DNA of 64,000 nt from an uncultured Deferribacteraceae bacterium (lineage in GTDB: Bacteria; Chrysiogenota; Deferribacteres; Deferribacterales; Mucispirillaceae): contig CAMRCY010000008.1 of the NCBI GenBank assembly GCA_947041165.1, forward strand, positions 1 to 64,000, given 5' to 3'. Below are positions 1-64,000 of the stretch, piece by piece. A program made the translations under genes and the position numbers. Positions within the stretch are counted from its first letter, which is position 1, and each line of letters opens with the position of its first letter. Under the pieces are notes generated by a model, which was not told the origin of the DNA, did not search any database, and worked only from the letters and a program-made list of their open reading frames with translations.

Positions 1-165
1 GGAACTGGCGACAATGCGGTTACTAGCAGTTGTGGAAGTGGCGACAATACGGTTACTAGTAGTTGTGCAAGTGGCGACAATGCTGTTACTAGTAATTGTG
101 GAACTGGCGACAATGCTATTACTAGTAATTGTGCAACTGGCGACAATACGGTTACTAGTAGTTGT
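1..165 (+). repeat. 33-bp tandem repeat, five copies, in-frame in the permease
   Basis: Five contiguous 33-bp units start at 1, 34, 67, 100 and 133. Each encodes 11 residues with core SGDN and final Cys. Units differ at a few positions (GT/GS/AS/AT at the start, SSC or SNC at the end). The array may extend left of the window. Confidence 0.9.
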
Positions 166-621
166 GGAAGTGCTGAGAACAACAATAACCAACTTACTAA
201 ACTAGATAGACTTAAATATTCTAAAAAACAAATGTTGTCAATACTTGGTAAGACTTGGATATATATAGTTATAAGTATTGCGATTGGCAGTGCTATTCAC
301 AACTATATCCCTGAACAACTTGTAGAAAGTTTTATTAGTTCTACAAAATATATTTCAGTTCTTTTAGCAACGGTTGCGGGAGTACCTATATATACTGATG
401 AGATGTCTGCAATGATTATCGGTAACGCATTTTACAATAAAGGTATGCCACTTGGAACAGTATTATCATTTATGTTGAGTGCTGCTGCGTTATCAATTCC
501 CTCTATGATTATCCTAAAGAGTGTTATGAGTAAAAAACTGTTATTTATATTTATTGCATTAGTCACAGTTGGGATTATAATAATAGGATACATATTTAAT
601 CTGATATCGTTTATATTTTAA
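1..621 (+). CDS. ArsP/UPF0718-type permease, 3' part, with Cys-containing tandem repeat loop
   Basis: The gene runs off the left edge; the frame is open from base 1 to the stop at 619-621. The last 130 residues are membrane-spanning and match the C-terminal half of the COG0701 (UPF0718/DUF318, ArsP-like) permeases, including GVPIYTDEMSAMIIGNAFYN and a TVLSFMLSAAALSIPSMIIL stretch. Some members export arsenicals; the substrate here is not shown. Before the membrane part lie five copies of an 11-residue unit of the form GTGDNAVTSSC, each ending in Cys, then a polar linker (NNNNQLTKLDRLKYSKKQ). By family topology this is probably the loop joining the two permease halves. The first ATG inside the visible part, at 232, is internal and not the start. 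An ArsR gene with a Cys metal motif follows, which supports a metal or metalloid role. Confidence 0.8.
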   Translation, partial: GTGDNAVTSSCGSGDNTVTSSCASGDNAVTSNCGTGDNAITSNCATGDNTVTSSCGSAENNNNQLTKLDRLKYSKKQMLSILGKTWIYIVISIAIGSAIHNYIPEQLVESFISSTKYISVLLATVAGVPIYTDEMSAMIIGNAFYNKGMPLGTVLSFMLSAAALSIPSMIILKSVMSKKLLFIFIALVTVGIIIIGYIFNLISFIF

Positions 622-661
622 ATAAGTAAAAACTTGTATCGTTTGTTATCAAATAATTGAA

Positions 662-698
662 CCACTGTAACTTTGTAAATTTTACAGTGGGGTTTTTT
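662..698 (+). terminator. Rho-independent terminator after the permease
   Basis: CCACTGTAA (662-670) pairs with TTACAGTGG (682-690) and is followed by a T-run. It separates the permease from the ArsR gene, so the two probably have separate transcripts. Confidence 0.85.
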
Positions 699-761
699 AT
701 AATATCAGTTATTTATAATTTTTTAGCATTTGTAACTGATCGTATTCACAACATCTACTAT

Positions 762-783
762 TTGTAATTGTAGAATATTACAA
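762..783. promoter_or_regulatory. Candidate ArsR operator dyad
   Basis: A perfect 7-bp inverted repeat, TTGTAAT-N8-ATTACAA, lies about 100 bp before the ArsR start. ArsR-family repressors usually bind imperfect dyads near their own promoter. Assignment rests on position and symmetry only. Confidence 0.4.
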
Positions 784-885
784 CTGTTAAGAATTTGTAA
801 CTGTTGATCGATCGTACCAACTAGTATCTAATATCACAAAAAGCATTTAATTTAATATCGTCACATTTTAAGAGGTTAATTAATT

Positions 886-1146
886 ATGGAGAAAGAGTTA
901 AAAATATTCAAAGCGTTAGCACATCCGTTAAGAATGGATATCATTAATCTACTATCGGAAAGTGGAGAGTTATGTGTCTGTGTTATTCAAGAAAAGTTTA
1001 AAGTATCGCAATCTAATCTATCGCAACATCTAAAAATATTGAAAGATGCAACTATATTGAACTCTAGAAAAGATGGTGGCTGGGTTTATTACTCTTTAAA
1101 AAATAAGATTATCTCAGATATTTTAAAACAATTAAAGAAATATTAA
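886..1146 (+). CDS. ArsR-family metal-sensing transcriptional repressor
   Basis: 86-residue winged-helix protein of ArsR/SmtB type. The N-terminal FKALAHPLRMDIINLL and the recognition region SQSNLSQHLKILKDA followed by the wing (RKDGGWVYYSL) are typical. Residues 28-32 are ELCVC; Cys30 and Cys32 sit where As(III)/Sb(III) binds in classical ArsR proteins (family knowledge). AGAGG lies just before the ATG. It is on the same strand as the permease but behind a terminator, so it probably controls its own promoter, and the permease by inference. The ligand is inferred. Confidence 0.88.
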   Translation: MEKELKIFKALAHPLRMDIINLLSESGELCVCVIQEKFKVSQSNLSQHLKILKDATILNSRKDGGWVYYSLKNKIISDILKQLKKY

Positions 1147-1218
1147 ACTGTATATCATATATAATATAAGGCATTTAATACTACTATTTGCCAAATAAAA
1201 ATTTTGTTCGTACAACTG

Positions 1219-1237
1219 TTTTCATTTTTAATGAAAA
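1219..1237. promoter_or_regulatory. Perfect 8-bp inverted repeat before lepA promoter
   Basis: TTTTCATT-TTT-AATGAAAA, between arsR and the putative lepA -35 box. It has no following T-run, so it is more likely a binding site or weak processing hairpin than a terminator. Function unknown. Confidence 0.3.
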
Positions 1238-1242
1238 GATAC

Positions 1243-1270
1243 TTGAAATATATTCATATTATTGTAAGAT
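1243..1270 (+). promoter_or_regulatory. Putative sigma-70 promoter for the lepA block
   Basis: TTGAAA (1243-1248), a 16-bp spacer and TAAGAT (1265-1270), about 30 bp before the lepA start. Motif match only. Confidence 0.4.
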
Positions 1271-1302
1271 AGTACGTTAAAGTTTATATTGGAGTCTTAA
1301 AA

Positions 1303-3105
1303 TTGTCATCAAATATACGTAATTTTTCTATTATAGCACATATCGATCACGGTAAGTCAACGATAGCCGATAGGCTTATCCAGTTTACTGGCGGATTAGA
1401 TGAAAGATCAATGAAGTCACAAGTTCTTGACTCTATGGATATAGAAAGAGAACGTGGCATCACTATCAAAGCTCAAACTGTTTGTTTATCATACATCGCT
1501 GATGATGGTAATAAATATATTTTAAACTTGATTGATACTCCTGGACATGTTGATTTTACATATGAAGTATCAAGATCGCTCGCAGCTTGTGAAGGGGCGT
1601 TGATGGTTGTTGATGCATCACAAGGTGTTGAAGCACAAACGATCGCTAATACAAATATGGCTGTTGATCAAAATTTAGAGATTGTTCCTGTAATTAATAA
1701 AATAGATCTGCCATCTGCTGATGTAGAAAAAGTTAAGGCAGAGATTGAAGACTCGATCGGGATAGATGCAACAGAAGCTATCTTAGCATCTGCAAAAGAA
1801 GGTATCGGAACTAAAGAAATTTTAGAAGCGATAGTTAAAAATATACCACCTCCATCAGGTGATCCTGAAGCTCCATTAAAAGCTATGATATTTGATTCAT
1901 GGTATGATACTTATAGAGGCATCATAGTATTAATAAGAGTTATTGACGGAACAATTACTAAAGGTGATAAAATCACCCTACTTTCAACTGGTCGTGATTA
2001 TGAAACATTAGAGGTTGGTAAATTTACACCAGCAGCGATCGCTGTTCCTAAACTATCAGTTGGTGAAGTTGGATTTATTTCAGCATCGATTAAAGAGTTA
2101 ACTGAGGTTAAAATCGGTGATACTGTAACTCATCAAAAACGTAAAACAACCTCTCCTTTTCCAGGATTTAAACTTATTAAACCTGTTGTGTTCTGTGGAT
2201 TATATCCTATCGACTCAACAGATTATCCAGCACTTAGAGATTCACTTGAGAAATTAATATTGAACGACTCTGCTGTAACATTTGAACCTGAATCATCAGT
2301 TGCTTTAGGGTTTGGATTTAGATGTGGATTTTTAGGACTACTACATATGGAGATTATTCAAGAGAGATTAGAGAGAGAGTTTAATCTCAATCTAATATCA
2401 ACTGCTCCAACTGTTGTATTTAAGGTTTATAAAACAGATTCAACTATGATAGAGGTTGATAACCCTGCTGATATGCCTGATCCATCTTGTATTGTTAAGA
2501 TTGAAGAATCATTTATATCTGCAACACTAATATTGCCATCTGAATATCTAGGTGCTGTGATTAGGTTATTACAACAACGAAGAGGATATCAAACTGATAT
2601 GAGATATCTTTCTCCAACACGAGTTATCTTAGAGTATCAACTTCCTTTAATTGAGATTGTGATAGATTTCTACGATAAATTAAAATCATGTTCAAGAGGA
2701 TACGCATCATTTGATTATGAGTTTTCAGAGTTCAAACAAAGTCACCTTGTTAAGCTTGATATTTTAATAAATAAAGAACCAGTTGATGCTTTATCGATCA
2801 TAGCTCATAGAGATCATATCGAACATAAAGGTAGAATATTGGTTGAAAAAATGCAAGAAGTTATACCAAGACAGATGTTTGAAGTAGCTATTCAAGCCGC
2901 AATCGGTAATAAAGTTTTAGCAAGAAGCACTGTTAAAGCATATAGAAAAGACGTTATTGCTAAATGTTACGGTGGAGATATATCTCGTAAAAGAAAACTG
3001 CTTGAAAAACAGAAAGAAGGTAAGAAACGAATGAAACAAATCGGATCTGTTGAACTGCCTCAAGAAGCTTTTCTTGCAGTCTTGAAAATCGGTGATGATA
3101 AATAA
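1303..3105 (+). CDS. lepA: Elongation factor 4 (LepA), ribosomal back-translocase GTPase
   Basis: 600 residues, the usual LepA length. The GTPase domain has the P-loop AHIDHGKS (12-19), switch [10 protein letters not shown] (about 49-57), DTPGHVDF (about 78-85) and NKIDLP (about 132). The later region carries the LepA-specific [20 protein letters not shown] and ends with a basic C-terminal domain ([21 protein letters not shown]). The start is TTG with GGAG at 1291-1294. LepA binds stalled or mis-translocated 70S ribosomes (family knowledge). First gene of the housekeeping block; lepB follows after 69 bp, as in many bacteria. Confidence 0.97.
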
Positions 3106-3174
3106 TAATCTAGTTATCTCTACTATTAATTTAGTGTAGTTATAAGATATTTTAGGAAGGTTAAAAATAGTATT

Positions 3175-3762
3175 ATGAGTAAAGAAATAAAGAAAGCTGG
3201 TACGGTTAGAGAAACCGTTGACTCTATTATAGTAGCGTTTGTAATAGCGATGATAATTAAAACTTTTATGATACAAGCATATAAAATTCCAACAGGATCT
3301 ATGCTTGATACTTTATTAGTTGGCGATCATATATTAGTTAGTAAACTTGCATATATATTTTCTGATCCTAAAGTTGATGATATAATAGTGTTCAAATATC
3401 CTCTTGATCCATCTATGGATTATATTAAAAGAGTTGTTGGAGCACCTGGTGATAAAATAGAAATTATCAATAAACAAATCATTAGAAACGGTGAAACAAT
3501 TTCATCTGATTTTACAAAATTTAACTCAGATATAATTATTCCACCTAACGTATCAACAAGAGATAATGTTATGGAGTTTACTGTTCCTCAAGATACATAT
3601 TTTGTATTAGGCGATAATCGTGATTCAAGTTTTGATAGTAGATTTTGGGGATTTGTTGATAGAGAGTTAGTCGTTGGTGAAGCGTTAGTTATCTACTGGT
3701 CTTGGGGCAAAGGCGAGGAATCTAAAGTTAGACTTGATCGCATAGGAAAACTGATTAAATAG
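3175..3762 (+). CDS. lepB: Signal peptidase I
   Basis: 195 residues. One membrane anchor (about 16-34) precedes the S26 peptidase fold. The nucleophile is Ser42 in PTGSM and the general base Lys85 in YIKRVVGAPGDKI; box E is GDNRDSSFDSRFWG. It cleaves signal peptides from Sec/Tat substrates on the periplasmic face, which would include the three small barrels and the ankyrin protein in this window. AGGAAGG at 3153-3159 supports the ATG. Compact form with only one N-terminal helix evident. Confidence 0.95.
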   Translation: MSKEIKKAGTVRETVDSIIVAFVIAMIIKTFMIQAYKIPTGSMLDTLLVGDHILVSKLAYIFSDPKVDDIIVFKYPLDPSMDYIKRVVGAPGDKIEIINKQIIRNGETISSDFTKFNSDIIIPPNVSTRDNVMEFTVPQDTYFVLGDNRDSSFDSRFWGFVDRELVVGEALVIYWSWGKGEESKVRLDRIGKLIK

Positions 3763-3855
3763 TTTTTCTACTAATCTATTAAATGGCAATTAAATTTGAT
3801 ATTGAAAAATATTAATATACTGAATAAAATATAATAAGAGGTTTTGTAATACATT

Positions 3856-4572
3856 ATGGCTATTAAATACAATAGAATTCTTCTTAAACTGTCAGGCGAA
3901 GCGTTAATGGGTAATATGGGTTATGGTATCGATAATGATATTATAAAATATATTGCTGGTGAAATTCAATCTGTTTACTCTCTTGGAATAAAAATAGGTA
4001 TCGTTATAGGTGGCGGTAATATTTTTAGAGGTGTATCACTTGCATCTAAAGGCATGGATAGAGTTACTGCAGACCACATGGGTATGCTTGCAACTGTTAT
4101 CAACTGCCTTGCTGTTCAAAGCATGTTAGAGGAAGCAGGTATTCCAACAAGGGTGCAATCAGCTGTTGAAATGCGTCAAATAGCAGAGCCTTATATTAGA
4201 CGTAGAGCTATGCGTCATCTTGAAAAAAATAGAGTAGTTATTTTTGCAGCAGGAACTGGTAATCCATATTTCACAACTGATACAACTGCAACTTTAAGAG
4301 CATCTGAGATCAATGCTGATATAGTTCTAAAAGCTACTAAAGTTGATGGAATTTATTCTGCTGATCCCAAAAAAGATAGCACTGCCACTAAATACGATGA
4401 AATAAGTTATTTAGATGTCTTAACGAAACGATTAGAAGTTATGGACTCAACTGCGATAAGTATGTGTATGGATAACAATATACCACTTGTTGTATTTGAT
4501 CTGTTCGGCAAAAACAATCTATTAAATATCGTACACGGCGAAAAAATTGGAACATTAGTTAAAGGAAAATAA
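3856..4572 (+). CDS. pyrH: Uridylate kinase (UMP kinase)
   Basis: 238 residues of the amino-acid-kinase fold. Visible motifs are KLSGEALMG near the N-terminus, IGGGNIFRG, and the nucleotide-binding [11 protein letters not shown] and [17 protein letters not shown]. It phosphorylates UMP to UDP in pyrimidine nucleotide synthesis. AAGAGG at 3836-3841 precedes the ATG. The frr gene follows after 13 bp, the standard pyrH-frr pairing. In many bacteria rpsB-tsf stand just upstream; here they are at 20.5-22.5 kb on the other strand. Confidence 0.96.
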
Positions 4573-4585
4573 AGGGAGAGATATT

Positions 4586-5143
4586 ATGCCTCAATCAGTA
4601 ATTAAAGATTTAAACGAGAAAATTGAAAAAACAATAGTACATTATAAAGAAGAGCTTAAAGGTATTCGTACTGGACGTGCTACTCTATCTATGTTTGATA
4701 ATATTAAAGTAGATTATTATGGTACTCCAACACCTCTTGCGGGTGTTGCAACGCTATCTATTCCTGAACCTAGAATGGTTACTGTAACTCCTTGGGAGCC
4801 TGCTTTAATTAAAGAGATTGAGAAAGCTATTCAAACTTCTCAAATGGGTTTCAATCCATCTAATGATGGGAAAGTTGTAAGAATTCCTTTTCCTCAATTA
4901 ACTGAAGATAGACGTAAAGATCTTGTTAAAATTATTAAAAAGATTTCTGAAGATACTAAAGTAGCTGTAAGAAATGAAAGAAGAGATGCTAACGAGCAGA
5001 TGAAAAAGTTAGAAAAAGATAAAGCTATTAGTGAAGATGATTCTAAAAAAATGTTAGATGATATTCAAAAAATAACTGATGCTTCAATTAAAAATATAGA
5101 TGAGATAACTGTAGTTAAAGAAAAAGAAGTGATGGAGATTTAA
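4586..5143 (+). CDS. frr: Ribosome recycling factor
   Basis: 185 residues, exactly the family size. The GIRTGRATLSMFDNIKVDYYG and IRIPFPQLTEDRRKDLVK-like region (here VRIPFPQLTEDRRKDLVK) are diagnostic; the rest is the long three-helix domain. With EF-G it splits post-termination ribosomes. AAAGGGAGAG ends a few bases before the ATG. The stop is two bases before the uppS start, so the two are probably translationally coupled. Confidence 0.97.
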   Translation: MPQSVIKDLNEKIEKTIVHYKEELKGIRTGRATLSMFDNIKVDYYGTPTPLAGVATLSIPEPRMVTVTPWEPALIKEIEKAIQTSQMGFNPSNDGKVVRIPFPQLTEDRRKDLVKIIKKISEDTKVAVRNERRDANEQMKKLEKDKAISEDDSKKMLDDIQKITDASIKNIDEITVVKEKEVMEI

Positions 5144-5145
5144 CG

Positions 5146-5868
5146 TTGCAACAGACTAAAGGTAATCTTGTTCCTAGACATATAGCTATAATAATGGACG
5201 GAAACGGTAGGTGGGCAAAGAAACGTCTACTACCTAGAATGGCTGGACATAGAGAAGGTGCTAATGCTGTTCGTAAAATAATAACTCATGCAGCGAGCCT
5301 TAACCTAAAATATCTATCAATGTTTACATTCTCTACTGAAAACTTTGATCGTCCAACAAAAGAAGTGCAATACCTTATGAAACTTCTTCAAGAATATCTT
5401 GAGTCTGAACGTAAAACTATTATAAGTAATAATATCGCGTTCATCGCATCAGGGAAATTAGATAGATTACCTGACAAAACTCAAGATACTATTCAAAAAC
5501 TTAGAGAAGACTCATCATCAAATACAGGTATGGTGTTAAATCTCGCCATATCATACAGCGGTAAAGATGAAATTATCGACGCTACAAAAGCAATCGCTAA
5601 ATCTGTTCTAAACGGTGATATAAAAGTTAATCAAATTAATCAAAGTTTATTTAACGATTATCTCTATAACCCTATGATGCCAGATATTGATCTGCTCATA
5701 AGAACTTCTGGAGAAAATCGTATTAGTAATTTTATGCTATGGCAACTTGCATACTCTGAGATGTTGTTTACGGATAAATTATGGCCAGACTTCGATGAAA
5801 AAGATTTTAATGACGCCGTAATAGAGTTCTCTCAACGTGTTAGAAGATATGGCAAGGTTGATGAATAA
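5146..5868 (+). CDS. uppS: Undecaprenyl diphosphate synthase (cis-prenyltransferase)
   Basis: 240 residues. IAIIMDGNGRWAKKR holds catalytic Asp18; MAGHREGA, FTFSTENFDRP and RTSGENRISNFMLWQLAYSE are the conserved blocks. It condenses eight isopentenyl units onto farnesyl-PP to make the carrier lipid for peptidoglycan and O-antigen. The start is TTG, with GGAG at 5134-5137 inside the end of frr. It shares the block with dxr, which feeds the isoprenoid precursors. Confidence 0.95.
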   Translation: MQQTKGNLVPRHIAIIMDGNGRWAKKRLLPRMAGHREGANAVRKIITHAASLNLKYLSMFTFSTENFDRPTKEVQYLMKLLQEYLESERKTIISNNIAFIASGKLDRLPDKTQDTIQKLREDSSSNTGMVLNLAISYSGKDEIIDATKAIAKSVLNGDIKVNQINQSLFNDYLYNPMMPDIDLLIRTSGENRISNFMLWQLAYSEMLFTDKLWPDFDEKDFNDAVIEFSQRVRRYGKVDE

Positions 5869-5965
5869 CCTCCTACCTAAAATCTAATACCTAAAAAAAA
5901 ATTACAACTTTATTATAATTATATGATAAAGTATTATAACATCAATCAAAATGGAGCAATCTAAG

Positions 5966-6790
5966 ATGGGTCATCAGAAAACAGAGTTAATTAAAAGAAT
6001 TATTGCAGGGGTTATACTTTCTGCATTATCAATATATGCTACCATATATGCAGACCATCGTATATTTTTTCTATTGATACTACTTATCAATATGTTAATC
6101 ACTCGTGAACTTGTGGCACTACTTAAAAACAACGAACATCTACTTTCTACTATCCCTATATATGCGTCAGCTATGGTTATTCCACATCTTATATTTTTCA
6201 AACTACACCTTATACTTATAGCTTATCTATTTCTTCTTTTAGTTACATTATTTATAATTAAAATGATTAGCAAAAACCCTGTTAAAGATGCGTTTGTAGA
6301 TATATCTGTGACGTTCGTTGCATCAATTATGTTACCTCTATGTTTATCAACTTTATTTTTAATTAGAGATATATCTTATGAATGGTTAATATACCTTTAC
6401 TTTGTTGTATGGAGTTCTGATGTATTTGCATATTTTGTAGGAGTTAAATTCGGTAAACATAAATTAATAGAAGCTGTTAGTCCGAAAAAATCTATCGAAG
6501 GATTAATCGGAGGAACTATATTTGCTTTAATAGCTGGATTACTTATTAATCACTATCTATTAGAGAAATCTGTTCTTTGGATGATATTATTAACCCTTGA
6601 AGTAATCACGATAGGTGTGCTAGGTGATCTTATTGAATCGATGATTAAACGATCTGCAAATGTAAAAGATTCGGGAACATTAATCCCTGGGCATGGTGGT
6701 ATGTATGATAGATTTGATTCTATTATATTCGCATCACCTCTGCTTTTTCTTTACATAAATATTTTAGATACATATATTAAAGTTTGGTAA
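5966..6790 (+). CDS. cdsA: Phosphatidate cytidylyltransferase (CDP-diglyceride synthase)
   Basis: 274 residues and about eight membrane segments. The C-terminal signature is intact: SMIKRSANVKDSG, then PGHGGMYDRFDSI. It makes CDP-diacylglycerol from CTP and phosphatidate for phospholipid synthesis. An in-frame ATG at 5951 exists, but the GGAG at 5953-5956 lies inside that stretch and is correctly spaced for the ATG at 5966, which I chose. Sits between uppS and dxr as in most bacteria. Confidence 0.93.
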   Translation: MGHQKTELIKRIIAGVILSALSIYATIYADHRIFFLLILLINMLITRELVALLKNNEHLLSTIPIYASAMVIPHLIFFKLHLILIAYLFLLLVTLFIIKMISKNPVKDAFVDISVTFVASIMLPLCLSTLFLIRDISYEWLIYLYFVVWSSDVFAYFVGVKFGKHKLIEAVSPKKSIEGLIGGTIFALIAGLLINHYLLEKSVLWMILLTLEVITIGVLGDLIESMIKRSANVKDSGTLIPGHGGMYDRFDSIIFASPLLFLYINILDTYIKVW

Positions 6791-6808
6791 GTGTGAGAGA
6801 TTAATATT

Positions 6809-7927
6809 ATGCAAAAAAGAAAAAAAATCGGAATAATAGGTGCAACAGGATCTATTGGTACTCAAGCTATTGAGCTATTAATGCAAAATCAAGATTCATT
6901 TTCAATAGAGTTTATAACTGCACATAATAATGAAAAATTATTAGATCAACAACAAAGTGAAACTGGTGCAAAACATTCATTTTTAACAACTGATCCAAAC
7001 TCTGAAAGTATATTAAAAAGCTATCTTGAAACATTAGATCTTGATATTGTTCTGCACGCAGCAACTGGTATAAACGGAATTAACTCTGCTTATATGATAG
7101 TTGATCATGGAATAGATATAGCCTTAGCTAATAAAGAATCTTTAGTCACAGCAGGGGATATTATTATCAATCGTGCAAAAGAAACTGGATCAAATATCGT
7201 TCCAGTTGATTCTGAACATTCTGCAATATTCCAATCATTAATCGGACATAACACAAAAGATATAGAGTCAATAACTCTTACCGCATCAGGTGGCCCTTTT
7301 AGAACTCGTCCATCTGATTCTATGGATTATATTTCAGTTGAAGAAGCATTAAACCATCCAAAATGGTTTATGGGTGATAAAGTTTCAATAGATTCTGCAA
7401 CAATGATGAATAAAGGTTTAGAACTTATTGAGGCGAAATACCTCTTTAATATAGATCATACTAAATTAAATGTAGTTATACATCCTGAAAGTATTATCCA
7501 CTCTCTAGTTAATTATAACGATGGATCGACTATTGCACAGTTAGGTTATCCTGATATGAAAATACCTATCTCATATGCTTTAGCTTATCCTGATAGAGTT
7601 AAAAATGCAGCTAAATGTTTAGACCTTACAGAAGTTGGAAACATGACTTTCTTTAAACCAGATCTTGTTAGGTTTAAAGCTTTACAGATCGTTTTAGATC
7701 TGCTTGAAAGCAATAGTAATAAAAAGTTTATTATGCTCAACTCGTCAAATGAAGCAGCAGTTATGGCTTTCATGCGGGGAGATATAAAATTTATGGATAT
7801 AACAAAAATTGTAGAATTAGCACTTGATAAGATTAACTTTGAAGAATCTAAAACTGTTTATGACGCAATAGAGTCTTCTAAAAAAGCTTATGAAATATCT
7901 GAAGATATAATTAAAAAGTTTAAATAG
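6809..7927 (+). CDS. dxr: 1-deoxy-D-xylulose 5-phosphate reductoisomerase
   Basis: 372 residues, slightly short of the usual 380-400. KIGIIGATGSIGTQAIEL is the NADPH-binding start; ALANKESLVTAG, PVDSEHSAIFQ and the metal/substrate loop NHPKWFMGDKVSIDSATMMNKGLELIEA are present. It makes 2-C-methylerythritol 4-phosphate, the first committed MEP-pathway step. The MEP products feed the neighbouring uppS. The start has only a weak GAGAG. Confidence 0.96.
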   Translation: MQKRKKIGIIGATGSIGTQAIELLMQNQDSFSIEFITAHNNEKLLDQQQSETGAKHSFLTTDPNSESILKSYLETLDLDIVLHAATGINGINSAYMIVDHGIDIALANKESLVTAGDIIINRAKETGSNIVPVDSEHSAIFQSLIGHNTKDIESITLTASGGPFRTRPSDSMDYISVEEALNHPKWFMGDKVSIDSATMMNKGLELIEAKYLFNIDHTKLNVVIHPESIIHSLVNYNDGSTIAQLGYPDMKIPISYALAYPDRVKNAAKCLDLTEVGNMTFFKPDLVRFKALQIVLDLLESNSNKKFIMLNSSNEAAVMAFMRGDIKFMDITKIVELALDKINFEESKTVYDAIESSKKAYEISEDIIKKFK

Positions 7928-8036
7928 TTTTAGTAATTTATGAAACTGTAACAATGCAGTTGTGTGAATAGTTGTAATAATAGTTACTATACAAAATTGA
8001 GTCACATTGTGTAAGTTTAGATAATTATTACTACGA

Positions 8037-8123
8037 TATAAATCAAAGTGCTAACGTAAACTATAAATCAAAGTGTAAGTTATAACAGTAGCAACGCTCA
8101 TATCATGATTATAAATCAAAGTG
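8037..8123 (+). repeat. Short interspersed repeats in the dxr-rseP gap
   Basis: The 324-bp gap holds three copies of TATAAATCAAAGTG (8037, 8062, 8110) and decayed copies near 8155 and 8190. I see no promoter of good quality or open frame in the gap; rseP may be read through from dxr. Confidence 0.7.
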
Positions 8124-8251
8124 AGTTATAGTATCAATAAATGAGTAAACGTAAATTTAAAATCATAGTGCAAATTATGATTACTAGTTAAAGTGCCAGT
8201 ATATATTTAAGTTCAAGTTATGCAGTAAGTTAAAAAGTTTAAGAGGAATTT

Positions 8252-9577
8252 ATGACAATATTAATAGCTATCGGTGTATTAGCTTTCTTAGTTTTTATAC
8301 ACGAGTTAGGACATTTTATTTTTGCAAAATTATCAAATGTTTATGTAGAGAAATTTTCAATAGGGTTTGGACCTAAAGTTTTTGGGTTTAAGTATGGAGA
8401 AACAGAATACCTTATATCTGCGATACCGCTCGGTGGTTACGTTAAAATGTATGGTGAAAATCCTGATGATGTCAAAGATATGGAAACACCTGAATTACAA
8501 AATTTAGAAGGTAGAGCTTTAACTGATGTTAATAGATTTAAACGTGCTTTAATAATAATCGGTGGTCCATTATTTAACTTCTTGCTTGCTATAGCAATTT
8601 TTTGGGGACTTTTTGCATCAGGTATTCCTGATTATAAAGCTCAAATAGGTACAGTAGACATCAACTCTCCTGCTGAAATAGCTGGGCTTAAAAGTGGAGA
8701 TATTATTGTTAAAGTTGATAATGAAAATATCCAGTCTTGGAGCGAACTGTCTTCTTATATCGCAATCAATCCTAACAAAAATATTGAGATTGTTTTAGAT
8801 GATGGAACAGTAAAAAATGTTACGACAGGAGTTATGGATCAAACCAATATATTGAACGAAACTGAGCCTATTGGTGATATAGGTATAAACTTAGTACTTC
8901 CACCTATCATCGGTAGAGCAGTGCCTGATTATCCTGCTAATAAAGCTGGGTTACTTCGTGATGATATAATTATCTCAATTGACAATAAAAGCATATCTGA
9001 TTGGAACGGCGTAAGAGATGTCATAAGAGCAAATCCAGATCAAGAGTTATCTGTTAAAGTTGAGAGAAATGATAAAGTTGTAGATATAAAACTAACACCT
9101 ATGGAAAGTGAAGAAGGAGAAAATTTGATTGGAATAGCTGGAGTTTCTCCTATTGAAGGAAATATTCTAGTTAATTATGGATTTTTTGAATCACTTAAAT
9201 TAGGCATTATTAGAACTTATGATTTCTCTAAATTAATCTTTGTAAGTATCGGAAAACTTATATCTGGTTCAGTTCCAACAGATCAAGTCGGCGGACCGAT
9301 TATGATAGTTAAAACAACTGCTGATTCTGCTGATTCTGGTTTTGGATCATTGCTATTTTTTGTGGCAATCATCTCTATTAATTTAGCTGTATTTAATCTT
9401 CTACCTATTCCTGTGCTTGATGGTGGACACCTGCTTATATTAATTATTGAATCAGTAACACGTAGAAAAATTAATGAGAAAATAATTAGTGGATTTCAAA
9501 CCGTAGGATTAGTACTACTACTTTTACTAATGGCTTTCGCTTTTTATAATGATATATCAAAACTGTTTATAAACTAA
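8252..9577 (+). CDS. rseP: Site-2 metalloprotease RseP (regulated intramembrane proteolysis)
   Basis: 441 residues. Zinc site HELGH (17-21) in the first membrane helix, and NLLPIPVLDGGHLL, holding the third metal ligand Asp, near the C-terminus. Two PDZ domains lie between (about 118-190 and 205-285). It cleaves membrane-bound anti-sigma factors and leftover signal peptides within the membrane. AAGAGG at 8240-8245 sets the ATG. It follows cdsA and dxr, the standard order, across a repeat-bearing 324-bp gap. Confidence 0.95.
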   Translation: MTILIAIGVLAFLVFIHELGHFIFAKLSNVYVEKFSIGFGPKVFGFKYGETEYLISAIPLGGYVKMYGENPDDVKDMETPELQNLEGRALTDVNRFKRALIIIGGPLFNFLLAIAIFWGLFASGIPDYKAQIGTVDINSPAEIAGLKSGDIIVKVDNENIQSWSELSSYIAINPNKNIEIVLDDGTVKNVTTGVMDQTNILNETEPIGDIGINLVLPPIIGRAVPDYPANKAGLLRDDIIISIDNKSISDWNGVRDVIRANPDQELSVKVERNDKVVDIKLTPMESEEGENLIGIAGVSPIEGNILVNYGFFESLKLGIIRTYDFSKLIFVSIGKLISGSVPTDQVGGPIMIVKTTADSADSGFGSLLFFVAIISINLAVFNLLPIPVLDGGHLLILIIESVTRRKINEKIISGFQTVGLVLLLLLMAFAFYNDISKLFIN

Positions 9578-9681
9578 GATGTATTAACTTTAAGTAAGAG
9601 AATTAATGACAACTTATAATATTTTAAACCTTAGATTGTACTTAAAAAAGAAATAATGAAATATTCGCCAAAAGGATACTA

Positions 9682-10554
9682 ATGAAGATAAGCTTAAAGA
9701 AAACTATTCACAAAATATTGCCACAGTACATTATAGATAGAAAAGAACCTATCTATAAATTTTTCTCTTATCTTATGTTAGATAAAGAAGGTTTAAATGG
9801 TTTAAAGTGTAAAACAAGAAAGGAAATGATTGCATCTATTCCTAAAGGTTCTAAAGTATTAGAAATTGGACCTTTCTTCTGTCCATTAATAGAAAACAAC
9901 GGCGAATATAATATTAAATATTTTGATGTTTTAGATACTAAACAACTACATATTAGAGCGGTAGAGTGGGGAGTAGCAACTGATAAAGTTCCAACTAAAA
10001 TTGATTATGTTTCTCCAAATGGCGACCTAACTATTATTGATGAAAAGTTTGATTATGTTATATCTTCACATAATATTGAGCATCACCCTGACCTTATTAA
10101 GCATTTAAAAATTATTGAAAACCTATTAGTTGATGGTGGAAAATTTATAGCTATTGTTCCTGATAAAAGATTGGCATATGATTACTTTCTTAATATTTCA
10201 TCAATAGCAGATATTATTGATGCTCACATTAACAAAGCAACAAAACATTCACTAACAAATATAATTAACCATAAATTAATACAAGCAGATCCTAATCCTG
10301 TTAAACATTTTTTCGGTATTCATGGTACAAAACCTTATCTTTCAGATCAGAAAGATAAGTTGGTAAATGTTGTAAATGAGTATCTTAACTCTGATAAATA
10401 TATTGATGTACATGCGTGGATATTTACACCGAGATCTTTTAAAGATAATATTGAAACTCTAAATAAGTTAGGATATATTAATTTAGAGATGAAAGAGTTA
10501 ACGATACCGATATTTAATTCATTTGAATTCGCTGCTGTGCTTCAGAAAAAATAA
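9682..10554 (+). CDS. Class I SAM-dependent methyltransferase, copy 1 of a tandem pair
   Basis: 290 residues. SAM motif I is KVLEIGPFFCPLIE; FDYVISSHNIEHHPDLIKHLKIIE and LLVDGGKFIAIVPDKR are the usual motif IV-VI region of Methyltransf_11/23 enzymes. The acceptor is not evident. Some similar enzymes act in cell-surface glycan synthesis, but no sugar genes surround these, so I leave the substrate open. AAAGGA precedes the ATG. The next gene is a clear duplicate. Confidence 0.8.
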   Translation: MKISLKKTIHKILPQYIIDRKEPIYKFFSYLMLDKEGLNGLKCKTRKEMIASIPKGSKVLEIGPFFCPLIENNGEYNIKYFDVLDTKQLHIRAVEWGVATDKVPTKIDYVSPNGDLTIIDEKFDYVISSHNIEHHPDLIKHLKIIENLLVDGGKFIAIVPDKRLAYDYFLNISSIADIIDAHINKATKHSLTNIINHKLIQADPNPVKHFFGIHGTKPYLSDQKDKLVNVVNEYLNSDKYIDVHAWIFTPRSFKDNIETLNKLGYINLEMKELTIPIFNSFEFAAVLQKK

Positions 10555-10585
10555 TTACATATAAAATTTGTTAAAAGGGATAATA

Positions 10586-11455
10586 ATGACATTGAAACAA
10601 ACTATTAAAAAAATATTACCTCAATATCTTTTAGATAGGAAAGAAGAATTATTTAAACCTATATCATATTTATTTTTAGATAAAGAAGGGTTGAAAGGTT
10701 TAAGATGTAAAACAAGAAAAGAGATGATTGCATCTATCCCTAAAGGATCTAAAGTATTAGAAATTGGTCCTTTTTTCTGTCCATTAATTGAAAATAACGG
10801 TGAATACGATATTAAGTATTTTGATGTTTTAAACACTGAGCAACTACATACGAGAGCGGTAAAGCATGAAGTACCTACTGATAAAGTTCCAACTAAAATT
10901 GATTATGTTTCTCCAATTGGCGACCTAACTATTATTGATGAAAAGTTTGATTATGTTATATCTTCACATAATATTGAGCATCACCCTGACCTTATTAAGC
11001 ATTTAAAAATTATAGAAAACCTATTAGTTGATGATGGTAAATTTATAGCTATTGTACCTGATAAAAGATTTACTTTAGATTATTTTATCAACACTTCCTC
11101 TATTGCTGACATTATTGATGCCTATGTTAATAAATTAACGAAACATTCGTTAAAAAGCACGACAAATTGCGAGTTTTTATTAGCGCATAACAATGCTTTT
11201 AAACATTTTTTTAGCATACACGGCGAAAAACCAAATCTTTCAAATCATAAAGAAGAGTTAAATAAAGTAATTGACAAATACCTTAACACAGATATGTATG
11301 TTGACGCACACGCATGGACATTTACTCCGAGGTCTTTCAAAGAAAATATAGAAACACTTAATAATTTAGGATATATTAATTTAGAGATAGAAGAATTAAC
11401 TATTCCGATATTTAGAAATTTTGAATTCGGTGTCGTGCTTCAGAAAAAGAAATAA
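10586..11455 (+). CDS. Class I SAM-dependent methyltransferase, copy 2 of a tandem pair
   Basis: 289 residues, co-linear with copy 1 along the whole length (LKQTIKKILPQYLLDRKEEL against LKKTIHKILPQYIIDRKEPI). I chose ATG 10586, with AAAGGG at 10573-10578, over an in-frame TTG at 10568. All SAM motifs are intact, so both copies look functional. Divergence is uneven: N- and C-terminal parts differ at many codons while about 155 bp in the middle are almost identical (see findings). The copies are 31 bp apart and probably co-transcribed. Confidence 0.8.
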   Translation: MTLKQTIKKILPQYLLDRKEELFKPISYLFLDKEGLKGLRCKTRKEMIASIPKGSKVLEIGPFFCPLIENNGEYDIKYFDVLNTEQLHTRAVKHEVPTDKVPTKIDYVSPIGDLTIIDEKFDYVISSHNIEHHPDLIKHLKIIENLLVDDGKFIAIVPDKRFTLDYFINTSSIADIIDAYVNKLTKHSLKSTTNCEFLLAHNNAFKHFFSIHGEKPNLSNHKEELNKVIDKYLNTDMYVDAHAWTFTPRSFKENIETLNNLGYINLEIEELTIPIFRNFEFGVVLQKKK

Positions 11456-11600
11456 TTGAAGAAGTTTTCTTTAACATCTCATAGATTTTTATTTAAGAGT
11501 TTTTAAATTTATTAATATATTTGGAAATTTTATGTTTGATTGTTAGATACAAAACTAATAAGTTAGGTTCCCTAAGTTAAGGTTAAGTTCCCTAAGTAAT

Positions 11601-11895
11601 GTTAAGTTAGTACAAGTTAGGTAGTAAGTTTACTTAAACAACTAAAGTAAGTTAAGTTAGTGCAAGTTAGGCAGGTAAGTTTACTAAAACAACTAAAGTA
11701 AGTTAAGTTAGTGCAAGTTAGGCAGTAAGTTTACTAAAACAACTAAAGTAAGTTAAGTTAGTGCAAGTTAGGTAGGTAAGTTTTACTAAAACAACTAAAG
11801 TAAGTTAAGTTAGTGCAAGTTAGACAGTAAGTTTACTTAAGCAACTAAAGTAAGGCTAAGTTAAGTTTACTAAAATAAGTTAAATAAGTTAAACA
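11601..11895 (+). repeat. 50-bp intergenic tandem repeat, five copies
   Basis: Units begin at 11601, 11651, 11702, 11752 and 11804 and are 50, 51, 50, 52 and 50 bp long. Each starts GTTAAGTTAGTGCAAGTTAG and ends AACTAAAGTAA. A partly decayed tail runs to 11895, and two copies of a shorter related unit (TTCCCTAAGT) precede it from 11568. There are no spacers. The rest of the 724-bp gap (11456-12179) holds no gene or clear terminator, only a small dyad CGCTAT-GT-ATAGCG at 12134-12147. Confidence 0.9.
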
Positions 11896-12179
11896 TTTTA
11901 ATTACACTAGATCAATCTCGTCTATTAACAAATATTAATTATCAAGTTCATATACCATCTACTCAGCTTACTATTCGATCATCCAACTCGTTACTTATCT
12001 ATATAATTAATCGTACAACAATCACAAGTTTTGTTAATGAATTTTCACAATACGCAATATCGCCATAAATCAATTTAAAATTGTAAAAATCATCTTATTA
12101 TTACATCTAAACATCAAATACAGCAAGTGGTAACGCTATGTATAGCGACAAATACCGCCATAACGCCCTCGCCACAGTA

Positions 12180-12647
12180 TTATGCAAGATCTACTGTCTT
12201 ACCTTTAGGTCTAACTGTTAAGACTGGACAAGGAGCCGTTCTAACAACTTTTTCAGCTGTTGAACCAAATAATACATGACCCAGCCCTGTTCTGCCATGT
12301 GTACCGATTATAATTAAATCAAAATTACCTTCTTCTGCTTCTTTATTTATCTCTAAATATGGTGTACCTTTTAGCAATTTCTTACCATATTTTACATCCT
12401 TTAAAATAGGCATATTCAAAGTAAAATCTTCAAACTGTTTAAGTGCACCCTCTTCAAACTCTTTTGATATATTTGTCATCATCATCTGTGGAAGATAGAA
12501 TGAAATGATATTTGACTCATCAAATAAAACATGTACTATCTCAAGCTCTGCCTTTAATATCTTCTGCATTTCAATAGCATATGATAAAGCATAGTGCGAT
12601 GCCTCAGAAAAATCTGTTGGGAATAAAATCTTTTTAACATATTTCAT
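12180..12647 (-). CDS. Universal stress protein (UspA family)
   Basis: 155 residues of the Usp Rossmann-like fold. KILFPTDFSEASHYAL at the N-terminus and GTHGRTGLGHVLFGSTAEKV near the C-terminus give the ATP-binding G-2x-G-9x-G-S/T pattern, so this is an ATP-binding type Usp. Members respond to starvation and stress; the partner is not shown. AAGGA stands before the ATG. Last gene of the minus-strand run that starts at 18315, 18 bp after a receiver-like gene. Confidence 0.92.
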   Translation of the reverse strand: MKYVKKILFPTDFSEASHYALSYAIEMQKILKAELEIVHVLFDESNIISFYLPQMMMTNISKEFEEGALKQFEDFTLNMPILKDVKYGKKLLKGTPYLEINKEAEEGNFDLIIIGTHGRTGLGHVLFGSTAEKVVRTAPCPVLTVRPKGKTVDLA

Positions 12648-12665
12648 ATTTCACGTCCTTATAAC

Positions 12666-13031
12666 TTAATTAAAAAAATTAAGTGCTTTATCTATTGTAA
12701 GTAGAATATCTTTGATATCTGTATTGATATCAAGTATATCATACACGCCTAACTCATTTGATATAAATATTTTATCTGCTGTCAACTCTTCAGCTAATAC
12801 TATAACTGGAAATTTAAGAAGATTAATATTCAACTCTAAATCTAACTCATATAACGATTTATATAACGAATCGTCTACTATTAGAAGATTAAAATCGTAT
12901 CCATAAATCAGTGACAAGATTTTTTCACTCGTCTTTGCATCGATAATAGTTATGCCAAGTCCTGTGTAGATTTTATTCAATCTCTCCACAAAACTTGTTT
13001 CAACACCTAATGCTAATATATTTTTTTTCAT
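12666..13031 (-). CDS. Degenerate response-regulator receiver-like protein
   Basis: 121 residues with the alternating pattern of a receiver domain. A hydrophobic strand leads to VDD (Asp53/Asp54 at the phosphoacceptor position), then FPVIVLAEELTAD and ELGVYDILD near the end. The N-terminal acidic pair that binds Mg is absent (GVETS) and the usual Lys of the fifth strand is missing, so it may be a pseudo-receiver. No output domain. It lies between tatD and uspA. The assignment is by pattern, not a firm family match. Confidence 0.55.
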   Translation of the reverse strand: MKKNILALGVETSFVERLNKIYTGLGITIIDAKTSEKILSLIYGYDFNLLIVDDSLYKSLYELDLELNINLLKFPVIVLAEELTADKIFISNELGVYDILDINTDIKDILLTIDKALNFFN

Positions 13032-13051
13032 AAACTTAACACATACTCTAA

Positions 13052-13834
13052 TTAAATATTAAAAACAGATTTGGTGTTTTTATCTAATATATCTGCTAAT
13101 TCTTTTTCTGCTATATTTAATAACTCTGCGATAAAGCTAAATGTGTATTTAACAAATGCTGGCTCGTTGTTTTTAACTTTTCCACGCATAGCAGATGGAG
13201 TTAAAAATGGTGAATCAGTTTCAATCAATAATTTATCAAGTGGAATAAATTTAACCATATCTCTTATTTCGCCTGCATTTTTATAAGTTACATTACCTGC
13301 AATTGATATATGAAATCCGTTACTTATTGCACAATCTAAAACTTTTTTATCACCGTTATAACAATGAATAATTCCACCATTATTTTTGACTGCAAGTTCA
13401 GATGATAAAATATCTACCATTCTATCTGACGATTCTCTATTATGGATCACGATAGGTTTTGATAGCTCTATAGACATATTTAAAAATTCAATAAACACTT
13501 TCTCTTGAACTTCTCGTGGAGAGTGATCTCTAAAAAAATCAAGTCCAATTTCACCAATCGCTACAACTTTATCGTTTGATGCAAGTTTTATAAAATCATC
13601 ATGCATGGTTGATTTATATCCATCAGAATCTGAAGGATGAACACCAACTGTTGCATATATATTATCATACCTGTTTGCAATGTTTACAGCTTCAACACTC
13701 TTGCTGTAATCTGTGCCTATCGTAATCATACGCTTTACGCCGTTACTCTCAGCTCTTGCAATAGTCGCTTCAACTTCTTCGATCGGAATATAGTTAAGAT
13801 GACAATGTGTATCTGTTAAAAATATATCACTCAT
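13052..13834 (-). CDS. tatD: TatD-family metal-dependent deoxyribonuclease
   Basis: 260 residues. Metal ligands are in TDTHCHLN, GEIGLDFFRD, IVIHNRES, IIHCYNGD and ETDSPFLTP. TatD proteins are 3'-5' DNases acting in DNA repair or turnover, and some have D-aminoacyl-tRNA deacylase roles. The ATG overlaps the metG stop by one base (TAATG), so the two are coupled; metG-tatD is a widespread pair. Confidence 0.93.
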   Translation of the reverse strand: MSDIFLTDTHCHLNYIPIEEVEATIARAESNGVKRMITIGTDYSKSVEAVNIANRYDNIYATVGVHPSDSDGYKSTMHDDFIKLASNDKVVAIGEIGLDFFRDHSPREVQEKVFIEFLNMSIELSKPIVIHNRESSDRMVDILSSELAVKNNGGIIHCYNGDKKVLDCAISNGFHISIAGNVTYKNAGEIRDMVKFIPLDKLLIETDSPFLTPSAMRGKVKNNEPAFVKYTFSFIAELLNIAEKELADILDKNTKSVFNI

Positions 13835-15765
13835 TACTTTATCTTCGTACCTGCCTTAATTGATTCTGGCAACTCTAATAATTGATGTTTACCATCATCA
13901 GCTGTTGCTGCTAAAATCATACCGTTCGATTCAACACCCATTAATTTAGCTGGCAATAAGTTAGTTATAACTGCAACTGTTTTACCAACTAGATCTGTAG
14001 GTTCAAATGTTTTACCTATTCCTGAAACAATAATTCTTGGCTCATCGCCACAATCAACAGACATTTTTAAAAGTTTGTCAGATTTAGGAACTCTTTCAGC
14101 ACCTAAAATTTTACCAGCTTTAATTTCAACTTTTTCAAAATCAGTAAAATTTATCTTTTCAATAACATCTTTCTTTATCTCTTTATCAACTTTTGGAGTA
14201 ACTTCTTTTAACATCTCTACTTCATCAATCCTAGGAAAAATCTGCTTAACTTCATCAAGCTTCACACCTGATTTTAAAATTTTAATTTTCTTTAGATCAT
14301 CAACAGATGTAACCTTTTCAAGTGTATCATCACCCGTTACTGCTTTATAAATTTTAACAGATGAGTCTGGCATAAATGGATAGATAAAGTATGAGATCAA
14401 TCTTATCGCATCAAGTATCAAATATAATATAGAGCCTAATCGATCGTGACTACTTTCATCCTTTGCTAAGTTCCACGGTTTCATCGCATCAATATATTTA
14501 TTCAATGATGATATAATTTCCCATACCGTCATCAACGCTTTATTGAAAGCTAAATTATTTAATCGCTTATCTATCGTATCTATACTGCTTACAATATACT
14601 CATATATCTCATCATCTTCTTTTGCAGGAGTGTTATATTCTGGAACAACTCTATCAAAATATTTATCTAATAAACCGAGCGTTCTTGAAACAAGATTTCC
14701 TAGATCATTTGCAAGATCAGTATTAACTCTATGGATAAGTGCTTTATATGAAAAATCTCCATCTAAGCCGAACGGAACTTCTCTCATCAAAAAATATCTA
14801 AAAGCATCAGCTGAAAATTTTGTAATTATAAAATTTGGATCAATAGCGTTACCCATTGATTTACTCATTTTCTTTCCATCAACAGTCCACCATCCATGAG
14901 CAAAAATAGATTTTGGAAGTTCAATACCAGCACTCATCAACATCGCAGGCCAGTATACAGCATGGAAACGTATTATATCTTTTCCAACAACATGATAATC
15001 AATAGGCCAAAACTTTTTACGATCGCTATCTTTATCAAAATAACCGAGCGCTGATAAATAGTTCGTTAACGCATCTATCCAAACATAGATAACATGATCG
15101 CTATCTTGATCAACTTTGATACCCCAACTGAAATTAACTCTACTTATTGATAGATCTCTAAGTCCTTCAGATACAAATGAAATAATCTCATTCTTTCTAG
15201 ATTCTGGTTTAATGAAATCAGGATTTGCTTTTATATGTTCTAAAATTTGATCTTGATATTTAGAAAGTTTAAAGAAGTATGACGCCTCTTTTAACTCTTT
15301 TGTAACTCTTCCACAATCAGGACAAATATTCTCATCTATCAACTGTGTTTCTGTCCAATAACTTTCACAAGGTGTGCAGTATGCTCCAGAATATTCACCT
15401 AGATACACATCACCTTTATCTTTCATTATATTATATAATTTAAGCACAGCTTCTTTATGATATGCATCCGTTGTTCTTATGAAAGCATCGTTACCTATAT
15501 TTAGGTTGCTCCATAACTGTTTAAAATTTTGCATGTTTTTATCAGCTAAATCTTTAGGAGATATATTTTGTTCTTTAGCAGACTCTTCAATCTTTTGCCC
15601 ATGCTCATCTGTTCCAGTTAGAAAGAATTTTTCATAACCTAGCAACGCTTTATATCTAGATATAACATCAGCTGCAACAGTTGTATAAGCATGCCCTATA
15701 TGCGGTTTATCATTAACAAAATATATCGGTGTTGATACATAAAATGTTTTATTATCTTTAGACAT
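13834..15765 (-). CDS. metG: Methionyl-tRNA synthetase with C-terminal tRNA-binding domain
   Basis: 643 residues. HIGH at 22-25, KKMSKS around residue 300, and a zinc knuckle (CTPCESYW, then CPDCG, about 128-150). The anticodon-binding helices follow, and from about 540 an EMAP/Trbp111-like domain (FEKVEIKAGKILGAERVPKS, with KLLKMSVDCGDE) that promotes dimerisation and tRNA binding. It charges both initiator and elongator tRNA-Met. It sits 20 bp after ricT in the holB-ricT-metG-tatD order. Confidence 0.97.
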   Translation of the reverse strand: MSKDNKTFYVSTPIYFVNDKPHIGHAYTTVAADVISRYKALLGYEKFFLTGTDEHGQKIEESAKEQNISPKDLADKNMQNFKQLWSNLNIGNDAFIRTTDAYHKEAVLKLYNIMKDKGDVYLGEYSGAYCTPCESYWTETQLIDENICPDCGRVTKELKEASYFFKLSKYQDQILEHIKANPDFIKPESRKNEIISFVSEGLRDLSISRVNFSWGIKVDQDSDHVIYVWIDALTNYLSALGYFDKDSDRKKFWPIDYHVVGKDIIRFHAVYWPAMLMSAGIELPKSIFAHGWWTVDGKKMSKSMGNAIDPNFIITKFSADAFRYFLMREVPFGLDGDFSYKALIHRVNTDLANDLGNLVSRTLGLLDKYFDRVVPEYNTPAKEDDEIYEYIVSSIDTIDKRLNNLAFNKALMTVWEIISSLNKYIDAMKPWNLAKDESSHDRLGSILYLILDAIRLISYFIYPFMPDSSVKIYKAVTGDDTLEKVTSVDDLKKIKILKSGVKLDEVKQIFPRIDEVEMLKEVTPKVDKEIKKDVIEKINFTDFEKVEIKAGKILGAERVPKSDKLLKMSVDCGDEPRIIVSGIGKTFEPTDLVGKTVAVITNLLPAKLMGVESNGMILAATADDGKHQLLELPESIKAGTKIK

Positions 15766-15785
15766 TATTTCTATTATCCTTCAAT

Positions 15786-16505
15786 TTAATCTTTATCAAC
15801 TATTACAAAATCATCGATAACTTCATCAGCAACTTTATCTTTATCAACATATAAATGTTCTGCATTATATCCGTCTTTTTCAAAAACAAGACAACACATT
15901 AATCTTCCACATACACCAGATATTTTAATAGGATTTAATATTAGATTTTGTTTCTTCGCCATTTTTATTGATATGTTATCGAACTTATGTAGGAACGATG
16001 CACAACAAAACTCTCTCCCACACAATCCAAACCCACCTAACATTTTTGTAGCATCTCTAACGCCGATCTGCCTCATCTCAATTCGTGTTTTAAATATTCT
16101 AGCTAAGTCTTTAACCAATTGTCTAAAATCAACCCTACCTTCTGCTGTGAAAAAATATGTTAACTTTGATCTATCAAGTGAGAACTCACAAGTTATCAAC
16201 TTCATATCAAGTTTAGCTTCTTTAAGCAATGTTCTACACTCTTTAAATGCTTTAGGGACATCTTTTTTATTGTTCTCATCTTTCTCTATATCCTCAGCTG
16301 TTGCTTTACGGATAAGAGATTTCATCTCTTGGTTATCTTCAACTTCAATCTCACGTTTAAGAACCATAACAATTCCTATATCTTCGCCTTTATCAGCCTC
16401 TATAACCACTTTCTCATTTATCACACAATCTATATTCTTCGGTAGATAGTCGTAGACCTTGCCTGCATCTCTAAACTTAACTCCTACTGCTTCAAATTTT
16501 TTCAC
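15786..16505 (-). CDS. PSP1 C-terminal domain protein (RicT/YaaT-like)
   Basis: 239 residues. The second half is the PSP1 domain: KLITCEFSLDRSKLTYFFTA, RIEMRQIGVRDATKMLGGFG, then the Cys-rich LCGREFCCASFL and ISGVCGRLMCCLVFE. In Bacillus, RicT (YaaT) forms an Fe-S complex with RicA and RicF that aids RNase Y-dependent mRNA maturation; the conserved Cys cluster here is compatible. The start is GTG with GAGG six bases before it, and the first 14 bases overlap holB. Confidence 0.88.
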   Translation of the reverse strand: MKKFEAVGVKFRDAGKVYDYLPKNIDCVINEKVVIEADKGEDIGIVMVLKREIEVEDNQEMKSLIRKATAEDIEKDENNKKDVPKAFKECRTLLKEAKLDMKLITCEFSLDRSKLTYFFTAEGRVDFRQLVKDLARIFKTRIEMRQIGVRDATKMLGGFGLCGREFCCASFLHKFDNISIKMAKKQNLILNPIKISGVCGRLMCCLVFEKDGYNAEHLYVDKDKVADEVIDDFVIVDKD

Positions 16506-17382
16506 TTAATACCTCAACTATCTTTGATGCAAAATTAGATTTAATTAAATCCAAATTCACATTATAGTTTAACCTTTTTAAAATTTCTAACATATAACTA
16601 CTTAACTCTGAAAGTTCATAATAACCTGTTTCTTTATATAATACTAGCACATAAGAATATATATTAGATACAACCATAAATAATGTTTTGGTATCTGGAA
16701 CTGATCTGATATATTCCACAAACTTGACAAACTCTTTATCAATTAACAACTGATTAACATTTATAATATTACTATCTAAAATATCTAACGCTTTACCGAT
16801 TGAACCATATGATAATGATACAGCTGTATCAATAAACGGTATATCAGGACGTAAACTTTTTACTGCATCTTTAACATCATGAGATTCAAGTGGTTTAAAC
16901 ATAATGTTCACAGCTCTTGATCTAATCGTTGCTAATATTTCATCATATCTATCTGTTATTAGAAAAAATATCGTTGAGTCTGTTGGCTCTTCCAATGTCT
17001 TTAATAATATGTTAGCAGCAACAACTTGATTAGTAGCAGATAACATATCTGCATCATCTATAATAACTATCTTATATGTTCCAACCGATGCCGTCATAGA
17101 TATATTTAAAATTAATTCTCTAATATTATCAGCTAACAAACTCTCTCTATTATACTGATATATATCAGGGTGCATACCTTCATCTATCATCTTGCAACTT
17201 CTACATACACATTTAGAGAAATATACTTTCTCTTCACAACTAAGATATTTAGCTATATTTGTTGCAAAATACTTTTTACCAATTCCTTTAAGTCCTGAAA
17301 ATATATATGCATGATGTAAACGATTAGATTTAATTGTACGCAAAAATAATTCTATCTGTTTATCATGTCCGTAAAAATTCAT
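16492..17382 (-). CDS. holB: DNA polymerase III delta' subunit (clamp loader)
   Basis: 296 residues, AAA+ type. GLKGIGKKYFATNIAKYL is the P-loop; a zinc module follows with Cys spacing CVCRSC. IVIIDDADML is Walker B and LLKTLEEPTDSTIFFLITDR leads to the arginine-finger region IRSRAV. It takes part in loading the beta clamp. The ATG follows the stop of the MOSC-MogA gene directly. The P-loop is intact, so this resembles delta' proteins that keep Walker A rather than the degenerate E. coli type. Confidence 0.88.
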   Translation of the reverse strand: MNFYGHDKQIELFLRTIKSNRLHHAYIFSGLKGIGKKYFATNIAKYLSCEEKVYFSKCVCRSCKMIDEGMHPDIYQYNRESLLADNIRELILNISMTASVGTYKIVIIDDADMLSATNQVVAANILLKTLEEPTDSTIFFLITDRYDEILATIRSRAVNIMFKPLESHDVKDAVKSLRPDIPFIDTAVSLSYGSIGKALDILDSNIINVNQLLIDKEFVKFVEYIRSVPDTKTLFMVVSNIYSYVLVLYKETGYYELSELSSYMLEILKRLNYNVNLDLIKSNFASKIVEVLSEKI

Positions 17383-18315
17383 CTATACAGTGCCACAATC
17401 ACTCGGATCATCATTAATCTTATCAATAGTATGCTGTAACGCATCTACTATAAATGATAAGTTTTCAACAGCAGCTTTTACACTACCTGGCAGATTGATT
17501 ATAAGTGCTTTACCACGAATACCAACAACTGCTCTTGATATTAACGCTCTCTTAGTAAGTTTGTAACTCTCCATTCTCATCGCCTCTTCAAAACCTGGAA
17601 GACGTCTATCTAATAACGGTAATGTAACATCAGGTGCTATATCACGAGTTGAAACACCAGTTGATCCATCTGTAATAATTATATCAAAATTTTGAGTGTC
17701 AGCGAAATCTTTCAAATACATCTCTAACTTATCTGTATCATCAGGGATCATATCTAATCTAACAAATGATGGATTTAATTTCTCTGTTACATATTTAACG
17801 AGCGCTGGACCAGTTTCATCTATACGCTGACCCTTAGAACCTTTATCAGATAATGTTATAATACCAATCGATATAGCTTTCTTAGGGATAACTTCGATAC
17901 TATCACCAACTTTCATCTCGCCACCACTATTAACAACTGCAAAAATACCCTCTTTAGGCATAACACAATCGCCAGCTTGATAATATATAGCACACTTATT
18001 ATGACAAACTTTTCCTATCTGTGAAATCGTCATATCAATACCGTTCACAATTAATCTAGTTCCTACTGGAAACGCAAGAAGATCTATATTTTGGGTTGTT
18101 ACATTTTCAGCAAAATCACCAGACTTAACATCTAAACCTTTTGCAACCATAGTGTTAATTGACTCAATCGCAAGTAAAGATATCTGACGATGCCAAGACG
18201 AATCGCCATGTGCATCACTCTCTATACCAAAATTATTTATAAAATTTGCTTTCTCAACATTTGCCTTACGCATACCTTTTTTGGCAGATATAGAAATACT
18301 GTGGATACTACTCAT
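17383..18315 (-). CDS. MOSC domain-MogA/MoaB fusion, molybdenum cofactor protein
   Basis: 310 residues in two domains. Residues 1-145 are a MOSC domain, with the conserved Cys in ISQIGKVCHNKCAIYYQAGDC and FAENVTTQNIDL. Residues 148-310 are MogA/MoaB-like, with GIITLSDKGSKGQRIDETGP, IIITDGSTGVSTRDIAPDVT and the metal/AMP loop RRLPGFEEAMR. MogA adenylylates molybdopterin before Mo insertion; MOSC domains handle sulfur or Mo cofactor transfer. The fusion occurs in several anaerobe lineages and implies a Mo- or W-enzyme elsewhere. GAGG precedes the ATG. Confidence 0.9.
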   Translation of the reverse strand: MSSIHSISISAKKGMRKANVEKANFINNFGIESDAHGDSSWHRQISLLAIESINTMVAKGLDVKSGDFAENVTTQNIDLLAFPVGTRLIVNGIDMTISQIGKVCHNKCAIYYQAGDCVMPKEGIFAVVNSGGEMKVGDSIEVIPKKAISIGIITLSDKGSKGQRIDETGPALVKYVTEKLNPSFVRLDMIPDDTDKLEMYLKDFADTQNFDIIITDGSTGVSTRDIAPDVTLPLLDRRLPGFEEAMRMESYKLTKRALISRAVVGIRGKALIINLPGSVKAAVENLSFIVDALQHTIDKINDDPSDCGTV

Positions 18316-18545
18316 TAAACATACCTCATATTGCTAGCTAAACAGCTAAACTTTTCAATATTATACATTTAAATAATATAAATTACCAGTGATAAGATCA
18401 TATTTATACATCTAAATAGATTTTATGAAACTAACTCTTTGCTATCATTTATATTATTTGTTTTAGTTATTATGAACTGAATTAAATATCAACTATCTTG
18501 TATATATAAAGAAATGTATATAACCGTATCGTAACACTATCTACA

Positions 18546-18573
18546 TTGCTTTAAAAAGTTTTTATAGTATAAT
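18546..18573 (+). promoter_or_regulatory. Strong sigma-70-like promoter upstream of the HMA gene
   Basis: TTGCTT (18546-18551), 16-bp spacer and consensus TATAAT (18568-18573). The predicted start near 18580 would give a leader of about 220 nt before the HMA ORF, beginning at the 7-bp closing stem described next. Confidence 0.6.
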
Positions 18574-18578
18574 GGACG

Positions 18579-18641
18579 AGTAAGTATTATATGTAACCTT
18601 TGGCAACGGATATATCTTTAGAAACCGTTAACCAACTTACT
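18579..18641 (+). other. Possible structured RNA leader before the HMA gene
   Basis: AGTAAGT (18579-18585) and ACTTACT (18635-18641) can close a 63-nt domain. Inside it AACGG (18605-18609) pairs with CCGTT (18625-18629). The domain starts at the predicted transcription start. I could not match it to a known riboswitch or small RNA. The remaining leader to 18798 shows no further clear element, and the upstream half of the gap (18316-18540) shows nothing. Confidence 0.3.
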
Positions 18642-18798
18642 ATACAAACACTCTAGAAATATCTATACGTATACCATGCTTTAAAGTTTATTAACAGATA
18701 AGTGCATGTAAAGTAAGTCTTGAGATACATATTTTAATTTATACTTTTGATATATCTATTTTGCTATATCATATAAATAATTAGACATGGAGAGAATT

Positions 18799-18999
18799 AT
18801 GGAATTTAAATTTAATGTCAACATGACCTGCGGACATTGTGTCGAGGCAGTTAAAGAAGCTCTAGAAACTGTTGGAAAAATCAGCAATATCAATATCAAT
18901 TTAGAGAACAAAACAGTGATAGGATCTATAGATGATAGTAATATCTCTATAAATGAAATTAAAAAAATTATTGAAGATCTAGGTTTTGATGTAACATAA
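18799..18999 (+). CDS. Heavy-metal-associated (HMA) domain protein, CopZ/MerP-like
   Basis: 66 residues forming one ferredoxin-like HMA domain. The metal loop is MTCGHC (Cys11 and Cys14), with GKISNININLENKTV and IIEDLGFDV completing the fold. Such proteins carry Cu(I) or another soft metal to a P-type ATPase or repressor; no ATPase is in the window. I chose ATG 18799 because GGAGAG at 18789-18794 is spaced for it; an upstream in-frame ATG at 18787 would swallow that site. An ArsR gene follows. Confidence 0.88.
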   Translation: MEFKFNVNMTCGHCVEAVKEALETVGKISNININLENKTVIGSIDDSNISINEIKKIIEDLGFDVT

Positions 19000-19103
19000 T
19001 GTATTGATAATTAAATATTATTTTTATTTATATACTAATTTTATTGATAAATAGTCGATAAAGTTGTACTATCAGATTAGAAAATCAACACTGCGTTAAA
19101 TTT

Positions 19104-19137
19104 CATATTGACAATTTCAATTATATGTATATATATA
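19104..19137 (+). promoter_or_regulatory. Promoter with overlapping dyad before the second ArsR gene
   Basis: Consensus TTGACA (19108-19113) with a TATATA -10 about 16-18 bp on (within 19130-19137). A dyad ATTGA-N5-TCAAT (19107-19121) covers the -35 box and is loosely extended by CATA and TATG on its flanks. This is a plausible self-operator of the ArsR protein. Confidence 0.5.
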
Positions 19138-19194
19138 TAATAGATATGAATTACTACTAACATTGTTGATTTAATAATTTTGAGGGTATGCCAC

Positions 19195-19533
19195 ATGGAA
19201 AGAAGGGTTTTAGAAAATTATTCAGAAAAGATTAAAGCTTTAGGTCATCCTGTCAGATTAAGAATTGCATTTGAGTTGCTTGACCATGATTTCACAGTAA
19301 ATGAAATTTGTAAAAAGCTTTCTATCGCTCAAGCAACAATTAGCCAACATCTGTCAATTCTTAGAAACAGAAGTGTCATTATCGGTAACAGAAATGGAAC
19401 AAGTATAAGTTACGGTTTAGCATCAAACAATATTAAAGAGATGCTTATGCAACTTAAAAAGTCCATTACAGATTCATCTGTATCTGCAAAAGACAGCAAA
19501 AGCAAAAACACAACTTTTAAAAATATTGTTTAA
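19195..19533 (+). CDS. ArsR-family transcriptional regulator
   Basis: 112 residues, winged helix. KIKALGHPVRLRIAFELL, then FTVNEICKKLSIAQATISQHLSILRNRSVI and the wing GNRNGTSISYGLA. It lacks the ELCVC motif of the first ArsR; Cys appears only singly in EICKKL, so the ligand may differ or the metal site may use other residues. I chose ATG 19195 because GAGGG at 19182-19186 is spaced for it; a TTG at 19180 overlaps that site. The C-terminus is Ser/Lys-rich. It probably controls itself and perhaps the HMA gene. Confidence 0.85.
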   Translation: MERRVLENYSEKIKALGHPVRLRIAFELLDHDFTVNEICKKLSIAQATISQHLSILRNRSVIIGNRNGTSISYGLASNNIKEMLMQLKKSITDSSVSAKDSKSKNTTFKNIV

Positions 19534-19540
19534 AATGTAA

Positions 19541-19580
19541 TAAAAAACCCTCTCTAAAATAATGTAGAGAGGGATTTTTT
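19541..19580. terminator. Bidirectional terminator between ArsR and the phosphoesterase
   Basis: CCCTCTCTA (19549-19557) pairs with TAGAGAGGG (19565-19573), flanked by A-run on the left and T-run on the right, so it can stop transcripts from both converging genes. Confidence 0.9.
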
Positions 19581-19607
19581 ATTTCAATATTTAATCTTTA
19601 TAAATAT

Positions 19608-20522
19608 TTATTTCTGTTTATTCAATGCGTTAGTAGATGTTGTAATATTATCAAATACTTTACCATCTATATTTATCGCCTCAAACCTATAAGCACCTGC
19701 ACTGCTATTATCTCTAGTTATGCGTACATAGTGATTGTACGGTCTTCTAATGACACTATATTCATTTTCGTACGTTGCAGGATACATCGGCGCTCCGCCA
19801 CCTGCTGTAACGATATATTGAATACCATCACGATCTGATCGCTCATAGCTGTGAACGTGTGCCGATAAAGTAGCTATAACATTATTTTCTAAAAATAACT
19901 CATGCAACCCTTCTCTATAAAACTTTGTATATTTACCAGTTGTTTCCATAGGTGCGTGCATTAATATTATTTTAGGCTTATCTTTATCTAATACGATTGT
20001 TTCTTTAAGCCATGCTAACTGTTTCTCTTCATCATGCATAAGGTTATCGTGCCAACCAGCATCTAACATTATAAATTGTATACCCATCCTGTCAAAAACA
20101 TAATACGTCTTATCCTCAGGAGTTCTAAAAATAGAGTTGAATATCCATTTTTCATATTCATGATTACCACGTACTGCAAAAAACTCTGTGCCATTATCCC
20201 ATAACTGATTTTCAATAAACAGAAATGCTAACCATGACTGGATCTGAGTAGTTACATTAATCATGTCACCAGTATGAATGACTAGATCTGCTGACTCGTT
20301 ATCTATCATCTTCACAATTTCATTATGGACAACATACGATGATCTTGTGTCACCAAATGCAATTATCTTTTCAGTCGTATTATCATCTACTAAAACTACA
20401 GTAGAAGGACGCCATATTGAGATCAAAACAAGAGCAACTAATATAATAAGTAGTAACAGAAAAACTATACCAGCAATTACTCTTGCTGATATATTTAATA
20501 CTTTACGTTTTATATTTGACAT
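19608..20522 (-). CDS. Membrane-anchored calcineurin-like metallophosphoesterase
   Basis: 304 residues. A single N-terminal membrane helix (about 14-36) leaves the enzyme outside the cytoplasm. The metal site motifs are FGDTRSS, HTGDMIN, RGNHEYE, MHAPMET and SAHVHSYER, in the order and spacing of purple-acid/3',5'-nucleotide-type phosphoesterases. The substrate is unknown. It starts 3 bp after the tsf stop and so is probably co-transcribed with rpsB-tsf, an unusual companion. Confidence 0.85.
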   Translation of the reverse strand: MSNIKRKVLNISARVIAGIVFLLLLIILVALVLISIWRPSTVVLVDDNTTEKIIAFGDTRSSYVVHNEIVKMIDNESADLVIHTGDMINVTTQIQSWLAFLFIENQLWDNGTEFFAVRGNHEYEKWIFNSIFRTPEDKTYYVFDRMGIQFIMLDAGWHDNLMHDEEKQLAWLKETIVLDKDKPKIILMHAPMETTGKYTKFYREGLHELFLENNVIATLSAHVHSYERSDRDGIQYIVTAGGGAPMYPATYENEYSVIRRPYNHYVRITRDNSSAGAYRFEAINIDGKVFDNITTSTNALNKQK

Positions 20523-20525
20523 AAA

Positions 20526-21416
20526 TTATAATCCTGCTTGCTTTTTAACTTCTTCAGCAAAATCTTCTTTACGTCTTTCAATTCCATCACCTAACATAAG
20601 GCGTGTAAATCTAACAACTTTTTTATCACCTAAAAATGCTTTGATAGTAATATCAGGATTTTTAACAAAGTTTTGAGATAATAAACAAGATTCTTCAGTG
20701 AACTTTTTGATTTGTCCTTCAACTATTTTAGGAATAATATTATCAGGCTTGCCACTTTCTTTAGCTTTTGCCGTATAAATTTCTTCCTCATGTTTTAATA
20801 AAGCTTGATCAAGTTCGTCTGGAGAAACACATAGTGGGTTCATTGCACAAACATGCAATGCGATATCTTTAATTATCTGAACGTCAGCTATTGTAACGTT
20901 TTCCATTTCAACAATTGCACCCATTTTTCCACCCATGTGAATGTATCCTTCAACGATACCGTTTGCAGATTCTAATCTTGAAAATCTACGAAGAATAATA
21001 TTCTCGCCGATCGTTCCGACTTTCTCTGATACAACCGTTTCAACAGTTGAGTTATATTTTTCAAAAGGTAATTTGTTTAAAGCATCTACATCTGCTGGGT
21101 TTTTAGTTAATATTATATCTGCAATATCGTTACATAAAGTGATAAAATCATCTGTTTTTGCAACAAAATCTGTTTCACTATTAACTTCTAAGATTACAGC
21201 TGTTTTGCTATCAGCTGATTTACAAACTGTAATAAGTCCATCGGCAGCTATACGGCTAGATTTTTTTGCAGCATCATCTAATCCTTTTTTTCTAAGATAA
21301 TCTATCGCTTTATCAAAATCACCGTTAGTTTCTGTAAGAGCTTTCTTACAATTAACCATTCCAGCGCCTGTTTTTTCTCTTAACTCTTTTACAAGTGATG
21401 CAGTTATTTCAGCCAT
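20526..21416 (-). CDS. tsf: Elongation factor Ts
   Basis: 296 residues. The UBA-like N-terminus (LVKELREKTGAGMVNCKKAL) and the core NSETDFVAKTDDF, with HVCAMNPLCVS and later VKNPDITIK, are typical. It recycles EF-Tu-GDP. The ATG overlaps the rpsB stop (TAATG), giving translational coupling. Confidence 0.97.
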   Translation of the reverse strand: MAEITASLVKELREKTGAGMVNCKKALTETNGDFDKAIDYLRKKGLDDAAKKSSRIAADGLITVCKSADSKTAVILEVNSETDFVAKTDDFITLCNDIADIILTKNPADVDALNKLPFEKYNSTVETVVSEKVGTIGENIILRRFSRLESANGIVEGYIHMGGKMGAIVEMENVTIADVQIIKDIALHVCAMNPLCVSPDELDQALLKHEEEIYTAKAKESGKPDNIIPKIVEGQIKKFTEESCLLSQNFVKNPDITIKAFLGDKKVVRFTRLMLGDGIERRKEDFAEEVKKQAGL

Positions 21417-22465
21417 TATTTATCTACCTCTTCTTTAGTTTCTTCTTTGATTGCTTCTACTTTAGCAACAACTGGAGCTTCTGCAACTGGTGCAGCAACT
21501 GGAGCTTCTACAACTGGAGCTTCTGCAACTGGTGCCGCAACTGGTGCAGCAACTGGAGCTTCTGCAACTGGTGCCGCAACTGGTGCAGCAACTGGAGCTT
21601 GTGCAACTGGTGCAGCAACTGGAGCTTGTGCAACTGGTGCAGCAACTGGAGCTGTTTTAACAATTGGTGCTTGAGTAACTGGAGTTGCAGTACCTTCAGC
21701 CTCTGCCATAGATACAGGAGTATTTTCAGTATCAGGAAGCTCTTCGCCTGCTGCTCTGATCTCTTCAGCTAATCTTTCTTCTCTTAACTGTCTTCCTTCG
21801 ATTACTGCATCTGATATACGGCTAGCTATTAACTGACACGCACGAATTGCATCATCATTACCTGGGATCGGGAAATCAACTTCATCAGGATCACAGTTTG
21901 TATCAACGATTGCTATTATAGGTATACCTAATGTATGGGCATCATTTATTGCATTTTGCTCTAATCTTATATCAACAATAAACATAACATCTGGAATTAA
22001 TTTCATATCTCTAATTCCACCTAAGTTACGCTCAAGTTTGTCATATTCTTTTTTAAGTAGTGATGCTTCTTTTTTAGTGAAACGTTTAATGTATTCGCTA
22101 TTAAGAATGCTCTCTAACTCTTTTAATCTGCCAACTCTAGTTTTGATCGTGTTAAAGTTAGTTAATGTACCACCAAGCCAACGCTGGTTAACATAGAATG
22201 AGTTACATCTTGTTGCAGTTTCTTTAATTGCATCTTGAGCTTGTTTTTTTGTTCCAACAAATAAAAATGTTGCTCCACCTTTTGCCATATCTCTTGCAAA
22301 TTCGTAAGCGTTGTTAAAACATTGAACTGTTTTTTGAAGGTCTAGAATATAGATACCGTTTCTTGCACCATAGATATATTTAGACATCTTAGGATTCCAT
22401 CTTTTCGTTTGATGGCCGAAGTGAACACCAGCCTCTAATAGGCTCTTCATTGAAATGTGTGACAT
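21416..22465 (-). CDS. rpsB: 30S ribosomal protein S2 with long Ala/Pro/Val repeat tail
   Basis: 349 residues; S2 proteins are usually 230-260. The S2 core runs from [20 protein letters not shown] to [19 protein letters not shown] (about 245). The extra tail is low complexity, built of [13 protein letters not shown] and EAPVA units. I chose the ATG at 22465, which has AAAGGAG just upstream, over a longer frame beginning at 22522 that would overlap the leader hairpin. Open frames on the opposite strand across the tail are shadows of the repeat. Confidence 0.95.
21470..21658 (-). repeat. Short coding repeats in the rpsB tail
   Basis: Units of 9 to 12 codons (mainly 27 bp, APVAAPVAQ or APVAAPVAE) are repeated with high DNA similarity, as expected for slippage-prone sequence. 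Confidence 0.8.
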
Positions 22466-22494
22466 AAATTCTCCTTTGTTAAACTTCCACCGTA

Positions 22495-22534
22495 CTAAAA
22501 AGACACCTACAAACATAGGCACTAGACTTTTTAG
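22495..22534 (-). promoter_or_regulatory. Hairpin in the rpsB leader
   Basis: On the minus strand CTAAAAAG pairs with CTTTTTAG, with an inner GTGCCTA / TAGGTGT helix. It lies in the roughly 100-nt leader between the promoter and the S2 start. S2 is known to repress its own mRNA through leader structures in several bacteria; the role here is inferred. Confidence 0.5.
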
Positions 22535-22571
22535 AATTAATCGATGTGATTTTTAAAATAATTAAGGAGTT

Positions 22572-22600
22572 ATTATAATTCTCTTTAGGTAGAATTGCAA
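22572..22600 (-). promoter_or_regulatory. Putative sigma-70 promoter of rpsB-tsf
   Basis: Minus strand: TTGCAA (22595-22600), 17-bp spacer, TATAAT (22572-22577). The start would be near 22565. Confidence 0.6.
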
Positions 22601-22648
22601 GCAAATTATATATTAGATTACATAGATATCATCTAAATATTACATAAC

Positions 22649-22683
22649 GCTATATAGATATTGCATAACATTATCTATATAGC
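22649..22683 (-). terminator. Stem-loop after the membrane glycosyltransferase-like gene
   Basis: GCTATATAGAT (22649-22659) and ATCTATATAGC (22673-22683) form a perfect 11-bp stem 14 bp after the stop. A clear T-run is missing, so termination efficiency is uncertain. Confidence 0.45.
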
Positions 22684-22696
22684 CTAGCTAAGTAAT

Positions 22697-24067
22697 CTAA
22701 CTAAAATATTTAGCCGCACTAAATGATATGATAACTGGTATGATAAAGCACAGTAAACCGAATATAAATCTTAATCTAATATGGTTTGCACTACCAGAAA
22801 TATCTTCATTAACATAATTAAATCTAAATATCGGTGCTTTTAAGAAAAAATGTAGGAAAAGACATATCGTAAATAACGCTACATAAAAATACATATGATA
22901 AAATGGATATATATGTCCACCGATAGGTAGATATAAATTCAAGTTCTCTGGCATAAACGATCTGAAAATACCTTGATTTAACATATCCTGATCCACATTT
23001 TTCGGAAATAGTAAAGTCGTATGTCCTGTATAAAATAACATCATAAATATATCTATCACAAGAAGCTTCTTGATATGTTTACTTATAACTGTACCTAATG
23101 CTAAAATAGGCATCGCCATCAATAACCACTGAGGACTCCACGATGATAAACCAAATACGATAAACACAACACCTGTTAAATAAAATACACTCCACTCTAA
23201 AACCTCTTCCTTTTTGAAATTCTTAAAGTAGGCATAAAGGTATAGTAGTATAAGTGAGAAATATGTTAACCATCCAAATATATTTGCACCTTCATAGTGA
23301 AGCACATCTTGGATAAACGCATCTGAACCATAATATAATATAGAATAAAACATTAAAGGTGCAACTGCTATTAACGAATTGATTGCTAATCTAAAAATAT
23401 TCTTCTCCCTTATTAACATAAGTGGAATAAGAAATAGTAACGCATGATATTTGAATGTGATAGCTATACTAAAATATATAAGATATTTATACTTATCACC
23501 TTTATAAAATGACAAAAGTCCTAGTAACATAAAAAATACTGTTAAAATATCGTACTGTCCATAAATTATCTGACTGAAAAAACCTATCGGAGCAGTAATG
23601 AAAATTATCACCATTATATAAGTTTTCTTTCTGTCAAGTCCTGCTGTAATGCCGATCTTATAAAATATATATGTTGATAAGAAATAAACAATTAATGTCA
23701 TAGACTTATTGTAAAATAAAAGAAGTGGAGTGATACCAGTTACATGATCTGGTGCAATTCCAAACAGATAAAAAGGTAGGTTTAGTATCGCAAAAAAGAT
23801 ATAGGTTGATGGCATATAGTGAGTAACAGTACTTCCAAAATCATCGTAGTATGCTATATATAAGTGATGGAACTGCTTATTATATTCGTAAAAATCTAAT
23901 ACATGTCCCTTAAAATACGATGATGAACTTATAGTTGTAAATGTTAGATCGCTGTACTGTTGAAATATAAAAAAACAACCAATAAGCACGACAAAATATA
24001 ACAAATAATCCAGCTTTGTAAATGGCTTTATGCCCTCTTTGAAAAAATATACAATATTATTAAACAT
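22697..24067 (-). CDS. Multi-pass membrane protein, GT-C-type glycosyltransferase-like
   Basis: 456 residues with about ten membrane helices. The first periplasmic loop contains acidic residues (HVLDFYEYN, YYDDFGSTV), and the region TAPIGFFSQIIYGQYDILTV, followed by AITFKYHALLFLIPLML, resembles polyprenol-phosphate-mannose-dependent GT-C enzymes (GT87/DUF2029-like or GPI-mannosyltransferase-like). Such enzymes move sugars from lipid carriers to acceptors outside the membrane. It could glycosylate a surface glycan, or possibly the neighbouring flagellin; that link is only positional. The ribosome binding site is weak. Confidence 0.6.
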   Translation of the reverse strand: MFNNIVYFFKEGIKPFTKLDYLLYFVVLIGCFFIFQQYSDLTFTTISSSSYFKGHVLDFYEYNKQFHHLYIAYYDDFGSTVTHYMPSTYIFFAILNLPFYLFGIAPDHVTGITPLLLFYNKSMTLIVYFLSTYIFYKIGITAGLDRKKTYIMVIIFITAPIGFFSQIIYGQYDILTVFFMLLGLLSFYKGDKYKYLIYFSIAITFKYHALLFLIPLMLIREKNIFRLAINSLIAVAPLMFYSILYYGSDAFIQDVLHYEGANIFGWLTYFSLILLYLYAYFKNFKKEEVLEWSVFYLTGVVFIVFGLSSWSPQWLLMAMPILALGTVISKHIKKLLVIDIFMMLFYTGHTTLLFPKNVDQDMLNQGIFRSFMPENLNLYLPIGGHIYPFYHMYFYVALFTICLFLHFFLKAPIFRFNYVNEDISGSANHIRLRFIFGLLCFIIPVIISFSAAKYFS

Positions 24068-24255
24068 GCCTATCCCGAATAGTAAATTATTACCTATATA
24101 TCAGATTATAATTGTAAAAAATATTAAGTCAATATTAAGATTAGAACGCCCCAACTCTACTGATATATAATATTAATTTCATAATATAAATAATTAGCAG
24201 AATTGAGGCTATCAAAATACTTAATAAAATTTAATTATTGGTGCTTCTAAACTCT

Positions 24256-26640
24256 CTATCCACCTCTTATTAATGTCAATGCATTCTGAGGGATAAGATT
24301 AGCTTGTGCCAACATTGTTGTTGCAGTTTGCACTAATACCTGATCTCTTGCAAGTCTTGTTGATGCCTCAGCCATATCTAAATCTCTTATTCTAGCCTCT
24401 GCTGTATCTAAGTTCATTGAGATGTTCGTGATGTTATCTAGTGTGTATTCTAGTCTACTCATCTGCGAACCAGCAACTGCTTTAAATTTATTAATTTTTT
24501 CTAAAGCTCTGTTTGCTTGTGTTATTGCACGTTGCGATGTTTCTAAATCTACAACGTACAAATCATCTATTTCGAGTCCAGTCGTGTCAAGCTGGCCTAC
24601 TGATATATTTAACAATTGTCCTTCATTTGCTCCTACTTGTATCTGAGTAGTATTATCTACTAAGTGAAAAAATACTGTCTCTCCACCTGAAGCTTTTACA
24701 TACTCTACTCTATTGGTTATAGGATCCCATATTGCATTAAATCCGATCGTGTCATCTAGGATAACATCTACACCTTCAATTATTCCTCGTAAATAACCGT
24801 CACCAACTCTCTCATTACCGATAAGTTCACCAGTGTGTGCATCAGTAACCTTTACCTCAAGTAACGATCCTTCAGGTTCTTGTATAACTCCTAAATTTAA
24901 TGCATTGAGCATATCTTGATCACCGATAATAGCTAATTCTGAAAATCGTCCGAATGTTCCTGTTTGCATTACAAACGTCCCTTCAACTGCTCTGTCTGTT
25001 CCTGGATCAACATCATCTCTTGATACAAATTTTACAAGATTTGCATTAATTACATCTGCATTAGGAACAGTATCTGGAACTCCCATTCCTAAATCCTTAA
25101 CTATTGCATTATTAAGTTTTCTTTCAAGATCTTCAATAGTATCTTCATACCCTATAAATATCTTAGCTTGTTTACCGTTAGCATATATCGATAACTCTTG
25201 TCCAAGTTCTAAAATATTAACACCATCAACATTTGTGAAACCAGCAATATCACGTAACTTAGTATCCTTTGTTGCAATACCTTCATCCCTGATCATAACT
25301 GTTGATACACCTGTTAATGTTTTATTACCTGCACCTAATGCTTCTTTAAATTCTAAAGTTATAGAACCAACTGAGGTATACCCATTCTCGCTATCTAAAT
25401 TCATAATATGTATAGGCACTTCATTATAATCATCAAAATCATCACCGTTATTATCTTTAGTTAATGAATTACTAGATGAGTAATGAATAGGTGGTGTCAC
25501 AGATGTCGCACCTGATACCTGAACAACTCCTCCTCCATTTGCAGCCCATGTTTCACCTGCTGGGATAGGTGGAGAGAATGAACCTAAAAATTTATCGCCA
25601 CTTGTTAATACAGCTGCTGCATCAATATTGAATGTTAAAACCCCAGTTTTAGTAGCAGTGAATGCTGAACTTAAATTAATCGTGAAAGTCGCACTCATAG
25701 GTGCTGCCCCTGCGGTTGTTGATGCTGTTATCCATTTAGACATTTCACCTGTCTTTGCATCCATCACTCTATACTTATATGATACTACACCACTGTTAGG
25801 AGGAGAACCAACTGTTCCTGATGTAAGCATCTCTAATTCAAAATAACCTGAAAAATTTGGATCACCTACAGTATTTATGCCTGTAACTGCCCACGTAGAA
25901 TCATCTTGTAGATAAGTGTCTACAGTCGTTGCTGTTCCAGCTGTTGCTGCAGATGTTTTCACATGGATATTTATTCCATCAGCACCAGTCGTAGGTAGAT
26001 TGATTGGATCTCTTACAGAACCTAGATTTGTGTCTACTCTCTCAATAACCTCTGCAACTAATACACCTGGTAAAACTGACATGATATCTGATTTATAAAT
26101 TGCATTCTTACCAGCAGTTTGTCCTGTAACATCAATCTTATAGTTACCTTCCCCGATATCAGGGCCACGAACTATAGCATTAATATTAGGATTAGATGAC
26201 GACCATAACGCCGTTGAATCTCCATCTAGTAATTTCTTAGTATTAAACTCTGCTGATTGTGATACTCGATTAATCTCTTCTTTTAATTGATCAACTTCAA
26301 GTTGTAATATTACCCTGTCATTAGCAGTGTATGCTCCGTTACCAGCTTGTACTGAAAGCTCTCTCACACGAAGAATCATATCACTCACCTGGCTCATTGC
26401 ACCCTCAACACTTTGCATATACGAAAGTCCATCTTGAGTATTTAATGAAGCTCTTTTTAAACCACTGATCTGACCAGCAAGTTTGTCTGCTACTGCAAGT
26501 CCTGATGCATCATCACTTGCCGAGTTAATACGTAACCCAGTTGAGAGCTGTTTAATAACATTCCCCTGCTCTCTTGATGCCTTTGATAAAGCAACTTGAG
26601 CTGGTGATGCATATAAATTATTATATACGAATAAGCTCAT
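24256..26640 (-). CDS. fliC: Flagellin, oversized (794 residues)
   Basis: The N-terminal D0/D1 part has LSTGLRINSASDDASGLAVA (about 32-51) and VSDMILRVRELSVQAGNG; the C-terminal part has LEKINKFKAVAGSQMSRLEY, then RDLDMAEASTRLARDQVLVQ, ending QANLIPQNALTLIRGG. These are standard. About 550 residues between them are a variable surface insert (most flagellins total 250-500), with a flagellin-IN-like stretch (LGQELSIYANGKQAKIFIGY) near 475. Filaments assembled from it would have a large outer domain. AGGAGGTAGG precedes the ATG. The long leader carries a FliA promoter and candidate CsrA sites (separate entries). Confidence 0.95.
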   Translation of the reverse strand: MSLFVYNNLYASPAQVALSKASREQGNVIKQLSTGLRINSASDDASGLAVADKLAGQISGLKRASLNTQDGLSYMQSVEGAMSQVSDMILRVRELSVQAGNGAYTANDRVILQLEVDQLKEEINRVSQSAEFNTKKLLDGDSTALWSSSNPNINAIVRGPDIGEGNYKIDVTGQTAGKNAIYKSDIMSVLPGVLVAEVIERVDTNLGSVRDPINLPTTGADGINIHVKTSAATAGTATTVDTYLQDDSTWAVTGINTVGDPNFSGYFELEMLTSGTVGSPPNSGVVSYKYRVMDAKTGEMSKWITASTTAGAAPMSATFTINLSSAFTATKTGVLTFNIDAAAVLTSGDKFLGSFSPPIPAGETWAANGGGVVQVSGATSVTPPIHYSSSNSLTKDNNGDDFDDYNEVPIHIMNLDSENGYTSVGSITLEFKEALGAGNKTLTGVSTVMIRDEGIATKDTKLRDIAGFTNVDGVNILELGQELSIYANGKQAKIFIGYEDTIEDLERKLNNAIVKDLGMGVPDTVPNADVINANLVKFVSRDDVDPGTDRAVEGTFVMQTGTFGRFSELAIIGDQDMLNALNLGVIQEPEGSLLEVKVTDAHTGELIGNERVGDGYLRGIIEGVDVILDDTIGFNAIWDPITNRVEYVKASGGETVFFHLVDNTTQIQVGANEGQLLNISVGQLDTTGLEIDDLYVVDLETSQRAITQANRALEKINKFKAVAGSQMSRLEYTLDNITNISMNLDTAEARIRDLDMAEASTRLARDQVLVQTATTMLAQANLIPQNALTLIRGG

Positions 26641-26647
26641 ACTACCT

Positions 26648-26661
26648 ACCTCCTTGTAAAA
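26648..26661 (-). promoter_or_regulatory. Flagellin ribosome binding site overlapping a CsrA-like site
   Basis: The mRNA reads UUACAAGGAGGU across the Shine-Dalgarno, close to the CsrA consensus RUACARGGAUGU. A CsrA dimer bound here would block ribosome entry, as established for the Bacillus flagellin gene hag. Confidence 0.5.
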
Positions 26662-26679
26662 TTAGAATTGTTTTCTTTA

Positions 26680-26697
26680 AGGCTCATCCATGAACCC
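26680..26697 (-). promoter_or_regulatory. Hairpin with GGA loop, second CsrA-like site in flagellin leader
   Basis: GGGUUCAU and AUGAGCCU pair around GG, placing AUGGAU at the loop (mRNA CAUGGAUG). The GGA is 33 nt before the GGA of the ribosome binding site, within the spacing a CsrA dimer can bridge. Confidence 0.5.
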
Positions 26698-26743
26698 CAC
26701 ATACAATAAGTTTGCTCTCTATAAATTATATAATTTTAATCAC

Positions 26744-26765
26744 AAAAAAAAGCCCACAATAGGCC
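26744..26765 (-). terminator. Terminator-like hairpin inside the flagellin leader
   Basis: Minus strand GGCCU-AUUGU-GGGCU (5 bp including two G-U pairs) followed directly by eight U. It lies between the FliA promoter and the flagellin start, so it would act as an attenuator or end a short leader RNA, not a gene terminator. Confidence 0.5.
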
Positions 26766-26768
26766 AAA

Positions 26769-26801
26769 TCATAAACAGAGTATTTATTACTTCCGTTATG
26801 A
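26769..26801 (-). other. Long hairpin upstream of the leader terminator
   Basis: TCATAA and TTATGA pair, with an internal CGGA/CTGT loop and an inner AGTA/TACT stem. It stands immediately before the terminator-like hairpin and could be part of a regulatory RNA domain. Confidence 0.4.
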
Positions 26802-26864
26802 ACTGACCTGATTGACTCAGTATCTGCTCGTTATATAAAATATAGTAGAACTCTTACTTCTCAC

Positions 26865-26891
26865 TTATCGTCATCATCTCAATTTTCTTTA
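26865..26891 (-). promoter_or_regulatory. FliA (sigma-28) promoter for flagellin
   Basis: Minus strand TAAAGAAA (26884-26891), exactly 11 bp spacer, GACGATAA (26865-26872). The -10 differs by one base from the sigma-28 consensus GCCGATAA. The transcription start would be near 26858, giving a leader of about 218 nt. Confidence 0.75.
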
Positions 26892-27107
26892 ATTTTTTCG
26901 TAATTTACATAACTTTATTTATATAAAACAGATTAAATATACAATGTTTAATATTAGTTATGAAAAATATAACTTGTTTAAATTAGATAATTGAGTCAGA
27001 TAATTGAAACTATCTTATAGAAAATAAATTATTGAACCGATTAATATATGAAATTGTAAAAGCTTTACGAACGTAAAAATTATTAGAGTAGCAACATAAA
27101 CATAAAT

Positions 27108-27156
27108 TAAAAAAGCTTGCTCTACTCTCACCGTAACGGTAAAAATAAAGCAAGCT
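27108..27156 (-). terminator. Rho-independent terminator after groEL
   Basis: AGCTTGCT (27114-27121) and AGCAAGCT (27149-27156) pair; an inner ACCGT/ACGGT stem lies between them and a T-run follows on the minus strand. Confidence 0.85.
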
Positions 27157-27201
27157 ATATATAAAAAACTAATTCATATTAAAAACATAAGGAAGAAATG
27201 A

Positions 27202-28839
<1,638 letters not shown>

Positions 28840-28902
28840 CTATTCAACTCCTTAAATTTATCTTAATATATAAACTGCATTACTATTCAATAATAATTTG
28901 TA

Positions 28903-29202
28903 TTAAACCATTATACCCATAATATCGTCTTCACGCATGATAACATACTCTTCACCATCAATCTTGATCTCTGATCCAGAATATTTACCGAAAACAACTT
29001 TATCTCCAACTTTAACAGTTAGATTTACTACGGTGCCACTGTCTAAACATTTGCCAGGACCTGTAGCTACTACTAAGCCCTCTTGTGGTTTCTCTTTTGC
29101 TGTATCAGGAATAATAATACCCGATGCAGTCTTCTCTTCAACTTCAACCCTTTTAACAATTACTCTATCTTGTAATGGCTTGATAGAAATCTTCTTTGAC
29201 AT
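28903..29202 (-). CDS. groES: Co-chaperonin GroES (10 kDa)
   Basis: 99 residues. [20 protein letters not shown], the mobile loop [13 protein letters not shown], and [18 protein letters not shown] are standard. I chose the ATG at 29202 (MSKKIS), which has GGAGG just upstream; an in-frame TTG at 29214 precedes that site. It caps GroEL. Confidence 0.97.
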
Positions 29203-29306
29203 AAAATCCTCCAAATAAAAATATTTATAATATCAGTACATAAAACCAAATTATGATTAATCTCAAGATTTGTTTAAATAAATACCCAAACTAATTAAAT
29301 ACGCTC

Positions 29307-29333
29307 TTAGCACTCATGAATAGAGAGTGCTAA
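29307..29333. promoter_or_regulatory. CIRCE element (HrcA operator) of groESL
   Basis: Perfect TTAGCACTC - 9 bp - GAGTGCTAA, the invariant CIRCE layout, about 105 bp before groES. HrcA represses at this site until heat shock. The rest of the 357-bp gap (29203-29559) is A/T-rich, with a poly-A stretch at 29346-29354 and no further clear element. Confidence 0.95.
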
Positions 29334-29559
29334 AAATAACATTTTTAAAAAAAAATTGCAAGATAAAATATAAGTTAAATTCTTATAAATCTGTTATAGA
29401 GAGTATAACTTATTATTAAAACTTATTAACTTTTCACGATCTTTATTAATAGTATCTAAAATACTTTAACCTCTATTTAAAAAATATATACCAATTCTTT
29501 TATTTCTAATATAATATCAATAACCAATCTAACTACATAATAAAGGCGTTCGACATACC

Positions 29560-30375
29560 ATGAAAGATCTATCAATTAAACTTGCTATACTATTCATACT
29601 ACTTATGACTGTACAGCCGATTGAATTTGCTTATGCAGATATAATAGATAACTCTACTCTTAATAATACGAACACTCTTAAACCTATCACAGTTAACATT
29701 ATCACAGACGAGCCTGTTGTAACTAACTCAAACATAGATAACGCAACTATATCTAACTCTATAATTGATAAACCTATCACAGACGAGCCTGTTGTAACTA
29801 ATTCAAACATAGATAACTCTACTAAATCTAACTCTATGATTGATAAACCTATCACAGACGAGCCTGTTGTAACTAACACAAACATAGATAACTCAACTAA
29901 CTTATCATCACTGTTTCTAAACATCGGATTTGCAACAGATCTTTTTGTCACAAATGGGGCTTTTGATCTTGATGCGACTACATTACTATTTTGTGGAAGT
30001 ATTGATGTTGGGAAAGTTATATATAAAACCTTTGGGATAGGAGTTGGGTATAGCAACTGTAACGGCTCTATATCATCTGCTCATAAAGCAAATATACAAC
30101 TTTTGTTGCAACAGCCGATTAATAAAAATAAACGTGGACTAACGCCTTATCTAACTGCTGGACTTAAATATCAATCTCTAAAACTACGCACCAGTAAAAC
30201 AGATGCATTTAATGCTATCGGTACGAATGCCTCAATAGGTATTAGATATAATTTCTACTCATTTCTAATATCAGCAGAATTTGATTTTACATATACTTTC
30301 TTTTTTAGAGAATCCTCATCTCCAACTCACGCACTTATAGCCTCTGTACTCCTAAAAATAGGTGTGCTGTTTTAA
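29560..30375 (+). CDS. Secreted beta-barrel-like protein 1, with 25-residue N-terminal repeats
   Basis: 271 residues. A signal peptide (1-26, ending FAYA) is followed by three near-identical 25-residue repeats (ITDEPVVTNSNIDN core, residues 48-117), rich in Asn, Thr and Asp. From about 125 the sequence alternates polar and hydrophobic residues in strand-length blocks and ends in Phe, as in outer-membrane barrels. A Cys pair, C-x21-C, falls in FCGSIDVG and VGYSNC. The repeats may form a periplasmic stalk or surface segment. I recognise no named family. Confidence 0.6.
   Translation: MKDLSIKLAILFILLMTVQPIEFAYADIIDNSTLNNTNTLKPITVNIITDEPVVTNSNIDNATISNSIIDKPITDEPVVTNSNIDNSTKSNSMIDKPITDEPVVTNTNIDNSTNLSSLFLNIGFATDLFVTNGAFDLDATTLLFCGSIDVGKVIYKTFGIGVGYSNCNGSISSAHKANIQLLLQQPINKNKRGLTPYLTAGLKYQSLKLRTSKTDAFNAIGTNASIGIRYNFYSFLISAEFDFTYTFFFRESSSPTHALIASVLLKIGVLF
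29701..29910 (+). repeat. 75-bp in-frame tandem repeat, nearly three copies
   Basis: Units start at 29701, 29776 and 29851, each opening ATCACAGACGAGCCTGTTGT. The third is truncated. The high DNA identity implies recent expansion. Confidence 0.9.
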
Positions 30376-30490
30376 ACCATCTATAAATACATACATAAAC
30401 CCATATATTTAAAATATTATAATGCTTATTGCTATTTTTACGATTAGCAACTATATTACTAATGTTAATATTATATAAGGGGATAAATAT

Positions 30491-31024
30491 ATGACGTTCA
30501 AAAATAACATTCTTACAATACTCTTTTTTGGAGTTTTTTCTATGCTTACAACAACAGCTGCTCATGCAGGATCAGGGATATTTATCTTAGGTGGGTATGA
30601 AAAAGGAACATCTTTAAGTACTGCATTTAACGATAGTTCTGATTGTTATGACATCGAAGTCGGAGGAAAAATACCGTTACTAACTCTTGTTGGTGGATAC
30701 CAGTATTGTGCTGGATTAAACTACGATAAACATAAAGTAGAACTTGTTGCATTACTGCAAAGTAAAGTTGATAGCACTAGTATTATCGGGTTCAAACCTT
30801 TTCTAGGTGGTGGAGTTCTTTACTCTTATCTTGAGCCTAAAGATTTTGGCAATTATTATAGTGGCCCTGGATTTATCTTAAAAGGTGGAATAAAAATAAA
30901 TATCAAATTTATCGTTGTATCGTTTGAAGCAAACATTGCATACTCTCTTTTAGACGCTAGCAATAATGTATCATATGGTGAGTTTGATGCATCACTTGGT
31001 ACTAAAATAGGATTTGTGTTCTAG
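30491..31024 (+). CDS. Secreted beta-barrel-like protein 2
   Basis: 177 residues. Signal peptide ending TTAAHA (about 1-26), then short amphipathic strands separated by polar turns (GGYEKGTSLSTAF, VELVALLQSKVD, FKPFLGGGVLYSYL) ending GFVF, a terminal Phe typical of outer-membrane barrels. Cys pair C-x20-C (DCYDIEV to GGYQYC) matches the other two genes in the cluster. AAGGGG stands before the ATG. Function unknown. Confidence 0.6.
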   Translation: MTFKNNILTILFFGVFSMLTTTAAHAGSGIFILGGYEKGTSLSTAFNDSSDCYDIEVGGKIPLLTLVGGYQYCAGLNYDKHKVELVALLQSKVDSTSIIGFKPFLGGGVLYSYLEPKDFGNYYSGPGFILKGGIKINIKFIVVSFEANIAYSLLDASNNVSYGEFDASLGTKIGFVF

Positions 31025-31054
31025 ATAATAAATATTATTATAAAGGAATTAAAA

Positions 31055-31669
31055 GTGAAAATAGCTTTAGTAATGGCACTGACAATAATGCTATTTACAC
31101 CTATATTAAATTTAAAAGCAGATGAAGTAGATTACAGTGAGTTTGTTACCAAAAAAAAAGAAGTTTTCGATCCACAACAAAAACGTGTGATACCTACCGC
31201 TTCTGTAACAGTTGGATATAAAGCTACTTCACTGCTTAATAATTATCAAACTACCACACACTTAGATTGTGTTGCTATAGATTACTATATGTCTTTAGGT
31301 GCATTTACAAAACCCCAAAAAACTGTAACTCTAGCAATCTCTGCTGGTATAGATTACTGTCTACCACCCACTTATTCATTCTATGTTTTTAAACCTATCG
31401 CACTGCTTGGTATAAATATAAATGCATATACTGCTCAAGATATTCAAGTATCTCCATTTGTGCTAACTGGTGGCTCATACTATACAGTTATGACTAATGA
31501 TTTCGACTCTTATTATGATATCGATAGCTTTACCTACATTATTGCAACTGGTGTAAAACTATACCTTAAACATAGAGTATCTGTAGCATTACAACTTAAT
31601 ATTGAATACGATATCATTACCGATATGCCTATCTATTCTGGATCAGTTACAGCAGGATTTTGGTTCTAA
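31055..31669 (+). CDS. Secreted beta-barrel-like protein 3
   Basis: 204 residues, starting with GTG after AAAGGA. The signal peptide is short (about 1-22, before DEVDY), a polar linker (FVTKKKEVFDPQQKRV) follows, and then strand-like blocks ending AGFWF. Cys pair C-x29-C (LDCVAIDYY to AGIDYC), the same position in the fold as in the two preceding genes. It lies 30 bp after gene 2, so they are probably one transcript. Function unknown. Confidence 0.6.
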   Translation: MKIALVMALTIMLFTPILNLKADEVDYSEFVTKKKEVFDPQQKRVIPTASVTVGYKATSLLNNYQTTTHLDCVAIDYYMSLGAFTKPQKTVTLAISAGIDYCLPPTYSFYVFKPIALLGININAYTAQDIQVSPFVLTGGSYYTVMTNDFDSYYDIDSFTYIIATGVKLYLKHRVSVALQLNIEYDIITDMPIYSGSVTAGFWF

Positions 31670-31780
31670 AAGATAGCAAAAAGATGATGATAATAATTTG
31701 ATTAATTGACTTGATTAGCCAAAAAAATAACGTATATAACTGAAATATTTTACACGCTAAGATATTTATATAAACTCACA

Positions 31781-31996
31781 AAACGTAAATATATTCATAA
31801 ACTTATAAACCCAAAACATAAACGTAAACATATTCATAAACTTACAAGCTCAAAACATAAACGTAAACATATTCGCAAACTTACAAACTCAAAACATAAA
31901 CTTAAACATATTCATAAGCTCGCAAACATAAAACATAAAATTAAACATACACGCAAACTTACAAACTCAAAACATAAACATAAACTTAAACACTTT
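31781..31996 (+). repeat. 39-bp intergenic tandem repeat, five and a half copies
   Basis: Units begin at 31781, 31820, 31859, 31898 and 31937 with a partial at 31976. The unit opens AAACGTAAACATATTCATAA and closes CTCAAAACAT. It fills most of the 371-bp gap between the barrel genes and rmuC, with no spacers. I see no terminator hairpin in the gap. Confidence 0.9.
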
Positions 31997-32040
31997 TGAA
32001 GATTGCAGAATGCCACAACATAAACCGACTAATCTAAAAA

Positions 32041-33120
32041 TTAATCTATTGAGTCTATATCAATAATCGATCGCTCTCTTAACTCATCTAATCGTTTAAC
32101 AGATTTATCTAACTGATTACTTCTTGTAGTTTTAAGTTTTGTATACTGATCTGAAACTTTATCTATTGCATTACCTAACATATCAAAACTTTCTAAATAA
32201 TTTTGCCACTGTTTTCTGAAACCACCCATCGCTAAAAGCAACTCTTTCGCTTTCTGCTCTAGAACAAAATTATCAGCTGCTTGACGAATAATTGATAGCA
32301 CTGAAATAATTGATACTGGCGAACAAATTAAAATTCTATTCTCAATAGCTAAATTTAACATCGACGCATCAGCTTCAAAAATTGCAGTATAAATACGCTC
32401 GTTTGGAATAAACATAAGCACCGAATCCACAGTGTTATCTTCAACATTTATATACTCTCGACTTGTGATATCTTTTAGATGCTTTTTGATACTTGATACA
32501 AACTCAGCTTTATATCTGCTTTTATCTGAATCCTCTGCGCTATTGTATCTTTCATAATTTTCTAACGGAAATTTCACATCCATATTAAGCTTATATCCGT
32601 TCGGTAAAAAGAATGTGAAATCTGGTTTAGTACCTGTTGATTGTCGCTCTTGTCTAATATAATTTACACCCTCAACCATGCCAGCATACGATAAAATATC
32701 AAATGCCATTCTCTCAGCCCATGAACCTCTTGCCTGTTTTGATGAAAGTGTGTTATTTAATCTATTTGTTACATCTATCAATCTTTTTGTTTCATCACTG
32801 CCAACAGTTACCATATTTTTAAGTTCGCTAAACTGCATAGTTCTACGTTGCTCAAGATCTCTAACTAACGTCGTCATTCCTTTTAACTCTTTATCAAGAT
32901 GCAACAATTTATCATCAATCAACTCTTTCTTGCTCTCTAAATCTTTAGAGGTTAATTCTCGTTCTGATGACAACTTTTCATTTGCAATTTTTATAATTAG
33001 ATCGATATGTTCTGAAATATTTGGAGCGTCAGGTTTTGTGAAAATTCTTCTAGCGATAAGATATGTGATACCGATACCTAGAAGTAATCCTATAGTGAAA
33101 AATAGTATTGAGTTTAGCAT
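32041..33120 (-). CDS. rmuC: DNA recombination protein RmuC homolog
   Basis: 359 residues. An N-terminal membrane helix (about 3-23), a coiled coil to about 130, then the PD-(D/E)XK-like RmuC domain: RGSWAERMAFDILSYAGM, KPDFTFFLPNGYKLNMDVKF and MFIPNERIYTAIFEAD. RmuC limits recombination at inverted repeats and may be a nuclease, a fitting activity for a repeat-rich genome. It lies 13 bp after smc and is probably co-transcribed. Confidence 0.88.
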   Translation of the reverse strand: MLNSILFFTIGLLLGIGITYLIARRIFTKPDAPNISEHIDLIIKIANEKLSSERELTSKDLESKKELIDDKLLHLDKELKGMTTLVRDLEQRRTMQFSELKNMVTVGSDETKRLIDVTNRLNNTLSSKQARGSWAERMAFDILSYAGMVEGVNYIRQERQSTGTKPDFTFFLPNGYKLNMDVKFPLENYERYNSAEDSDKSRYKAEFVSSIKKHLKDITSREYINVEDNTVDSVLMFIPNERIYTAIFEADASMLNLAIENRILICSPVSIISVLSIIRQAADNFVLEQKAKELLLAMGGFRKQWQNYLESFDMLGNAIDKVSDQYTKLKTTRSNQLDKSVKRLDELRERSIIDIDSID

Positions 33121-33133
33121 GATGGTAGCCTAC

Positions 33134-36100
33134 TTATATATTTTCTGAATGATCTAATTTAACAGATAAAATAGATGATACGCCCGACTCCTGCATCTTC
33201 ACTCCATACAATGAGTCTGCAACAGCCATAGTATTATGGTTGTGTGTGATTAAAATAAACTGCGTTTTGTCACTTAATGTTTTAACAACATCAGTGTATC
33301 TTTCAACGTTCGCATCATCAAGAGGAGCATCAACCTCATCTAGAAAACAGAACGGTGTAGGTTTTTGCAAAAACAGTGCGAACAGTAAAGTCATCGCAAC
33401 TAACGCTTTCTCACCACCTGATAATAATCCCATATGTTGTAATTTTTTGCCAGGAGGCTGAACATAAATCTCTATACCAGATGTTAAAATATTATCAGGG
33501 TCAGTTAACCTTAACTCAGACTCACCGTTTCCGAAAAGAGTTTTAAACACATATGTGAAGTTATCTCTAACTGATGCAAAAGTTTTTTCAAATATTAATG
33601 ATGTTGTTTGGTCTGTCTCGTTTATAAATATATTTATATCCGATATAGAACTCTCAAGATCATCTCTTTGTGTTGTTAAAAATTTATATTTCTCATCTGT
33701 TTCATTATAATCATTTACTGCATTTAAATTTAATGGACCTAATTTCTCTATATCTGCTTCTAATTTAGAAATCTCACTTCTTGTTTTTGTTGAATCAAAA
33801 TCGCCTGCTAAATATTCACGATATTCATCATTTATATCAGCACCAAATTTCTCTAAATATTGCTGAGAGATCGTTTCAATATAAGTTTTAGTCGATGCCA
33901 ACGCTATCTCTGATTGAGTGATTTCAAGCTCTCTATCTCTAACAACTCTGTTACGCTCACCTGTTTCTCTTCTTAAATTTTCCATCTCTATTTTAAGATT
34001 ATTTAATGTGTCTTGAGATTTTTTCAAATCCTCTTCAGTTGTTAAAACATTTATTTCAAGTTGTTTCACAGTTTCTAATAATTGCTCTAACTCATCTTTC
34101 CAAGAGATCTCATCAACATCTGTTAAAGATAGTAATCTGCCTTTTAAGTTTTTAATCTTATTGCTTGATTCTGTGAGCAACGACTCAATAGTTGTAAGTT
34201 CACGAGTAATAGAATTGACACGTTCATCAACAATACTCTGTTCACGTTTAATAAGATTATGCTCTTCACGTCTATTTTCAAGATCTCGTATAATAAACTG
34301 TTGCTTATCTAATAAACTCGTTCTCTCTTCTTCAACTTCTGATATATCATCTTCAAGAGTAGCTATAATATCTGTTAAAACTATCACATCATCTTCAACA
34401 GATGAAACAGTTTTGATAGAACTATCTAACTCTTTATCAATTAAAACAACTCGCTCTCTTCTACCTATTAGATCAACTCTTATACTCTCAATTTCAGTAA
34501 CATATTTAGTATAAAAATCTCTCTCAAGCCTAAGCTCTTCATCTAATAAAGTTATCTCACTTTCCATTATAGTAAGTGCACTTAACATCTCATTTAATAC
34601 ATTGCTCGACTCAACAAGCTCTTCATTAATAATAGCCATCTGCTCAGTATCTTTTAACATCTTCTCTTTGATCTTGATGATTTTGCCACCTTTATCATCT
34701 TCACCGATCTTCTTGTAAGTGTTGTTAACGTAGTAGATATTGTCATCAACTGTTTTATATTCATTACTTGCAATTAACTTTTTAATAGATTCAAGTTCCG
34801 ATCTGAACGTGAAACGCATAGAAAACTTTAACGCTTTTACAGTATTAATTATCGCATTAAAATCACTATCTTCAAAAAGAATAATATCAGATAAATCAAA
34901 TGTAGTGTTAGAAGATAAGTTCTCTAACTCATCTATAAGAAGTTTAGATTGATAAGATTTTAAAGGTTTACTATCATCACCTGATCCGAGTGTAAATGAG
35001 AGAATTTCTTGCTCTAAAAAATCGATATTAAGTTTAATATTTTTAAGCTCGCCAGAAAGTTCCGACTGCTTAATACGATAAAAATCAACTTCACTTTTTA
35101 ACTTATTAAAAGCTTCTCGTTTATCAGATAAAGATACTTCAACATTCTTTAACTTTGATGAAGTCGTTTCAATATCTTTCTCTAAAGTATCTACACTTGT
35201 AATTAAAATATCTATATTAGAGTAAAGTGTTGCTTTCTCATTCTCTAACCTGTCTAAATTGCTTTTATAATTTGAAAGATCAGAATCTTTACGAACCTTA
35301 TCCTCTCGCTTTTCAACTAACCTTGATCTAATAGAATTAAATTTAACATCAACCGCTGAAACATCTTCATCTATAGTTCTTTTAGATAATTTAACATCCG
35401 ATATAACTTCTTCGATAATAGCAACTTTGTCATCTATGCCTTCTTTTGATGATGCGATATCGTCGATCTCTTTCTGTAAACGGGCTTTATCAACCATAAA
35501 GTTATTAAGCTTATTCTCTTCTTGTTCTATATCTAAACTTATATTAGATTTAACATCTGCAACATTATGTATCTTATCTTTTAAACTCTGGATCTCTGCA
35601 TCTGCTTTAACTTTTGATGTCGTTGCAAAAAGCCTATTCTCTTGAATAGTTTTATTCTCTTCCTCTGTTGCTGAGTAATGACTATTAACTCTTGCGATGT
35701 TATTGATAGATTCATTATGAAGTTTGATAGCTGACGCTAACCCTAACTTCTTATCATCAATACCTTTTAGAAGATTAATCTCTTCAGAAATTTTGTTTGA
35801 ATAAGTAACAGATAAAAACTGTTTCTCTAACGCACGTTTACGGTTTTGCATATCTTCAGATAATTTCAGCTTCTCAACTTGAGATGAAAGCTGTTCCATT
35901 CTCTCAAACACACCAGTTACGATATCGTTAATTCTATCTAAATTCTCTCTCGTATTAGCTAAATTTTTCTCAGCATCTTTCTTCTTATCTTTAAATTTAG
36001 TAACACCAGCTGTTTCTTCAAGAAAAAATCTAAGCTCTTCAGGTGATGAGTTAATAATCTTATCAACCTTTCCTTGCTCGATTATTGATATACTTCTTGC

Positions 36101-36511
36101 ACCTAGTCCTGTGTCCATAAATATCTCTTTAATATCTTTAAGACGACATTTACGATTGTTTATATAATACTCTCGCTCACCTGAGCGATAAAATTTTCTT
36201 GTTATTGTTATATCTGAGAACGTGCCATATTTTGAAGCTATAGAATCATCTATATCAGATAATGTTAACGATACCTCAGCAAAACCAGCAGGTTTACGCT
36301 TAGCTGAACCATTAAATACAACATCGTCCATATCTGCACCACGAAGTTCTTTTGCCGATTGCTCGCCAAAAACCCATCGTACAGCATCCATAATATTACT
36401 TTTACCTGATCCGTTCGGACCAACAATAGCCGTAATTCCATCTGGAAAATCTAACGCTGTCTTATCAACAAATGATTTGAACCCATGTAAGGATAGTCTT
36501 TTGAATTTCAT
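33134..36511 (-). CDS. smc: Chromosome segregation ATPase SMC
   Basis: 1125 residues. Walker A GPNGSGKSN (31-39), long coiled coils with a hinge near the middle (about 490-620), and at the C-terminus the signature LLSGGEKALVAMTLLFALF and Walker B PFCFLDEVDAPLDDANV. The dimer, with ScpAB, condenses and segregates the chromosome. The hinge region contains a readable SKPLKSYQSKLLIDEL segment and is somewhat divergent, as is usual. The gene ends next to rmuC. Confidence 0.96.
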   Translation of the reverse strand: MKFKRLSLHGFKSFVDKTALDFPDGITAIVGPNGSGKSNIMDAVRWVFGEQSAKELRGADMDDVVFNGSAKRKPAGFAEVSLTLSDIDDSIASKYGTFSDITITRKFYRSGEREYYINNRKCRLKDIKEIFMDTGLGARSISIIEQGKVDKIINSSPEELRFFLEETAGVTKFKDKKKDAEKNLANTRENLDRINDIVTGVFERMEQLSSQVEKLKLSEDMQNRKRALEKQFLSVTYSNKISEEINLLKGIDDKKLGLASAIKLHNESINNIARVNSHYSATEEENKTIQENRLFATTSKVKADAEIQSLKDKIHNVADVKSNISLDIEQEENKLNNFMVDKARLQKEIDDIASSKEGIDDKVAIIEEVISDVKLSKRTIDEDVSAVDVKFNSIRSRLVEKREDKVRKDSDLSNYKSNLDRLENEKATLYSNIDILITSVDTLEKDIETTSSKLKNVEVSLSDKREAFNKLKSEVDFYRIKQSELSGELKNIKLNIDFLEQEILSFTLGSGDDSKPLKSYQSKLLIDELENLSSNTTFDLSDIILFEDSDFNAIINTVKALKFSMRFTFRSELESIKKLIASNEYKTVDDNIYYVNNTYKKIGEDDKGGKIIKIKEKMLKDTEQMAIINEELVESSNVLNEMLSALTIMESEITLLDEELRLERDFYTKYVTEIESIRVDLIGRRERVVLIDKELDSSIKTVSSVEDDVIVLTDIIATLEDDISEVEEERTSLLDKQQFIIRDLENRREEHNLIKREQSIVDERVNSITRELTTIESLLTESSNKIKNLKGRLLSLTDVDEISWKDELEQLLETVKQLEINVLTTEEDLKKSQDTLNNLKIEMENLRRETGERNRVVRDRELEITQSEIALASTKTYIETISQQYLEKFGADINDEYREYLAGDFDSTKTRSEISKLEADIEKLGPLNLNAVNDYNETDEKYKFLTTQRDDLESSISDINIFINETDQTTSLIFEKTFASVRDNFTYVFKTLFGNGESELRLTDPDNILTSGIEIYVQPPGKKLQHMGLLSGGEKALVAMTLLFALFLQKPTPFCFLDEVDAPLDDANVERYTDVVKTLSDKTQFILITHNHNTMAVADSLYGVKMQESGVSSILSVKLDHSENI

Positions 36512-36544
36512 AGCCTCGTATTCTCATCTATTTTGACAAAAATA

Positions 36545-37564
36545 TCAAGTAAAAAAAGAGTTATTGAAAAGTAATTCGAATTTATCACGATCTCCAGGAT
36601 CATACCCTATTACCGACTCCCAAACTGTATCATGTTCCATGCAAAAATATATGAAAACATCTTTCCACTCTGCTCTTAAACTATCGTACACAGTTTTTAA
36701 CATATCAACACGAAGAGATTTATAGTAACGATATTTACCATCAGGTGATTTTATCATATCTGAATTTAAAAGATCGGTATATTTACTTCTAACCTTTATA
36801 GAATCTAGTAACGCTTGAGGTGCTCTAAATGTTGATATTGATATAAACTCTATTCTATCTTCACTAATCTTAGAGGTTAAATTGCCTATCAAATCAGTGT
36901 AAAGTTCTTTATAGTTTTCAACATAAATAACTGGATCAAAATGAAACCCAACCTTGTATCCATATTTAATCAGCTCTGCTGCTGCATTAATTCTGCTCTC
37001 AACTGATGCAGTCTTTAGCTCATATTTTGACACTATGCTTTCTGGATTTAATGAGAACGATACAACAATATTTTTAGGATTTAGATTTAATAGATTTGAA
37101 ATGTTTGCAGATTTAGTTTTAAATTCAAACTGAATATTATCTAACTCATTTACGATAGGTACAATAATTTTTGTAAATGGAACAACATTATCTAAGGCTA
37201 AACTATCTGATAGCTCACCTGATCCTAATCTAATATTGCCTTGAAAAGATCTAACATGTTGAATGATCGACTCTGTATCGGTTGATACCTTAATCATATC
37301 GTGTTCAAGATAGGCTTGCAGTATACAATACGCACAATCAAACGGACAACCTTGCATGATATCAATGTTGTGATAACTGCAACAACGATAAATTTTTGTA
37401 CCTGGACAAATTCTTATATAATTATCTTTGCGATCTTCTAAATATATATTACTCTTTTCATCAACAATCTCACTTGCATCATCAACAATCTTATATGCAG
37501 AGTTGCTATCAATCGTCATTTGTACTAATTTTGTATCTATTACAGATTTATTTATATATATCAT
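36545..37564 (-). CDS. Radical SAM protein, spore photoproduct lyase-like
   Basis: 339 residues. The 4Fe-4S motif CPFDCAYC (Cys73, 77, 80) is preceded by a further Cys pair (YRCCSYHN), and the sequence follows the COG1533/SPL layout: TKSANISNLL, VSFSLNPESIVSKYELKTAS and GYKVGFHFDPVIYVENY. True spore photoproduct lyase repairs a thymine dimer, but homologues occur in non-spore-formers with unproven roles. It overlaps the upstream gene by four bases (ATGA) and sits 33 bp before smc. Confidence 0.82.
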   Translation of the reverse strand: MIYINKSVIDTKLVQMTIDSNSAYKIVDDASEIVDEKSNIYLEDRKDNYIRICPGTKIYRCCSYHNIDIMQGCPFDCAYCILQAYLEHDMIKVSTDTESIIQHVRSFQGNIRLGSGELSDSLALDNVVPFTKIIVPIVNELDNIQFEFKTKSANISNLLNLNPKNIVVSFSLNPESIVSKYELKTASVESRINAAAELIKYGYKVGFHFDPVIYVENYKELYTDLIGNLTSKISEDRIEFISISTFRAPQALLDSIKVRSKYTDLLNSDMIKSPDGKYRYYKSLRVDMLKTVYDSLRAEWKDVFIYFCMEHDTVWESVIGYDPGDRDKFELLFNNSFFT

Positions 37565-38334
37565 AAACCTAAATCATGCCCTTTTAGAAACTCTATTAAC
37601 GTGCGTATATCTTTATCGTTACTGTTCAAAATATCTATAAACTTATCGTAACTGTTTACCTTATCCACATAGAAAGAGATTTTCAATTTGCCTGATTCAA
37701 AATTATCATCAGTTGATATTGACATCGGAAAGATTTTACTATTTATTGCGATCAGAGCGTTATCAATCTCTATATGTGTTGAAGTTTTTCTATCCGCAAA
37801 CTCGAACCCATCAATATATTTAACACCCTCTAATGCTTCTTTCTGTATCGCAATATTATCTATAAATATTTTAGCTTTCTGATATGAAATAGAGATGTTA
37901 GATATGAAAAATCCGTTCAAAAAATCTTGCAACGATTTAGAGAAAGTTGTTATAAGCTCGATGCTTTTAAGTGGTAAAGTTTTTAATGTAAGATATTTTC
38001 TAATACTTTCTGGAAAGTTATTTATATTTAAAATAGTGTTGAAGTTTTTATCTGTCCTTATATCTCTTAATGCAAAAATATCCACCTTTTTATAATCTAA
38101 ATTATTATCATCAACTATCTTTGCAATATTTGAAAGCTCTAGAAAAGATATAGGTGTATATAATGATACCGACAAGTTTAATGCTAACTCTAAATTATCT
38201 AACTCTAAAACCTCTTCGTTAAAATCATCTCTATCGAAATGATTTAGATCGTACAATCTGTTATCAATTTTTGCTATAAATTTTATAGGTGATAAAGTTG
38301 CTGAACCATTAATCCACTTTATTGAACCGTTCAT
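37561..38334 (-). CDS. Conserved-context protein of unknown function, between ftsY and SPL-like gene
   Basis: 257 residues, no signal peptide or membrane helix, no motif I recognise. It is rich in Asn, Asp and Ile, with alternating strand-like segments (SIKWINGSATLSPIKFIAKI at the N-terminus). Both ends are translationally coupled: its ATG overlaps the ftsY stop (TAATG) and its TGA overlaps the SPL-like ATG. Such coupling suggests a product used together with one of them, perhaps the radical SAM enzyme. Function unknown. Confidence 0.7.
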   Translation of the reverse strand: MNGSIKWINGSATLSPIKFIAKIDNRLYDLNHFDRDDFNEEVLELDNLELALNLSVSLYTPISFLELSNIAKIVDDNNLDYKKVDIFALRDIRTDKNFNTILNINNFPESIRKYLTLKTLPLKSIELITTFSKSLQDFLNGFFISNISISYQKAKIFIDNIAIQKEALEGVKYIDGFEFADRKTSTHIEIDNALIAINSKIFPMSISTDDNFESGKLKISFYVDKVNSYDKFIDILNSNDKDIRTLIEFLKGHDLGL

Positions 38335-39335
38335 TAACTATTCTCTTTAGTTAGATTTTGATTGCTAAAAACAGCATCAACAAAATCTTCAGCGTTAAAC
38401 GGAATAATATCTTCAACCGACTCACCGATACAGATAAATTTTACAGGTATTTTAAGCTCGTTAATTATATTTATAACAACACCACCTTTTGCAGTGCCAT
38501 CAAGTTTTGTTACTATTAAACCAGTTAAACCGATTAACTCATTAAATGCTTTAGCTTGTGTTATCGCATTTTGTCCTGATGTTGCGTCTATTACTAATAA
38601 CTTTTCAGAGAAACCTACTCCACTATTTTTTGATGCAACTTTCTCCATCTTTAACAGTTCTTGCATAAGATTAACTTTGTTATGTAATCTTCCTGCTGTA
38701 TCAACAATTAAAACTTCATACCCTTCTTTCTCGACCCTTTCAACCGCTGTGTATACAACTGATGCAGGATCTACTCCTTCATCTTTTGTAACAATATCCA
38801 CACCGATGCGATCTGACCATATCGTTAACTGCTCAACAGCCGCCGCTCTAAAAGTATCCGCCGCTGCTATTAAAACTTTATAACCTGATGCTTTATAAAT
38901 ATTTGATAGTTTTGCGATCGTTGTCGTTTTGCCAACTCCGTTTACACCAACTACTAAAACTTGATACGGTATTTTAATACCTGCATCTTGCTCATCATCA
39001 ATTTTAATATCATTATCATTATCATCATCTGCTTTCACATTGATAATATCGACAATAACTTTTTTAATTGATGCAACTAATTGATCCACATCTTTAAGTT
39101 CGCCTCGTGATGATTCTGTTCTAACGCTTTCCAATATCGCATCAACCATTACGACACCGATATCTGCTGAAATCAACAGTTCTTCTATCTCTTCTAAAAG
39201 TTCTTCATCGATCTTTTTTCTACCTAAAAATATCGACGATATCCCACCATATATTTTTGATGATGTTTTAGATACAGATCTATTTAATACAACCTTCTTC
39301 TCTTCTTTTGATTTAAAAAAATTAAATAACCCCAC
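38334..39335 (-). CDS. ftsY: Signal recognition particle receptor FtsY
   Basis: 333 residues. A short charged N-terminus and N-domain helices, then the SRP GTPase: GVNGVGKTTTIAKLSNIYK, AADTFRAAAVEQLTIWSDR, VDTAGRLHNKVNLMQELLKM, TKLDGTAKGGVV and FICIGESVEDIIPFN. An acidic insert (DDDNDNDIKIDDEQD) sits between the N and G domains. I chose the GTG at 39335 (MGLFNFFKSK) since AGGAG is spaced for it; the GTG two codons earlier abuts that site. Confidence 0.95.
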   Translation of the reverse strand: MGLFNFFKSKEEKKVVLNRSVSKTSSKIYGGISSIFLGRKKIDEELLEEIEELLISADIGVVMVDAILESVRTESSRGELKDVDQLVASIKKVIVDIINVKADDDNDNDIKIDDEQDAGIKIPYQVLVVGVNGVGKTTTIAKLSNIYKASGYKVLIAAADTFRAAAVEQLTIWSDRIGVDIVTKDEGVDPASVVYTAVERVEKEGYEVLIVDTAGRLHNKVNLMQELLKMEKVASKNSGVGFSEKLLVIDATSGQNAITQAKAFNELIGLTGLIVTKLDGTAKGGVVINIINELKIPVKFICIGESVEDIIPFNAEDFVDAVFSNQNLTKENS

Positions 39336-39381
39336 ATGCACTCCTAATAAATTCTAACTTAATTCAATTTATTCAACACTT

Positions 39382-39714
39382 TTAACTTATACGATCGAAC
39401 GCTTCCATTGTTTCTTTGAACGCATCTTGCAACAGTGTAAATTTTTCATCAACTGCAATTAGATCTTCATTATATACAGCTTTCTCTACGTCATCTGCAA
39501 CATTATATAAACCATCTAAATATACTCTCTTGCAAAAACTTTTAATTCGTTCAAGCGATGTTAAAACCTGCTTATCATCTTTCACACTGATAGATAACTC
39601 TATCAACATTAGATCATCTTTTATGAGAATTATTGCATCTCTGATCTCTTCTTTTAATAATGCTTCATTATTTTCGTTCATCTTTAATGATATTTTAGCT
39701 ATGTCTATAAACAT
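39382..39714 (-). CDS. Small all-helical protein, HPt-like pattern without the His
   Basis: 110 residues, entirely helical by pattern, acidic. The segment SLERIKSFCKRVYLDGLYNVADDVEKAV followed by a long amphipathic helix resembles a phosphotransfer (HPt) four-helix bundle, but the phospho-accepting His is replaced (SFCKR where HxxKG is expected). AGGGG precedes the ATG. It lies 46 bp before ftsY in the same direction. The HPt comparison is weak; it may be unrelated. Confidence 0.55.
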   Translation of the reverse strand: MFIDIAKISLKMNENNEALLKEEIRDAIILIKDDLMLIELSISVKDDKQVLTSLERIKSFCKRVYLDGLYNVADDVEKAVYNEDLIAVDEKFTLLQDAFKETMEAFDRIS

Positions 39715-39979
39715 GGTCAGCCCCTATAGTAATATATTTCCCTGCACCATTATTTTAACATATTTTAATCTCAAACAACTATCATTAAACTGCCATCTAT
39801 TGCTTATCTCAACTATCTTAATCAAGTGTATCTGATAATAAAAAATGTTTCTATGTATAATACATCAACGTGCATTTGTAAAGATCTTATATCATACACA
39901 AAAATATTTTAAAGATTGATGTATTAGATTATATAAACTATAATTACTTTATGATAAGTGCTGAAGGAGTTTGAATAAA

Positions 39980-40777
39980 ATGAAGATGAAAGAGAAACTT
40001 GGTGAAACAATCGAGAAAAAATTTATATTTATAGCAATCGCAGTTGTTATATTAGGAGCGATACTTTTAAGTGTTGTGACTGTTACTACTGGAAATAAAG
40101 GTGTTGTTTTACGTTTTGGAAATGCAGTGAGCGTGCGTGATGCAGGGCTATCATTTAAGATACCTCTTATTGAAACTGTTAAAATGATGGAAGTTAGAGA
40201 ACAAAATACTCAACGAAGTTTTACTGTTTCAAGTAAAGATATACAAACAATTGACGTTGTGATAAATGTTCAGTTCTCTATCACTGGTGATGTTCTTGAA
40301 CTTTATAGAGATTTTGGAGTTGATTATAAAGCAAGATTAATAGAGCCTAGAGTTTCTGAAAGTGTGAACGCTGTTGTTTCAAGATATACGATCGAAGAAT
40401 TTATAGAGAAACGTGCGATCTTAGCACAAGAACTGTTGACTGAACTTAAACGTGATTTTTCAAGTTATGGAATTTCGGTATCTGCATCTTCTATAATAGA
40501 TCATGAATTTAGTGACGAATTTGATAAAAGTATTGAGTCTAAAAAGATAGCTGAACAAAATGCACTTAGAGCTAAAAATGATCTTGAAAGAGTTAAATAT
40601 GAAGCACAAGCCGAAGTTGAGAAATCACAAGGTATTGCTGAAGCCAATAGAATAGTTGAAACTTCTTTATCTGATAGACTTATTAGACAAAAAATGATCG
40701 ACAAATGGGACGGAAAACTTCCACTGTATCAAGGTGGTGGTAAAGACTCTATGATATTTAATATGTCTACAAAATAG
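39980..40777 (+). CDS. SPFH/prohibitin-family membrane protein
   Basis: 265 residues. A membrane helix (about 14-36), then the SPFH domain (VTTGNKGVVLRFGNAVSVRD, GLSFKIPLIETVKMMEVREQ, SSKDIQTIDVVINVQFSI) and a coiled coil rich in Ala, Glu and Lys (KKIAEQNALRAKNDLERVKY). Bacterial members form membrane-bound rings that modulate proteases such as FtsH or organise microdomains. I chose the ATG at 39980, with GAAGGAG at 39963-39969; the TTG at 39971 is too close. Monocistronic and followed by a strong terminator. Confidence 0.9.
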   Translation: MKMKEKLGETIEKKFIFIAIAVVILGAILLSVVTVTTGNKGVVLRFGNAVSVRDAGLSFKIPLIETVKMMEVREQNTQRSFTVSSKDIQTIDVVINVQFSITGDVLELYRDFGVDYKARLIEPRVSESVNAVVSRYTIEEFIEKRAILAQELLTELKRDFSSYGISVSASSIIDHEFSDEFDKSIESKKIAEQNALRAKNDLERVKYEAQAEVEKSQGIAEANRIVETSLSDRLIRQKMIDKWDGKLPLYQGGGKDSMIFNMSTK

Positions 40778-40962
40778 ATAGTTGATAATAATTTAAATAT
40801 CATAAGTTTTAGATCAGTAAATAGTTAGTTAAATTTAGATTGCATAAGTTTATGAATTGCTAAATGTTTATAGATTCTCAACTAACAATTAATTAGCACT
40901 AAGCTAGATGTAAAAACTAAGTTAGATGTACGTACGCAGTAACCAGTTACTTCAAATAATAA

Positions 40963-40992
40963 AAAGGCACTCTCAATATCGAGGGTGCCTTT
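40963..40992. terminator. Bidirectional terminator between SPFH gene and antiporter
   Basis: A 12-bp stem (AAAGGCACTCTC / GAGGGTGCCTTT, one G-T pair) around ATATC-type loop AATATC, with A-run before and T-run after. It serves the convergent transcripts. Confidence 0.9.
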
Positions 40993-41061
40993 AATAATTA
41001 TAAAAAGATAGTTTTTAAAATATATCTAAGCATTGTATCTTAAAACAATAACAACAAAATT

Positions 41062-42249
41062 CTATTCAACAGCTTCTACATCTTTACTATCAATAAGCAG
41101 TTTCGCAAGTAGTTTAAATATCCATGGATAAATAATCGCTGTGATTATAGCTGATAAAAGTATAGCTGATGATTGCTCTTCAGTTATAATATTTTTCTCC
41201 TTAAACACCTCTCCAATCGCAACTAAAATTGTTAACGGAAATGAAAGTGATGTTGCAACTAAAATAACTTTCCTGTTTTTTATATCTGTGAAAAATAGTA
41301 AAATTGAACCGATAAATTTTGTGACAAATATAAATACTGAAATTATAATCGCTAATATTAAAACATCTTTATCAAAAATATGTTTATAGTTAAATCCAGC
41401 TCCAACTGATATAAAAAATACTGGTATGAAAAATCCGTAGGCAACACCTGTTAATCGCTCTAAAATAGACTCTCTATCTGGGAAAACTAACGCTATAATC
41501 ATTCCACCGATAAATGCACCTATCACAAACTCTATCTTTAATATCACAGCTAAAGCTACAAAGAAAAATAGTATTAAAAAGTTTGCTCTAATTCCAGTTT
41601 CAGTAATATTTCCAACTTTTAAAAACATAGCTTGAAGTTCTGGAAACCACCATATTAAATATTTCAAACCTTTTAGAACAAGATAGATAACCACAAAAAA
41701 TATTACAATATAAAAAACATCGAATAACAGATCAATAGAAACACCTGATTCTGCAATCATAGAAAAGAGGGTTAATCCTAGTAGTGAAAAAATCTCTCCG
41801 ATCATACAAATAATCAACATACTCTGTCCGAGTGATGTTGACATCAGACCTGTTTCTTTTAACACTGAAAACTGTAAACCGATACCTGTTGTAAATAACA
41901 CAAGTACGAAAGCTCTATCAAGATTAAATATATTTACAATAAAAACACTTGCAAGAAAAATAGGTATATAGATACTAAAATATAGTATTATATCTTTCTT
42001 CGATATATCTCTAAACTTATTAAAATCAAGTTCTAGTCCTGCGATATACATAAGAAGTAAAAATCCGAACATAGAGAAATATTTTACAAGTGGCATAGTT
42101 TCATGTCCAGTTGTAATAATAAAAGCTAAACCCATTCCGTATAAGATTTCTCCAACTGCTGAAGGTAGCATTAACTTCTTACTTGTGAACGGAACAATAT
42201 ATGCACCAACTGCAATTAGTACCAATACTATGGCTTCTTTTTCACTCAT
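41062..42249 (-). CDS. CPA2-family cation:proton antiporter, membrane subunit
   Basis: 395 residues, 11-12 membrane helices. The family blocks are recognisable: LPSAVGEILYGMGLAF, MYIAGLELDFNKFRD, TTGIGLQFSVLKETGLMSTS, EFVIGAFIGGMIIALVFPDR and GFFIPVFFISVGAGFN. It has no soluble regulatory domain, but the gene immediately upstream (2 bp) encodes an RCK protein, so the pair may make a Kef-like regulated K+ or Na+/H+ exchanger. Ion specificity cannot be read from the sequence. Confidence 0.88.
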   Translation of the reverse strand: MSEKEAIVLVLIAVGAYIVPFTSKKLMLPSAVGEILYGMGLAFIITTGHETMPLVKYFSMFGFLLLMYIAGLELDFNKFRDISKKDIILYFSIYIPIFLASVFIVNIFNLDRAFVLVLFTTGIGLQFSVLKETGLMSTSLGQSMLIICMIGEIFSLLGLTLFSMIAESGVSIDLLFDVFYIVIFFVVIYLVLKGLKYLIWWFPELQAMFLKVGNITETGIRANFLILFFFVALAVILKIEFVIGAFIGGMIIALVFPDRESILERLTGVAYGFFIPVFFISVGAGFNYKHIFDKDVLILAIIISVFIFVTKFIGSILLFFTDIKNRKVILVATSLSFPLTILVAIGEVFKEKNIITEEQSSAILLSAIITAIIYPWIFKLLAKLLIDSKDVEAVE

Positions 42250-42251
42250 AA

Positions 42252-43664
42252 TTAATACTCAGATGGCAAAACAAGTACCGACACTCTTGATTTTGCAGCA
42301 AGATAGTAAGGCACATGAGCCGAAAACAATGATATATTTTCATTAGAGTTAGATGATATAATTAAAAGAGTGCTTATATTTGCATCAATTGATTTTAAAC
42401 TCTCTCTCACAGGATTACCTTTTAATACATCAAATTTTAATTTTAGATTTGTAACACTTTCAAAGTTTGATATTATATCGTTAATCATCTGTAGATTTTC
42501 TTCATCAACTTGGCTCATCAACTCATCTGGACGAGTAACAAATATATATCTAAGTTTTATAGATAAAAATGATGCAAGTTCAGAACTTGTTTCAAGTAAT
42601 CTATCTGGATCGCTACCGTTTAAAGATACAACAATCTCTTCATAAGGAGATTTACCTCTTGTTAATAAAATCGGAACTTTACTATATCTAAATAAGTATC
42701 TTATTTTTAAATCAAAGACATTAAATTTATCTTTAACAGGTGTAACGATTATCCCAACATCTTTAGCGTTAACAATTTCTTTATATGATTTTATATCTAA
42801 ACTGTAGCCACCATTTGCACCACGGCAAAGAGATTTAACATCTGCTTTCTTTAACTCTAACTCTTCACACTTACCGTAAACGACAAGCTTTTTAGTTTTT
42901 ATCATACTCTCAAAAAATGATATTTCATCGATATATTTTTCCTCAAGATCATCAACCAACACTGCACAGTTTGATCCATATTCAAGAGGAAACTCATACA
43001 TACCAGTCGTTAAATTTTGGACGATGTTGGCAACAGCTTTAGGCTCTCCAACGATCACTATTCTGTCACCGATCTCTAACATAAAATCATTATCAGGAAA
43101 AATTATCTGACTATCACGATAAGCTACAACTACTTTCCATCTTGATGATTTAAAATGTGTTAACTTACGATGTATCATATGAGATCTACGGATTATAAGG
43201 ACTTCAACTATCTCACCCTCACCTAAACCGATGTTTAATGGCCTGATATAGTTTTTATCTATTATCCCTGTTATCAACTCTATATTGATATCAAGAGGAT
43301 TAATAATTTTAACATTAAATTTTCCTAACTCTTCTAGATTATCTGTTCGTTTATATAATAGAACAAGTATAGGTATCTGAAGTTTCATCTCATCTCTAGT
43401 AATTCTCAACACTTCATGAAGCATATCATAATCTTGTATTGAAAGTATTATATGAGAGATCATCGGCAGGTTTAATTTCTTCCACGTTGGAATACTTGTG
43501 AGATCACCTTTCAAAACTTCAAGATTACTCATCTCGTTTTTATAACTATTGAGTAACTCTTGCTCTGTATCGACAACGATACATTTTCTATCCATGCTCA
43601 CAGCTGACAGAAGCTTATGTTGGAAAAAGCCTGTGCCATGTATTAATACTTTTTTAGTATCCAT
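42252..43664 (-). CDS. RCK (TrkA-N/TrkA-C) regulator with C-terminal Usp-like domain
   Basis: 470 residues. The N-terminal nucleotide-binding fold (KKVLIHGTGFFQHKLLSAVS, then CIVVDTEQELLNSYKNEMSN and LKGDLTS) is TrkA-N-like, and an RCK_C module follows (GLGEGEIVEVLIIRRSHMIH, DFMLEIGDRIVIVGEPKAV). The last 150 residues resemble a UspA-like domain (PILLTRGKSPYEEIVVSLNG, then LLIISSNSNENISLFSAHV). GAAGGGG precedes the ATG. It gates or senses for the antiporter encoded 2 bp downstream, by inference from gene order. Confidence 0.8.
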   Translation of the reverse strand: MDTKKVLIHGTGFFQHKLLSAVSMDRKCIVVDTEQELLNSYKNEMSNLEVLKGDLTSIPTWKKLNLPMISHIILSIQDYDMLHEVLRITRDEMKLQIPILVLLYKRTDNLEELGKFNVKIINPLDINIELITGIIDKNYIRPLNIGLGEGEIVEVLIIRRSHMIHRKLTHFKSSRWKVVVAYRDSQIIFPDNDFMLEIGDRIVIVGEPKAVANIVQNLTTGMYEFPLEYGSNCAVLVDDLEEKYIDEISFFESMIKTKKLVVYGKCEELELKKADVKSLCRGANGGYSLDIKSYKEIVNAKDVGIIVTPVKDKFNVFDLKIRYLFRYSKVPILLTRGKSPYEEIVVSLNGSDPDRLLETSSELASFLSIKLRYIFVTRPDELMSQVDEENLQMINDIISNFESVTNLKLKFDVLKGNPVRESLKSIDANISTLLIISSNSNENISLFSAHVPYYLAAKSRVSVLVLPSEY

Positions 43665-43700
43665 TTAACCCCTTCATTCAGATAGCTTTCTTGATTTATT

Positions 43701-45365
43701 TTATTTATTTAACTCTTCTAATATACGAGAAACCTCAGGAAGTAATTGTTTCTTTCTTGACAGTATCCCAGGAAGTGAATATACACAATCTTCTATCTTA
43801 CTATATTTAAATAATCTCTCAGCCGCAGCGTATGGAGAGATAATTAACTCACTAACTTCTGTTGTAATATCAGTGATAAGCAACATAGACCAATCAAGTT
43901 TATTCTCTTTATTTAAGCCCTCAAGCTCTGTGTGTATTTTAGATCTAAGAGCTGGCAATTCTTGCAGTGTAACAGTTTCAACTTGTGATATGCCTATGCG
44001 TCTGTTGAACTCGTCAAACACTTTAAAATCTCCACGAACTACATCTCTCATATCTCTATGTGATAATGAGTCTGTTGCTGAAAAAATATCTGTACCATAC
44101 TGTTTAATATCTAGTCCAGTTATTTTAGCTAAATCATTTGCTATATCTATATCATCTTTTGTTGTTGTAGGCGATCTTAATATTACGGTGTCACTTAAAA
44201 CTCCACCTAGTAGAAGTCTTGCCATATTTTTAGGAATAGCAATGTCGTGCGATTTAAAAAGCTGATACACAAGTGTGCATGTGCTACCGACTGGTTTTGC
44301 ATAAAATGTAACTGGAGATGTCGTTTTAATTGTTCCAAGTCTGTGATGATCTACGATTTCAACAATATCTGCAACTTCTGCTCCATCAACTGCTTGAGTG
44401 ATCTCGTTATGATCCATCAATATCAATCTCTGTTTTCTCTTCTTCAATATATCAGTGCCTGTAACTATTCCTACAAGTTTATTATCCTCAACAACTGGTA
44501 AAGCTTTTATATTAACTTCACTAATCATTTCAGCAGCTTTCTCTAGATAATCATTTAGACGTATCGTTTTCGGTTTATCACCTTTAACGATCTTATTAAC
44601 TGGTGTTGCCATCTCGATACATCTAATAGTTTGAGCAGAATCAAATGGCGATGCAAATACCCAACCTTTAAAATTGCTAGCTGAAAATAGATCCATCGAC
44701 TCTTTATCCATACCCACAATAATTATCGCTGGAAAATCCATCTTAAAAACATCATCTAAAATATTCTGTCTACTACCTGTTACTAATATCGTCTTCGATA
44801 TATCAATTTTATTATCAATTAAATAACTATGGAAAGATTCATAAGCCATCGTTGTAACGACTATTGATGCATCAAACTCTTCTAACTCACCAACATTTAA
44901 AATCTCTGCCCTAAGCGATCTTCTTAATGTGTCATACCTTAATGGAAAGAGTGGTTTTTTATTTCTGTCATCTCTTATGAAAATATCTGTTAGATCGTGA
45001 ACTCCAACCATATTAACGAAATTTTCATCATCATCTAACACAGGAACAAAACGTATCGAATTATCTTGAATATGTTTTAAAATTAATGATATCGGATCAC
45101 TCATCTTCACATTGACAAGATTTTTCGTCATACTATCTTTAACCTTAGGATAGATATCTTTTATGAATTCTGGCAAACCAACCTTTGCACTATCAAATAT
45201 AAACTTAGTCTGATCTGAAACATGTCCACATCGCATAGGGATATAGTTAAACGTATCATCAACAATATTTTTAAGATACGCATAACAAACAGCCGATGCA
45301 ACGGAATCGGTATCTGGGTTTTTGTGTCCAGATATATATATCGTTTCTTTATCACTCTTACTCAT
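43701..45365 (-). CDS. Family II inorganic pyrophosphatase with CBS-DRTGG insert
   Basis: 554 residues. The DHH-type metal site is HKNPDTDSV (His14, Asp18, Asp20), with EIVDHHRLG and the DHHA2 region RLLLGGVLSDTVILRSPTTT. Between the first and second catalytic blocks lies a regulatory insert: two CBS motifs (MSDPISLILKHIQDNSIRFV and INIKALPVVEDNKLVGIVTG-type, here VNIKALPVVEDNKLVGIVTG) flanking a DRTGG domain. In characterised CBS-PPases, adenine nucleotides bind CBS and diadenosine polyphosphates activate via DRTGG. The enzyme hydrolyses PPi from biosynthesis. Confidence 0.92.
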   Translation of the reverse strand: MSKSDKETIYISGHKNPDTDSVASAVCYAYLKNIVDDTFNYIPMRCGHVSDQTKFIFDSAKVGLPEFIKDIYPKVKDSMTKNLVNVKMSDPISLILKHIQDNSIRFVPVLDDDENFVNMVGVHDLTDIFIRDDRNKKPLFPLRYDTLRRSLRAEILNVGELEEFDASIVVTTMAYESFHSYLIDNKIDISKTILVTGSRQNILDDVFKMDFPAIIIVGMDKESMDLFSASNFKGWVFASPFDSAQTIRCIEMATPVNKIVKGDKPKTIRLNDYLEKAAEMISEVNIKALPVVEDNKLVGIVTGTDILKKRKQRLILMDHNEITQAVDGAEVADIVEIVDHHRLGTIKTTSPVTFYAKPVGSTCTLVYQLFKSHDIAIPKNMARLLLGGVLSDTVILRSPTTTKDDIDIANDLAKITGLDIKQYGTDIFSATDSLSHRDMRDVVRGDFKVFDEFNRRIGISQVETVTLQELPALRSKIHTELEGLNKENKLDWSMLLITDITTEVSELIISPYAAAERLFKYSKIEDCVYSLPGILSRKKQLLPEVSRILEELNK

Positions 45366-45449
45366 TAATTACCCCAACAAACAACACAGCATTCTACTTT
45401 ATTGTACTCTAATTTTATTCTATACTACAAATCTATAACCTATAAAATT

Positions 45450-45956
45450 CTACTCTGAAGGGTTGTTGCCCATCTCTGCAAAAACTTCAAGGTATCTTTC
45501 TGAAACCATTCCTGGAACCATTTCAAGTAAATTTCCTTCTTTATCATATATAAATGTTTCTGGTACTTTACGCACTCTCATCTCATCTTGAAGAAGATCT
45601 GATGCTATAAATGTAGGGAAATCTAAACCAAAATTATTGATAAAATCCATTGCTGCATTTTTATTCGTATCTATAGTGTATCCAACAATTACGAAATTTT
45701 TATCTTTATACTTGTTATATACTCTAAGTAGATCAGGAGCTTCCGCTCTGCAAGGTGGACACCATGATGCAAAATAATTAACAACTAATATCTTACCTTT
45801 ATACTGCTCTTTCAATTGATAAAAATCAAGAGGGTCATGCACCTCAAGATCTGTAACTATCGGTTCGCCTTGATAAACTGCTCTACGTTTGCACGATACT
45901 ACAAATACCATAGATATAACAACTAATACTAATACACTTTTTAAATTTAATCTCAT
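45450..45956 (-). CDS. TlpA/ResA-like thiol-disulfide oxidoreductase, lipoprotein
   Basis: 168 residues. A lipobox VVSC with Cys22 implies membrane lipidation after signal removal. The thioredoxin fold has the active site WCPPC (Cys66, Cys69), with VNYFASWCPPCRAEAPDLLR and the cis-Pro region VRKVPETFIYD. Such proteins reduce disulfides outside the cytoplasm, for instance during cytochrome c maturation. The ATG overlaps the stop of the HD gene (ATGA). Confidence 0.92.
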   Translation of the reverse strand: MRLNLKSVLVLVVISMVFVVSCKRRAVYQGEPIVTDLEVHDPLDFYQLKEQYKGKILVVNYFASWCPPCRAEAPDLLRVYNKYKDKNFVIVGYTIDTNKNAAMDFINNFGLDFPTFIASDLLQDEMRVRKVPETFIYDKEGNLLEMVPGMVSERYLEVFAEMGNNPSE

Positions 45957-46555
45957 TTTTTAACTCCGTTAGTGAGCAGCTCACAATCTCCTATCATTGA
46001 TGGCAGGATATCGCTTATAAAATATTTAGAAGAGATATTATCTATCGCTATAATCTTATCTAGTATTGTATAATATTTTGCAAGAAATGGATCTTTGTTT
46101 GCAAGTTTAATCTCTAAAACACATTCCAGTAGTGCGTCAATATTATCAGCAGCAGATAAAATCATACCTTCTAAGCTATCATCTTTACCGTCAAATATAG
46201 CTTCTCGATACAGCTCTCTATAATGAGGCTCTATACTTGCAAGTAGTTCATCTTCAACTAATTTTCTCTCAACATCTTCTAATGTTTCTTTAACGCTTTT
46301 ATTAATATTCTTAGTAGTAGATATAACATCTCCCATCACAGCCTCAGGAAGATCATGATTTAATGCCTTTCTATATAAGACTTTCCAGTTCACAACATTC
46401 CCGTTACTCTCTTCAATAAAACCTAAAAGTTGTGCAAGCTGTGCTACTAAAAAAGAGTGTTCTGCAACTGATGCTCTTTGATGTAAAAACTCATTTGCCC
46501 ATCTGCCTATGTTATTCAGTTTACGAGCATTTATTATTATTCCGCCAAGTCCCAT
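45953..46555 (-). CDS. HD-domain hydrolase, YfbR/HDDC2-like nucleotidase
   Basis: 200 residues. Metal ligands lie in RASVAEHSFLVAQL (His33), NHDLPEAVMGDV (His67, Asp68) and AADNIDALLE, the layout of YfbR-type 5'-deoxynucleotidases, which degrade dNMPs. Substrate inferred from the family. AGGTG stands before the ATG. It is translationally coupled to the thioredoxin gene, with no obvious functional link. Confidence 0.82.
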   Translation of the reverse strand: MGLGGIIINARKLNNIGRWANEFLHQRASVAEHSFLVAQLAQLLGFIEESNGNVVNWKVLYRKALNHDLPEAVMGDVISTTKNINKSVKETLEDVERKLVEDELLASIEPHYRELYREAIFDGKDDSLEGMILSAADNIDALLECVLEIKLANKDPFLAKYYTILDKIIAIDNISSKYFISDILPSMIGDCELLTNGVKK

Positions 46556-46636
46556 TATTACACCTAATTATATATCTATTTTCTACTTGTTATAATACTT
46601 TTATAAATCAGACTAATTTAATATTTTTGAGCGTCT

Positions 46637-46664
46637 TTGTAAAGCCTAATAATTGTGATATAAT
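46637..46664 (+). promoter_or_regulatory. Putative sigma-70 promoter of the radical SAM gene
   Basis: TTGTAA (46637-46642), 16-bp spacer, TATAAT (46659-46664); about 100 bp before the ATG. Confidence 0.5.
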
Positions 46665-46771
46665 TAAACAAACCTCACAATCTATCAAATATTTTAAAAT
46701 TCTAATTGATATAAATCTCTCTTAACGATATCCTTATTAATAGAAAGCAATAAAATTAAAAGAGTTTTATA

Positions 46772-47773
46772 ATGAAAAAAGAGTTACAATATATTTTTGG
46801 CCCAATAAATTCATCTAGAATAGGAAGATCTTTAGGGATAGATGTCATACCTAAAAAAATCTGCTCACTCGATTGTATATACTGCGAAGTTGGTATAACT
46901 AAAAGCATATCTACAGAAATTAAACCATACTTTAAACCTGAAAATATTTTAGAAGAGTTTATGAGTATCTATCCTGAAGTAAAAGATAGTATCGACGCAA
47001 TCACAATCACTGGATCTGGTGAACCTACACTCAACTCATATCTAAATGATATATTAATTGGTATTCGTGAAATCGTGAAAGATGAGAAAGAGATTGCAAT
47101 ATTAACAAACACAACAACAATAGACAATAAAGATGTTTACAATACTCTACTAGATTTTGATATAGTAGTGCCATCGCTTGATGCTGTAACAAAAACTGCA
47201 TTCGAAAAGATTAATAAGCCAGCTAAAGAGATTAATATTAATGATATCATAAATCACCTAATAACCTTCTCTAACGAATACACAGGCAAACTATATCTTG
47301 AAGTTCTGCTTGCAAAAAATGTTAACGATCAGAAAGAAGATATCGACACCTTAATATCTGTAATTAAAAAAATCAACTATACAAGATTAGATATAGGAAC
47401 AATCACACGTCCACCATCATATTCGTTCGCCACACCGTTAACCGATATAGAACTTGATGATATTAAAGCATATATCGCTTCAAATGGAGTTTCATTCCTA
47501 AAAGATAGTACTGTTGATGATAATTCCAATAACAAAACTATAAGTTATCATAACCACTCATCAGTAAATAATGATAAAGATGTGATTATAGGAAAACTTA
47601 TTCCTATATTAAAAATGCGTCCAACTACGATTGAGGATATGATAAAAACATTGAAAATTGATAACAATACTGCTCAAGAAATTTTAGCACCATTTATACA
47701 ATCAGGTGAGATTATCACTAACGATTTTAATGGGGTATTATATTATCAGCATAAAGTTATAAAACAAGTTTAA
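46772..47773 (+). CDS. Radical SAM protein, COG0731-like
   Basis: 333 residues. CSLDCIYC (Cys31, 35, 38) follows IFGPINSSRIGRSLGIDVIP, the characteristic opening of the COG0731 (TYW1-related, UPF0026) group. ITGSGEPTLN and SLDAVTKTAFEKINKP are further matches. After about 260 a C-terminal region (PTTIEDMIKTLKIDNNTAQE) looks like a winged helix. The bacterial family has no settled function. AAGAG sits before the ATG. Confidence 0.82.
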   Translation: MKKELQYIFGPINSSRIGRSLGIDVIPKKICSLDCIYCEVGITKSISTEIKPYFKPENILEEFMSIYPEVKDSIDAITITGSGEPTLNSYLNDILIGIREIVKDEKEIAILTNTTTIDNKDVYNTLLDFDIVVPSLDAVTKTAFEKINKPAKEININDIINHLITFSNEYTGKLYLEVLLAKNVNDQKEDIDTLISVIKKINYTRLDIGTITRPPSYSFATPLTDIELDDIKAYIASNGVSFLKDSTVDDNSNNKTISYHNHSSVNNDKDVIIGKLIPILKMRPTTIEDMIKTLKIDNNTAQEILAPFIQSGEIITNDFNGVLYYQHKVIKQV

Positions 47774-47942
47774 GTGATTTATGTCATTTAATATAATGCA
47801 TAATGTTTAGTCGTAACAGTTATTAATTGAGCCATACAAAGCCACATATAAAGTTAAGTATAAATTATCTTGATATTGTCTTTTTTATATATAAATGATA
47901 TGCTAGCTTGCATTAAATTATTATAAATATAGGCTGATTAAA

Positions 47943-49325
47943 ATGGGAAAAAATTTATTTCAAAAAGTATGGGAACGACATACAATTAAAAAATTGTCTA
48001 ACGGACAAACGCAACTATTTATAGGTTTGCATCTTTTGCATGAGGTGACATCTCCTCAAGCATTTTCAATGTTAAGAGAGTTAGGATTAAAAGTTGCATA
48101 TCCAGAAAGAAGTTTCGCAACTCACGATCATATCATACCAACCGACAATTTAACTCGTCCTTTTGCTGATAATATCGCAGAAGAGATGATGCAAGCTATC
48201 GAAAAAAACACATCAGATTTTGGTATAAAACTTTTCGGTATAAAAGATAACAGCTACGGCGTTATCCATATAGTAGGGCCTGAAGAAGGACTTACTCAAC
48301 CTGGAATGACAATCGCCTGTGGTGATAGCCATACTGCAACTCATGGAGCTTTCGGTGCAATAGCGTTCGGTGTTGGAACATCGCAAGTGAGAGATATATT
48401 AGCTACTCAAACAATCAGTATCAACCCATTTAAAGTTAGACGCATAAACTTTAACGGAAAACTTAATAAAGGTGTGTACGCTAAAGATCTTATCTTATTC
48501 CTTATATCTAAATTAGGCGTAAATGGTGGACTTGGATACGCTTATGAGTTTGCTGGAAACGCAATTGATGAGATGAGTATGGAAGGCAGAATGACTATAT
48601 GTAACATGGCTATTGAAGGTGGAGCTAGAGTTGGATATATGAACCCTGATGAAAAAACTTTCGCATATATAAAAGATAAGCCGTACGCTCCTAAAGGTGC
48701 TGACTACGATAAAGCATTAACATACTGGAAATCAATAGCATCTGATAGCGACGCTCAATATGATGATATTATTGATATCGATGTTTCAACTATAGAGCCT
48801 ATGACAACTTGGGGTATCACTCCTGAAATGGCTATAAATATAGATGAAAATGTGCCTCAACCAACAACTCCTTTAATGCAAGAAGCTTTAGATTATATTA
48901 AAGTTGATGCAGGAAAAAGTATGATAGGATTTCCTATTCATGTTGCGTTCATCGGTTCTTGCACTAATGGTAGAATTGAAGATTTTAGATTAGCTGCATC
49001 TATCCTTAAAGGTAAAAAAATCTCACCTAATGTTCAAGGGCTTGCAGTTCCTGGATCTGTTATTGTTAAAAAGCAAGCAGAAGATGAAGGTTTGGACAAA
49101 ATATTTAAAGACGCTGGTTTTGAATGGCGTGAACCTGGATGCTCTATGTGTCTTGCTATGAACTCGGATAGATTGGTTGGCGATCAAGTTGCTGCATCAT
49201 CATCTAATAGAAATTTTAAAGGTAGACAAGGATCATCAACTGGAAGAACTATTCTTCTAAATCCTGCCATGGTTGCAGTGGCTGCCATCGAAGGAAAAAT
49301 CGCTGACGTTAGAAAATATCTATAA
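47943..49325 (+). CDS. leuC: 3-isopropylmalate dehydratase large subunit
   Basis: 460 residues, the long proteobacterial LeuC type ([20 protein letters not shown] opening). Fe-S ligand regions [14 protein letters not shown] and [11 protein letters not shown] are intact, with [20 protein letters not shown] in domain 1. With LeuD it isomerises 2- to 3-isopropylmalate in leucine synthesis. leuA and leuB are not in the window. A 149-bp gap with small repeats separates it from leuD. Confidence 0.96.
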
Positions 49326-49357
49326 AAACTGTTTAGTTACACAGTAGATATCAAACA

Positions 49358-49429
49358 ATACAAATAGTAAAAAACTATGCAAATAGCAAAACTACGCAAA
49401 TAGTATAAAAATATGCAAATAGCAAAACT
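49358..49429 (+). repeat. 17-19-bp tandem repeat between leuC and leuD
   Basis: Four imperfect units (49358, 49377, 49394, 49413), two of them identical: ATGCAAATAGCAAAACT. It fills half of the leuC-leuD gap. Confidence 0.75.
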
Positions 49430-49474
49430 GCACATATTGATACTATTTTTTATGTTAAGGGAGATTAAATAATT

Positions 49475-50065
49475 ATGTTAACAGTTATAAAAGAGATAAA
49501 AGGAAAAGGTTTACCACTTAGAGGAGATGATATCGATACCGATAGAATTATCCCTGCTAGGTTTTTAATATCAACAACGTTTGAGGGTTTAGGCGATAGT
49601 GCGTTCTGTGATGAAAGATTTTCACCTGACGGCACACCAACTAATCACCCTATGAACGACAAGAAATTTAACGGTTCAACTATTATAATAACGAATAATA
49701 ATTTCGGTTGTGGATCATCAAGAGAGCACGCTCCACAAGCTATTAAGAGAGCTGGATATAACCTTATATTAGCAGAATCTTTTGCTGAAATATTTTACGG
49801 TAACTCATCTGTGTTAGGTTTAGTTTGTATTACGCTTGATAAAAATAATATTGAAACTATTTTAAAAAGTATTGAAACAAATCCAGATACAGAGATTAGT
49901 ATGGATATAGAAAAATCAGAGTTATCTGTTGCAGGCACGGTTTATAAAGTTGAGTTAAAAGATGCGTTAAAATCATCGTTATTAAATGGAAGCTATGACA
50001 CGATCGCAGAACTTGCATCAAATAAAGATGAAGTTAAAACATTTGAAAAGAATTTACCGTATTAA
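49475..50065 (+). CDS. leuD: 3-isopropylmalate dehydratase small subunit
   Basis: 196 residues. GDDIDTDRIIPARFL, NNFGCGSSREHAPQAIKRAG and ILAESFAEIFYGNS are the family hallmarks of the swivelling domain that completes the LeuC active site. AAGGGAG precedes the ATG. It ends before a strong terminator. Confidence 0.96.
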   Translation: MLTVIKEIKGKGLPLRGDDIDTDRIIPARFLISTTFEGLGDSAFCDERFSPDGTPTNHPMNDKKFNGSTIIITNNNFGCGSSREHAPQAIKRAGYNLILAESFAEIFYGNSSVLGLVCITLDKNNIETILKSIETNPDTEISMDIEKSELSVAGTVYKVELKDALKSSLLNGSYDTIAELASNKDEVKTFEKNLPY

Positions 50066-50104
50066 GTAGAAATACATAGTTTAAAATTTTCATAAATTAT
50101 AAAG

Positions 50105-50139
50105 GTGGTTAGATCGATAAAAATCTAGCCACTTTTTTT
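50105..50139 (+). terminator. Terminator after leuD, left edge of accessory segment
   Basis: GTGGTTAGAT (50105-50114) pairs with ATCTAGCCAC (50123-50132), then T7. It is a near copy of the terminator at 54618-54655. Confidence 0.9.
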
Positions 50140-50203
50140 ATGATTACAATTGTCATTATAAATAGACAAAACAACTTAATTGTATATACTTGTTTATTAA
50201 TAG
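50130..50203 (+). repeat. 74-bp direct repeat A (terminator end plus leader)
   Basis: Matches 52377-52450 at all but about eight positions; both copies begin ACTTTTTTTATGATTA and contain TTAATTGTATATACTTG. Copy A precedes the pentapeptide gene, copy B the DUF262 gene, so the block may carry their promoter. Confidence 0.85.
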
Positions 50204-50220
50204 AATATAGAGAGGCAACA

Positions 50221-51153
50221 ATGCAAGCACTCACATATATAGGTATTGTTTTAGCAATAATTTCTGTTATTTTTGGAATGATTTCTATTTGCTGGGCAAA
50301 AATGTCTATTTCTTTTATCAAGGTAAATATAGATGCTATTAAAAATCAAAATGATAACGCGATAAGATCAGAACGTAATGAGAGATTTAAAGATGCAATC
50401 GAGCAACTTGGCGACGAAAAAAATGCTATAGCTTTAGGTGGAATATACACACTTCACAGAATAGCTAAAGAAGATGAAAGCTATAGAGAAAATGTGTTTA
50501 ATATTTTATGTTCATTTGTTAGGGATGTTACAATAACAGGTGAGTATCAAGCGAAATATACCGATAAACCATCTGAACCGATACAAACAATATTAAATAT
50601 ACTTTGCAGAAATAAAAACGATTTTAAAATATATAAAAAGTACCGAATAAATTTTTCAAATGCGAATCTTATAGGTGTCAATTTAATGGACGCTAACCTT
50701 GTAGATGCTAGTATATTCAAGGCTAATCTCACAAGTGCTCTCATATCGTACTCCAATCTTACAAATGCTTTCATATCATATGCGAATCTTACAGCAGCTT
50801 ACTTAGATGAGTCTAATCTTACAAAAACTAACCTAGCAAGTGCTAATTTCACAGGGAGTAATTTAGAAAGGGCGAATCTTGCAGGAGCTAACTTGACAGG
50901 GGCTGATCTTACAAGAGCGAAGTTAGAGGGTACTAATTTAAAAGGGGCTAATTCTTGCATGGAGATTACCTTTACTCCAATATCATTTGGAAAATATATT
51001 ATAGATGGTATCGGCAAACCAACTAACTTAAGTGGTATCGAAGGTGGCTACGATGAAAATAATAAACCATACACAGGCAAGCCGTTAACTGGTAGTTATA
51101 CCAAAGAAGAAGCGAAACAAATGATAGAAGATTATAAAAATAATCTAAAATAA
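50221..51153 (+). CDS. Membrane-anchored pentapeptide-repeat protein
   Basis: 310 residues. An N-terminal membrane helix (about 2-24), a helical linker, then a conserved segment (ERFKDAIEQLGDEKNAIALG, GIYTLHRIAKEDESYRENVF) seen before pentapeptide repeats in other bacteria. Residues about 143-252 are some 20 pentapeptides of A(N/D)Lxx type (ANLIGVNLMDANLVDASIFK), forming a right-handed quadrilateral beta-helix. Such helices can mimic DNA or serve as scaffolds; the target here is unknown. AGAGG at 50211-50215 sets the ATG, which excludes a longer frame from 50140 running through the repeat block. Confidence 0.85.
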   Translation: MQALTYIGIVLAIISVIFGMISICWAKMSISFIKVNIDAIKNQNDNAIRSERNERFKDAIEQLGDEKNAIALGGIYTLHRIAKEDESYRENVFNILCSFVRDVTITGEYQAKYTDKPSEPIQTILNILCRNKNDFKIYKKYRINFSNANLIGVNLMDANLVDASIFKANLTSALISYSNLTNAFISYANLTAAYLDESNLTKTNLASANFTGSNLERANLAGANLTGADLTRAKLEGTNLKGANSCMEITFTPISFGKYIIDGIGKPTNLSGIEGGYDENNKPYTGKPLTGSYTKEEAKQMIEDYKNNLK

Positions 51154-51264
51154 ATAAAAAAATCAATCATAGAGGAGCATTTTATCAAAACACAAGAAGC
51201 TTGGGAAAAATATAATAATTATCCGATAATTTACATTACTATTATTTATACTGGTATCTATTTT

Positions 51265-52278
51265 TTGATACAACTACTTTATGATAATAGGATATTGGCT
51301 TTTGAGTCTATGCCTATAGTTATAACTACATTGGAAACAGCTTTAATCGGTGTCATAATATGTATTTTTACAAAAACTGAGATCACTAAAGGGATTATCA
51401 GCGGTGCAACATTTGGTTTTATAGGTGCTAGTGGAAATTATCTTATCGCTATTGACTCATTTGGACCAACTATGCAAATTTCTAATATTATCTACGCCCC
51501 ACTGCTTGGTGTTTTCGTGAGCGTGCTTATTAAATCTAATGTTGTGAAGGGTGCTATATATGGCATTATCTACAGCATTACTCTTTATATAATTTTTACT
51601 GTTTACTTCTCCGGTATCGGCACTCATAAGTACGGTTTATTACTCAACTATATAATAGACATTATATATAATTCAAGCTATTTTATTAGTAACTTATTTT
51701 TCAGTATTTTAACAAATACTTTATTTAGTATTTTCATAGGTATGCTTATAAATCATAAAGGAGTATACATAATTAGAAGTATTCTTGGTGGCGTTATCTA
51801 TGGGGTGGCAACTTATAGTGTTCACTCGGTTTCATCTAATATTATGAATATGAACAATATTCTTGCATGCGTACTACATGTAAATTATTTATTTTTTATA
51901 TTGTATCCACTTACCCTACAAAAAACCGATGCTGTTACGACTATGACATATAATGACAGTACAGATAAAGATAGTACCTATACGACGACGACTAATTCTA
52001 ACTCTTCTGTTGAACGAGATCAGGTGTTTAGGAAAGGTAGTAAAAAGTGGTTATATGTAATTTACCATACGTTAATCGGAGCTATTATAGGTATTATTAT
52101 CGTTTATATTTTAATGATGATAAACCCTAATGGCGGTGGACCTTTCGGATTTTTTACAGATCTGGAATTCTTTTTCGAACTGATTGTCGCTGTTGTTTAT
52201 GGCGGTAGTGGTGGCGGTATACTTGGCTTTATGATAGGGATATTAAGTTCTCAGAAAAATAAAAAAGATCCCCTTTAA
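51265..52278 (+). CDS. Multi-pass membrane protein of unknown function (start uncertain)
   Basis: At least 337 residues and about eight membrane helices, with a Ser/Thr/Asn/Asp-rich loop (about 217-255) before the last two. No family recognised. The first conventional start is TTG 51265, but it has no ribosome binding site and cuts the first helix. The frame is open upstream through a sensible N-terminus (KTQEAWEKYNNYPIIYITII) to a strong GAGGAG at 51172-51177, where the codon at the right spacing is ATC (51184). It follows the pentapeptide gene and is probably its operon partner. Confidence 0.65.
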   Translation: MIQLLYDNRILAFESMPIVITTLETALIGVIICIFTKTEITKGIISGATFGFIGASGNYLIAIDSFGPTMQISNIIYAPLLGVFVSVLIKSNVVKGAIYGIIYSITLYIIFTVYFSGIGTHKYGLLLNYIIDIIYNSSYFISNLFFSILTNTLFSIFIGMLINHKGVYIIRSILGGVIYGVATYSVHSVSSNIMNMNNILACVLHVNYLFFILYPLTLQKTDAVTTMTYNDSTDKDSTYTTTTNSNSSVERDQVFRKGSKKWLYVIYHTLIGAIIGIIIVYILMMINPNGGGPFGFFTDLEFFFELIVAVVYGGSGGGILGFMIGILSSQKNKKDPL

Positions 52279-52376
52279 AACTTTTAACTAAATAAATATA
52301 ACCTACCAAGTGACTATCTTTACACTAAGATAATTGATACAAAATATTCGTTAAATTAACTCACACAGATCCAGTG

Positions 52377-52450
52377 ACTTTTTTTATGATTATAATTGTT
52401 ATAATAAATAGACAAATTAACTTAATTGTATATACTTGATTATTAGTAAG
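52377..52450 (+). repeat. 74-bp direct repeat B
   Basis: Copy of 50130-50203. A reduced terminator-like stem (TCAC 52361-52364 with GTGA 52374-52377) and T-run open it. It lies 60 bp before the DUF262 gene. Confidence 0.85.
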
Positions 52451-52511
52451 TAAAAAATAAAAAATGGTTAAACAAGTTTTAAAATATTTTAATTTATAAT
52501 GGAGTTTTTAT

Positions 52512-54572
52512 ATGAGAGCAGAAGATATAGATCTACATGAGTTTTTTACATCAGGCAGAAACTATATTATCCCTGTATATCAAAGAAATTATGATTGGAA
52601 AAAAGAAAATTGCCAAAAACTACTTCAAGATATTATAAAAGCAGAAACAGATGATCTTCCTGAATATTTTTTAGGTTCAATTGTTATCACATTAAAAGGT
52701 AAATTTAATTATAATGAATATTTTATTATTGATGGACAACAACGACTCACAACTATAACACTTTTGTTATTAGCAATTTATCACAATGATTCGGAAGTAG
52801 CAAAAGGATCAAGACCTAACGTAGAAAGACTTATTTTTTATAATATTCAAGATAAAGAAAAAAGATTAATATTGAAACAAATACAAAAAGATGATGAGTT
52901 CTTATCAAAGATAATCAAAGAAGATGAGATAACAGATGATAACTCTAATATTATAAATAATTATTTATATTTCCAAAATGAAATTACAAATAATCCAGCA
53001 ATTATCCCCATTATCATGAGTGGATTTAATAGATTGAGAATAGTTCAAATTAGTTTAAATGAAAAAAACGATAACCCTCAATTAGTTTTTGAAACTCTTA
53101 ATGCAACTGGCAAGGGATTAAGTGAAGCAGATAAAATTCGTAATTATATTTTAATGTATAAAAATCAAGAAAAACTATATGAAGATTATTGGGTAAAAAT
53201 AGAAGAAAATTGTTTGCAAAAATATAATGAGAATAATGTTTCTGCATTTATAAAATGTTTTTTAACAGTTGAATATATCAACAAAATAAACACACCAATT
53301 AAAGATGACAAAGTTTATACTGTGTTTAAAGAGTATTTAGAAAACAGGGATAATGAAGAAATTTTAAAACTAATGCTTGATTATTCAAAAAACTATAATT
53401 TAATACTAAGTCCTACTGAAGATAGTAAAGATATAATAGTTGCATCTATTCATCGTATAAGAAAGAATCTTAATGTAACTGTTTTAGATTCTCTACTACT
53501 ATATATTTTGAAACAAAATCAGGATAAAAACATTTCAAATGATGGTACTTTTCAGATGATATTTTTGCTAGAGAATTATCTTATTCGTCGTGCTATATGC
53601 TCCATTACAAATAACGGACTCAATACAATAGTTGTTTCCATAATAAAAAAAATTGTCAACCAATCTGCTGAAGAGAAAACAAAAGAAACCCTTGAAAAGC
53701 TACTATTTCTAAAAGGTAATGGATTATCTCTCACAAATGAGTCTATTATTGAAAGTTTGAAAACTAAAAAACTATACAATAGTAACACTCGGGTATTAGG
53801 ATATTTTTTGTTAAAACAATTAGAAACACTTAATAACAAAGAAAAAAATTCCTTTGAAGGTATTTCAATTGAACATATTATGCCACGAACATTAACAGAT
53901 CAATGGAAAATAGAATTAGGTGATGAACATCAATTAGTTTATGATACTTACTTACATACGCTTGGCAATATAACATTAACTGGCTATAACTCTGAACTAA
54001 GCAATAAACCATTTGATTATAAAAAAATGGAAATATTAAAAACATCTAAATTTGTTTTTCTTAATAAAGAAATATCTACTGTTCCTAACTGGACAAAAGA
54101 AGCTATATTGGAACGTACTCACAGGTTAGCAAACGCATTATTAGAGATGTACCCTTACCCCAAAAATCTAAATGTAGAATATAAAGATAATATTGGAAAT
54201 ATAAACATCACAGAAGATATAGATTGTGACTTTAGCTCAAAAGAAATTTTAGAATATGAATATAACGGTAAAAACTATCAAGTTTCAGATAAGAATTGGT
54301 CTTCTTTTATGGTCGAATTACTTGGTAAAATATATGAAGAAGATACAGTGAAATTCAATGCTCGCATCATTGAAAACTCAAGCTTTTCTGATAAAATAAA
54401 GCATGAATGTTTTGACAAAGAATATATTCATAATAAGTGTTATAATGCAGGCAATGGGAAAGTCTTATATTTTAATACAGTACAAGATACAAACTCTAAA
54501 ATTCGTTTAATAATTTCTATTATTGAAATCTTAGAGATTGACACTTCCATTATAATAAAAATAAATTACTAG
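52512..54572 (+). CDS. DUF262/DUF1524 protein, GmrSD-like restriction nuclease
   Basis: 686 residues. The DUF262 (ParB-like NTP-binding) domain has IPVYQRNYDW (20-29), IDGQQRLTT (73-81) and FETLNATGKGLSEADKIRNY. The DUF1524 HNH-like nuclease domain has SIEHIMPRTL (about 450-460), then HTLGNITLTGYNSELSNKPF. A C-terminal region of about 110 residues follows that I do not recognise. GmrSD-type enzymes are type IV restriction systems that cut modified (e.g. glucosylated) phage DNA; single-chain forms like this are common. Target inferred. No methyltransferase is adjacent, as expected for type IV. Confidence 0.85.
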   Translation: MRAEDIDLHEFFTSGRNYIIPVYQRNYDWKKENCQKLLQDIIKAETDDLPEYFLGSIVITLKGKFNYNEYFIIDGQQRLTTITLLLLAIYHNDSEVAKGSRPNVERLIFYNIQDKEKRLILKQIQKDDEFLSKIIKEDEITDDNSNIINNYLYFQNEITNNPAIIPIIMSGFNRLRIVQISLNEKNDNPQLVFETLNATGKGLSEADKIRNYILMYKNQEKLYEDYWVKIEENCLQKYNENNVSAFIKCFLTVEYINKINTPIKDDKVYTVFKEYLENRDNEEILKLMLDYSKNYNLILSPTEDSKDIIVASIHRIRKNLNVTVLDSLLLYILKQNQDKNISNDGTFQMIFLLENYLIRRAICSITNNGLNTIVVSIIKKIVNQSAEEKTKETLEKLLFLKGNGLSLTNESIIESLKTKKLYNSNTRVLGYFLLKQLETLNNKEKNSFEGISIEHIMPRTLTDQWKIELGDEHQLVYDTYLHTLGNITLTGYNSELSNKPFDYKKMEILKTSKFVFLNKEISTVPNWTKEAILERTHRLANALLEMYPYPKNLNVEYKDNIGNINITEDIDCDFSSKEILEYEYNGKNYQVSDKNWSSFMVELLGKIYEEDTVKFNARIIENSSFSDKIKHECFDKEYIHNKCYNAGNGKVLYFNTVQDTNSKIRLIISIIEILEIDTSIIIKINY

Positions 54573-54617
54573 AGATTTAACCCAATAAAATTATGTTTTC
54601 TTATATTGCAAATAGTT

Positions 54618-54655
54618 GTGGTTAGATCGGTTAAAAATCTAACCACTTTTTTTTT
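54618..54655 (+). terminator. Terminator closing the accessory segment
   Basis: A perfect 10-bp stem, GTGGTTAGAT / ATCTAACCAC with a 9-nt loop, then T9. It differs at only a few positions from 50105-50139. Confidence 0.9.
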
Positions 54656-54684
54656 GCGATTATTCTTATAATCCTAACAAACTC

Positions 54685-55992
54685 TTACTTACTACTTTCG
54701 ATGTATTCAACAACTTTTTTTGCGATTATTCTTAAATTTTTCTCAAAAATCTCTATATCTTTTTCAAGTAACACAACTCTAAAACCTTGCATAGGTGAAA
54801 AGAATGATGTGAGTGGAACAAGGCATATGCCTGTTGATCCTAATAAATTATATGTGAAACGTTTGTCGTTCTCGGCACTAACATTTAATTTACTATCTAT
54901 AAACTCTCTGATTTTTGGATCTTTAATCTCTAAAAATTGTCTAGCATTCATGAGTGGCTCTTCAAAAACAACTGTGATATAAAATGCACCGTTAGGTTTG
55001 TTTACTCTAACATATGGAACATCTTTTAAAATATCGTAAGCAAGCGTTGCCACTTTTTCATAATATTTAACTCGCTCCTCTAAATAAGCTTGATACTCTT
55101 GATGTTCAAGAATTTTAGGTATAGCCATTTGTGGAATTGTTGTTGAACAAACTTCAGCCATTTTAAGTTGAAATATCATATTTATATATCTATCAAAATC
55201 TGGATCTTTTCCAGAATTATAAACCTCTATCCAGCCACATCTGCCACCTGGCCAAGGGACTTCTTTAGATAACGATTTCATAGATATACCTTTTACGTTC
55301 TCACCGATTATATCGCTTAGATATGGAGTAGTGTAACCGTTGTAAATCATATTGTGATATAGCTCATCAAACATTAAAAACAGATCGTACTTTTCAGCGA
55401 TCGCTACAATCTTACGTAAACTCTCTTCTGAATATACATATCCAGTCGGATTATCAGGATTGACAACTAATATACCAACGATAGATTTATGACTTTTAAC
55501 TTTACGTTCAAGATCATCTAAATCAGGTTCCCAATTATTATGAGGATCAAGTCTATATGTGTTAGGTGGAAATGATGAGTGCATAACCTCTGCCATAAAA
55601 TGGGTAGAGTATGTAGGCTCAGGCATGATCACCCTTGCATCAACTCTCATAGATGAGTAACATCTAGCGATAGCATCACCTAAACCGTTAAAGAAAATAA
55701 TGTCGTCTTTATCGATCTGAGCTCCACCACGTCTGTTATTAACGTCAGCTAAATATCTTCTAGTAGACTCAATACCACGAGTTGGTGAATATGCAAAAGA
55801 TTTATCATCATCGATAACCTCTTTTATAACATCTTTCATCCATGTTGGAATAATTTCTCCCTTTGCAACTGGGTCACCAGTATTTTCAAATGAGATCTCC
55901 ATACCAAGTGATGCAAGATAATTTGCAATTTCAGCAATGTTTCGTATCTCATAAGTTAATCCACTTCCCGTAACGGCAAAATCACTTCTCAT
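54685..55992 (-). CDS. PLP-dependent aminotransferase (fold type I, class I/II)
   Basis: 435 residues. Cofactor-binding motifs are NPDNPTGYVYSEESL, FDELYHNMIYNG and SLSKEVPWPGGRCGW, the last holding the Schiff-base Lys, with Arg nearby for the carboxylate. The N-terminal FAYSPTRGIESTRRYLADVN is typical of aspartate/alanine-type enzymes. Substrate unresolved. AGAGGA precedes the ATG. The 3' end contains a T-rich segment (54713-54734) repeated beside the terminator at 54645-54668. Confidence 0.9.
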   Translation of the reverse strand: MRSDFAVTGSGLTYEIRNIAEIANYLASLGMEISFENTGDPVAKGEIIPTWMKDVIKEVIDDDKSFAYSPTRGIESTRRYLADVNNRRGGAQIDKDDIIFFNGLGDAIARCYSSMRVDARVIMPEPTYSTHFMAEVMHSSFPPNTYRLDPHNNWEPDLDDLERKVKSHKSIVGILVVNPDNPTGYVYSEESLRKIVAIAEKYDLFLMFDELYHNMIYNGYTTPYLSDIIGENVKGISMKSLSKEVPWPGGRCGWIEVYNSGKDPDFDRYINMIFQLKMAEVCSTTIPQMAIPKILEHQEYQAYLEERVKYYEKVATLAYDILKDVPYVRVNKPNGAFYITVVFEEPLMNARQFLEIKDPKIREFIDSKLNVSAENDKRFTYNLLGSTGICLVPLTSFFSPMQGFRVVLLEKDIEIFEKNLRIIAKKVVEYIESSK

Positions 55993-56096
55993 AACTATTA
56001 TCCTCTAAAACCATTTATTTATGCAGTGTTTATAATAATCATGATAACTCTCTATGTCAATATTTATCATTTATGTTGATATTTATCCTATTTTTC

Positions 56097-56125
56097 TTGA
56101 CAAAAATAATATATTTGACTAAACT
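56097..56125 (+). promoter_or_regulatory. Putative sigma-70 promoter of the rpsF operon
   Basis: Consensus TTGACA (56097-56102), 17-bp spacer, TAAACT (56120-56125). The start would be near 56132, just before the leader hairpin. Confidence 0.6.
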
Positions 56126-56138
56126 TATAGTCCACCTT

Positions 56139-56172
56139 GCCATATATACGGTAAAGATTATAAGTATATGGC
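56139..56172 (+). promoter_or_regulatory. Leader hairpin before rpsF, candidate S6:S18 site
   Basis: GCCATATA (56139-56146) pairs perfectly with TATATGGC (56165-56172) around an 18-nt loop containing ACGG. rpsF leaders in many bacteria fold a hairpin bound by the S6:S18 complex for feedback; I cannot confirm the conserved bulge here. Confidence 0.4.
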
Positions 56173-56200
56173 TATATTATCCATAAGGAAGGAGAATGAT

Positions 56201-56749
56201 TTGAGAACTTACGAAACGGTTTTTTTACTAAAACCAACAATCACTGCTGAAGAGCAAGCGAAGCACATCGATTTCTACAAAGAAAACATTAAAAGTTTCG
56301 GTGGAGAAATTGTCAAAGAAGAGTTATGGGGTAAACTTCAATTATCATATAAAATTGAAACTTTTACTGAAGCTATCTATACTCTTATCCAATTTAAAGT
56401 TGAAAACGACTATGTTAATGCTGAACTTGATAAAAGATTTAAATTTAACGAAGATGTAATACGTCACGTTGTTGTTATGCTTGATGAGAAAAAATTCAAA
56501 GCTGCACCAAAAAAAGAGGCAGTACGTAAACCTAGACCTGAAGGAAGTAGATTTCCTGGTAGAACTGACGGAGAAGAAGGCGTTGCTAACAGTATTGAAC
56601 CTGTTGAAACTGATATTCCTGAAACTTCTGTTGAAAAAGACGCTAATGTAGTATCTAGCGAAACGGCTGCACCTGTTACAACTGTTAATACTGATGTAAA
56701 TGAAACAACTGCACCAGAGGTTACTGTTGATAAAGACGTGGTGGTTTAA
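56201..56749 (+). CDS. rpsF: 30S ribosomal protein S6 with extended acidic tail
   Basis: 182 residues; S6 is usually 95-135. The S6 core begins LRTYETVFLLKPTITAEEQA and includes ELWGKLQLSYKIETFTEAIY and RFKFNEDVIRHVVVM. The last 75 residues are Thr/Val/Glu/Asp-rich and low complexity (PVTTVNTDVNETTAPEVTVD). The start is TTG 56201, with AAGGAAGGAG ending six bases before it; an in-frame ATG at 56168 lies inside the leader hairpin. Confidence 0.93.
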   Translation: MRTYETVFLLKPTITAEEQAKHIDFYKENIKSFGGEIVKEELWGKLQLSYKIETFTEAIYTLIQFKVENDYVNAELDKRFKFNEDVIRHVVVMLDEKKFKAAPKKEAVRKPRPEGSRFPGRTDGEEGVANSIEPVETDIPETSVEKDANVVSSETAAPVTTVNTDVNETTAPEVTVDKDVVV

Positions 56750-56815
56750 ACTACTCATACTCATAGCTCTTTTAGCATGTGGTTTATTTTTAGATTTAAT
56801 ACAAGGACAAGATTT

Positions 56816-57268
56816 ATGGCTTCATATAATAAAATAATTCTTATGGGAAATATCACAAAAACTCCCGAACTAAGAAGTATTCCAGGTAGTAACACAACTG
56901 TTGCGAGAACTGGACTTGCTGTTAATAGAAAGTATAAAGAGAAAGAAGAAGTCATGTTTGTTGACATCGTTGCTTTTGGTAGAAATGCCGAAGTGATGGG
57001 AGAATATATAGCAAAAGGTTCACCTTTATTAATTGAAGGTAGATTGTCTATGAATTCGTGGGAACAACCTGATGGAACTAAAAGAGTAAGACACGAAGTT
57101 ATTGTTGATACTTTTCAAATGATCGGAGCTAAAAAGGATTCTAGAGATTCTGATTACTCTGACTCATATCAAAGCAACTCTAATGACTCATATGAGAGCA
57201 ACACTAGTAATGCTTCATCATCTAAAGATCAACCAGATATGATTGATGAAGATGACGTTCCGTTTTAA
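56816..57268 (+). CDS. ssb: Single-stranded DNA-binding protein
   Basis: 150 residues. OB fold from MASYNKIILMGNITKTPELR, through FVDIVAFGRNAEVMGEYIAK and GSPLLIEGRLSMNSWEQPDG. A Ser/Asn/Asp-rich linker ends in the interaction tip IDEDDVPF. I chose the ATG at 56816, after AAGGA, over a longer frame from 56777. Standard rpsF-ssb-rpsR placement. Confidence 0.96.
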   Translation: MASYNKIILMGNITKTPELRSIPGSNTTVARTGLAVNRKYKEKEEVMFVDIVAFGRNAEVMGEYIAKGSPLLIEGRLSMNSWEQPDGTKRVRHEVIVDTFQMIGAKKDSRDSDYSDSYQSNSNDSYESNTSNASSSKDQPDMIDEDDVPF

Positions 57269-57316
57269 TTTTAAAACATATTATAAAAATTTTTATATAC
57301 TTATTGGGAGATAATT

Positions 57317-57547
57317 ATGGCTATCGCTAGAAAAAGATTTCAAAGAAAAAAGATCTGTAAATTTTGTACAGATAAAATTGATATAGATTACAAAGACTCT
57401 AAACAACTTAGGAATTTTATTACAGAACGTGGTAAAATAATGCCTAGAAGATTAACAGGAACATGTGCTAAACACCAAAGAACATTAGCAATGGCTATTA
57501 AAACTGCTAGAACAATAGCAATAATTCCGTTTACACTGAATAGATAA
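57317..57547 (+). CDS. rpsR: 30S ribosomal protein S18
   Basis: 76 residues, full length. [40 protein letters not shown] and [20 protein letters not shown] are the conserved blocks. The Cys pair CKFC, with a later TCAKH, gives a zinc-binding type S18. GGGAG precedes the ATG. It binds S6 on the platform of the 30S subunit. Confidence 0.97.
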
Positions 57548-57600
57548 GTTTAATATAATTAAACATATATCTAAACAATAATTTTATCTTCAAAGAAACA

Positions 57601-58548
57601 ATGAATTTAAAGATAACTAGGTTAAAGATGATTAGTATAAAAGTTTACCTCTATCCGATACTCTCTGTGATATCATTTATGCTAATCTCATTTTATCCTC
57701 TCATAACTATAATTCTATTTATAATATCATCTGTATTTCTTGCGATCTACTTATCGGCAGATGATAGGACTAAATTATCTGATATCGTAGTTATATCCAT
57801 ATATATATTAGCATTAACATACTCTAAATTAGTATTGATTTATATTCTAGGCATATTTTTCCCTATGTTAATATTCTATTATTTTGCTAAAAAATCATCC
57901 AATAAAACATTCTATATACCTGTTGTTATACCTCCACTACTATTAGCACTGCTATCAGCGGTATTAATATTTTTTGTACCACAAATTCGTATTGAACTAT
58001 ACAATAATATCTTACTATTCATAACTGATCTAACTGCACCTGCACAAAACAGTATGGAAAGATTTAGCGACTCTGGTTTATTTGCTTATATGATAAACAA
58101 TAAAGAGAAAGCAACTAATAATTTTATTGATTTTATGCCTGCAACAATATATTCGTTCACCCTTCTTACAATCTTTTTTGTAAACAAGATGAGACCGAGT
58201 TTTATCGATGAAGGACAAGTTCAACGATTTAGATTACCAGATTTTTTTGTATGGATATTTATACTTTTCGCTGCATTATTTTTAATAGATGATATTATTG
58301 TTCAAACTATATCAAAAAATGTTTTAACTATATGTGCATTTCTATATTTTCTGCAAGGGTTTGAGCTGTTTGACATATTCTTTAATAAAGTTAAACTTTC
58401 AAGATTAATGAAAATACTTATAATATTAATATTGTTTACAAAACCTTCAATACTCCTATTTGTTGCAGGTGTTGGAATGCTTAATATATGGGTGAAACCA
58501 AAAATCTTTATTGAAGAGGATGAAGTTAATAATGGACTCTCAAAATAG
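57601..58548 (+). CDS. DUF2232 (YybS-like) membrane protein
   Basis: 315 residues, about eight membrane helices. The C-terminal half shows the family pattern: RFRLPDFFVWIFILFAALFL, ICAFLYFLQGFELFDIFFNK, LFVAGVGMLNIWVKPK. The gene commonly lies between rpsR and rplI; here rplI is not next. Start uncertain: ATG 57601 or ATG 57628-57630 after a weak AGG. Function unknown. Confidence 0.85.
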   Translation: MNLKITRLKMISIKVYLYPILSVISFMLISFYPLITIILFIISSVFLAIYLSADDRTKLSDIVVISIYILALTYSKLVLIYILGIFFPMLIFYYFAKKSSNKTFYIPVVIPPLLLALLSAVLIFFVPQIRIELYNNILLFITDLTAPAQNSMERFSDSGLFAYMINNKEKATNNFIDFMPATIYSFTLLTIFFVNKMRPSFIDEGQVQRFRLPDFFVWIFILFAALFLIDDIIVQTISKNVLTICAFLYFLQGFELFDIFFNKVKLSRLMKILIILILFTKPSILLFVAGVGMLNIWVKPKIFIEEDEVNNGLSK

Positions 58549-59617
58549 TTTTAATAATCTAGGTAGCAACACTCATAAAGATAAAAGTGCTTGTGAAAAT
58601 AATAATACCTATAATAACAACGATAACCGAAACAACCACAATATTAATAAAACAGATAACATAGTTAGTGATAACGACTCTCACAAAAGTGGAGATAATC
58701 ACAAAAAAAAGAAGCTGAGTGATAAAAGATTTGTCACATTAGTTTCTATCTTTGTCGCTATATTTTTAGCTACAATCAAAACTGCTGTTGGTGTTTTAAG
58801 CGGTTCATTAGCGATACTTTCATCTGCTATTGATTCTATACTTGATCTATTTTCATCTACCATAAATTATTTTGCTATCAAAAAGGCTGATGCTCCAGCA
58901 GATTATAACCACTCTTTTGGACATCATAAATTTGAAATCTTAGCAGCATTTATACAATCAATTATTATCACGTTCTCAGGTATCGCAATACTTATATCTG
59001 TTTATAGCAAATCAAAAAATAAAGATTATTTTATTGATATATCTTTTCCTGCAATATCAGTTATGGTGGTATCGCTTATCACAACAATATTGCTAGTTAT
59101 ATATTTGAAGAGAAAAGCTAAAAAATATAATTCATTAGCGTTAGAAGCAGACTCAATACATTACACAACTGATATCTTATCAAACTTTGCAATATTGGCT
59201 GCACTGATCGTTATAAAACTTACTGATTTATATATAATTGATAGTATTTTCGCAGTAGTCACAGCGATATACGTTATCAGCTCAGCTATACATCTATCTA
59301 TTAAAGCAGCGAATGATTTAGTGGATAAAAATATAAGTGATGATGATTATGCAGTTCTTACTAGTATTTTAAAAATTTATGAAGCTAAAGGTATACATTT
59401 TAGCAATTTAAGAACTCGTTCAGCTGGTGCAAAAAAGTTTATTAACATGCATATCGTTATGTGTGGAAAACTTTCATTAGAAGATGCACATAAAATAGTT
59501 GATGAAATTGAGTTAAATATCAAACAATCAATACCCAACACAGATATATTAATTCACCCTGAACCTTGTGAAGAGATTGAATGTAGCCATAACGCTATCT
59601 GTCACTATGTCAAATAA
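58532..59617 (+). CDS. Cation diffusion facilitator (CDF) metal transporter
   Basis: 361 residues. Residues 1-70 are a polar, Asn/Asp/His/Lys-rich segment (NNNTYNNNDNRNNHNINKTD, then HKSGDNHKKKK). The CDF core follows: AILSSAIDSILDLFSSTINY, YNHSFGHHKFEILAAFI, LEADSIHYTTDILSNFAILA, the metal-binding Asp/His sites of helices 2 and 5, and a cytosolic domain ending CEEIECSHNAICHYVK. It exports Zn, Fe, Mn or similar against protons. I chose the ATG at 58532, after GAAGAGGA; it overlaps DUF2232 by 17 bp. Confidence 0.9.
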   Translation: MDSQNSFNNLGSNTHKDKSACENNNTYNNNDNRNNHNINKTDNIVSDNDSHKSGDNHKKKKLSDKRFVTLVSIFVAIFLATIKTAVGVLSGSLAILSSAIDSILDLFSSTINYFAIKKADAPADYNHSFGHHKFEILAAFIQSIIITFSGIAILISVYSKSKNKDYFIDISFPAISVMVVSLITTILLVIYLKRKAKKYNSLALEADSIHYTTDILSNFAILAALIVIKLTDLYIIDSIFAVVTAIYVISSAIHLSIKAANDLVDKNISDDDYAVLTSILKIYEAKGIHFSNLRTRSAGAKKFINMHIVMCGKLSLEDAHKIVDEIELNIKQSIPNTDILIHPEPCEEIECSHNAICHYVK

Positions 59618-59738
59618 AATATTAGCGAAGATAACTATAACCCCAACTATCGCCATATTAAATAAATATTTTTATAGCCAAACCGCTATCTATAATATAT
59701 AATTAACTAATTATTTCAAACATTTAAGGATGATATAA

Positions 59739-61736
59739 ATGAGAGTATTCTTTTTGTCGTTTCTATTGATCTTAACAATTCTAACATCACCATTTAACAT
59801 TTATGCGGGTGAAAATGATGATATATTTAAAGATCCTGCAACACTCATACCTAAAGACCCCAAAAATTTTCAATATGCAATTGATGAACTTCCTGTAGAT
59901 TTTCCAGCATTTTTCATCATACCATCAGATAGAAAATCAATAGATTTAATCTTCTCGAAAGAGGGTGGCAAAAAGGTTTCATTAAAACTTTTCAACACTA
60001 TTAATGGTTGGTTAACAAACTCTGGGATAATTTTATCTAACGGAACAGCTCCGATAGGATTAATAATTGATTTCACTACTGGGAACATATATGAGATGCC
60101 AAACACAGATCTAAAAATGTTTGAGTCTTTGTTCTCATTTGAAGATGCTTTACTTATTAAAAGTTTGCAGACTAAAGAAAGACCTGAGCTATTTGCAAAT
60201 GTTATCGCAATGGATGCTGCAAAAATGTACTCTCGTTCAGAGTTAAAATTTCTTCCAAATATTAGTATTGTAGAAAGACCAAAACTTGACCCTAAGGTAA
60301 ACTCTGTTATAAGCACTCCTTACTTCAACATACTTATTAATAAAGATAACCTTAGAAAAGATGTCGTTTTAGGTAAAGATATTATCACAGCAGCATCTAC
60401 TGGACAGCATGACAGATTATTAAGTTTGCTCTCACTTTCAAGAAGTAACATAAACGAACTTGATGAATTAACTGGTGATAACGCCTTAATTAGAGCTGTT
60501 TATTCTGGACAAAGTGGCTCTGCAAATATTTTAATTAAAAATGGTATAGATGTTAATCACAGAAATAGATCTGGACAATCAGCTTTACATGTAGCATCTG
60601 ATCTTGGATTATATGATGTGGTTGAAGCGTTAATAAAAGCAGGTGCAACAATTAACAGCAGAGATAATAGTGGTAACTCTCCTATTATTTATGCCTCAGT
60701 TTCACCAAATGCAAAAGTTGTTGATCTACTAAATAAAAATGGTGCAAATGTTAACGATACTAATTCAATTGGAGAAACTCCATTACTAATCGCTGCAACT
60801 CTTGGTAATACTGAAACAATTAAAACTCTTATAAGTAACGGTGCAAAACTAAACACCGTGGATACAAACTCTAACACTCCACTAATTAAAGCAGTTGAAC
60901 AAGGCAACAAAGAATCAATAGAGTTATTGCTAGATTTAGGTGCTGATCCTAACGTTTCTAACAATAATGGATATACTCCACTTCACGTTGCAATGGATAC
61001 AAATAATTTAAATATAATGGAACTATTACTTGAATCTGGCGCTAATATAGATGTTAAAAATAATGACGGCAATACGCCACTTATGATAGCAACAAAAAAA
61101 GGGAATTATGATCTTGTAAATTTTTTATTAAATTACAATCCAGATCTAAATATTACTAATAGCAAGGGACACTCTGTATTTATTTTAGCAAGAAATGATG
61201 ACAGTGCAAGAATAGCAAATAGATTATTGGCTGCGTTGCGTGTATCAGATGAAATAAATACTACACTTTATAAATACGTGGGAAGTAATGATATTTTAAA
61301 TGTAGAGATAACTGTTGGCAAAGGTGCTGATGTGAACACGATTGAAAACACAACTGGGAATACTCCTATATTTATAGCAATCGCAAATAAATATGATTTC
61401 CTAGTTGCAAAACTACTTGAACTAGGAGCTGCTCCAGATTATCAAAATGATAGAGGTAACACTCCACTTATGGTAGCTGTTGCAACAGGTAGAGTAGATA
61501 TTGTTAATAATATCTTAAAATATTCAACAAACCCTGATCTAGCAAATAACGATGGTGACACAGCTTTAATGCTTTCAGTTAGACTTAAAAATACCGATAT
61601 GGTAAAAAGAATTCTTTTAGCAGGTGCTGATCCTAATAAGAAAAACTTTCAAAATATGTCTGCCTATACAATGGCGTATAGAGATAATAATCAAGAGGTT
61701 CTGACTGTTCTAAAAACAGCTGGTGGCAGATTGTAA
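59739..61736 (+). CDS. Secreted ankyrin-repeat protein
   Basis: 665 residues. Signal peptide ending NIYAGEN (about 1-24). Residues 25-210 form a domain I do not recognise (a pentatonic mix of strands, LPVDFPAFFIIPSDRKSIDL). From about 210 there are some twelve ankyrin repeats (GNTPLMIATKKGNYDLVNFL type), a few of them degenerate. Exported ankyrin proteins bind other proteins in the periplasm or outside. AAGGA precedes the ATG. The terminal codons (GCAGATTGTAAG) recur in the following gap. Confidence 0.88.
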   Translation: MRVFFLSFLLILTILTSPFNIYAGENDDIFKDPATLIPKDPKNFQYAIDELPVDFPAFFIIPSDRKSIDLIFSKEGGKKVSLKLFNTINGWLTNSGIILSNGTAPIGLIIDFTTGNIYEMPNTDLKMFESLFSFEDALLIKSLQTKERPELFANVIAMDAAKMYSRSELKFLPNISIVERPKLDPKVNSVISTPYFNILINKDNLRKDVVLGKDIITAASTGQHDRLLSLLSLSRSNINELDELTGDNALIRAVYSGQSGSANILIKNGIDVNHRNRSGQSALHVASDLGLYDVVEALIKAGATINSRDNSGNSPIIYASVSPNAKVVDLLNKNGANVNDTNSIGETPLLIAATLGNTETIKTLISNGAKLNTVDTNSNTPLIKAVEQGNKESIELLLDLGADPNVSNNNGYTPLHVAMDTNNLNIMELLLESGANIDVKNNDGNTPLMIATKKGNYDLVNFLLNYNPDLNITNSKGHSVFILARNDDSARIANRLLAALRVSDEINTTLYKYVGSNDILNVEITVGKGADVNTIENTTGNTPIFIAIANKYDFLVAKLLELGAAPDYQNDRGNTPLMVAVATGRVDIVNNILKYSTNPDLANNDGDTALMLSVRLKNTDMVKRILLAGADPNKKNFQNMSAYTMAYRDNNQEVLTVLKTAGGRL

Positions 61737-61756
61737 GTTTGGGGTTTAGTTATTTA

Positions 61757-61900
61757 GGTGGTTTAGGTGGCTTAGGTGGTTTAAGTGGTTTAAGTGGTTA
61801 AGTGGCTTAGGTGGCTTAAGTGGTTAAGTGGCTTAGGTGGCTTAAGTGGTTTAAGTGGCTTAGGTGGTTTAGGTGGCTTAGGTTGTTAAGTGGTTTAAAT
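61757..61900 (+). repeat. GGTGGYTTA 9-bp tandem repeat
   Basis: About fifteen units of GGTGG(C/T)TTA or AGTGG(C/T)TTA, mostly 9 bp apart and sometimes 8. Purine-rich and G-rich on the plus strand, unlike the rest of the window. It begins 20 bp after the ankyrin stop. Confidence 0.9.
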
Positions 61901-62348
61901 ATTTAAACCTATGTGACTAAGAACAGCTTATTATTTTTAACGATCAGTTAATCGTAGCTTGTGGCAACATATTAATGCTTTGTTAATTTATGTATATTTA
62001 TTGGGTGCAGATTGTAAGTTTGGGTTTTTTTTATTTAAGTGGTTTAAATATTTAAACGATATTTACGAGTGGCAGAATATCAGTTTAAGGTTTTAAATAT
62101 TCAATCAATATTTATATTTATTAAGTGATGGTAGGTTTTGATTGATACCGTTAACCGATATTAAACATTTACTCGTTTTGAATTTTAATAGTTGTTGAAT
62201 AATTTACTAAAAAAGACTACTCACATAAATTTTTGCAAGCTTACAAGTTGGTATTAGTAATTTTTAGATTTGATCAACAAGCGTATCAATAGAAACTCAT
62301 CAATTAATTAATTATTAAACTAATCGTTAGTGCATTAAGATTAATTCC

Positions 62349-62505
62349 TATTATTACAATAAGCTAATTAATCATTCAATCAACAAACTGTATCATCCAC
62401 CAATCAACTTATATTATTATAATAAGCTAATTAATCATTCAATCAACGAACTGTATCATCCACCAATCAACTTATATTATTACAATAAGCTAATTAATCA
62501 ATCAA
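62349..62505 (+). repeat. 63-bp tandem repeat, two and a half copies
   Basis: Units start at 62349, 62412 and 62475 (the last truncated), opening TATTATTACAATAAGCTAAT and containing CTGTATCATCCACCAATCAA. Only about three differences between the first two. It ends about 20 bp from the murI stop. Confidence 0.9.
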
Positions 62506-62527
62506 TCATTCAAGCTAATCTCATCAC

Positions 62528-63292
62528 TTATAATTTAATCACTTCAACATCAATGTCACCTACAAGAATGTTTTTAAGAGAATTAAAAGCATGTGATTCA
62601 TCTGTAATCAAAATCTTTCTAACTCCATCCTCTTCAAGATTTATATTTAAATCTAAAACATCTGTAACAATATAAGTTGTGCTATCAACAATATTCACAT
62701 TTGGGATAACTTTTGAGATAACTGATTTTAAAACAGGATAATGAGTGCAACCTAAAATAATCGTATCTATACCTATGTTCTTAATCGGTTTTAATGTTTC
62801 TCTAACAATCGTTTCTACCATATCTCCATCTATCAACGCTTCTTCTACAAGTGGGACAAATAACGGACAAGGTAATGACACTATCTCTACATCTTCATTC
62901 ATAGTTTGAAAAACTTTATTATACGACTTCGATTTAATAGTCGCATGAGTTGCAATCACAGCAACCTTTCTGTTTGTTGAAACATCAACTGCATTTTTAA
63001 CACCTGCATCTATCACACCTAAAACAGGAATATGAAACTCATCATGCAATGTTTTTAAAGCATGAGATGATGCTGTATTGCACGCTAAAACTAACGCATC
63101 TATCTTATAATTATCAATTAAATGCTTAGTACATTCAAGTGTATATCTAACAATTGTTTCAGGCGATTTGTTACCATAAGGAACTCTCGCTGTATCTCCA
63201 AAATATATCATATCAAGTTTTGGGAACTTACTTGCTATCGATTTAAAAACCGTTAGACCACCTATTCCTGAATCAAAAATTCCTAAAGCCAT
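62528..63292 (-). CDS. murI: Glutamate racemase
   Basis: 254 residues. LGIFDSGIGGLTVFKSIASK, LVLACNTASSHALKTL and IDTIILGCTHYPVLKSVI place both catalytic Cys (racemisation of L- to D-glutamate for peptidoglycan). YFGDTARVPYGNKSPETI is also typical. The upstream site is weak (GGTG). Confidence 0.95.
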   Translation of the reverse strand: MALGIFDSGIGGLTVFKSIASKFPKLDMIYFGDTARVPYGNKSPETIVRYTLECTKHLIDNYKIDALVLACNTASSHALKTLHDEFHIPVLGVIDAGVKNAVDVSTNRKVAVIATHATIKSKSYNKVFQTMNEDVEIVSLPCPLFVPLVEEALIDGDMVETIVRETLKPIKNIGIDTIILGCTHYPVLKSVISKVIPNVNIVDSTTYIVTDVLDLNINLEEDGVRKILITDESHAFNSLKNILVGDIDVEVIKL

Positions 63293-63423
63293 AATTGTAC
63301 ACCAAATAATTAAATTATAACTGTATGTTACAACGTATAATAAATTATTTCAATATATTTAGAATAAAAAATAATGCCTAAAGATAAAATAATATGCTAT
63401 AGTAGGATTATATGGAGATACAA

Positions 63424-64000
63424 ATGCAGATAATAAAAGATATTAAAATTATAGACACTGCCTACGGTGGCTATGGGGTTGCTAAAGACAGTTCTGGTAA
63501 GGTTATTTTTATTCCACACACGGTCGAAGGCGACGTAGTAAGTTGTCAAATAACTGAAACAAAAAAATCACTTCAGTATGCGTCACTAGTAGAAATAATT
63601 ACACCATCAGAGCTTAGATCAGACAATAAAAGCTGTAGCAAATATGGAATATGTGGTGGTTGTACATTCGCACATATTAAATATGAAGCACAACTTGATA
63701 TAAAAAAGAAGTTCATTAAAAACGCATTTAGAAATTATAAATCAGCTGTAGATTTTGAAATCACACCATCACCTCAAACAAACTATAGATTACGAACTTA
63801 TGCTAAAATTCAAGGTGGCAAGATAGGTTTATACAAATTTAAAAGTAATGATTTTATCGAAGTTGATGAGTGTCCAATATTAAAAAAATCACTATTCGAC
63901 AAAATAAAATTGTTCGCTAAAAAGAACCCTTCTATTATAGGAGAGCTATACGCTATTGAGTCAGATACAGGTATCGTACTTGCATCATTCATAAGTGATG
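63424..64000 (+). CDS. RlmD/TrmA-family RNA (uracil-5)-methyltransferase, 5' part
   Basis: Open from the ATG at 63424 to the right edge (192 residues seen). An N-terminal TRAM-like domain (IIDTAYGGYGVAKDSSGKVI, then HTVEGDVVSCQI) is followed by a 4Fe-4S cluster motif, CSKYGICGGC, and AHIKYEAQLDIKKKFIKNAF. The SAM-binding domain is beyond the window. These enzymes methylate C5 of uridine in 23S rRNA (RlmCD) or tRNA. GGAG at 63413-63416 supports the start. Confidence 0.88.
   Translation, partial: MQIIKDIKIIDTAYGGYGVAKDSSGKVIFIPHTVEGDVVSCQITETKKSLQYASLVEIITPSELRSDNKSCSKYGICGGCTFAHIKYEAQLDIKKKFIKNAFRNYKSAVDFEITPSPQTNYRLRTYAKIQGGKIGLYKFKSNDFIEVDECPILKKSLFDKIKLFAKKNPSIIGELYAIESDTGIVLASFISD

What the first reader, a model, noticed from the sequence alone, without database searches (positions are those of the whole stretch)
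26640..26891. Flagellin leader combining FliA promoter, internal attenuator-like hairpin and two CsrA-like sites
Seen: a near-consensus sigma-28 promoter with exact 11-bp spacing, then a 218-nt leader. The leader holds a long hairpin (26769-26801), a short hairpin followed by U8 (26744-26765), a hairpin with GGA in its loop (26680-26697) and a Shine-Dalgarno embedded in ACAAGGAGGU. Established: in Bacillus, CsrA binds two GGA sites in the hag leader, one on the Shine-Dalgarno, and FliW antagonises it. Inferred: the same post-transcriptional control here, with an added transcription-attenuation step between promoter and flagellin. The attenuator part matches no riboswitch I know.
Basis: partly seen in the sequence, partly recalled or inferred. 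Interest (0 to 1): 0.7.

Follow-up and report, generated by a model that had tools for sequence, protein, structure and literature searches.

The report
Flagellin RNA switch across Deferribacterales
Just upstream of the flagellin gene, and upstream of flagellin genes across a whole bacterial order, lies a small conserved RNA hairpin that overlaps a transcription stop signal, which looks like a previously undescribed on/off switch for making flagella, stacked on the known CsrA/FliW control.

Summary

The leader carries a 20-nt hairpin, P1: a 3-bp lower stem, a bulged A, a 4-bp upper stem and an A-rich pentaloop. Its 3' arm is also the 5' arm of a hairpin that runs into a U-tract. A covariance model built without the window copy finds this P1-plus-terminator element in 35 of 46 genomes of the order (Deferribacterales, which includes Mucispirillum), against 2 weak hits in about 340 genomes outside it. 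Of 70 strong hits, 61 lie within 1 kb upstream of a flagellin and 3 upstream of FlaG; the rest are at contig ends or, once, next to an insertion. Six of the seven P1 pairs show double compensatory changes. Base pairing in P1 and in the terminator excludes each other, as in BglG/SacY antiterminators. Rfam has no match.

A second flagellin class has nearly the same hairpin with its lower stem on the Shine-Dalgarno.

csrA and fliW are adjacent in the genome, and both GGA sites fit CsrA.

The factor that binds P1 is unknown; FlbT, BglG-type and second-NusG candidates are absent. The window copy is divergent, so which hairpin terminates there is uncertain. No RNA data exist.

The parts
26884..26891 (-). 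-35 element TAAAGAAA of a sigma-28 (FliA) promoter
   Evidence: conserved in three congeners; scored against shuffles
26865..26872 (-). -10 element GACGATAA, 11-bp spacer
26805..26824 (-). P1 hairpin GAU-A-CUGA-GUCAA-UCAG-GUC (lower stem, bulged A, upper stem, pentaloop): proposed antiterminator and binding site of the regulator
   Evidence: perfect motif match; 7 pairs, 6 with double changes over 55 copies, same fold predicted de novo
26761..26809 (-). P2: AGGUCAG...UUGGCCU stem enclosing the long hairpin; its 5' arm overlaps the 3' arm of P1
   Evidence: -18.9 kcal/mol in the window copy; conserved in 4 species
26769..26801 (-). long hairpin UCAUAACGGAAGU-loop-ACUCUGUUUAUGA, upper part of P2
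   Evidence: loop length varies, stem kept
26751..26765 (-). local hairpin GGCCU-AUUGU-GGGCU, mutually exclusive with P2
   Evidence: -5.0 to -5.6 kcal/mol in 4 species
26744..26751 (-). U8 tract of the terminator
   Evidence: U7-U8 in all four congeners
26681..26696 (-). hairpin GGUUCA-UGGA-UGAGCC, candidate CsrA site 1 (GGA at 26687-26689)
   Evidence: pairs kept by compensatory change in congeners
26648..26657 (-). ACAAGGAGGU: Shine-Dalgarno and candidate CsrA site 2 (AC-AAGGAG-GU)
   Evidence: consensus from PMC7652899
24256..26640 (-). flagellin gene, 794 aa
   Evidence: PF00669, PF00700

Best explanation
The flagellin leader is a two-layer control region. Layer 1 (new): transcription starts at a sigma-28 promoter and soon makes the P1 hairpin. 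If P1 is not held closed, its 3' arm is taken over by a longer, more stable hairpin that ends in a U-tract, and RNA polymerase stops after a leader RNA of about 110 nt. A factor, most likely an RNA-binding protein that reads the bulged A and the A-rich pentaloop, stabilises P1, keeps the terminator from closing and lets transcription run into flagellin. Layer 2 (known kind): the full-length mRNA is held back by CsrA at the GGA-loop hairpin and at the Shine-Dalgarno, and released by FliW. Shown by sequence: the anatomy, its conservation, the covariation, the mutual exclusion, the flagellar context, and csrA-fliW. Inferred: termination in vivo, the existence and identity of the factor, the sign of its action, and CsrA binding.
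For: The window leader is nearly identical in structure in four species. The 5' motif occurs perfectly three times in the genome: in this leader and twice in tandem before another flagellin, each time followed by a hairpin and U-run. A covariance model from 15 other copies (window copy excluded) hits 35/46 genomes of the order. At the stricter setting it hits 34/46 against 2 weak hits in about 340 genomes outside. Of 70 strong hits 61 have a flagellin within 1 kb downstream on the same strand and 3 precede FlaG (FlaG context). P1: 99.2% of cells paired, 6 of 7 pairs with double changes, 0/500 shuffles as high. Terminator stem: 6 of 9 pairs with double changes. One base pairs in both structures and covaries in both. 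Forcing P1 opens the stem base next to the U-run in the canonical copies. A sigma-28-like promoter lies within 150 nt upstream in 76% of copies against 5% of shuffles. csrA-fliW present; both GGA sites conserved.
Against: No RNA or protein data. P1 alone is weak (-2 to -5.6 kcal/mol), so the switch needs an unknown factor. The window copy is divergent: the model scores it 19.7 bits, E=0.043 in the window, the U-run sits 10 nt beyond the P2 stem, and forcing P1 leaves a 5-6-bp local hairpin before the U8, so P1 might not prevent termination here. Copies before the main flagellin of Mucispirillum and in G004 keep P1 but have no U-run. More than half of the flagellin-family matches, and several genomes that do have flagellin, have no hit with the model, although many of those genes carry the Shine-Dalgarno form of the hairpin.
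Confidence: 0.7

Rival explanations
1. In the window copy the logic is reversed: the 5-bp local hairpin GGCCU:GGGCU plus U8 is the real terminator, the long P2 stem is the antiterminator, and P1 (by taking AGGUC away from P2) promotes termination.
For: AGGUC:GGCCU and GGCCU:GGGCU exclude each other and both are conserved in four species; forcing P1 yields the local hairpin directly before the U-run.
Against: The local hairpin is weak (-5.0 to -5.6 kcal/mol); in the canonical copies P1 opposes the terminator; the composite stem also reaches the U-run in the minimum-energy fold.
Confidence: 0.2
2. The element is a plain leaky terminator that caps flagellin transcription, with no regulator; P1 is only a by-product of the terminator's flank.
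For: The terminator stem is strong in the canonical copies (about -14 to -32 kcal/mol for the element) and no factor is known.
Against: P1 covaries on its own, keeps a bulged A and an NANAA loop, and recurs without a terminator on the Shine-Dalgarno of other flagellins.
Confidence: 0.1
3. P1 is a protein-binding site for mRNA stability, localisation or translation, and the overlap with a terminator is secondary.
For: P1 exists without a U-run before the main flagellin of Mucispirillum and on the Shine-Dalgarno of class B flagellins.
Against: Most class A copies have a proper terminator whose base, next to the U-run, is exactly what P1 excludes; tandem copies each bring their own terminator.
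Confidence: 0.1
4. The terminated leader of about 110 nt is itself a small regulatory RNA made by sigma-28 polymerase.
For: A promoter and a terminator bound a short conserved RNA.
Against: The loop and bulge conserved across the order fit a protein site; outside P1 and the terminator the leader RNA shows no conservation that I could see beyond the genus.
Confidence: 0.05

Closest known systems
BglG/SacY/LicT ribonucleic antiterminator (RAT) switches
   Same: Short hairpin whose 3' part overlaps the 5' foot of an intrinsic terminator; the two are mutually exclusive; protein binding would favour the hairpin (PMC9981650).
   Different: Different hairpin (bulged A, 4 bp, NANAA loop); flagellin instead of sugar genes; no CAT_RBD protein above cut-off in any of 46 genomes.
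CsrA-FliW control of hag (Bacillus) and flaA (Campylobacter) leaders
   Same: Two GGA sites, one in a hairpin loop and one on the Shine-Dalgarno; csrA and fliW in the genome (PMC7652899, PMC4894983).
   Different: The passages read describe no terminator/antiterminator between promoter and GGA sites.
c-di-GMP riboswitch before flagellar genes of Clostridioides difficile (from memory)
   Same: Transcription-terminating leader switch ahead of flagellar genes.
   Different: No Rfam match; P1 is only 20 nt; gene is flagellin, not the basal-body operon.
FlbT control of the fljK flagellin leader in Caulobacter (from memory)
   Same: Protein acting on a flagellin 5' UTR.
   Different: FlbT is absent from all 46 genomes.
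LoaP / RfaH (second NusG) antitermination (from memory)
   Same: Short signal close to a terminator.
   Different: Only one NusG in this genome and in most element-bearing genomes.

Membership tests
CsrA-FliW controlled flagellin leader | csrA and fliW genes present | tested here: met
   adjacent, E=2.4e-24 and 1.2e-36
CsrA-FliW controlled flagellin leader | two A(N)GGA sites, one in a hairpin loop, one on the Shine-Dalgarno | tested here: met
   conserved in congeners
CsrA-FliW controlled flagellin leader | CsrA binds and blocks translation, FliW relieves it | not testable with these tools
   needs gel shift and mutants
RAT / BglG-type antitermination | hairpin overlapping the foot of an intrinsic terminator, mutually exclusive | tested here: met
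   for the canonical copies; ambiguous for the window copy
RAT / BglG-type antitermination | protein with the CAT RNA-binding domain | tested here: not met
   none over cut-off in 46 genomes
NusG-paralogue antitermination (LoaP/RfaH) | a second NusG-family protein | tested here: not met
   one NusG in G000-G003 and most element-bearing genomes
FlbT-controlled flagellin leader | flbT gene | tested here: not met
   0 of 46
ANTAR antitermination | two hairpins with hexanucleotide loops (from memory) | tested here: not met
   one hairpin with a five-base loop; ANTAR proteins themselves not searched
Known Rfam RNA family / riboswitch | match to an Rfam 15 model | tested here: not met
   no match
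Intrinsic terminator | stable hairpin directly followed by a U-run | tested here: met
   canonical copies; in the window copy either the composite or the local hairpin
sigma-28 promoter | TAAAGTTT-N11-GCCGATAA | tested here: met
   TAAAGAAA-N11-GACGATAA; 76% of copies vs 5% of shuffles

The most novel reading that the evidence does not exclude
One unknown RNA-binding factor reads the same bulged-A, NANAA-loop hairpin in two flagellin classes of Deferribacterales. In class A, which includes this window, closing the hairpin blocks a terminator and turns the gene on. In class B closing it hides the Shine-Dalgarno and turns the gene off. The factor would thus switch reciprocally between two flagellin types, for example to order them along the filament.
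Probability: 0.3. Interest if true: 0.87.

Novelty: new variant of a known kind. Interest (0 to 1): 0.74.

Why it matters
Flagellin is among the most costly proteins a motile cell makes; in the well-studied cases it is timed by sigma-28/FlgM and by CsrA/FliW. A conserved antiterminator/terminator element between the sigma-28 promoter and flagellin would add a transcription-elongation checkpoint. I found no description of one in Rfam or in the papers searched. The element is compact, occurs up to several times per genome and includes Mucispirillum, a mouse-gut mucus bacterium, so it is easy to test in vitro. The unknown protein that reads it could be fished out with a 20-nt bait. If the two-class switch is right, one RNA module is reused with opposite sign at transcription and translation.

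Tried and rejected
Known riboswitch or other Rfam family: no match at gathering or relaxed thresholds.

Reading of the 5' motif as a coding stretch or leader peptide: an open frame crosses it in one copy (L098), but the changes across copies fall mostly at second codon positions and keep base pairs, so the constraint is structural (reading).

NusG paralogue, FlbT and CAT_RBD factors: absent.

CsrA as the factor for P1: P1 loops carry no GGA.

Repeat or mobile element: copies sit at one place in flagellar leaders and differ in stem sequence, so rejected; one copy (G021:C3:25825) is followed by transposase-like remains instead of a flagellin.

The R1 hit at window 639-699 (20.4 bits) fits the P1 sequence poorly and follows a 129-aa gene; taken as an ordinary terminator.

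A first alignment mixed the strands of two loci and was redone. One Pfam call failed on wrong coordinates and was repeated.

Literature searches gave no report of a flagellin leader attenuator in this group.

Full report
WHAT IS IN THE WINDOW. The flagellin gene (minus strand, 24256-26640, 794 aa; PF00669 and PF00700) has a leader of about 217 nt behind TAAAGAAA-N11-GACGATAA, a sigma-28 promoter with the exact 11-bp spacer. A blastn search of the leader brought three species of the same genus at 85-91% identity. Aligned, the stretch from GATACTGAG to the U-run is almost invariant, while the promoter-proximal and the distal spacer vary.

THE ELEMENT IS NOT CONFINED TO THIS GENE. A second flagellin operon of the same genome (contig C38) has, upstream of the start codon, two tandem stretches that begin with the same motif and continue as a hairpin and a U-run. 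The motif GRTAYTGAKNNAATCARG has three perfect matches in the 2.14-Mb genome, all in flagellin leaders; with up to one mismatch there are 8 matches against 0 for the reversed pattern. In relatives it recurs before flagellin genes across families. A scan of 84,980 species gave 24 contigs: 11 from Deferribacterales (Mucispirillum, Calditerrivibrio, Deferribacteraceae and an unnamed member) and 13 from elsewhere, close to the chance number I estimated beforehand (about 15, my own arithmetic). Contig lengths identify genus g3 as Mucispirillum and thereby the order.

MODEL AND SPECIFICITY. I aligned 15 copies without the window copy or its three orthologues and built a covariance model, R1. Of 46 genomes in the order 35 have a hit. 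In a sample of 385 genomes at stricter settings, 34 of the 46 are hit and 2 of about 340 others, weakly (E 6.5e-4 and 1.6e-3). Of 70 hits with E up to about 8e-4, 61 have a flagellin N-domain within 1 kb downstream on the same strand (flagellins). The other nine: three precede FlaG genes (PF03646 for the downstream proteins; context), five are at contig ends, one is followed by transposase-like remains. Two of the three genomes in the order without any flagellin, G016 and G023, are nearly complete and lack the element; the third is 73% complete. The window copy, held out, scores only 19.7 bits (E=0.043 in the window) because its U-run lies 10 nt further from the stem.

STRUCTURE. The motif is a hairpin, P1: GGU or GAU, a bulged A, four pairs, a five-base loop (consensus AAYAA), and the complementary arm ending in GCC, ACC or GUC. 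Over 55 copies 99.2% of cells are paired, 6 of 7 pairs have changes on both sides, and 0 of 500 shuffles reach the observed values; slid controls drop to 16-51%. RNAalifold predicts the same fold unaided. Stems change wholesale (CUGA:UCAG, UUAA:UUAA, UCAA:UUGA, UUAC:GUAG, UGUA:UACA) while the bulged A (50 of 53; G in the rest) and the loop A's stay. For weak copies the register was chosen with help of a pairing score, so they lean towards the structure; the strong copies do not depend on it. The terminator stem covaries too (6 of 9 pairs), and the base at alignment column 23 of A1 covaries with its P1 partner and with its terminator partner. This is what a mutually exclusive antiterminator and terminator should look like. 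P1 alone is worth -2 to -5.6 kcal/mol, the terminator fold about 3 to 9 kcal/mol more than the best fold with P1 closed; closing P1 frees the stem base next to the U-run. So the expected default is termination, and something must hold P1 closed. A sigma-28-like promoter precedes P1 in 76% of copies (score at least 14) against 5% of shuffled sequences.

THE WINDOW COPY. P1 is intact (26805-26824). P2 pairs AGGUC (26805-26809) with GGCCU (26761-26765). GGCCU can instead pair with GGGCU (26751-26755) directly before the U-run. In the minimum-energy fold P2 is extended by GAGUC:GGCUU at its base and this composite stem reaches the U-run; with P1 forced, the local hairpin forms. Either could be the terminator. 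The two readings give P1 opposite signs in this leader, and sequence cannot decide between them.

SECOND FLAGELLIN CLASS. Flagellins without the terminator element often have a short leader: sigma-28 promoter, a hairpin such as GCGC-AAGGA-GCGC with GGA in the loop and a varying stem, then CCUCU-A-UUGA-AAVAA-UCAA-GGAGG before the start codon. This is nearly the same hairpin, with its lower stem on the Shine-Dalgarno. I found it in strict form in 25 of 53 leaders scanned, including flagellin C28 of this genome, with variants in Mucispirillum and G004. A model of class A hairpins alone (R2) picks several of them out at the right place with modest significance (E 0.007-0.05 in 23 kb); it also finds one further class A hairpin (L288, E 7.7e-6). 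That the same factor reads both classes is inference.

CsrA LAYER. csrA and fliW are adjacent behind flgL. The Shine-Dalgarno AC-AAGGAG-GU and the C-AUGGAU-G loop both match the ANGGAN hexaloop described for CsrA/RsmE, with AC:GU closing the former as in the SELEX consensus (PMC7652899). All 51 class A flagellin Shine-Dalgarnos examined contain A(N)GGA, and there are more GGA sites upstream of them than in shuffles (3.4 vs 1.8); a Shine-Dalgarno resembles such a site anyway, so this is supportive only. The layout resembles hag of Bacillus and flaA of Campylobacter (PMC4894983).

FACTOR. FlbT is absent from all 46 genomes, no CAT_RBD protein passes the cut-off, and there is a single NusG in this genome. 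The factor is therefore unknown. The geometry (bulged A, four pairs, small A-rich loop) recalls phage coat-protein operators such as PP7 (from memory), which is an analogy for protein recognition and not a claim of relation.

LIMITS. Everything is comparative sequence analysis. Termination, factor, sign and CsrA binding are untested. E-values from the models are rough. Related genomes are not independent, but the element spans most families of the order with wholesale stem changes.

Noticed in passing
G000 contig C28 (L024, L292): Upstream of the class B flagellin lie about five tandem copies of a ~45-bp unit (TTTTATTAATTTTAYGATACTTGATTATTACAYACTCAAACTATC); the CUCUCU-G-UUGA-AUUAA-UCAA-GGAGG hairpin covers its Shine-Dalgarno.
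   Followed up: partly
L127:4109-4182 (Planctomycetota bacterium contig JACOTG010000290.1): A near-perfect P1 plus terminator element (44.7 bits) outside the order, ahead of an 807-aa, apparently secreted protein that is not a flagellin; chance, transfer or contamination not resolved.
   Followed up: partly
L189, L195, L202 (Mucispirillum, upstream of FlaG): After the P1/terminator element comes a long conserved leader (starting GGAGCGAGGGTYTGT) of about 300 nt without Rfam match; looks like another structured RNA.
   Followed up: no
L088-L096 (Mucispirillum) and L097: P1 before the main flagellin has no U-run; instead a P2 hairpin and, in Mucispirillum, a conserved GGAGAAGACATTATGARAAAAGCGATTTA, possibly a short upstream ORF.
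   Followed up: partly
L100:3326-3392 (G021): An element copy nearly identical to its neighbour's is followed by transposase-like remains instead of a flagellin.
   Followed up: partly
window 21416-22522, minus: Ribosomal protein S2 (368 aa as called) carries a long C-terminal [10 protein letters not shown] repeat tail.
   Followed up: no
L112:592-783, minus (G000 contig C38): Small ORF of 63 aa (MERSIDKRLESLEDKIEVMRSD...) between two flagellin genes; unknown, a possible regulator candidate.
   Followed up: no

What the first reader, a model, noticed from the sequence alone, without database searches (positions are those of the whole stretch)
50105..54655. Cassette-like accessory segment bounded by near-identical terminators
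Between leuD and the aminotransferase lie a pentapeptide-repeat protein, a membrane protein and a GmrSD-like nuclease. The flanking terminators (50105-50139, 54618-54655) are near copies. A 74-bp block that includes the terminator T-run plus leader occurs at 50130-50203 and again at 52377-52450, so the segment parses as [terminator-leader][pentapeptide + membrane protein][terminator-leader][nuclease][terminator]. Homologous recombination between such terminator blocks could add or remove modules at this spot without mobile-element genes. If so, this is a defence/accessory hotspot using terminators as the homology.
Basis: partly seen in the sequence, partly recalled or inferred. Interest (0 to 1): 0.65.

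Follow-up and report, generated by a model that had tools for sequence, protein, structure and literature searches.

The report
Hybrid cargo locus fused at terminator T-run
Next to the leuD gene in a poorly known group of bacteria lies a patch of optional genes, and in this genome two versions of the patch appear to have been spliced together at an 11-letter match in a transcription terminator's tail: a clear but ordinary case of gene shuffling between related bacteria.

Summary
The repeats are real and confined to this locus, and the cargo is variable. Among four same-genus genomes the leuD–aminotransferase interval carries PPR only (G003), PPR+membrane protein (G001), membrane protein with the PPR side unassembled (G002), or PPR+membrane protein+GmrSD nuclease (G000). 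The middle "terminator" is not one: it does not fold, and left of its T-run the sequence is native to the membrane-protein allele (39/40 identical to G002, 14/40 to the leuD terminator). Right of it lies a second copy of the PPR leader (53/60 to copy 1, 22/60 to G002). The 74-bp block is a junction product; only ACTTTTTTTAT (11 bp) was shared. The membrane-protein side is 98.1% identical to G002 against 87–93% around it, ending exactly at the T-run. Best reading: two alleles of one hotspot were fused at a T-run, probably by homology at one end and microhomology at the other (HFIR-like). The nuclease's right edge also lies at a T-run, followed by a 20-bp copy of the aminotransferase end. A well-resolved example of a known kind; a dedicated terminator-based cassette mechanism is not shown.

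The parts
49475..50065 (+). leuD (3-isopropylmalate dehydratase small subunit), left core flank
   Evidence: PF00694; 95% aa identity in G001 and G003
50101..50139 (+). T1, intrinsic terminator of leuD, 14-bp stem plus T7
   Evidence: conserved in G001 and G003 with 0 mismatches to the pattern
50131..50141 (+). ACTTTTTTTAT, T1 tail; the sequence shared with the joint at 52377
   Evidence: ACTTTTTTT occurs only four times in the 64-kb window, both strands
50142..50220 (+). Leader copy 1: PPR promoter-like sites (TAGACA-16-TATACT at 50163-50190) and ribosome-binding site
   Evidence: leader conserved in G001 and G003
50221..51153 (+). Pentapeptide-repeat protein (PPR) with N-terminal hydrophobic segment
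   Evidence: PF00805 3.8e-22; N-terminal 144 aa 82%/76% identical in G001/G003, at this locus only
51184..52278 (+). Membrane protein (MEM), no family hit; probable AUC start at 51184
   Evidence: 96% aa in G002, 50-53% in G001, not found in G003
52377..52387 (+). Left joint: ACTTTTTTTAT where the MEM allele (native up to here in G002) meets leader copy 2
52388..52459 (+). Leader copy 2 (TAGACA-16-TATACT at 52409-52436), now in front of the nuclease; closer to G001/G003 leaders than to copy 1
52512..54572 (+). Single-chain GmrSD-type (DUF262+DUF1524) nuclease, 686 aa, 25.8% GC, DGQQR and HNH-region motifs present
   Evidence: no match in G001, G002 or G003
54618..54656 (+). T3, terminator-like hairpin behind the nuclease, near copy of T1
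54645..54674 (+). Right joint: T3 T-run followed by a 20-nt exact copy (TTTTTTTGCGATTATTCTTA) of the aminotransferase 3' end
   Evidence: longest match 20 nt; 5000 shuffles reach at most 17
54685..55992 (-). PLP aminotransferase (PRK06855 family), right core flank
   Evidence: NF005334 4.3e-198; 95-96% aa in all three congeners

Best explanation
The leuD-aminotransferase interval is a small variable-cargo locus in this genus of Deferribacteraceae, and the version in this genome is a hybrid of two alleles. One is leuD-T-P-PPR-MEM, nearly the same as in congener G002 where that can be compared. The other is inferred: leuD-T-P-nuclease-T3-aminotransferase. They were fused at 11 bp (ACTTTTTTTAT) shared by a T-run 3' of MEM and by the T-run of the second allele's leuD terminator. 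The joining most likely happened when related DNA entered the cell: ordinary homologous recombination at one end (leuD/leader or aminotransferase) and microhomology joining at the other (HFIR-like). Each cargo unit is left with a leader and, for the nuclease, a terminator. Shown: the junction, the identity step, the cargo variation. Inferred: the nuclease allele, the direction of transfer, the HFIR route.
For: G000-G002 identity is 98.1% over 51163-52387, noncoding tail included, and ends exactly at the T-run; it resumes at 54679 at 93.0% (Fisher p 2.5e-13); upstream background is 87-89%. Between the same points G002 has 224 bp and no nuclease, G000 2291 bp. Left of the T-run block 2 matches G002 39/40 and copy 1 14/40; right of it, copy 1 53/60 and G002 22/60. 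An overlap of 11 bp or more at a random junction has P about 2e-5 in this window. Leader copy 2 differs from the G001/G003 leaders at 3-4 of 49 sites but from copy 1 at 6, with four sites placing it with them against copy 1 and none the other way, so it looks like another allele rather than a recent local copy. MEM is 96% identical to G002 and 50-53% to G001 while the aminotransferase is equidistant (95-96%), so alleles have been exchanged. ComEC and DprA are present. HFIR joints in transformable bacteria mostly carry 3-10 bp microhomology (PMC3240628).
Against: The donor allele leuD-T-P-nuclease was not found; only four species genomes of the genus are held, all in many contigs, at least two of them metagenome bins. 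The left end of the exchanged segment cannot be placed because G002 is unassembled between window 48913 and 51163. Copies 1 and 2 share a 12-13 nt stretch that G001/G003 lack, which a local duplication explains as well. Why T3 resembles T1 is not explained by this single event. ComEC and DprA also occur in bacteria not known for transformation (control genomes include E. coli).
Confidence: 0.66

Rival explanations
1. Local duplication: the T-run plus leader of PPR was copied within one genome (slippage or template switching) together with capture of a nuclease gene from elsewhere between two T-runs, without a pre-existing nuclease allele at this locus.
For: Copies 1 and 2 share ATGATTAYAATTG, which G001/G003 lack. 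Both nuclease edges lie at ACTTTTTTT runs, and the right one carries a templated-looking 20-nt aminotransferase copy. The nuclease has lower GC (25.8%) than its neighbours (31-37%).
Against: Leader copy 2 is nearer to the leaders of other species than to copy 1; the 88% identity of the two copies is low for a recent copy, while the adjoining MEM side is 98% identical to G002.
Confidence: 0.19
2. Terminator-mediated cassette exchange: terminator blocks are the regular homology by which modules are added and removed at this site.
For: All four ACTTTTTTT sites in the 64-kb window lie at edges within this interval (T1, left joint, T3, aminotransferase end). Both edges of the nuclease module are T-runs. 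T1 and T3 are near copies not found elsewhere in the genome.
Against: Only one genome shows it. No hairpin stem at the middle site. The MEM presence/absence difference between G001 and G003 has no T-run edge. No repeated block in G001 or G003.
Confidence: 0.1
3. Assembly artefact: the contig joins two strain variants of the same locus present in the sampled community.
For: The two named congeners are metagenome bins, and G002 breaks in this very interval.
Against: The left joint has 11 bp of shared sequence, and the longest exact run shared by copies 1 and 2 (read by eye) is about 20 nt, both short for a k-mer join. The product is a neat leader-gene-hairpin order on a 70.9-kb contig.
Confidence: 0.05

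Closest known systems
[quoted passage not shown] 2017, PMC5635113)
   Same: Variable accessory genes between conserved core genes, no integrase or transposase, sign of exchange between lineages.
   Different: Seen here in four species genomes, not a population; one joint is resolved to 11 bp and lies inside the interval at a T-run rather than in a core gene.
Homology-facilitated illegitimate recombination (S. pneumoniae, A. baylyi, P. stutzeri; summarised in PMC3240628)
   Same: One end can be long homology, the other a short microhomology; insertion coupled with loss of native sequence (2291 bp in place of 224 bp).
   Different: 11 bp is just above the usual 3-10 bp; transformation in this organism is unproven; the junction is inferred from comparison, not observed.
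V. cholerae T6SS immunity-gene arrays built by sequential insertion of modules (PMC5361080)
   Same: A new module is added while an old gene is kept beside it; a conserved flank serves as anchor; the authors propose an HFIR-like mechanism.
   Different: Here whole leader-gene(-terminator) units and a nuclease instead of effector-immunity pairs; only one addition is seen.
Integron gene cassettes
   Same: Units in one direction, some ending in a hairpin (from general knowledge).
   Different: No integrase in the interval, no attC family, junction in a T-run, three genes only, own leaders.

Membership tests
Accessory-gene hotspot between core genes without mobile elements (Oliveira 2017 sense) | Same flanking core genes, different cargo in relatives | tested here: met
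   PPR only, PPR+MEM, PPR+MEM+nuclease between the same leuD and aminotransferase
Accessory-gene hotspot between core genes without mobile elements (Oliveira 2017 sense) | No integrase, transposase or other mobility gene in the interval | tested here: met
   Pfam, PADLOC and NCBIfam give only pentapeptide, GmrSD-type or no hit
[quoted passage not shown]
   Identity step 98% to 93% across the joint, but no population sample for a recombination rate
Homology-facilitated illegitimate recombination product | Microhomology at one joint | tested here: met
   11 bp ACTTTTTTTAT, with abrupt loss of identity on either side
Homology-facilitated illegitimate recombination product | Long homology at the other joint | tested here: inconclusive
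   leuD/leader or aminotransferase would serve; the left end of the exchanged segment falls in the unassembled part of G002
Homology-facilitated illegitimate recombination product | Naturally transformable host | tested here: inconclusive
   ComEC and DprA present; not specific to transformable species
Integron cassette array | Integron integrase and attC recombination sites | tested here: not met
   No integrase-like gene in the interval; the hairpin occurs only at this locus. Rest of the genome not searched for an integrase.
GmrSD-type (DUF262/DUF1524) type IV restriction enzyme | GmrSD_N and GmrSD_C domains in one chain, with DGQQR and HNH-region motifs | tested here: met
   PF03235 129 bits, PF07510 80 bits; IIDGQQRLTTI and SIEHIMPRT...LGNITL in the translation; weak sequence match to SspE
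GmrSD-type (DUF262/DUF1524) type IV restriction enzyme | Cleavage of modified phage DNA | not testable with these tools
   No assay possible; best PADLOC hits are to families named Orf5 and HEC-06

The most novel reading that the evidence does not exclude
In this AT-rich genus, terminator tails (ACTTTTTTT) are recurrent, preferred crossover points, so that cargo units at leuD, each made of leader, gene and terminator, are strung together or deleted without any recombinase, the terminator shielding the neighbour's transcription at every step.
Probability: 0.1. Interest if true: 0.55.

Novelty: new member of a known kind. Interest (0 to 1): 0.32.

Why it matters
It gives a base-pair-resolved example of how accessory genes, among them a defence-like nuclease, can be stacked at a core-gene site without mobile-element genes, through a short match in a terminator tail that leaves the added unit with its own leader and terminator. 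Hotspots without integrases are common (PMC5635113). It also shows that a repeated 'terminator-leader block' can be the footprint of a joint rather than its cause.

Tried and rejected
Common intergenic repeat: rejected, the block and the hairpin match only here. The leader pattern, scanned over the genome collection of about 85,000 species, occurs only in two congeners at the same locus and not in viral contigs. The GATCCAGTGACTTTTTTAT motif as a genome-wide repeat: rejected, two loose matches in the genome. DNA-uptake-type terminator hairpin: rejected for the same reason. Finding the nuclease's donor: no close relative; the best plasmid and phage matches are 31-35%, the viral-contig scan gave none, and the own-genome paralogue on C34 is 33%. 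Prophage, plasmid or integron cargo: no mobility gene in the interval. Literature on terminator T-run microhomology in gene gain: the search gave nothing pertinent. The detailed route to the right joint (20-nt aminotransferase copy, then return about 66 bp upstream) stays unexplained; template switching fits but was not tested.

Full report
Observation. Between leuD (49475-50065) and a convergent PLP aminotransferase (54685-55992, minus strand) lie a pentapeptide-repeat protein (PPR), a membrane protein (MEM) and a 686-aa GmrSD-type nuclease. The two flanking hairpins, T1 (50101-50139) and T3 (54618-54656), are near copies and fold well. Searched over the whole 2.14-Mb genome, the block and the hairpin match only here. 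It is absent from viral contigs.

What the relatives show. Four genomes of the genus are held. leuD (where assembled) and the aminotransferase are 95-96% identical in protein, but the interval differs. G003 has T-leader-PPR-other terminator. G001 has T-leader-PPR-MEM-other terminator. G002, whose contig starts at the PPR/MEM border, has MEM and a native spacer. Only G000 has the nuclease. MEM of G000 is 96% identical to G002 but 50-53% to G001, although the aminotransferase is equidistant from all, so alleles of this cargo have been exchanged between lineages. PPR and MEM were found nowhere else in the family.

The joint. G000 and G002 are 98.1% identical from 51163 to 52387 and then diverge abruptly; identity resumes at 54679 at 93.0%. 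The difference between the two sides is significant (Fisher p 2.5e-13), and the upstream background is 87-89%. Position 52387 is the end of ACTTTTTTTAT. The 40 nt left of that sequence match G002 at 39 and the leuD terminator at 14. The 60 nt right of it match the leuD leader at 53 and G002 at 22. So the 'terminator' half of block 2 belongs to the native 3' end of the MEM allele, which does not fold (z -0.11), and only the leader is repeated. The shared sequence at the joint is 11 bp, an overlap expected at about 2 in 100,000 random joints in this window. The leader carries the same sigma-70-like sites, TAGACA-16-TATACT, in both copies. Such consensus matches are not proof of a promoter: the region as a whole holds about as many promoter-like sites as its shuffles.

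Origin of leader copy 2. Over 49 gap-free sites it differs from the G001 and G003 leaders at 3 and 4 sites and from copy 1 at 6; four sites group it with them against copy 1 and none do the reverse. It looks like another allele of the same leader, though a 12-13 nt stretch common to copies 1 and 2 and missing from G001/G003 leaves a local duplication possible.

Right edge. T3's T-run is followed by TTTTTTTGCGATTATTCTTA, an exact 20-nt copy of the aminotransferase 3' end 66 bp further on; 5000 shuffles give at most 17. ACTTTTTTT occurs four times in the window, both strands, and all four lie at edges in this interval. This is the best hint that T-runs guided more than one event, but it is one genome.

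Mechanism. The simplest account is that two alleles of one locus were fused. A PPR-MEM allele like G002's and an inferred T-leader-nuclease allele met at the T-run of the latter's leuD terminator. One end would be ordinary homology; the other, microhomology. This is the pattern called homology-facilitated illegitimate recombination, with joints mostly of 3-10 bp (PMC3240628), and it resembles the module stacking proposed for V. cholerae T6SS arrays (PMC5361080). ComEC and DprA are present but are not specific to transformable bacteria. The donor allele, the direction and the uptake route are inferred, not shown.

Hotspot without mobile-element genes: supported, and of a known kind (PMC5635113). 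Terminator blocks as the homology: not supported in that form; the block is the footprint of the joint, and the hairpin played no visible part at the middle site. Defence: one gene only. It has GmrSD_N and GmrSD_C domains and PADLOC hits, and no close relative was found in plasmids, phages or viral contigs.

Caveats. Four genomes in many contigs, at least two of them metagenome bins; G002 is unassembled exactly between leuC and MEM. Read-level support for the joint could not be checked.

Noticed in passing
51151-51265: The membrane protein has no ATG, GTG or TTG between the PPR stop and about codon 27 of its conserved N-terminus; a GAGGAG ribosome-binding site stands 6 nt before ATC (51184) in G000, likewise in G002, and before ATA in G001. 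Translation from AUC/AUA is likely.
   Followed up: partly
49353-49448: The leuC-leuD spacer holds two 36-nt direct repeats (86% alike) and an inverted partner; about 90 bp here has no counterpart in G001.
   Followed up: no
L048 7200-7460 (G002:C62): G002's MEM-aminotransferase spacer has three to four degenerate copies of GATCCAGTGACTTTTTTAT; traces stand at the same place in G001 and G003.
   Followed up: partly
G000:C34:15294-17096: A second GmrSD-type nuclease in the same genome, 33% identical; the block and hairpin do not occur there.
   Followed up: no
G014:C151:693-2379: A GmrSD-type relative in a sister genus appears broken by stop codons and a frame change.
   Followed up: no
50650-50950: The pentapeptide part of PPR diverges strongly between congeners (about 60% DNA identity, large length differences) while its N-terminal part stays mostly near 80-90%.
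   Followed up: partly
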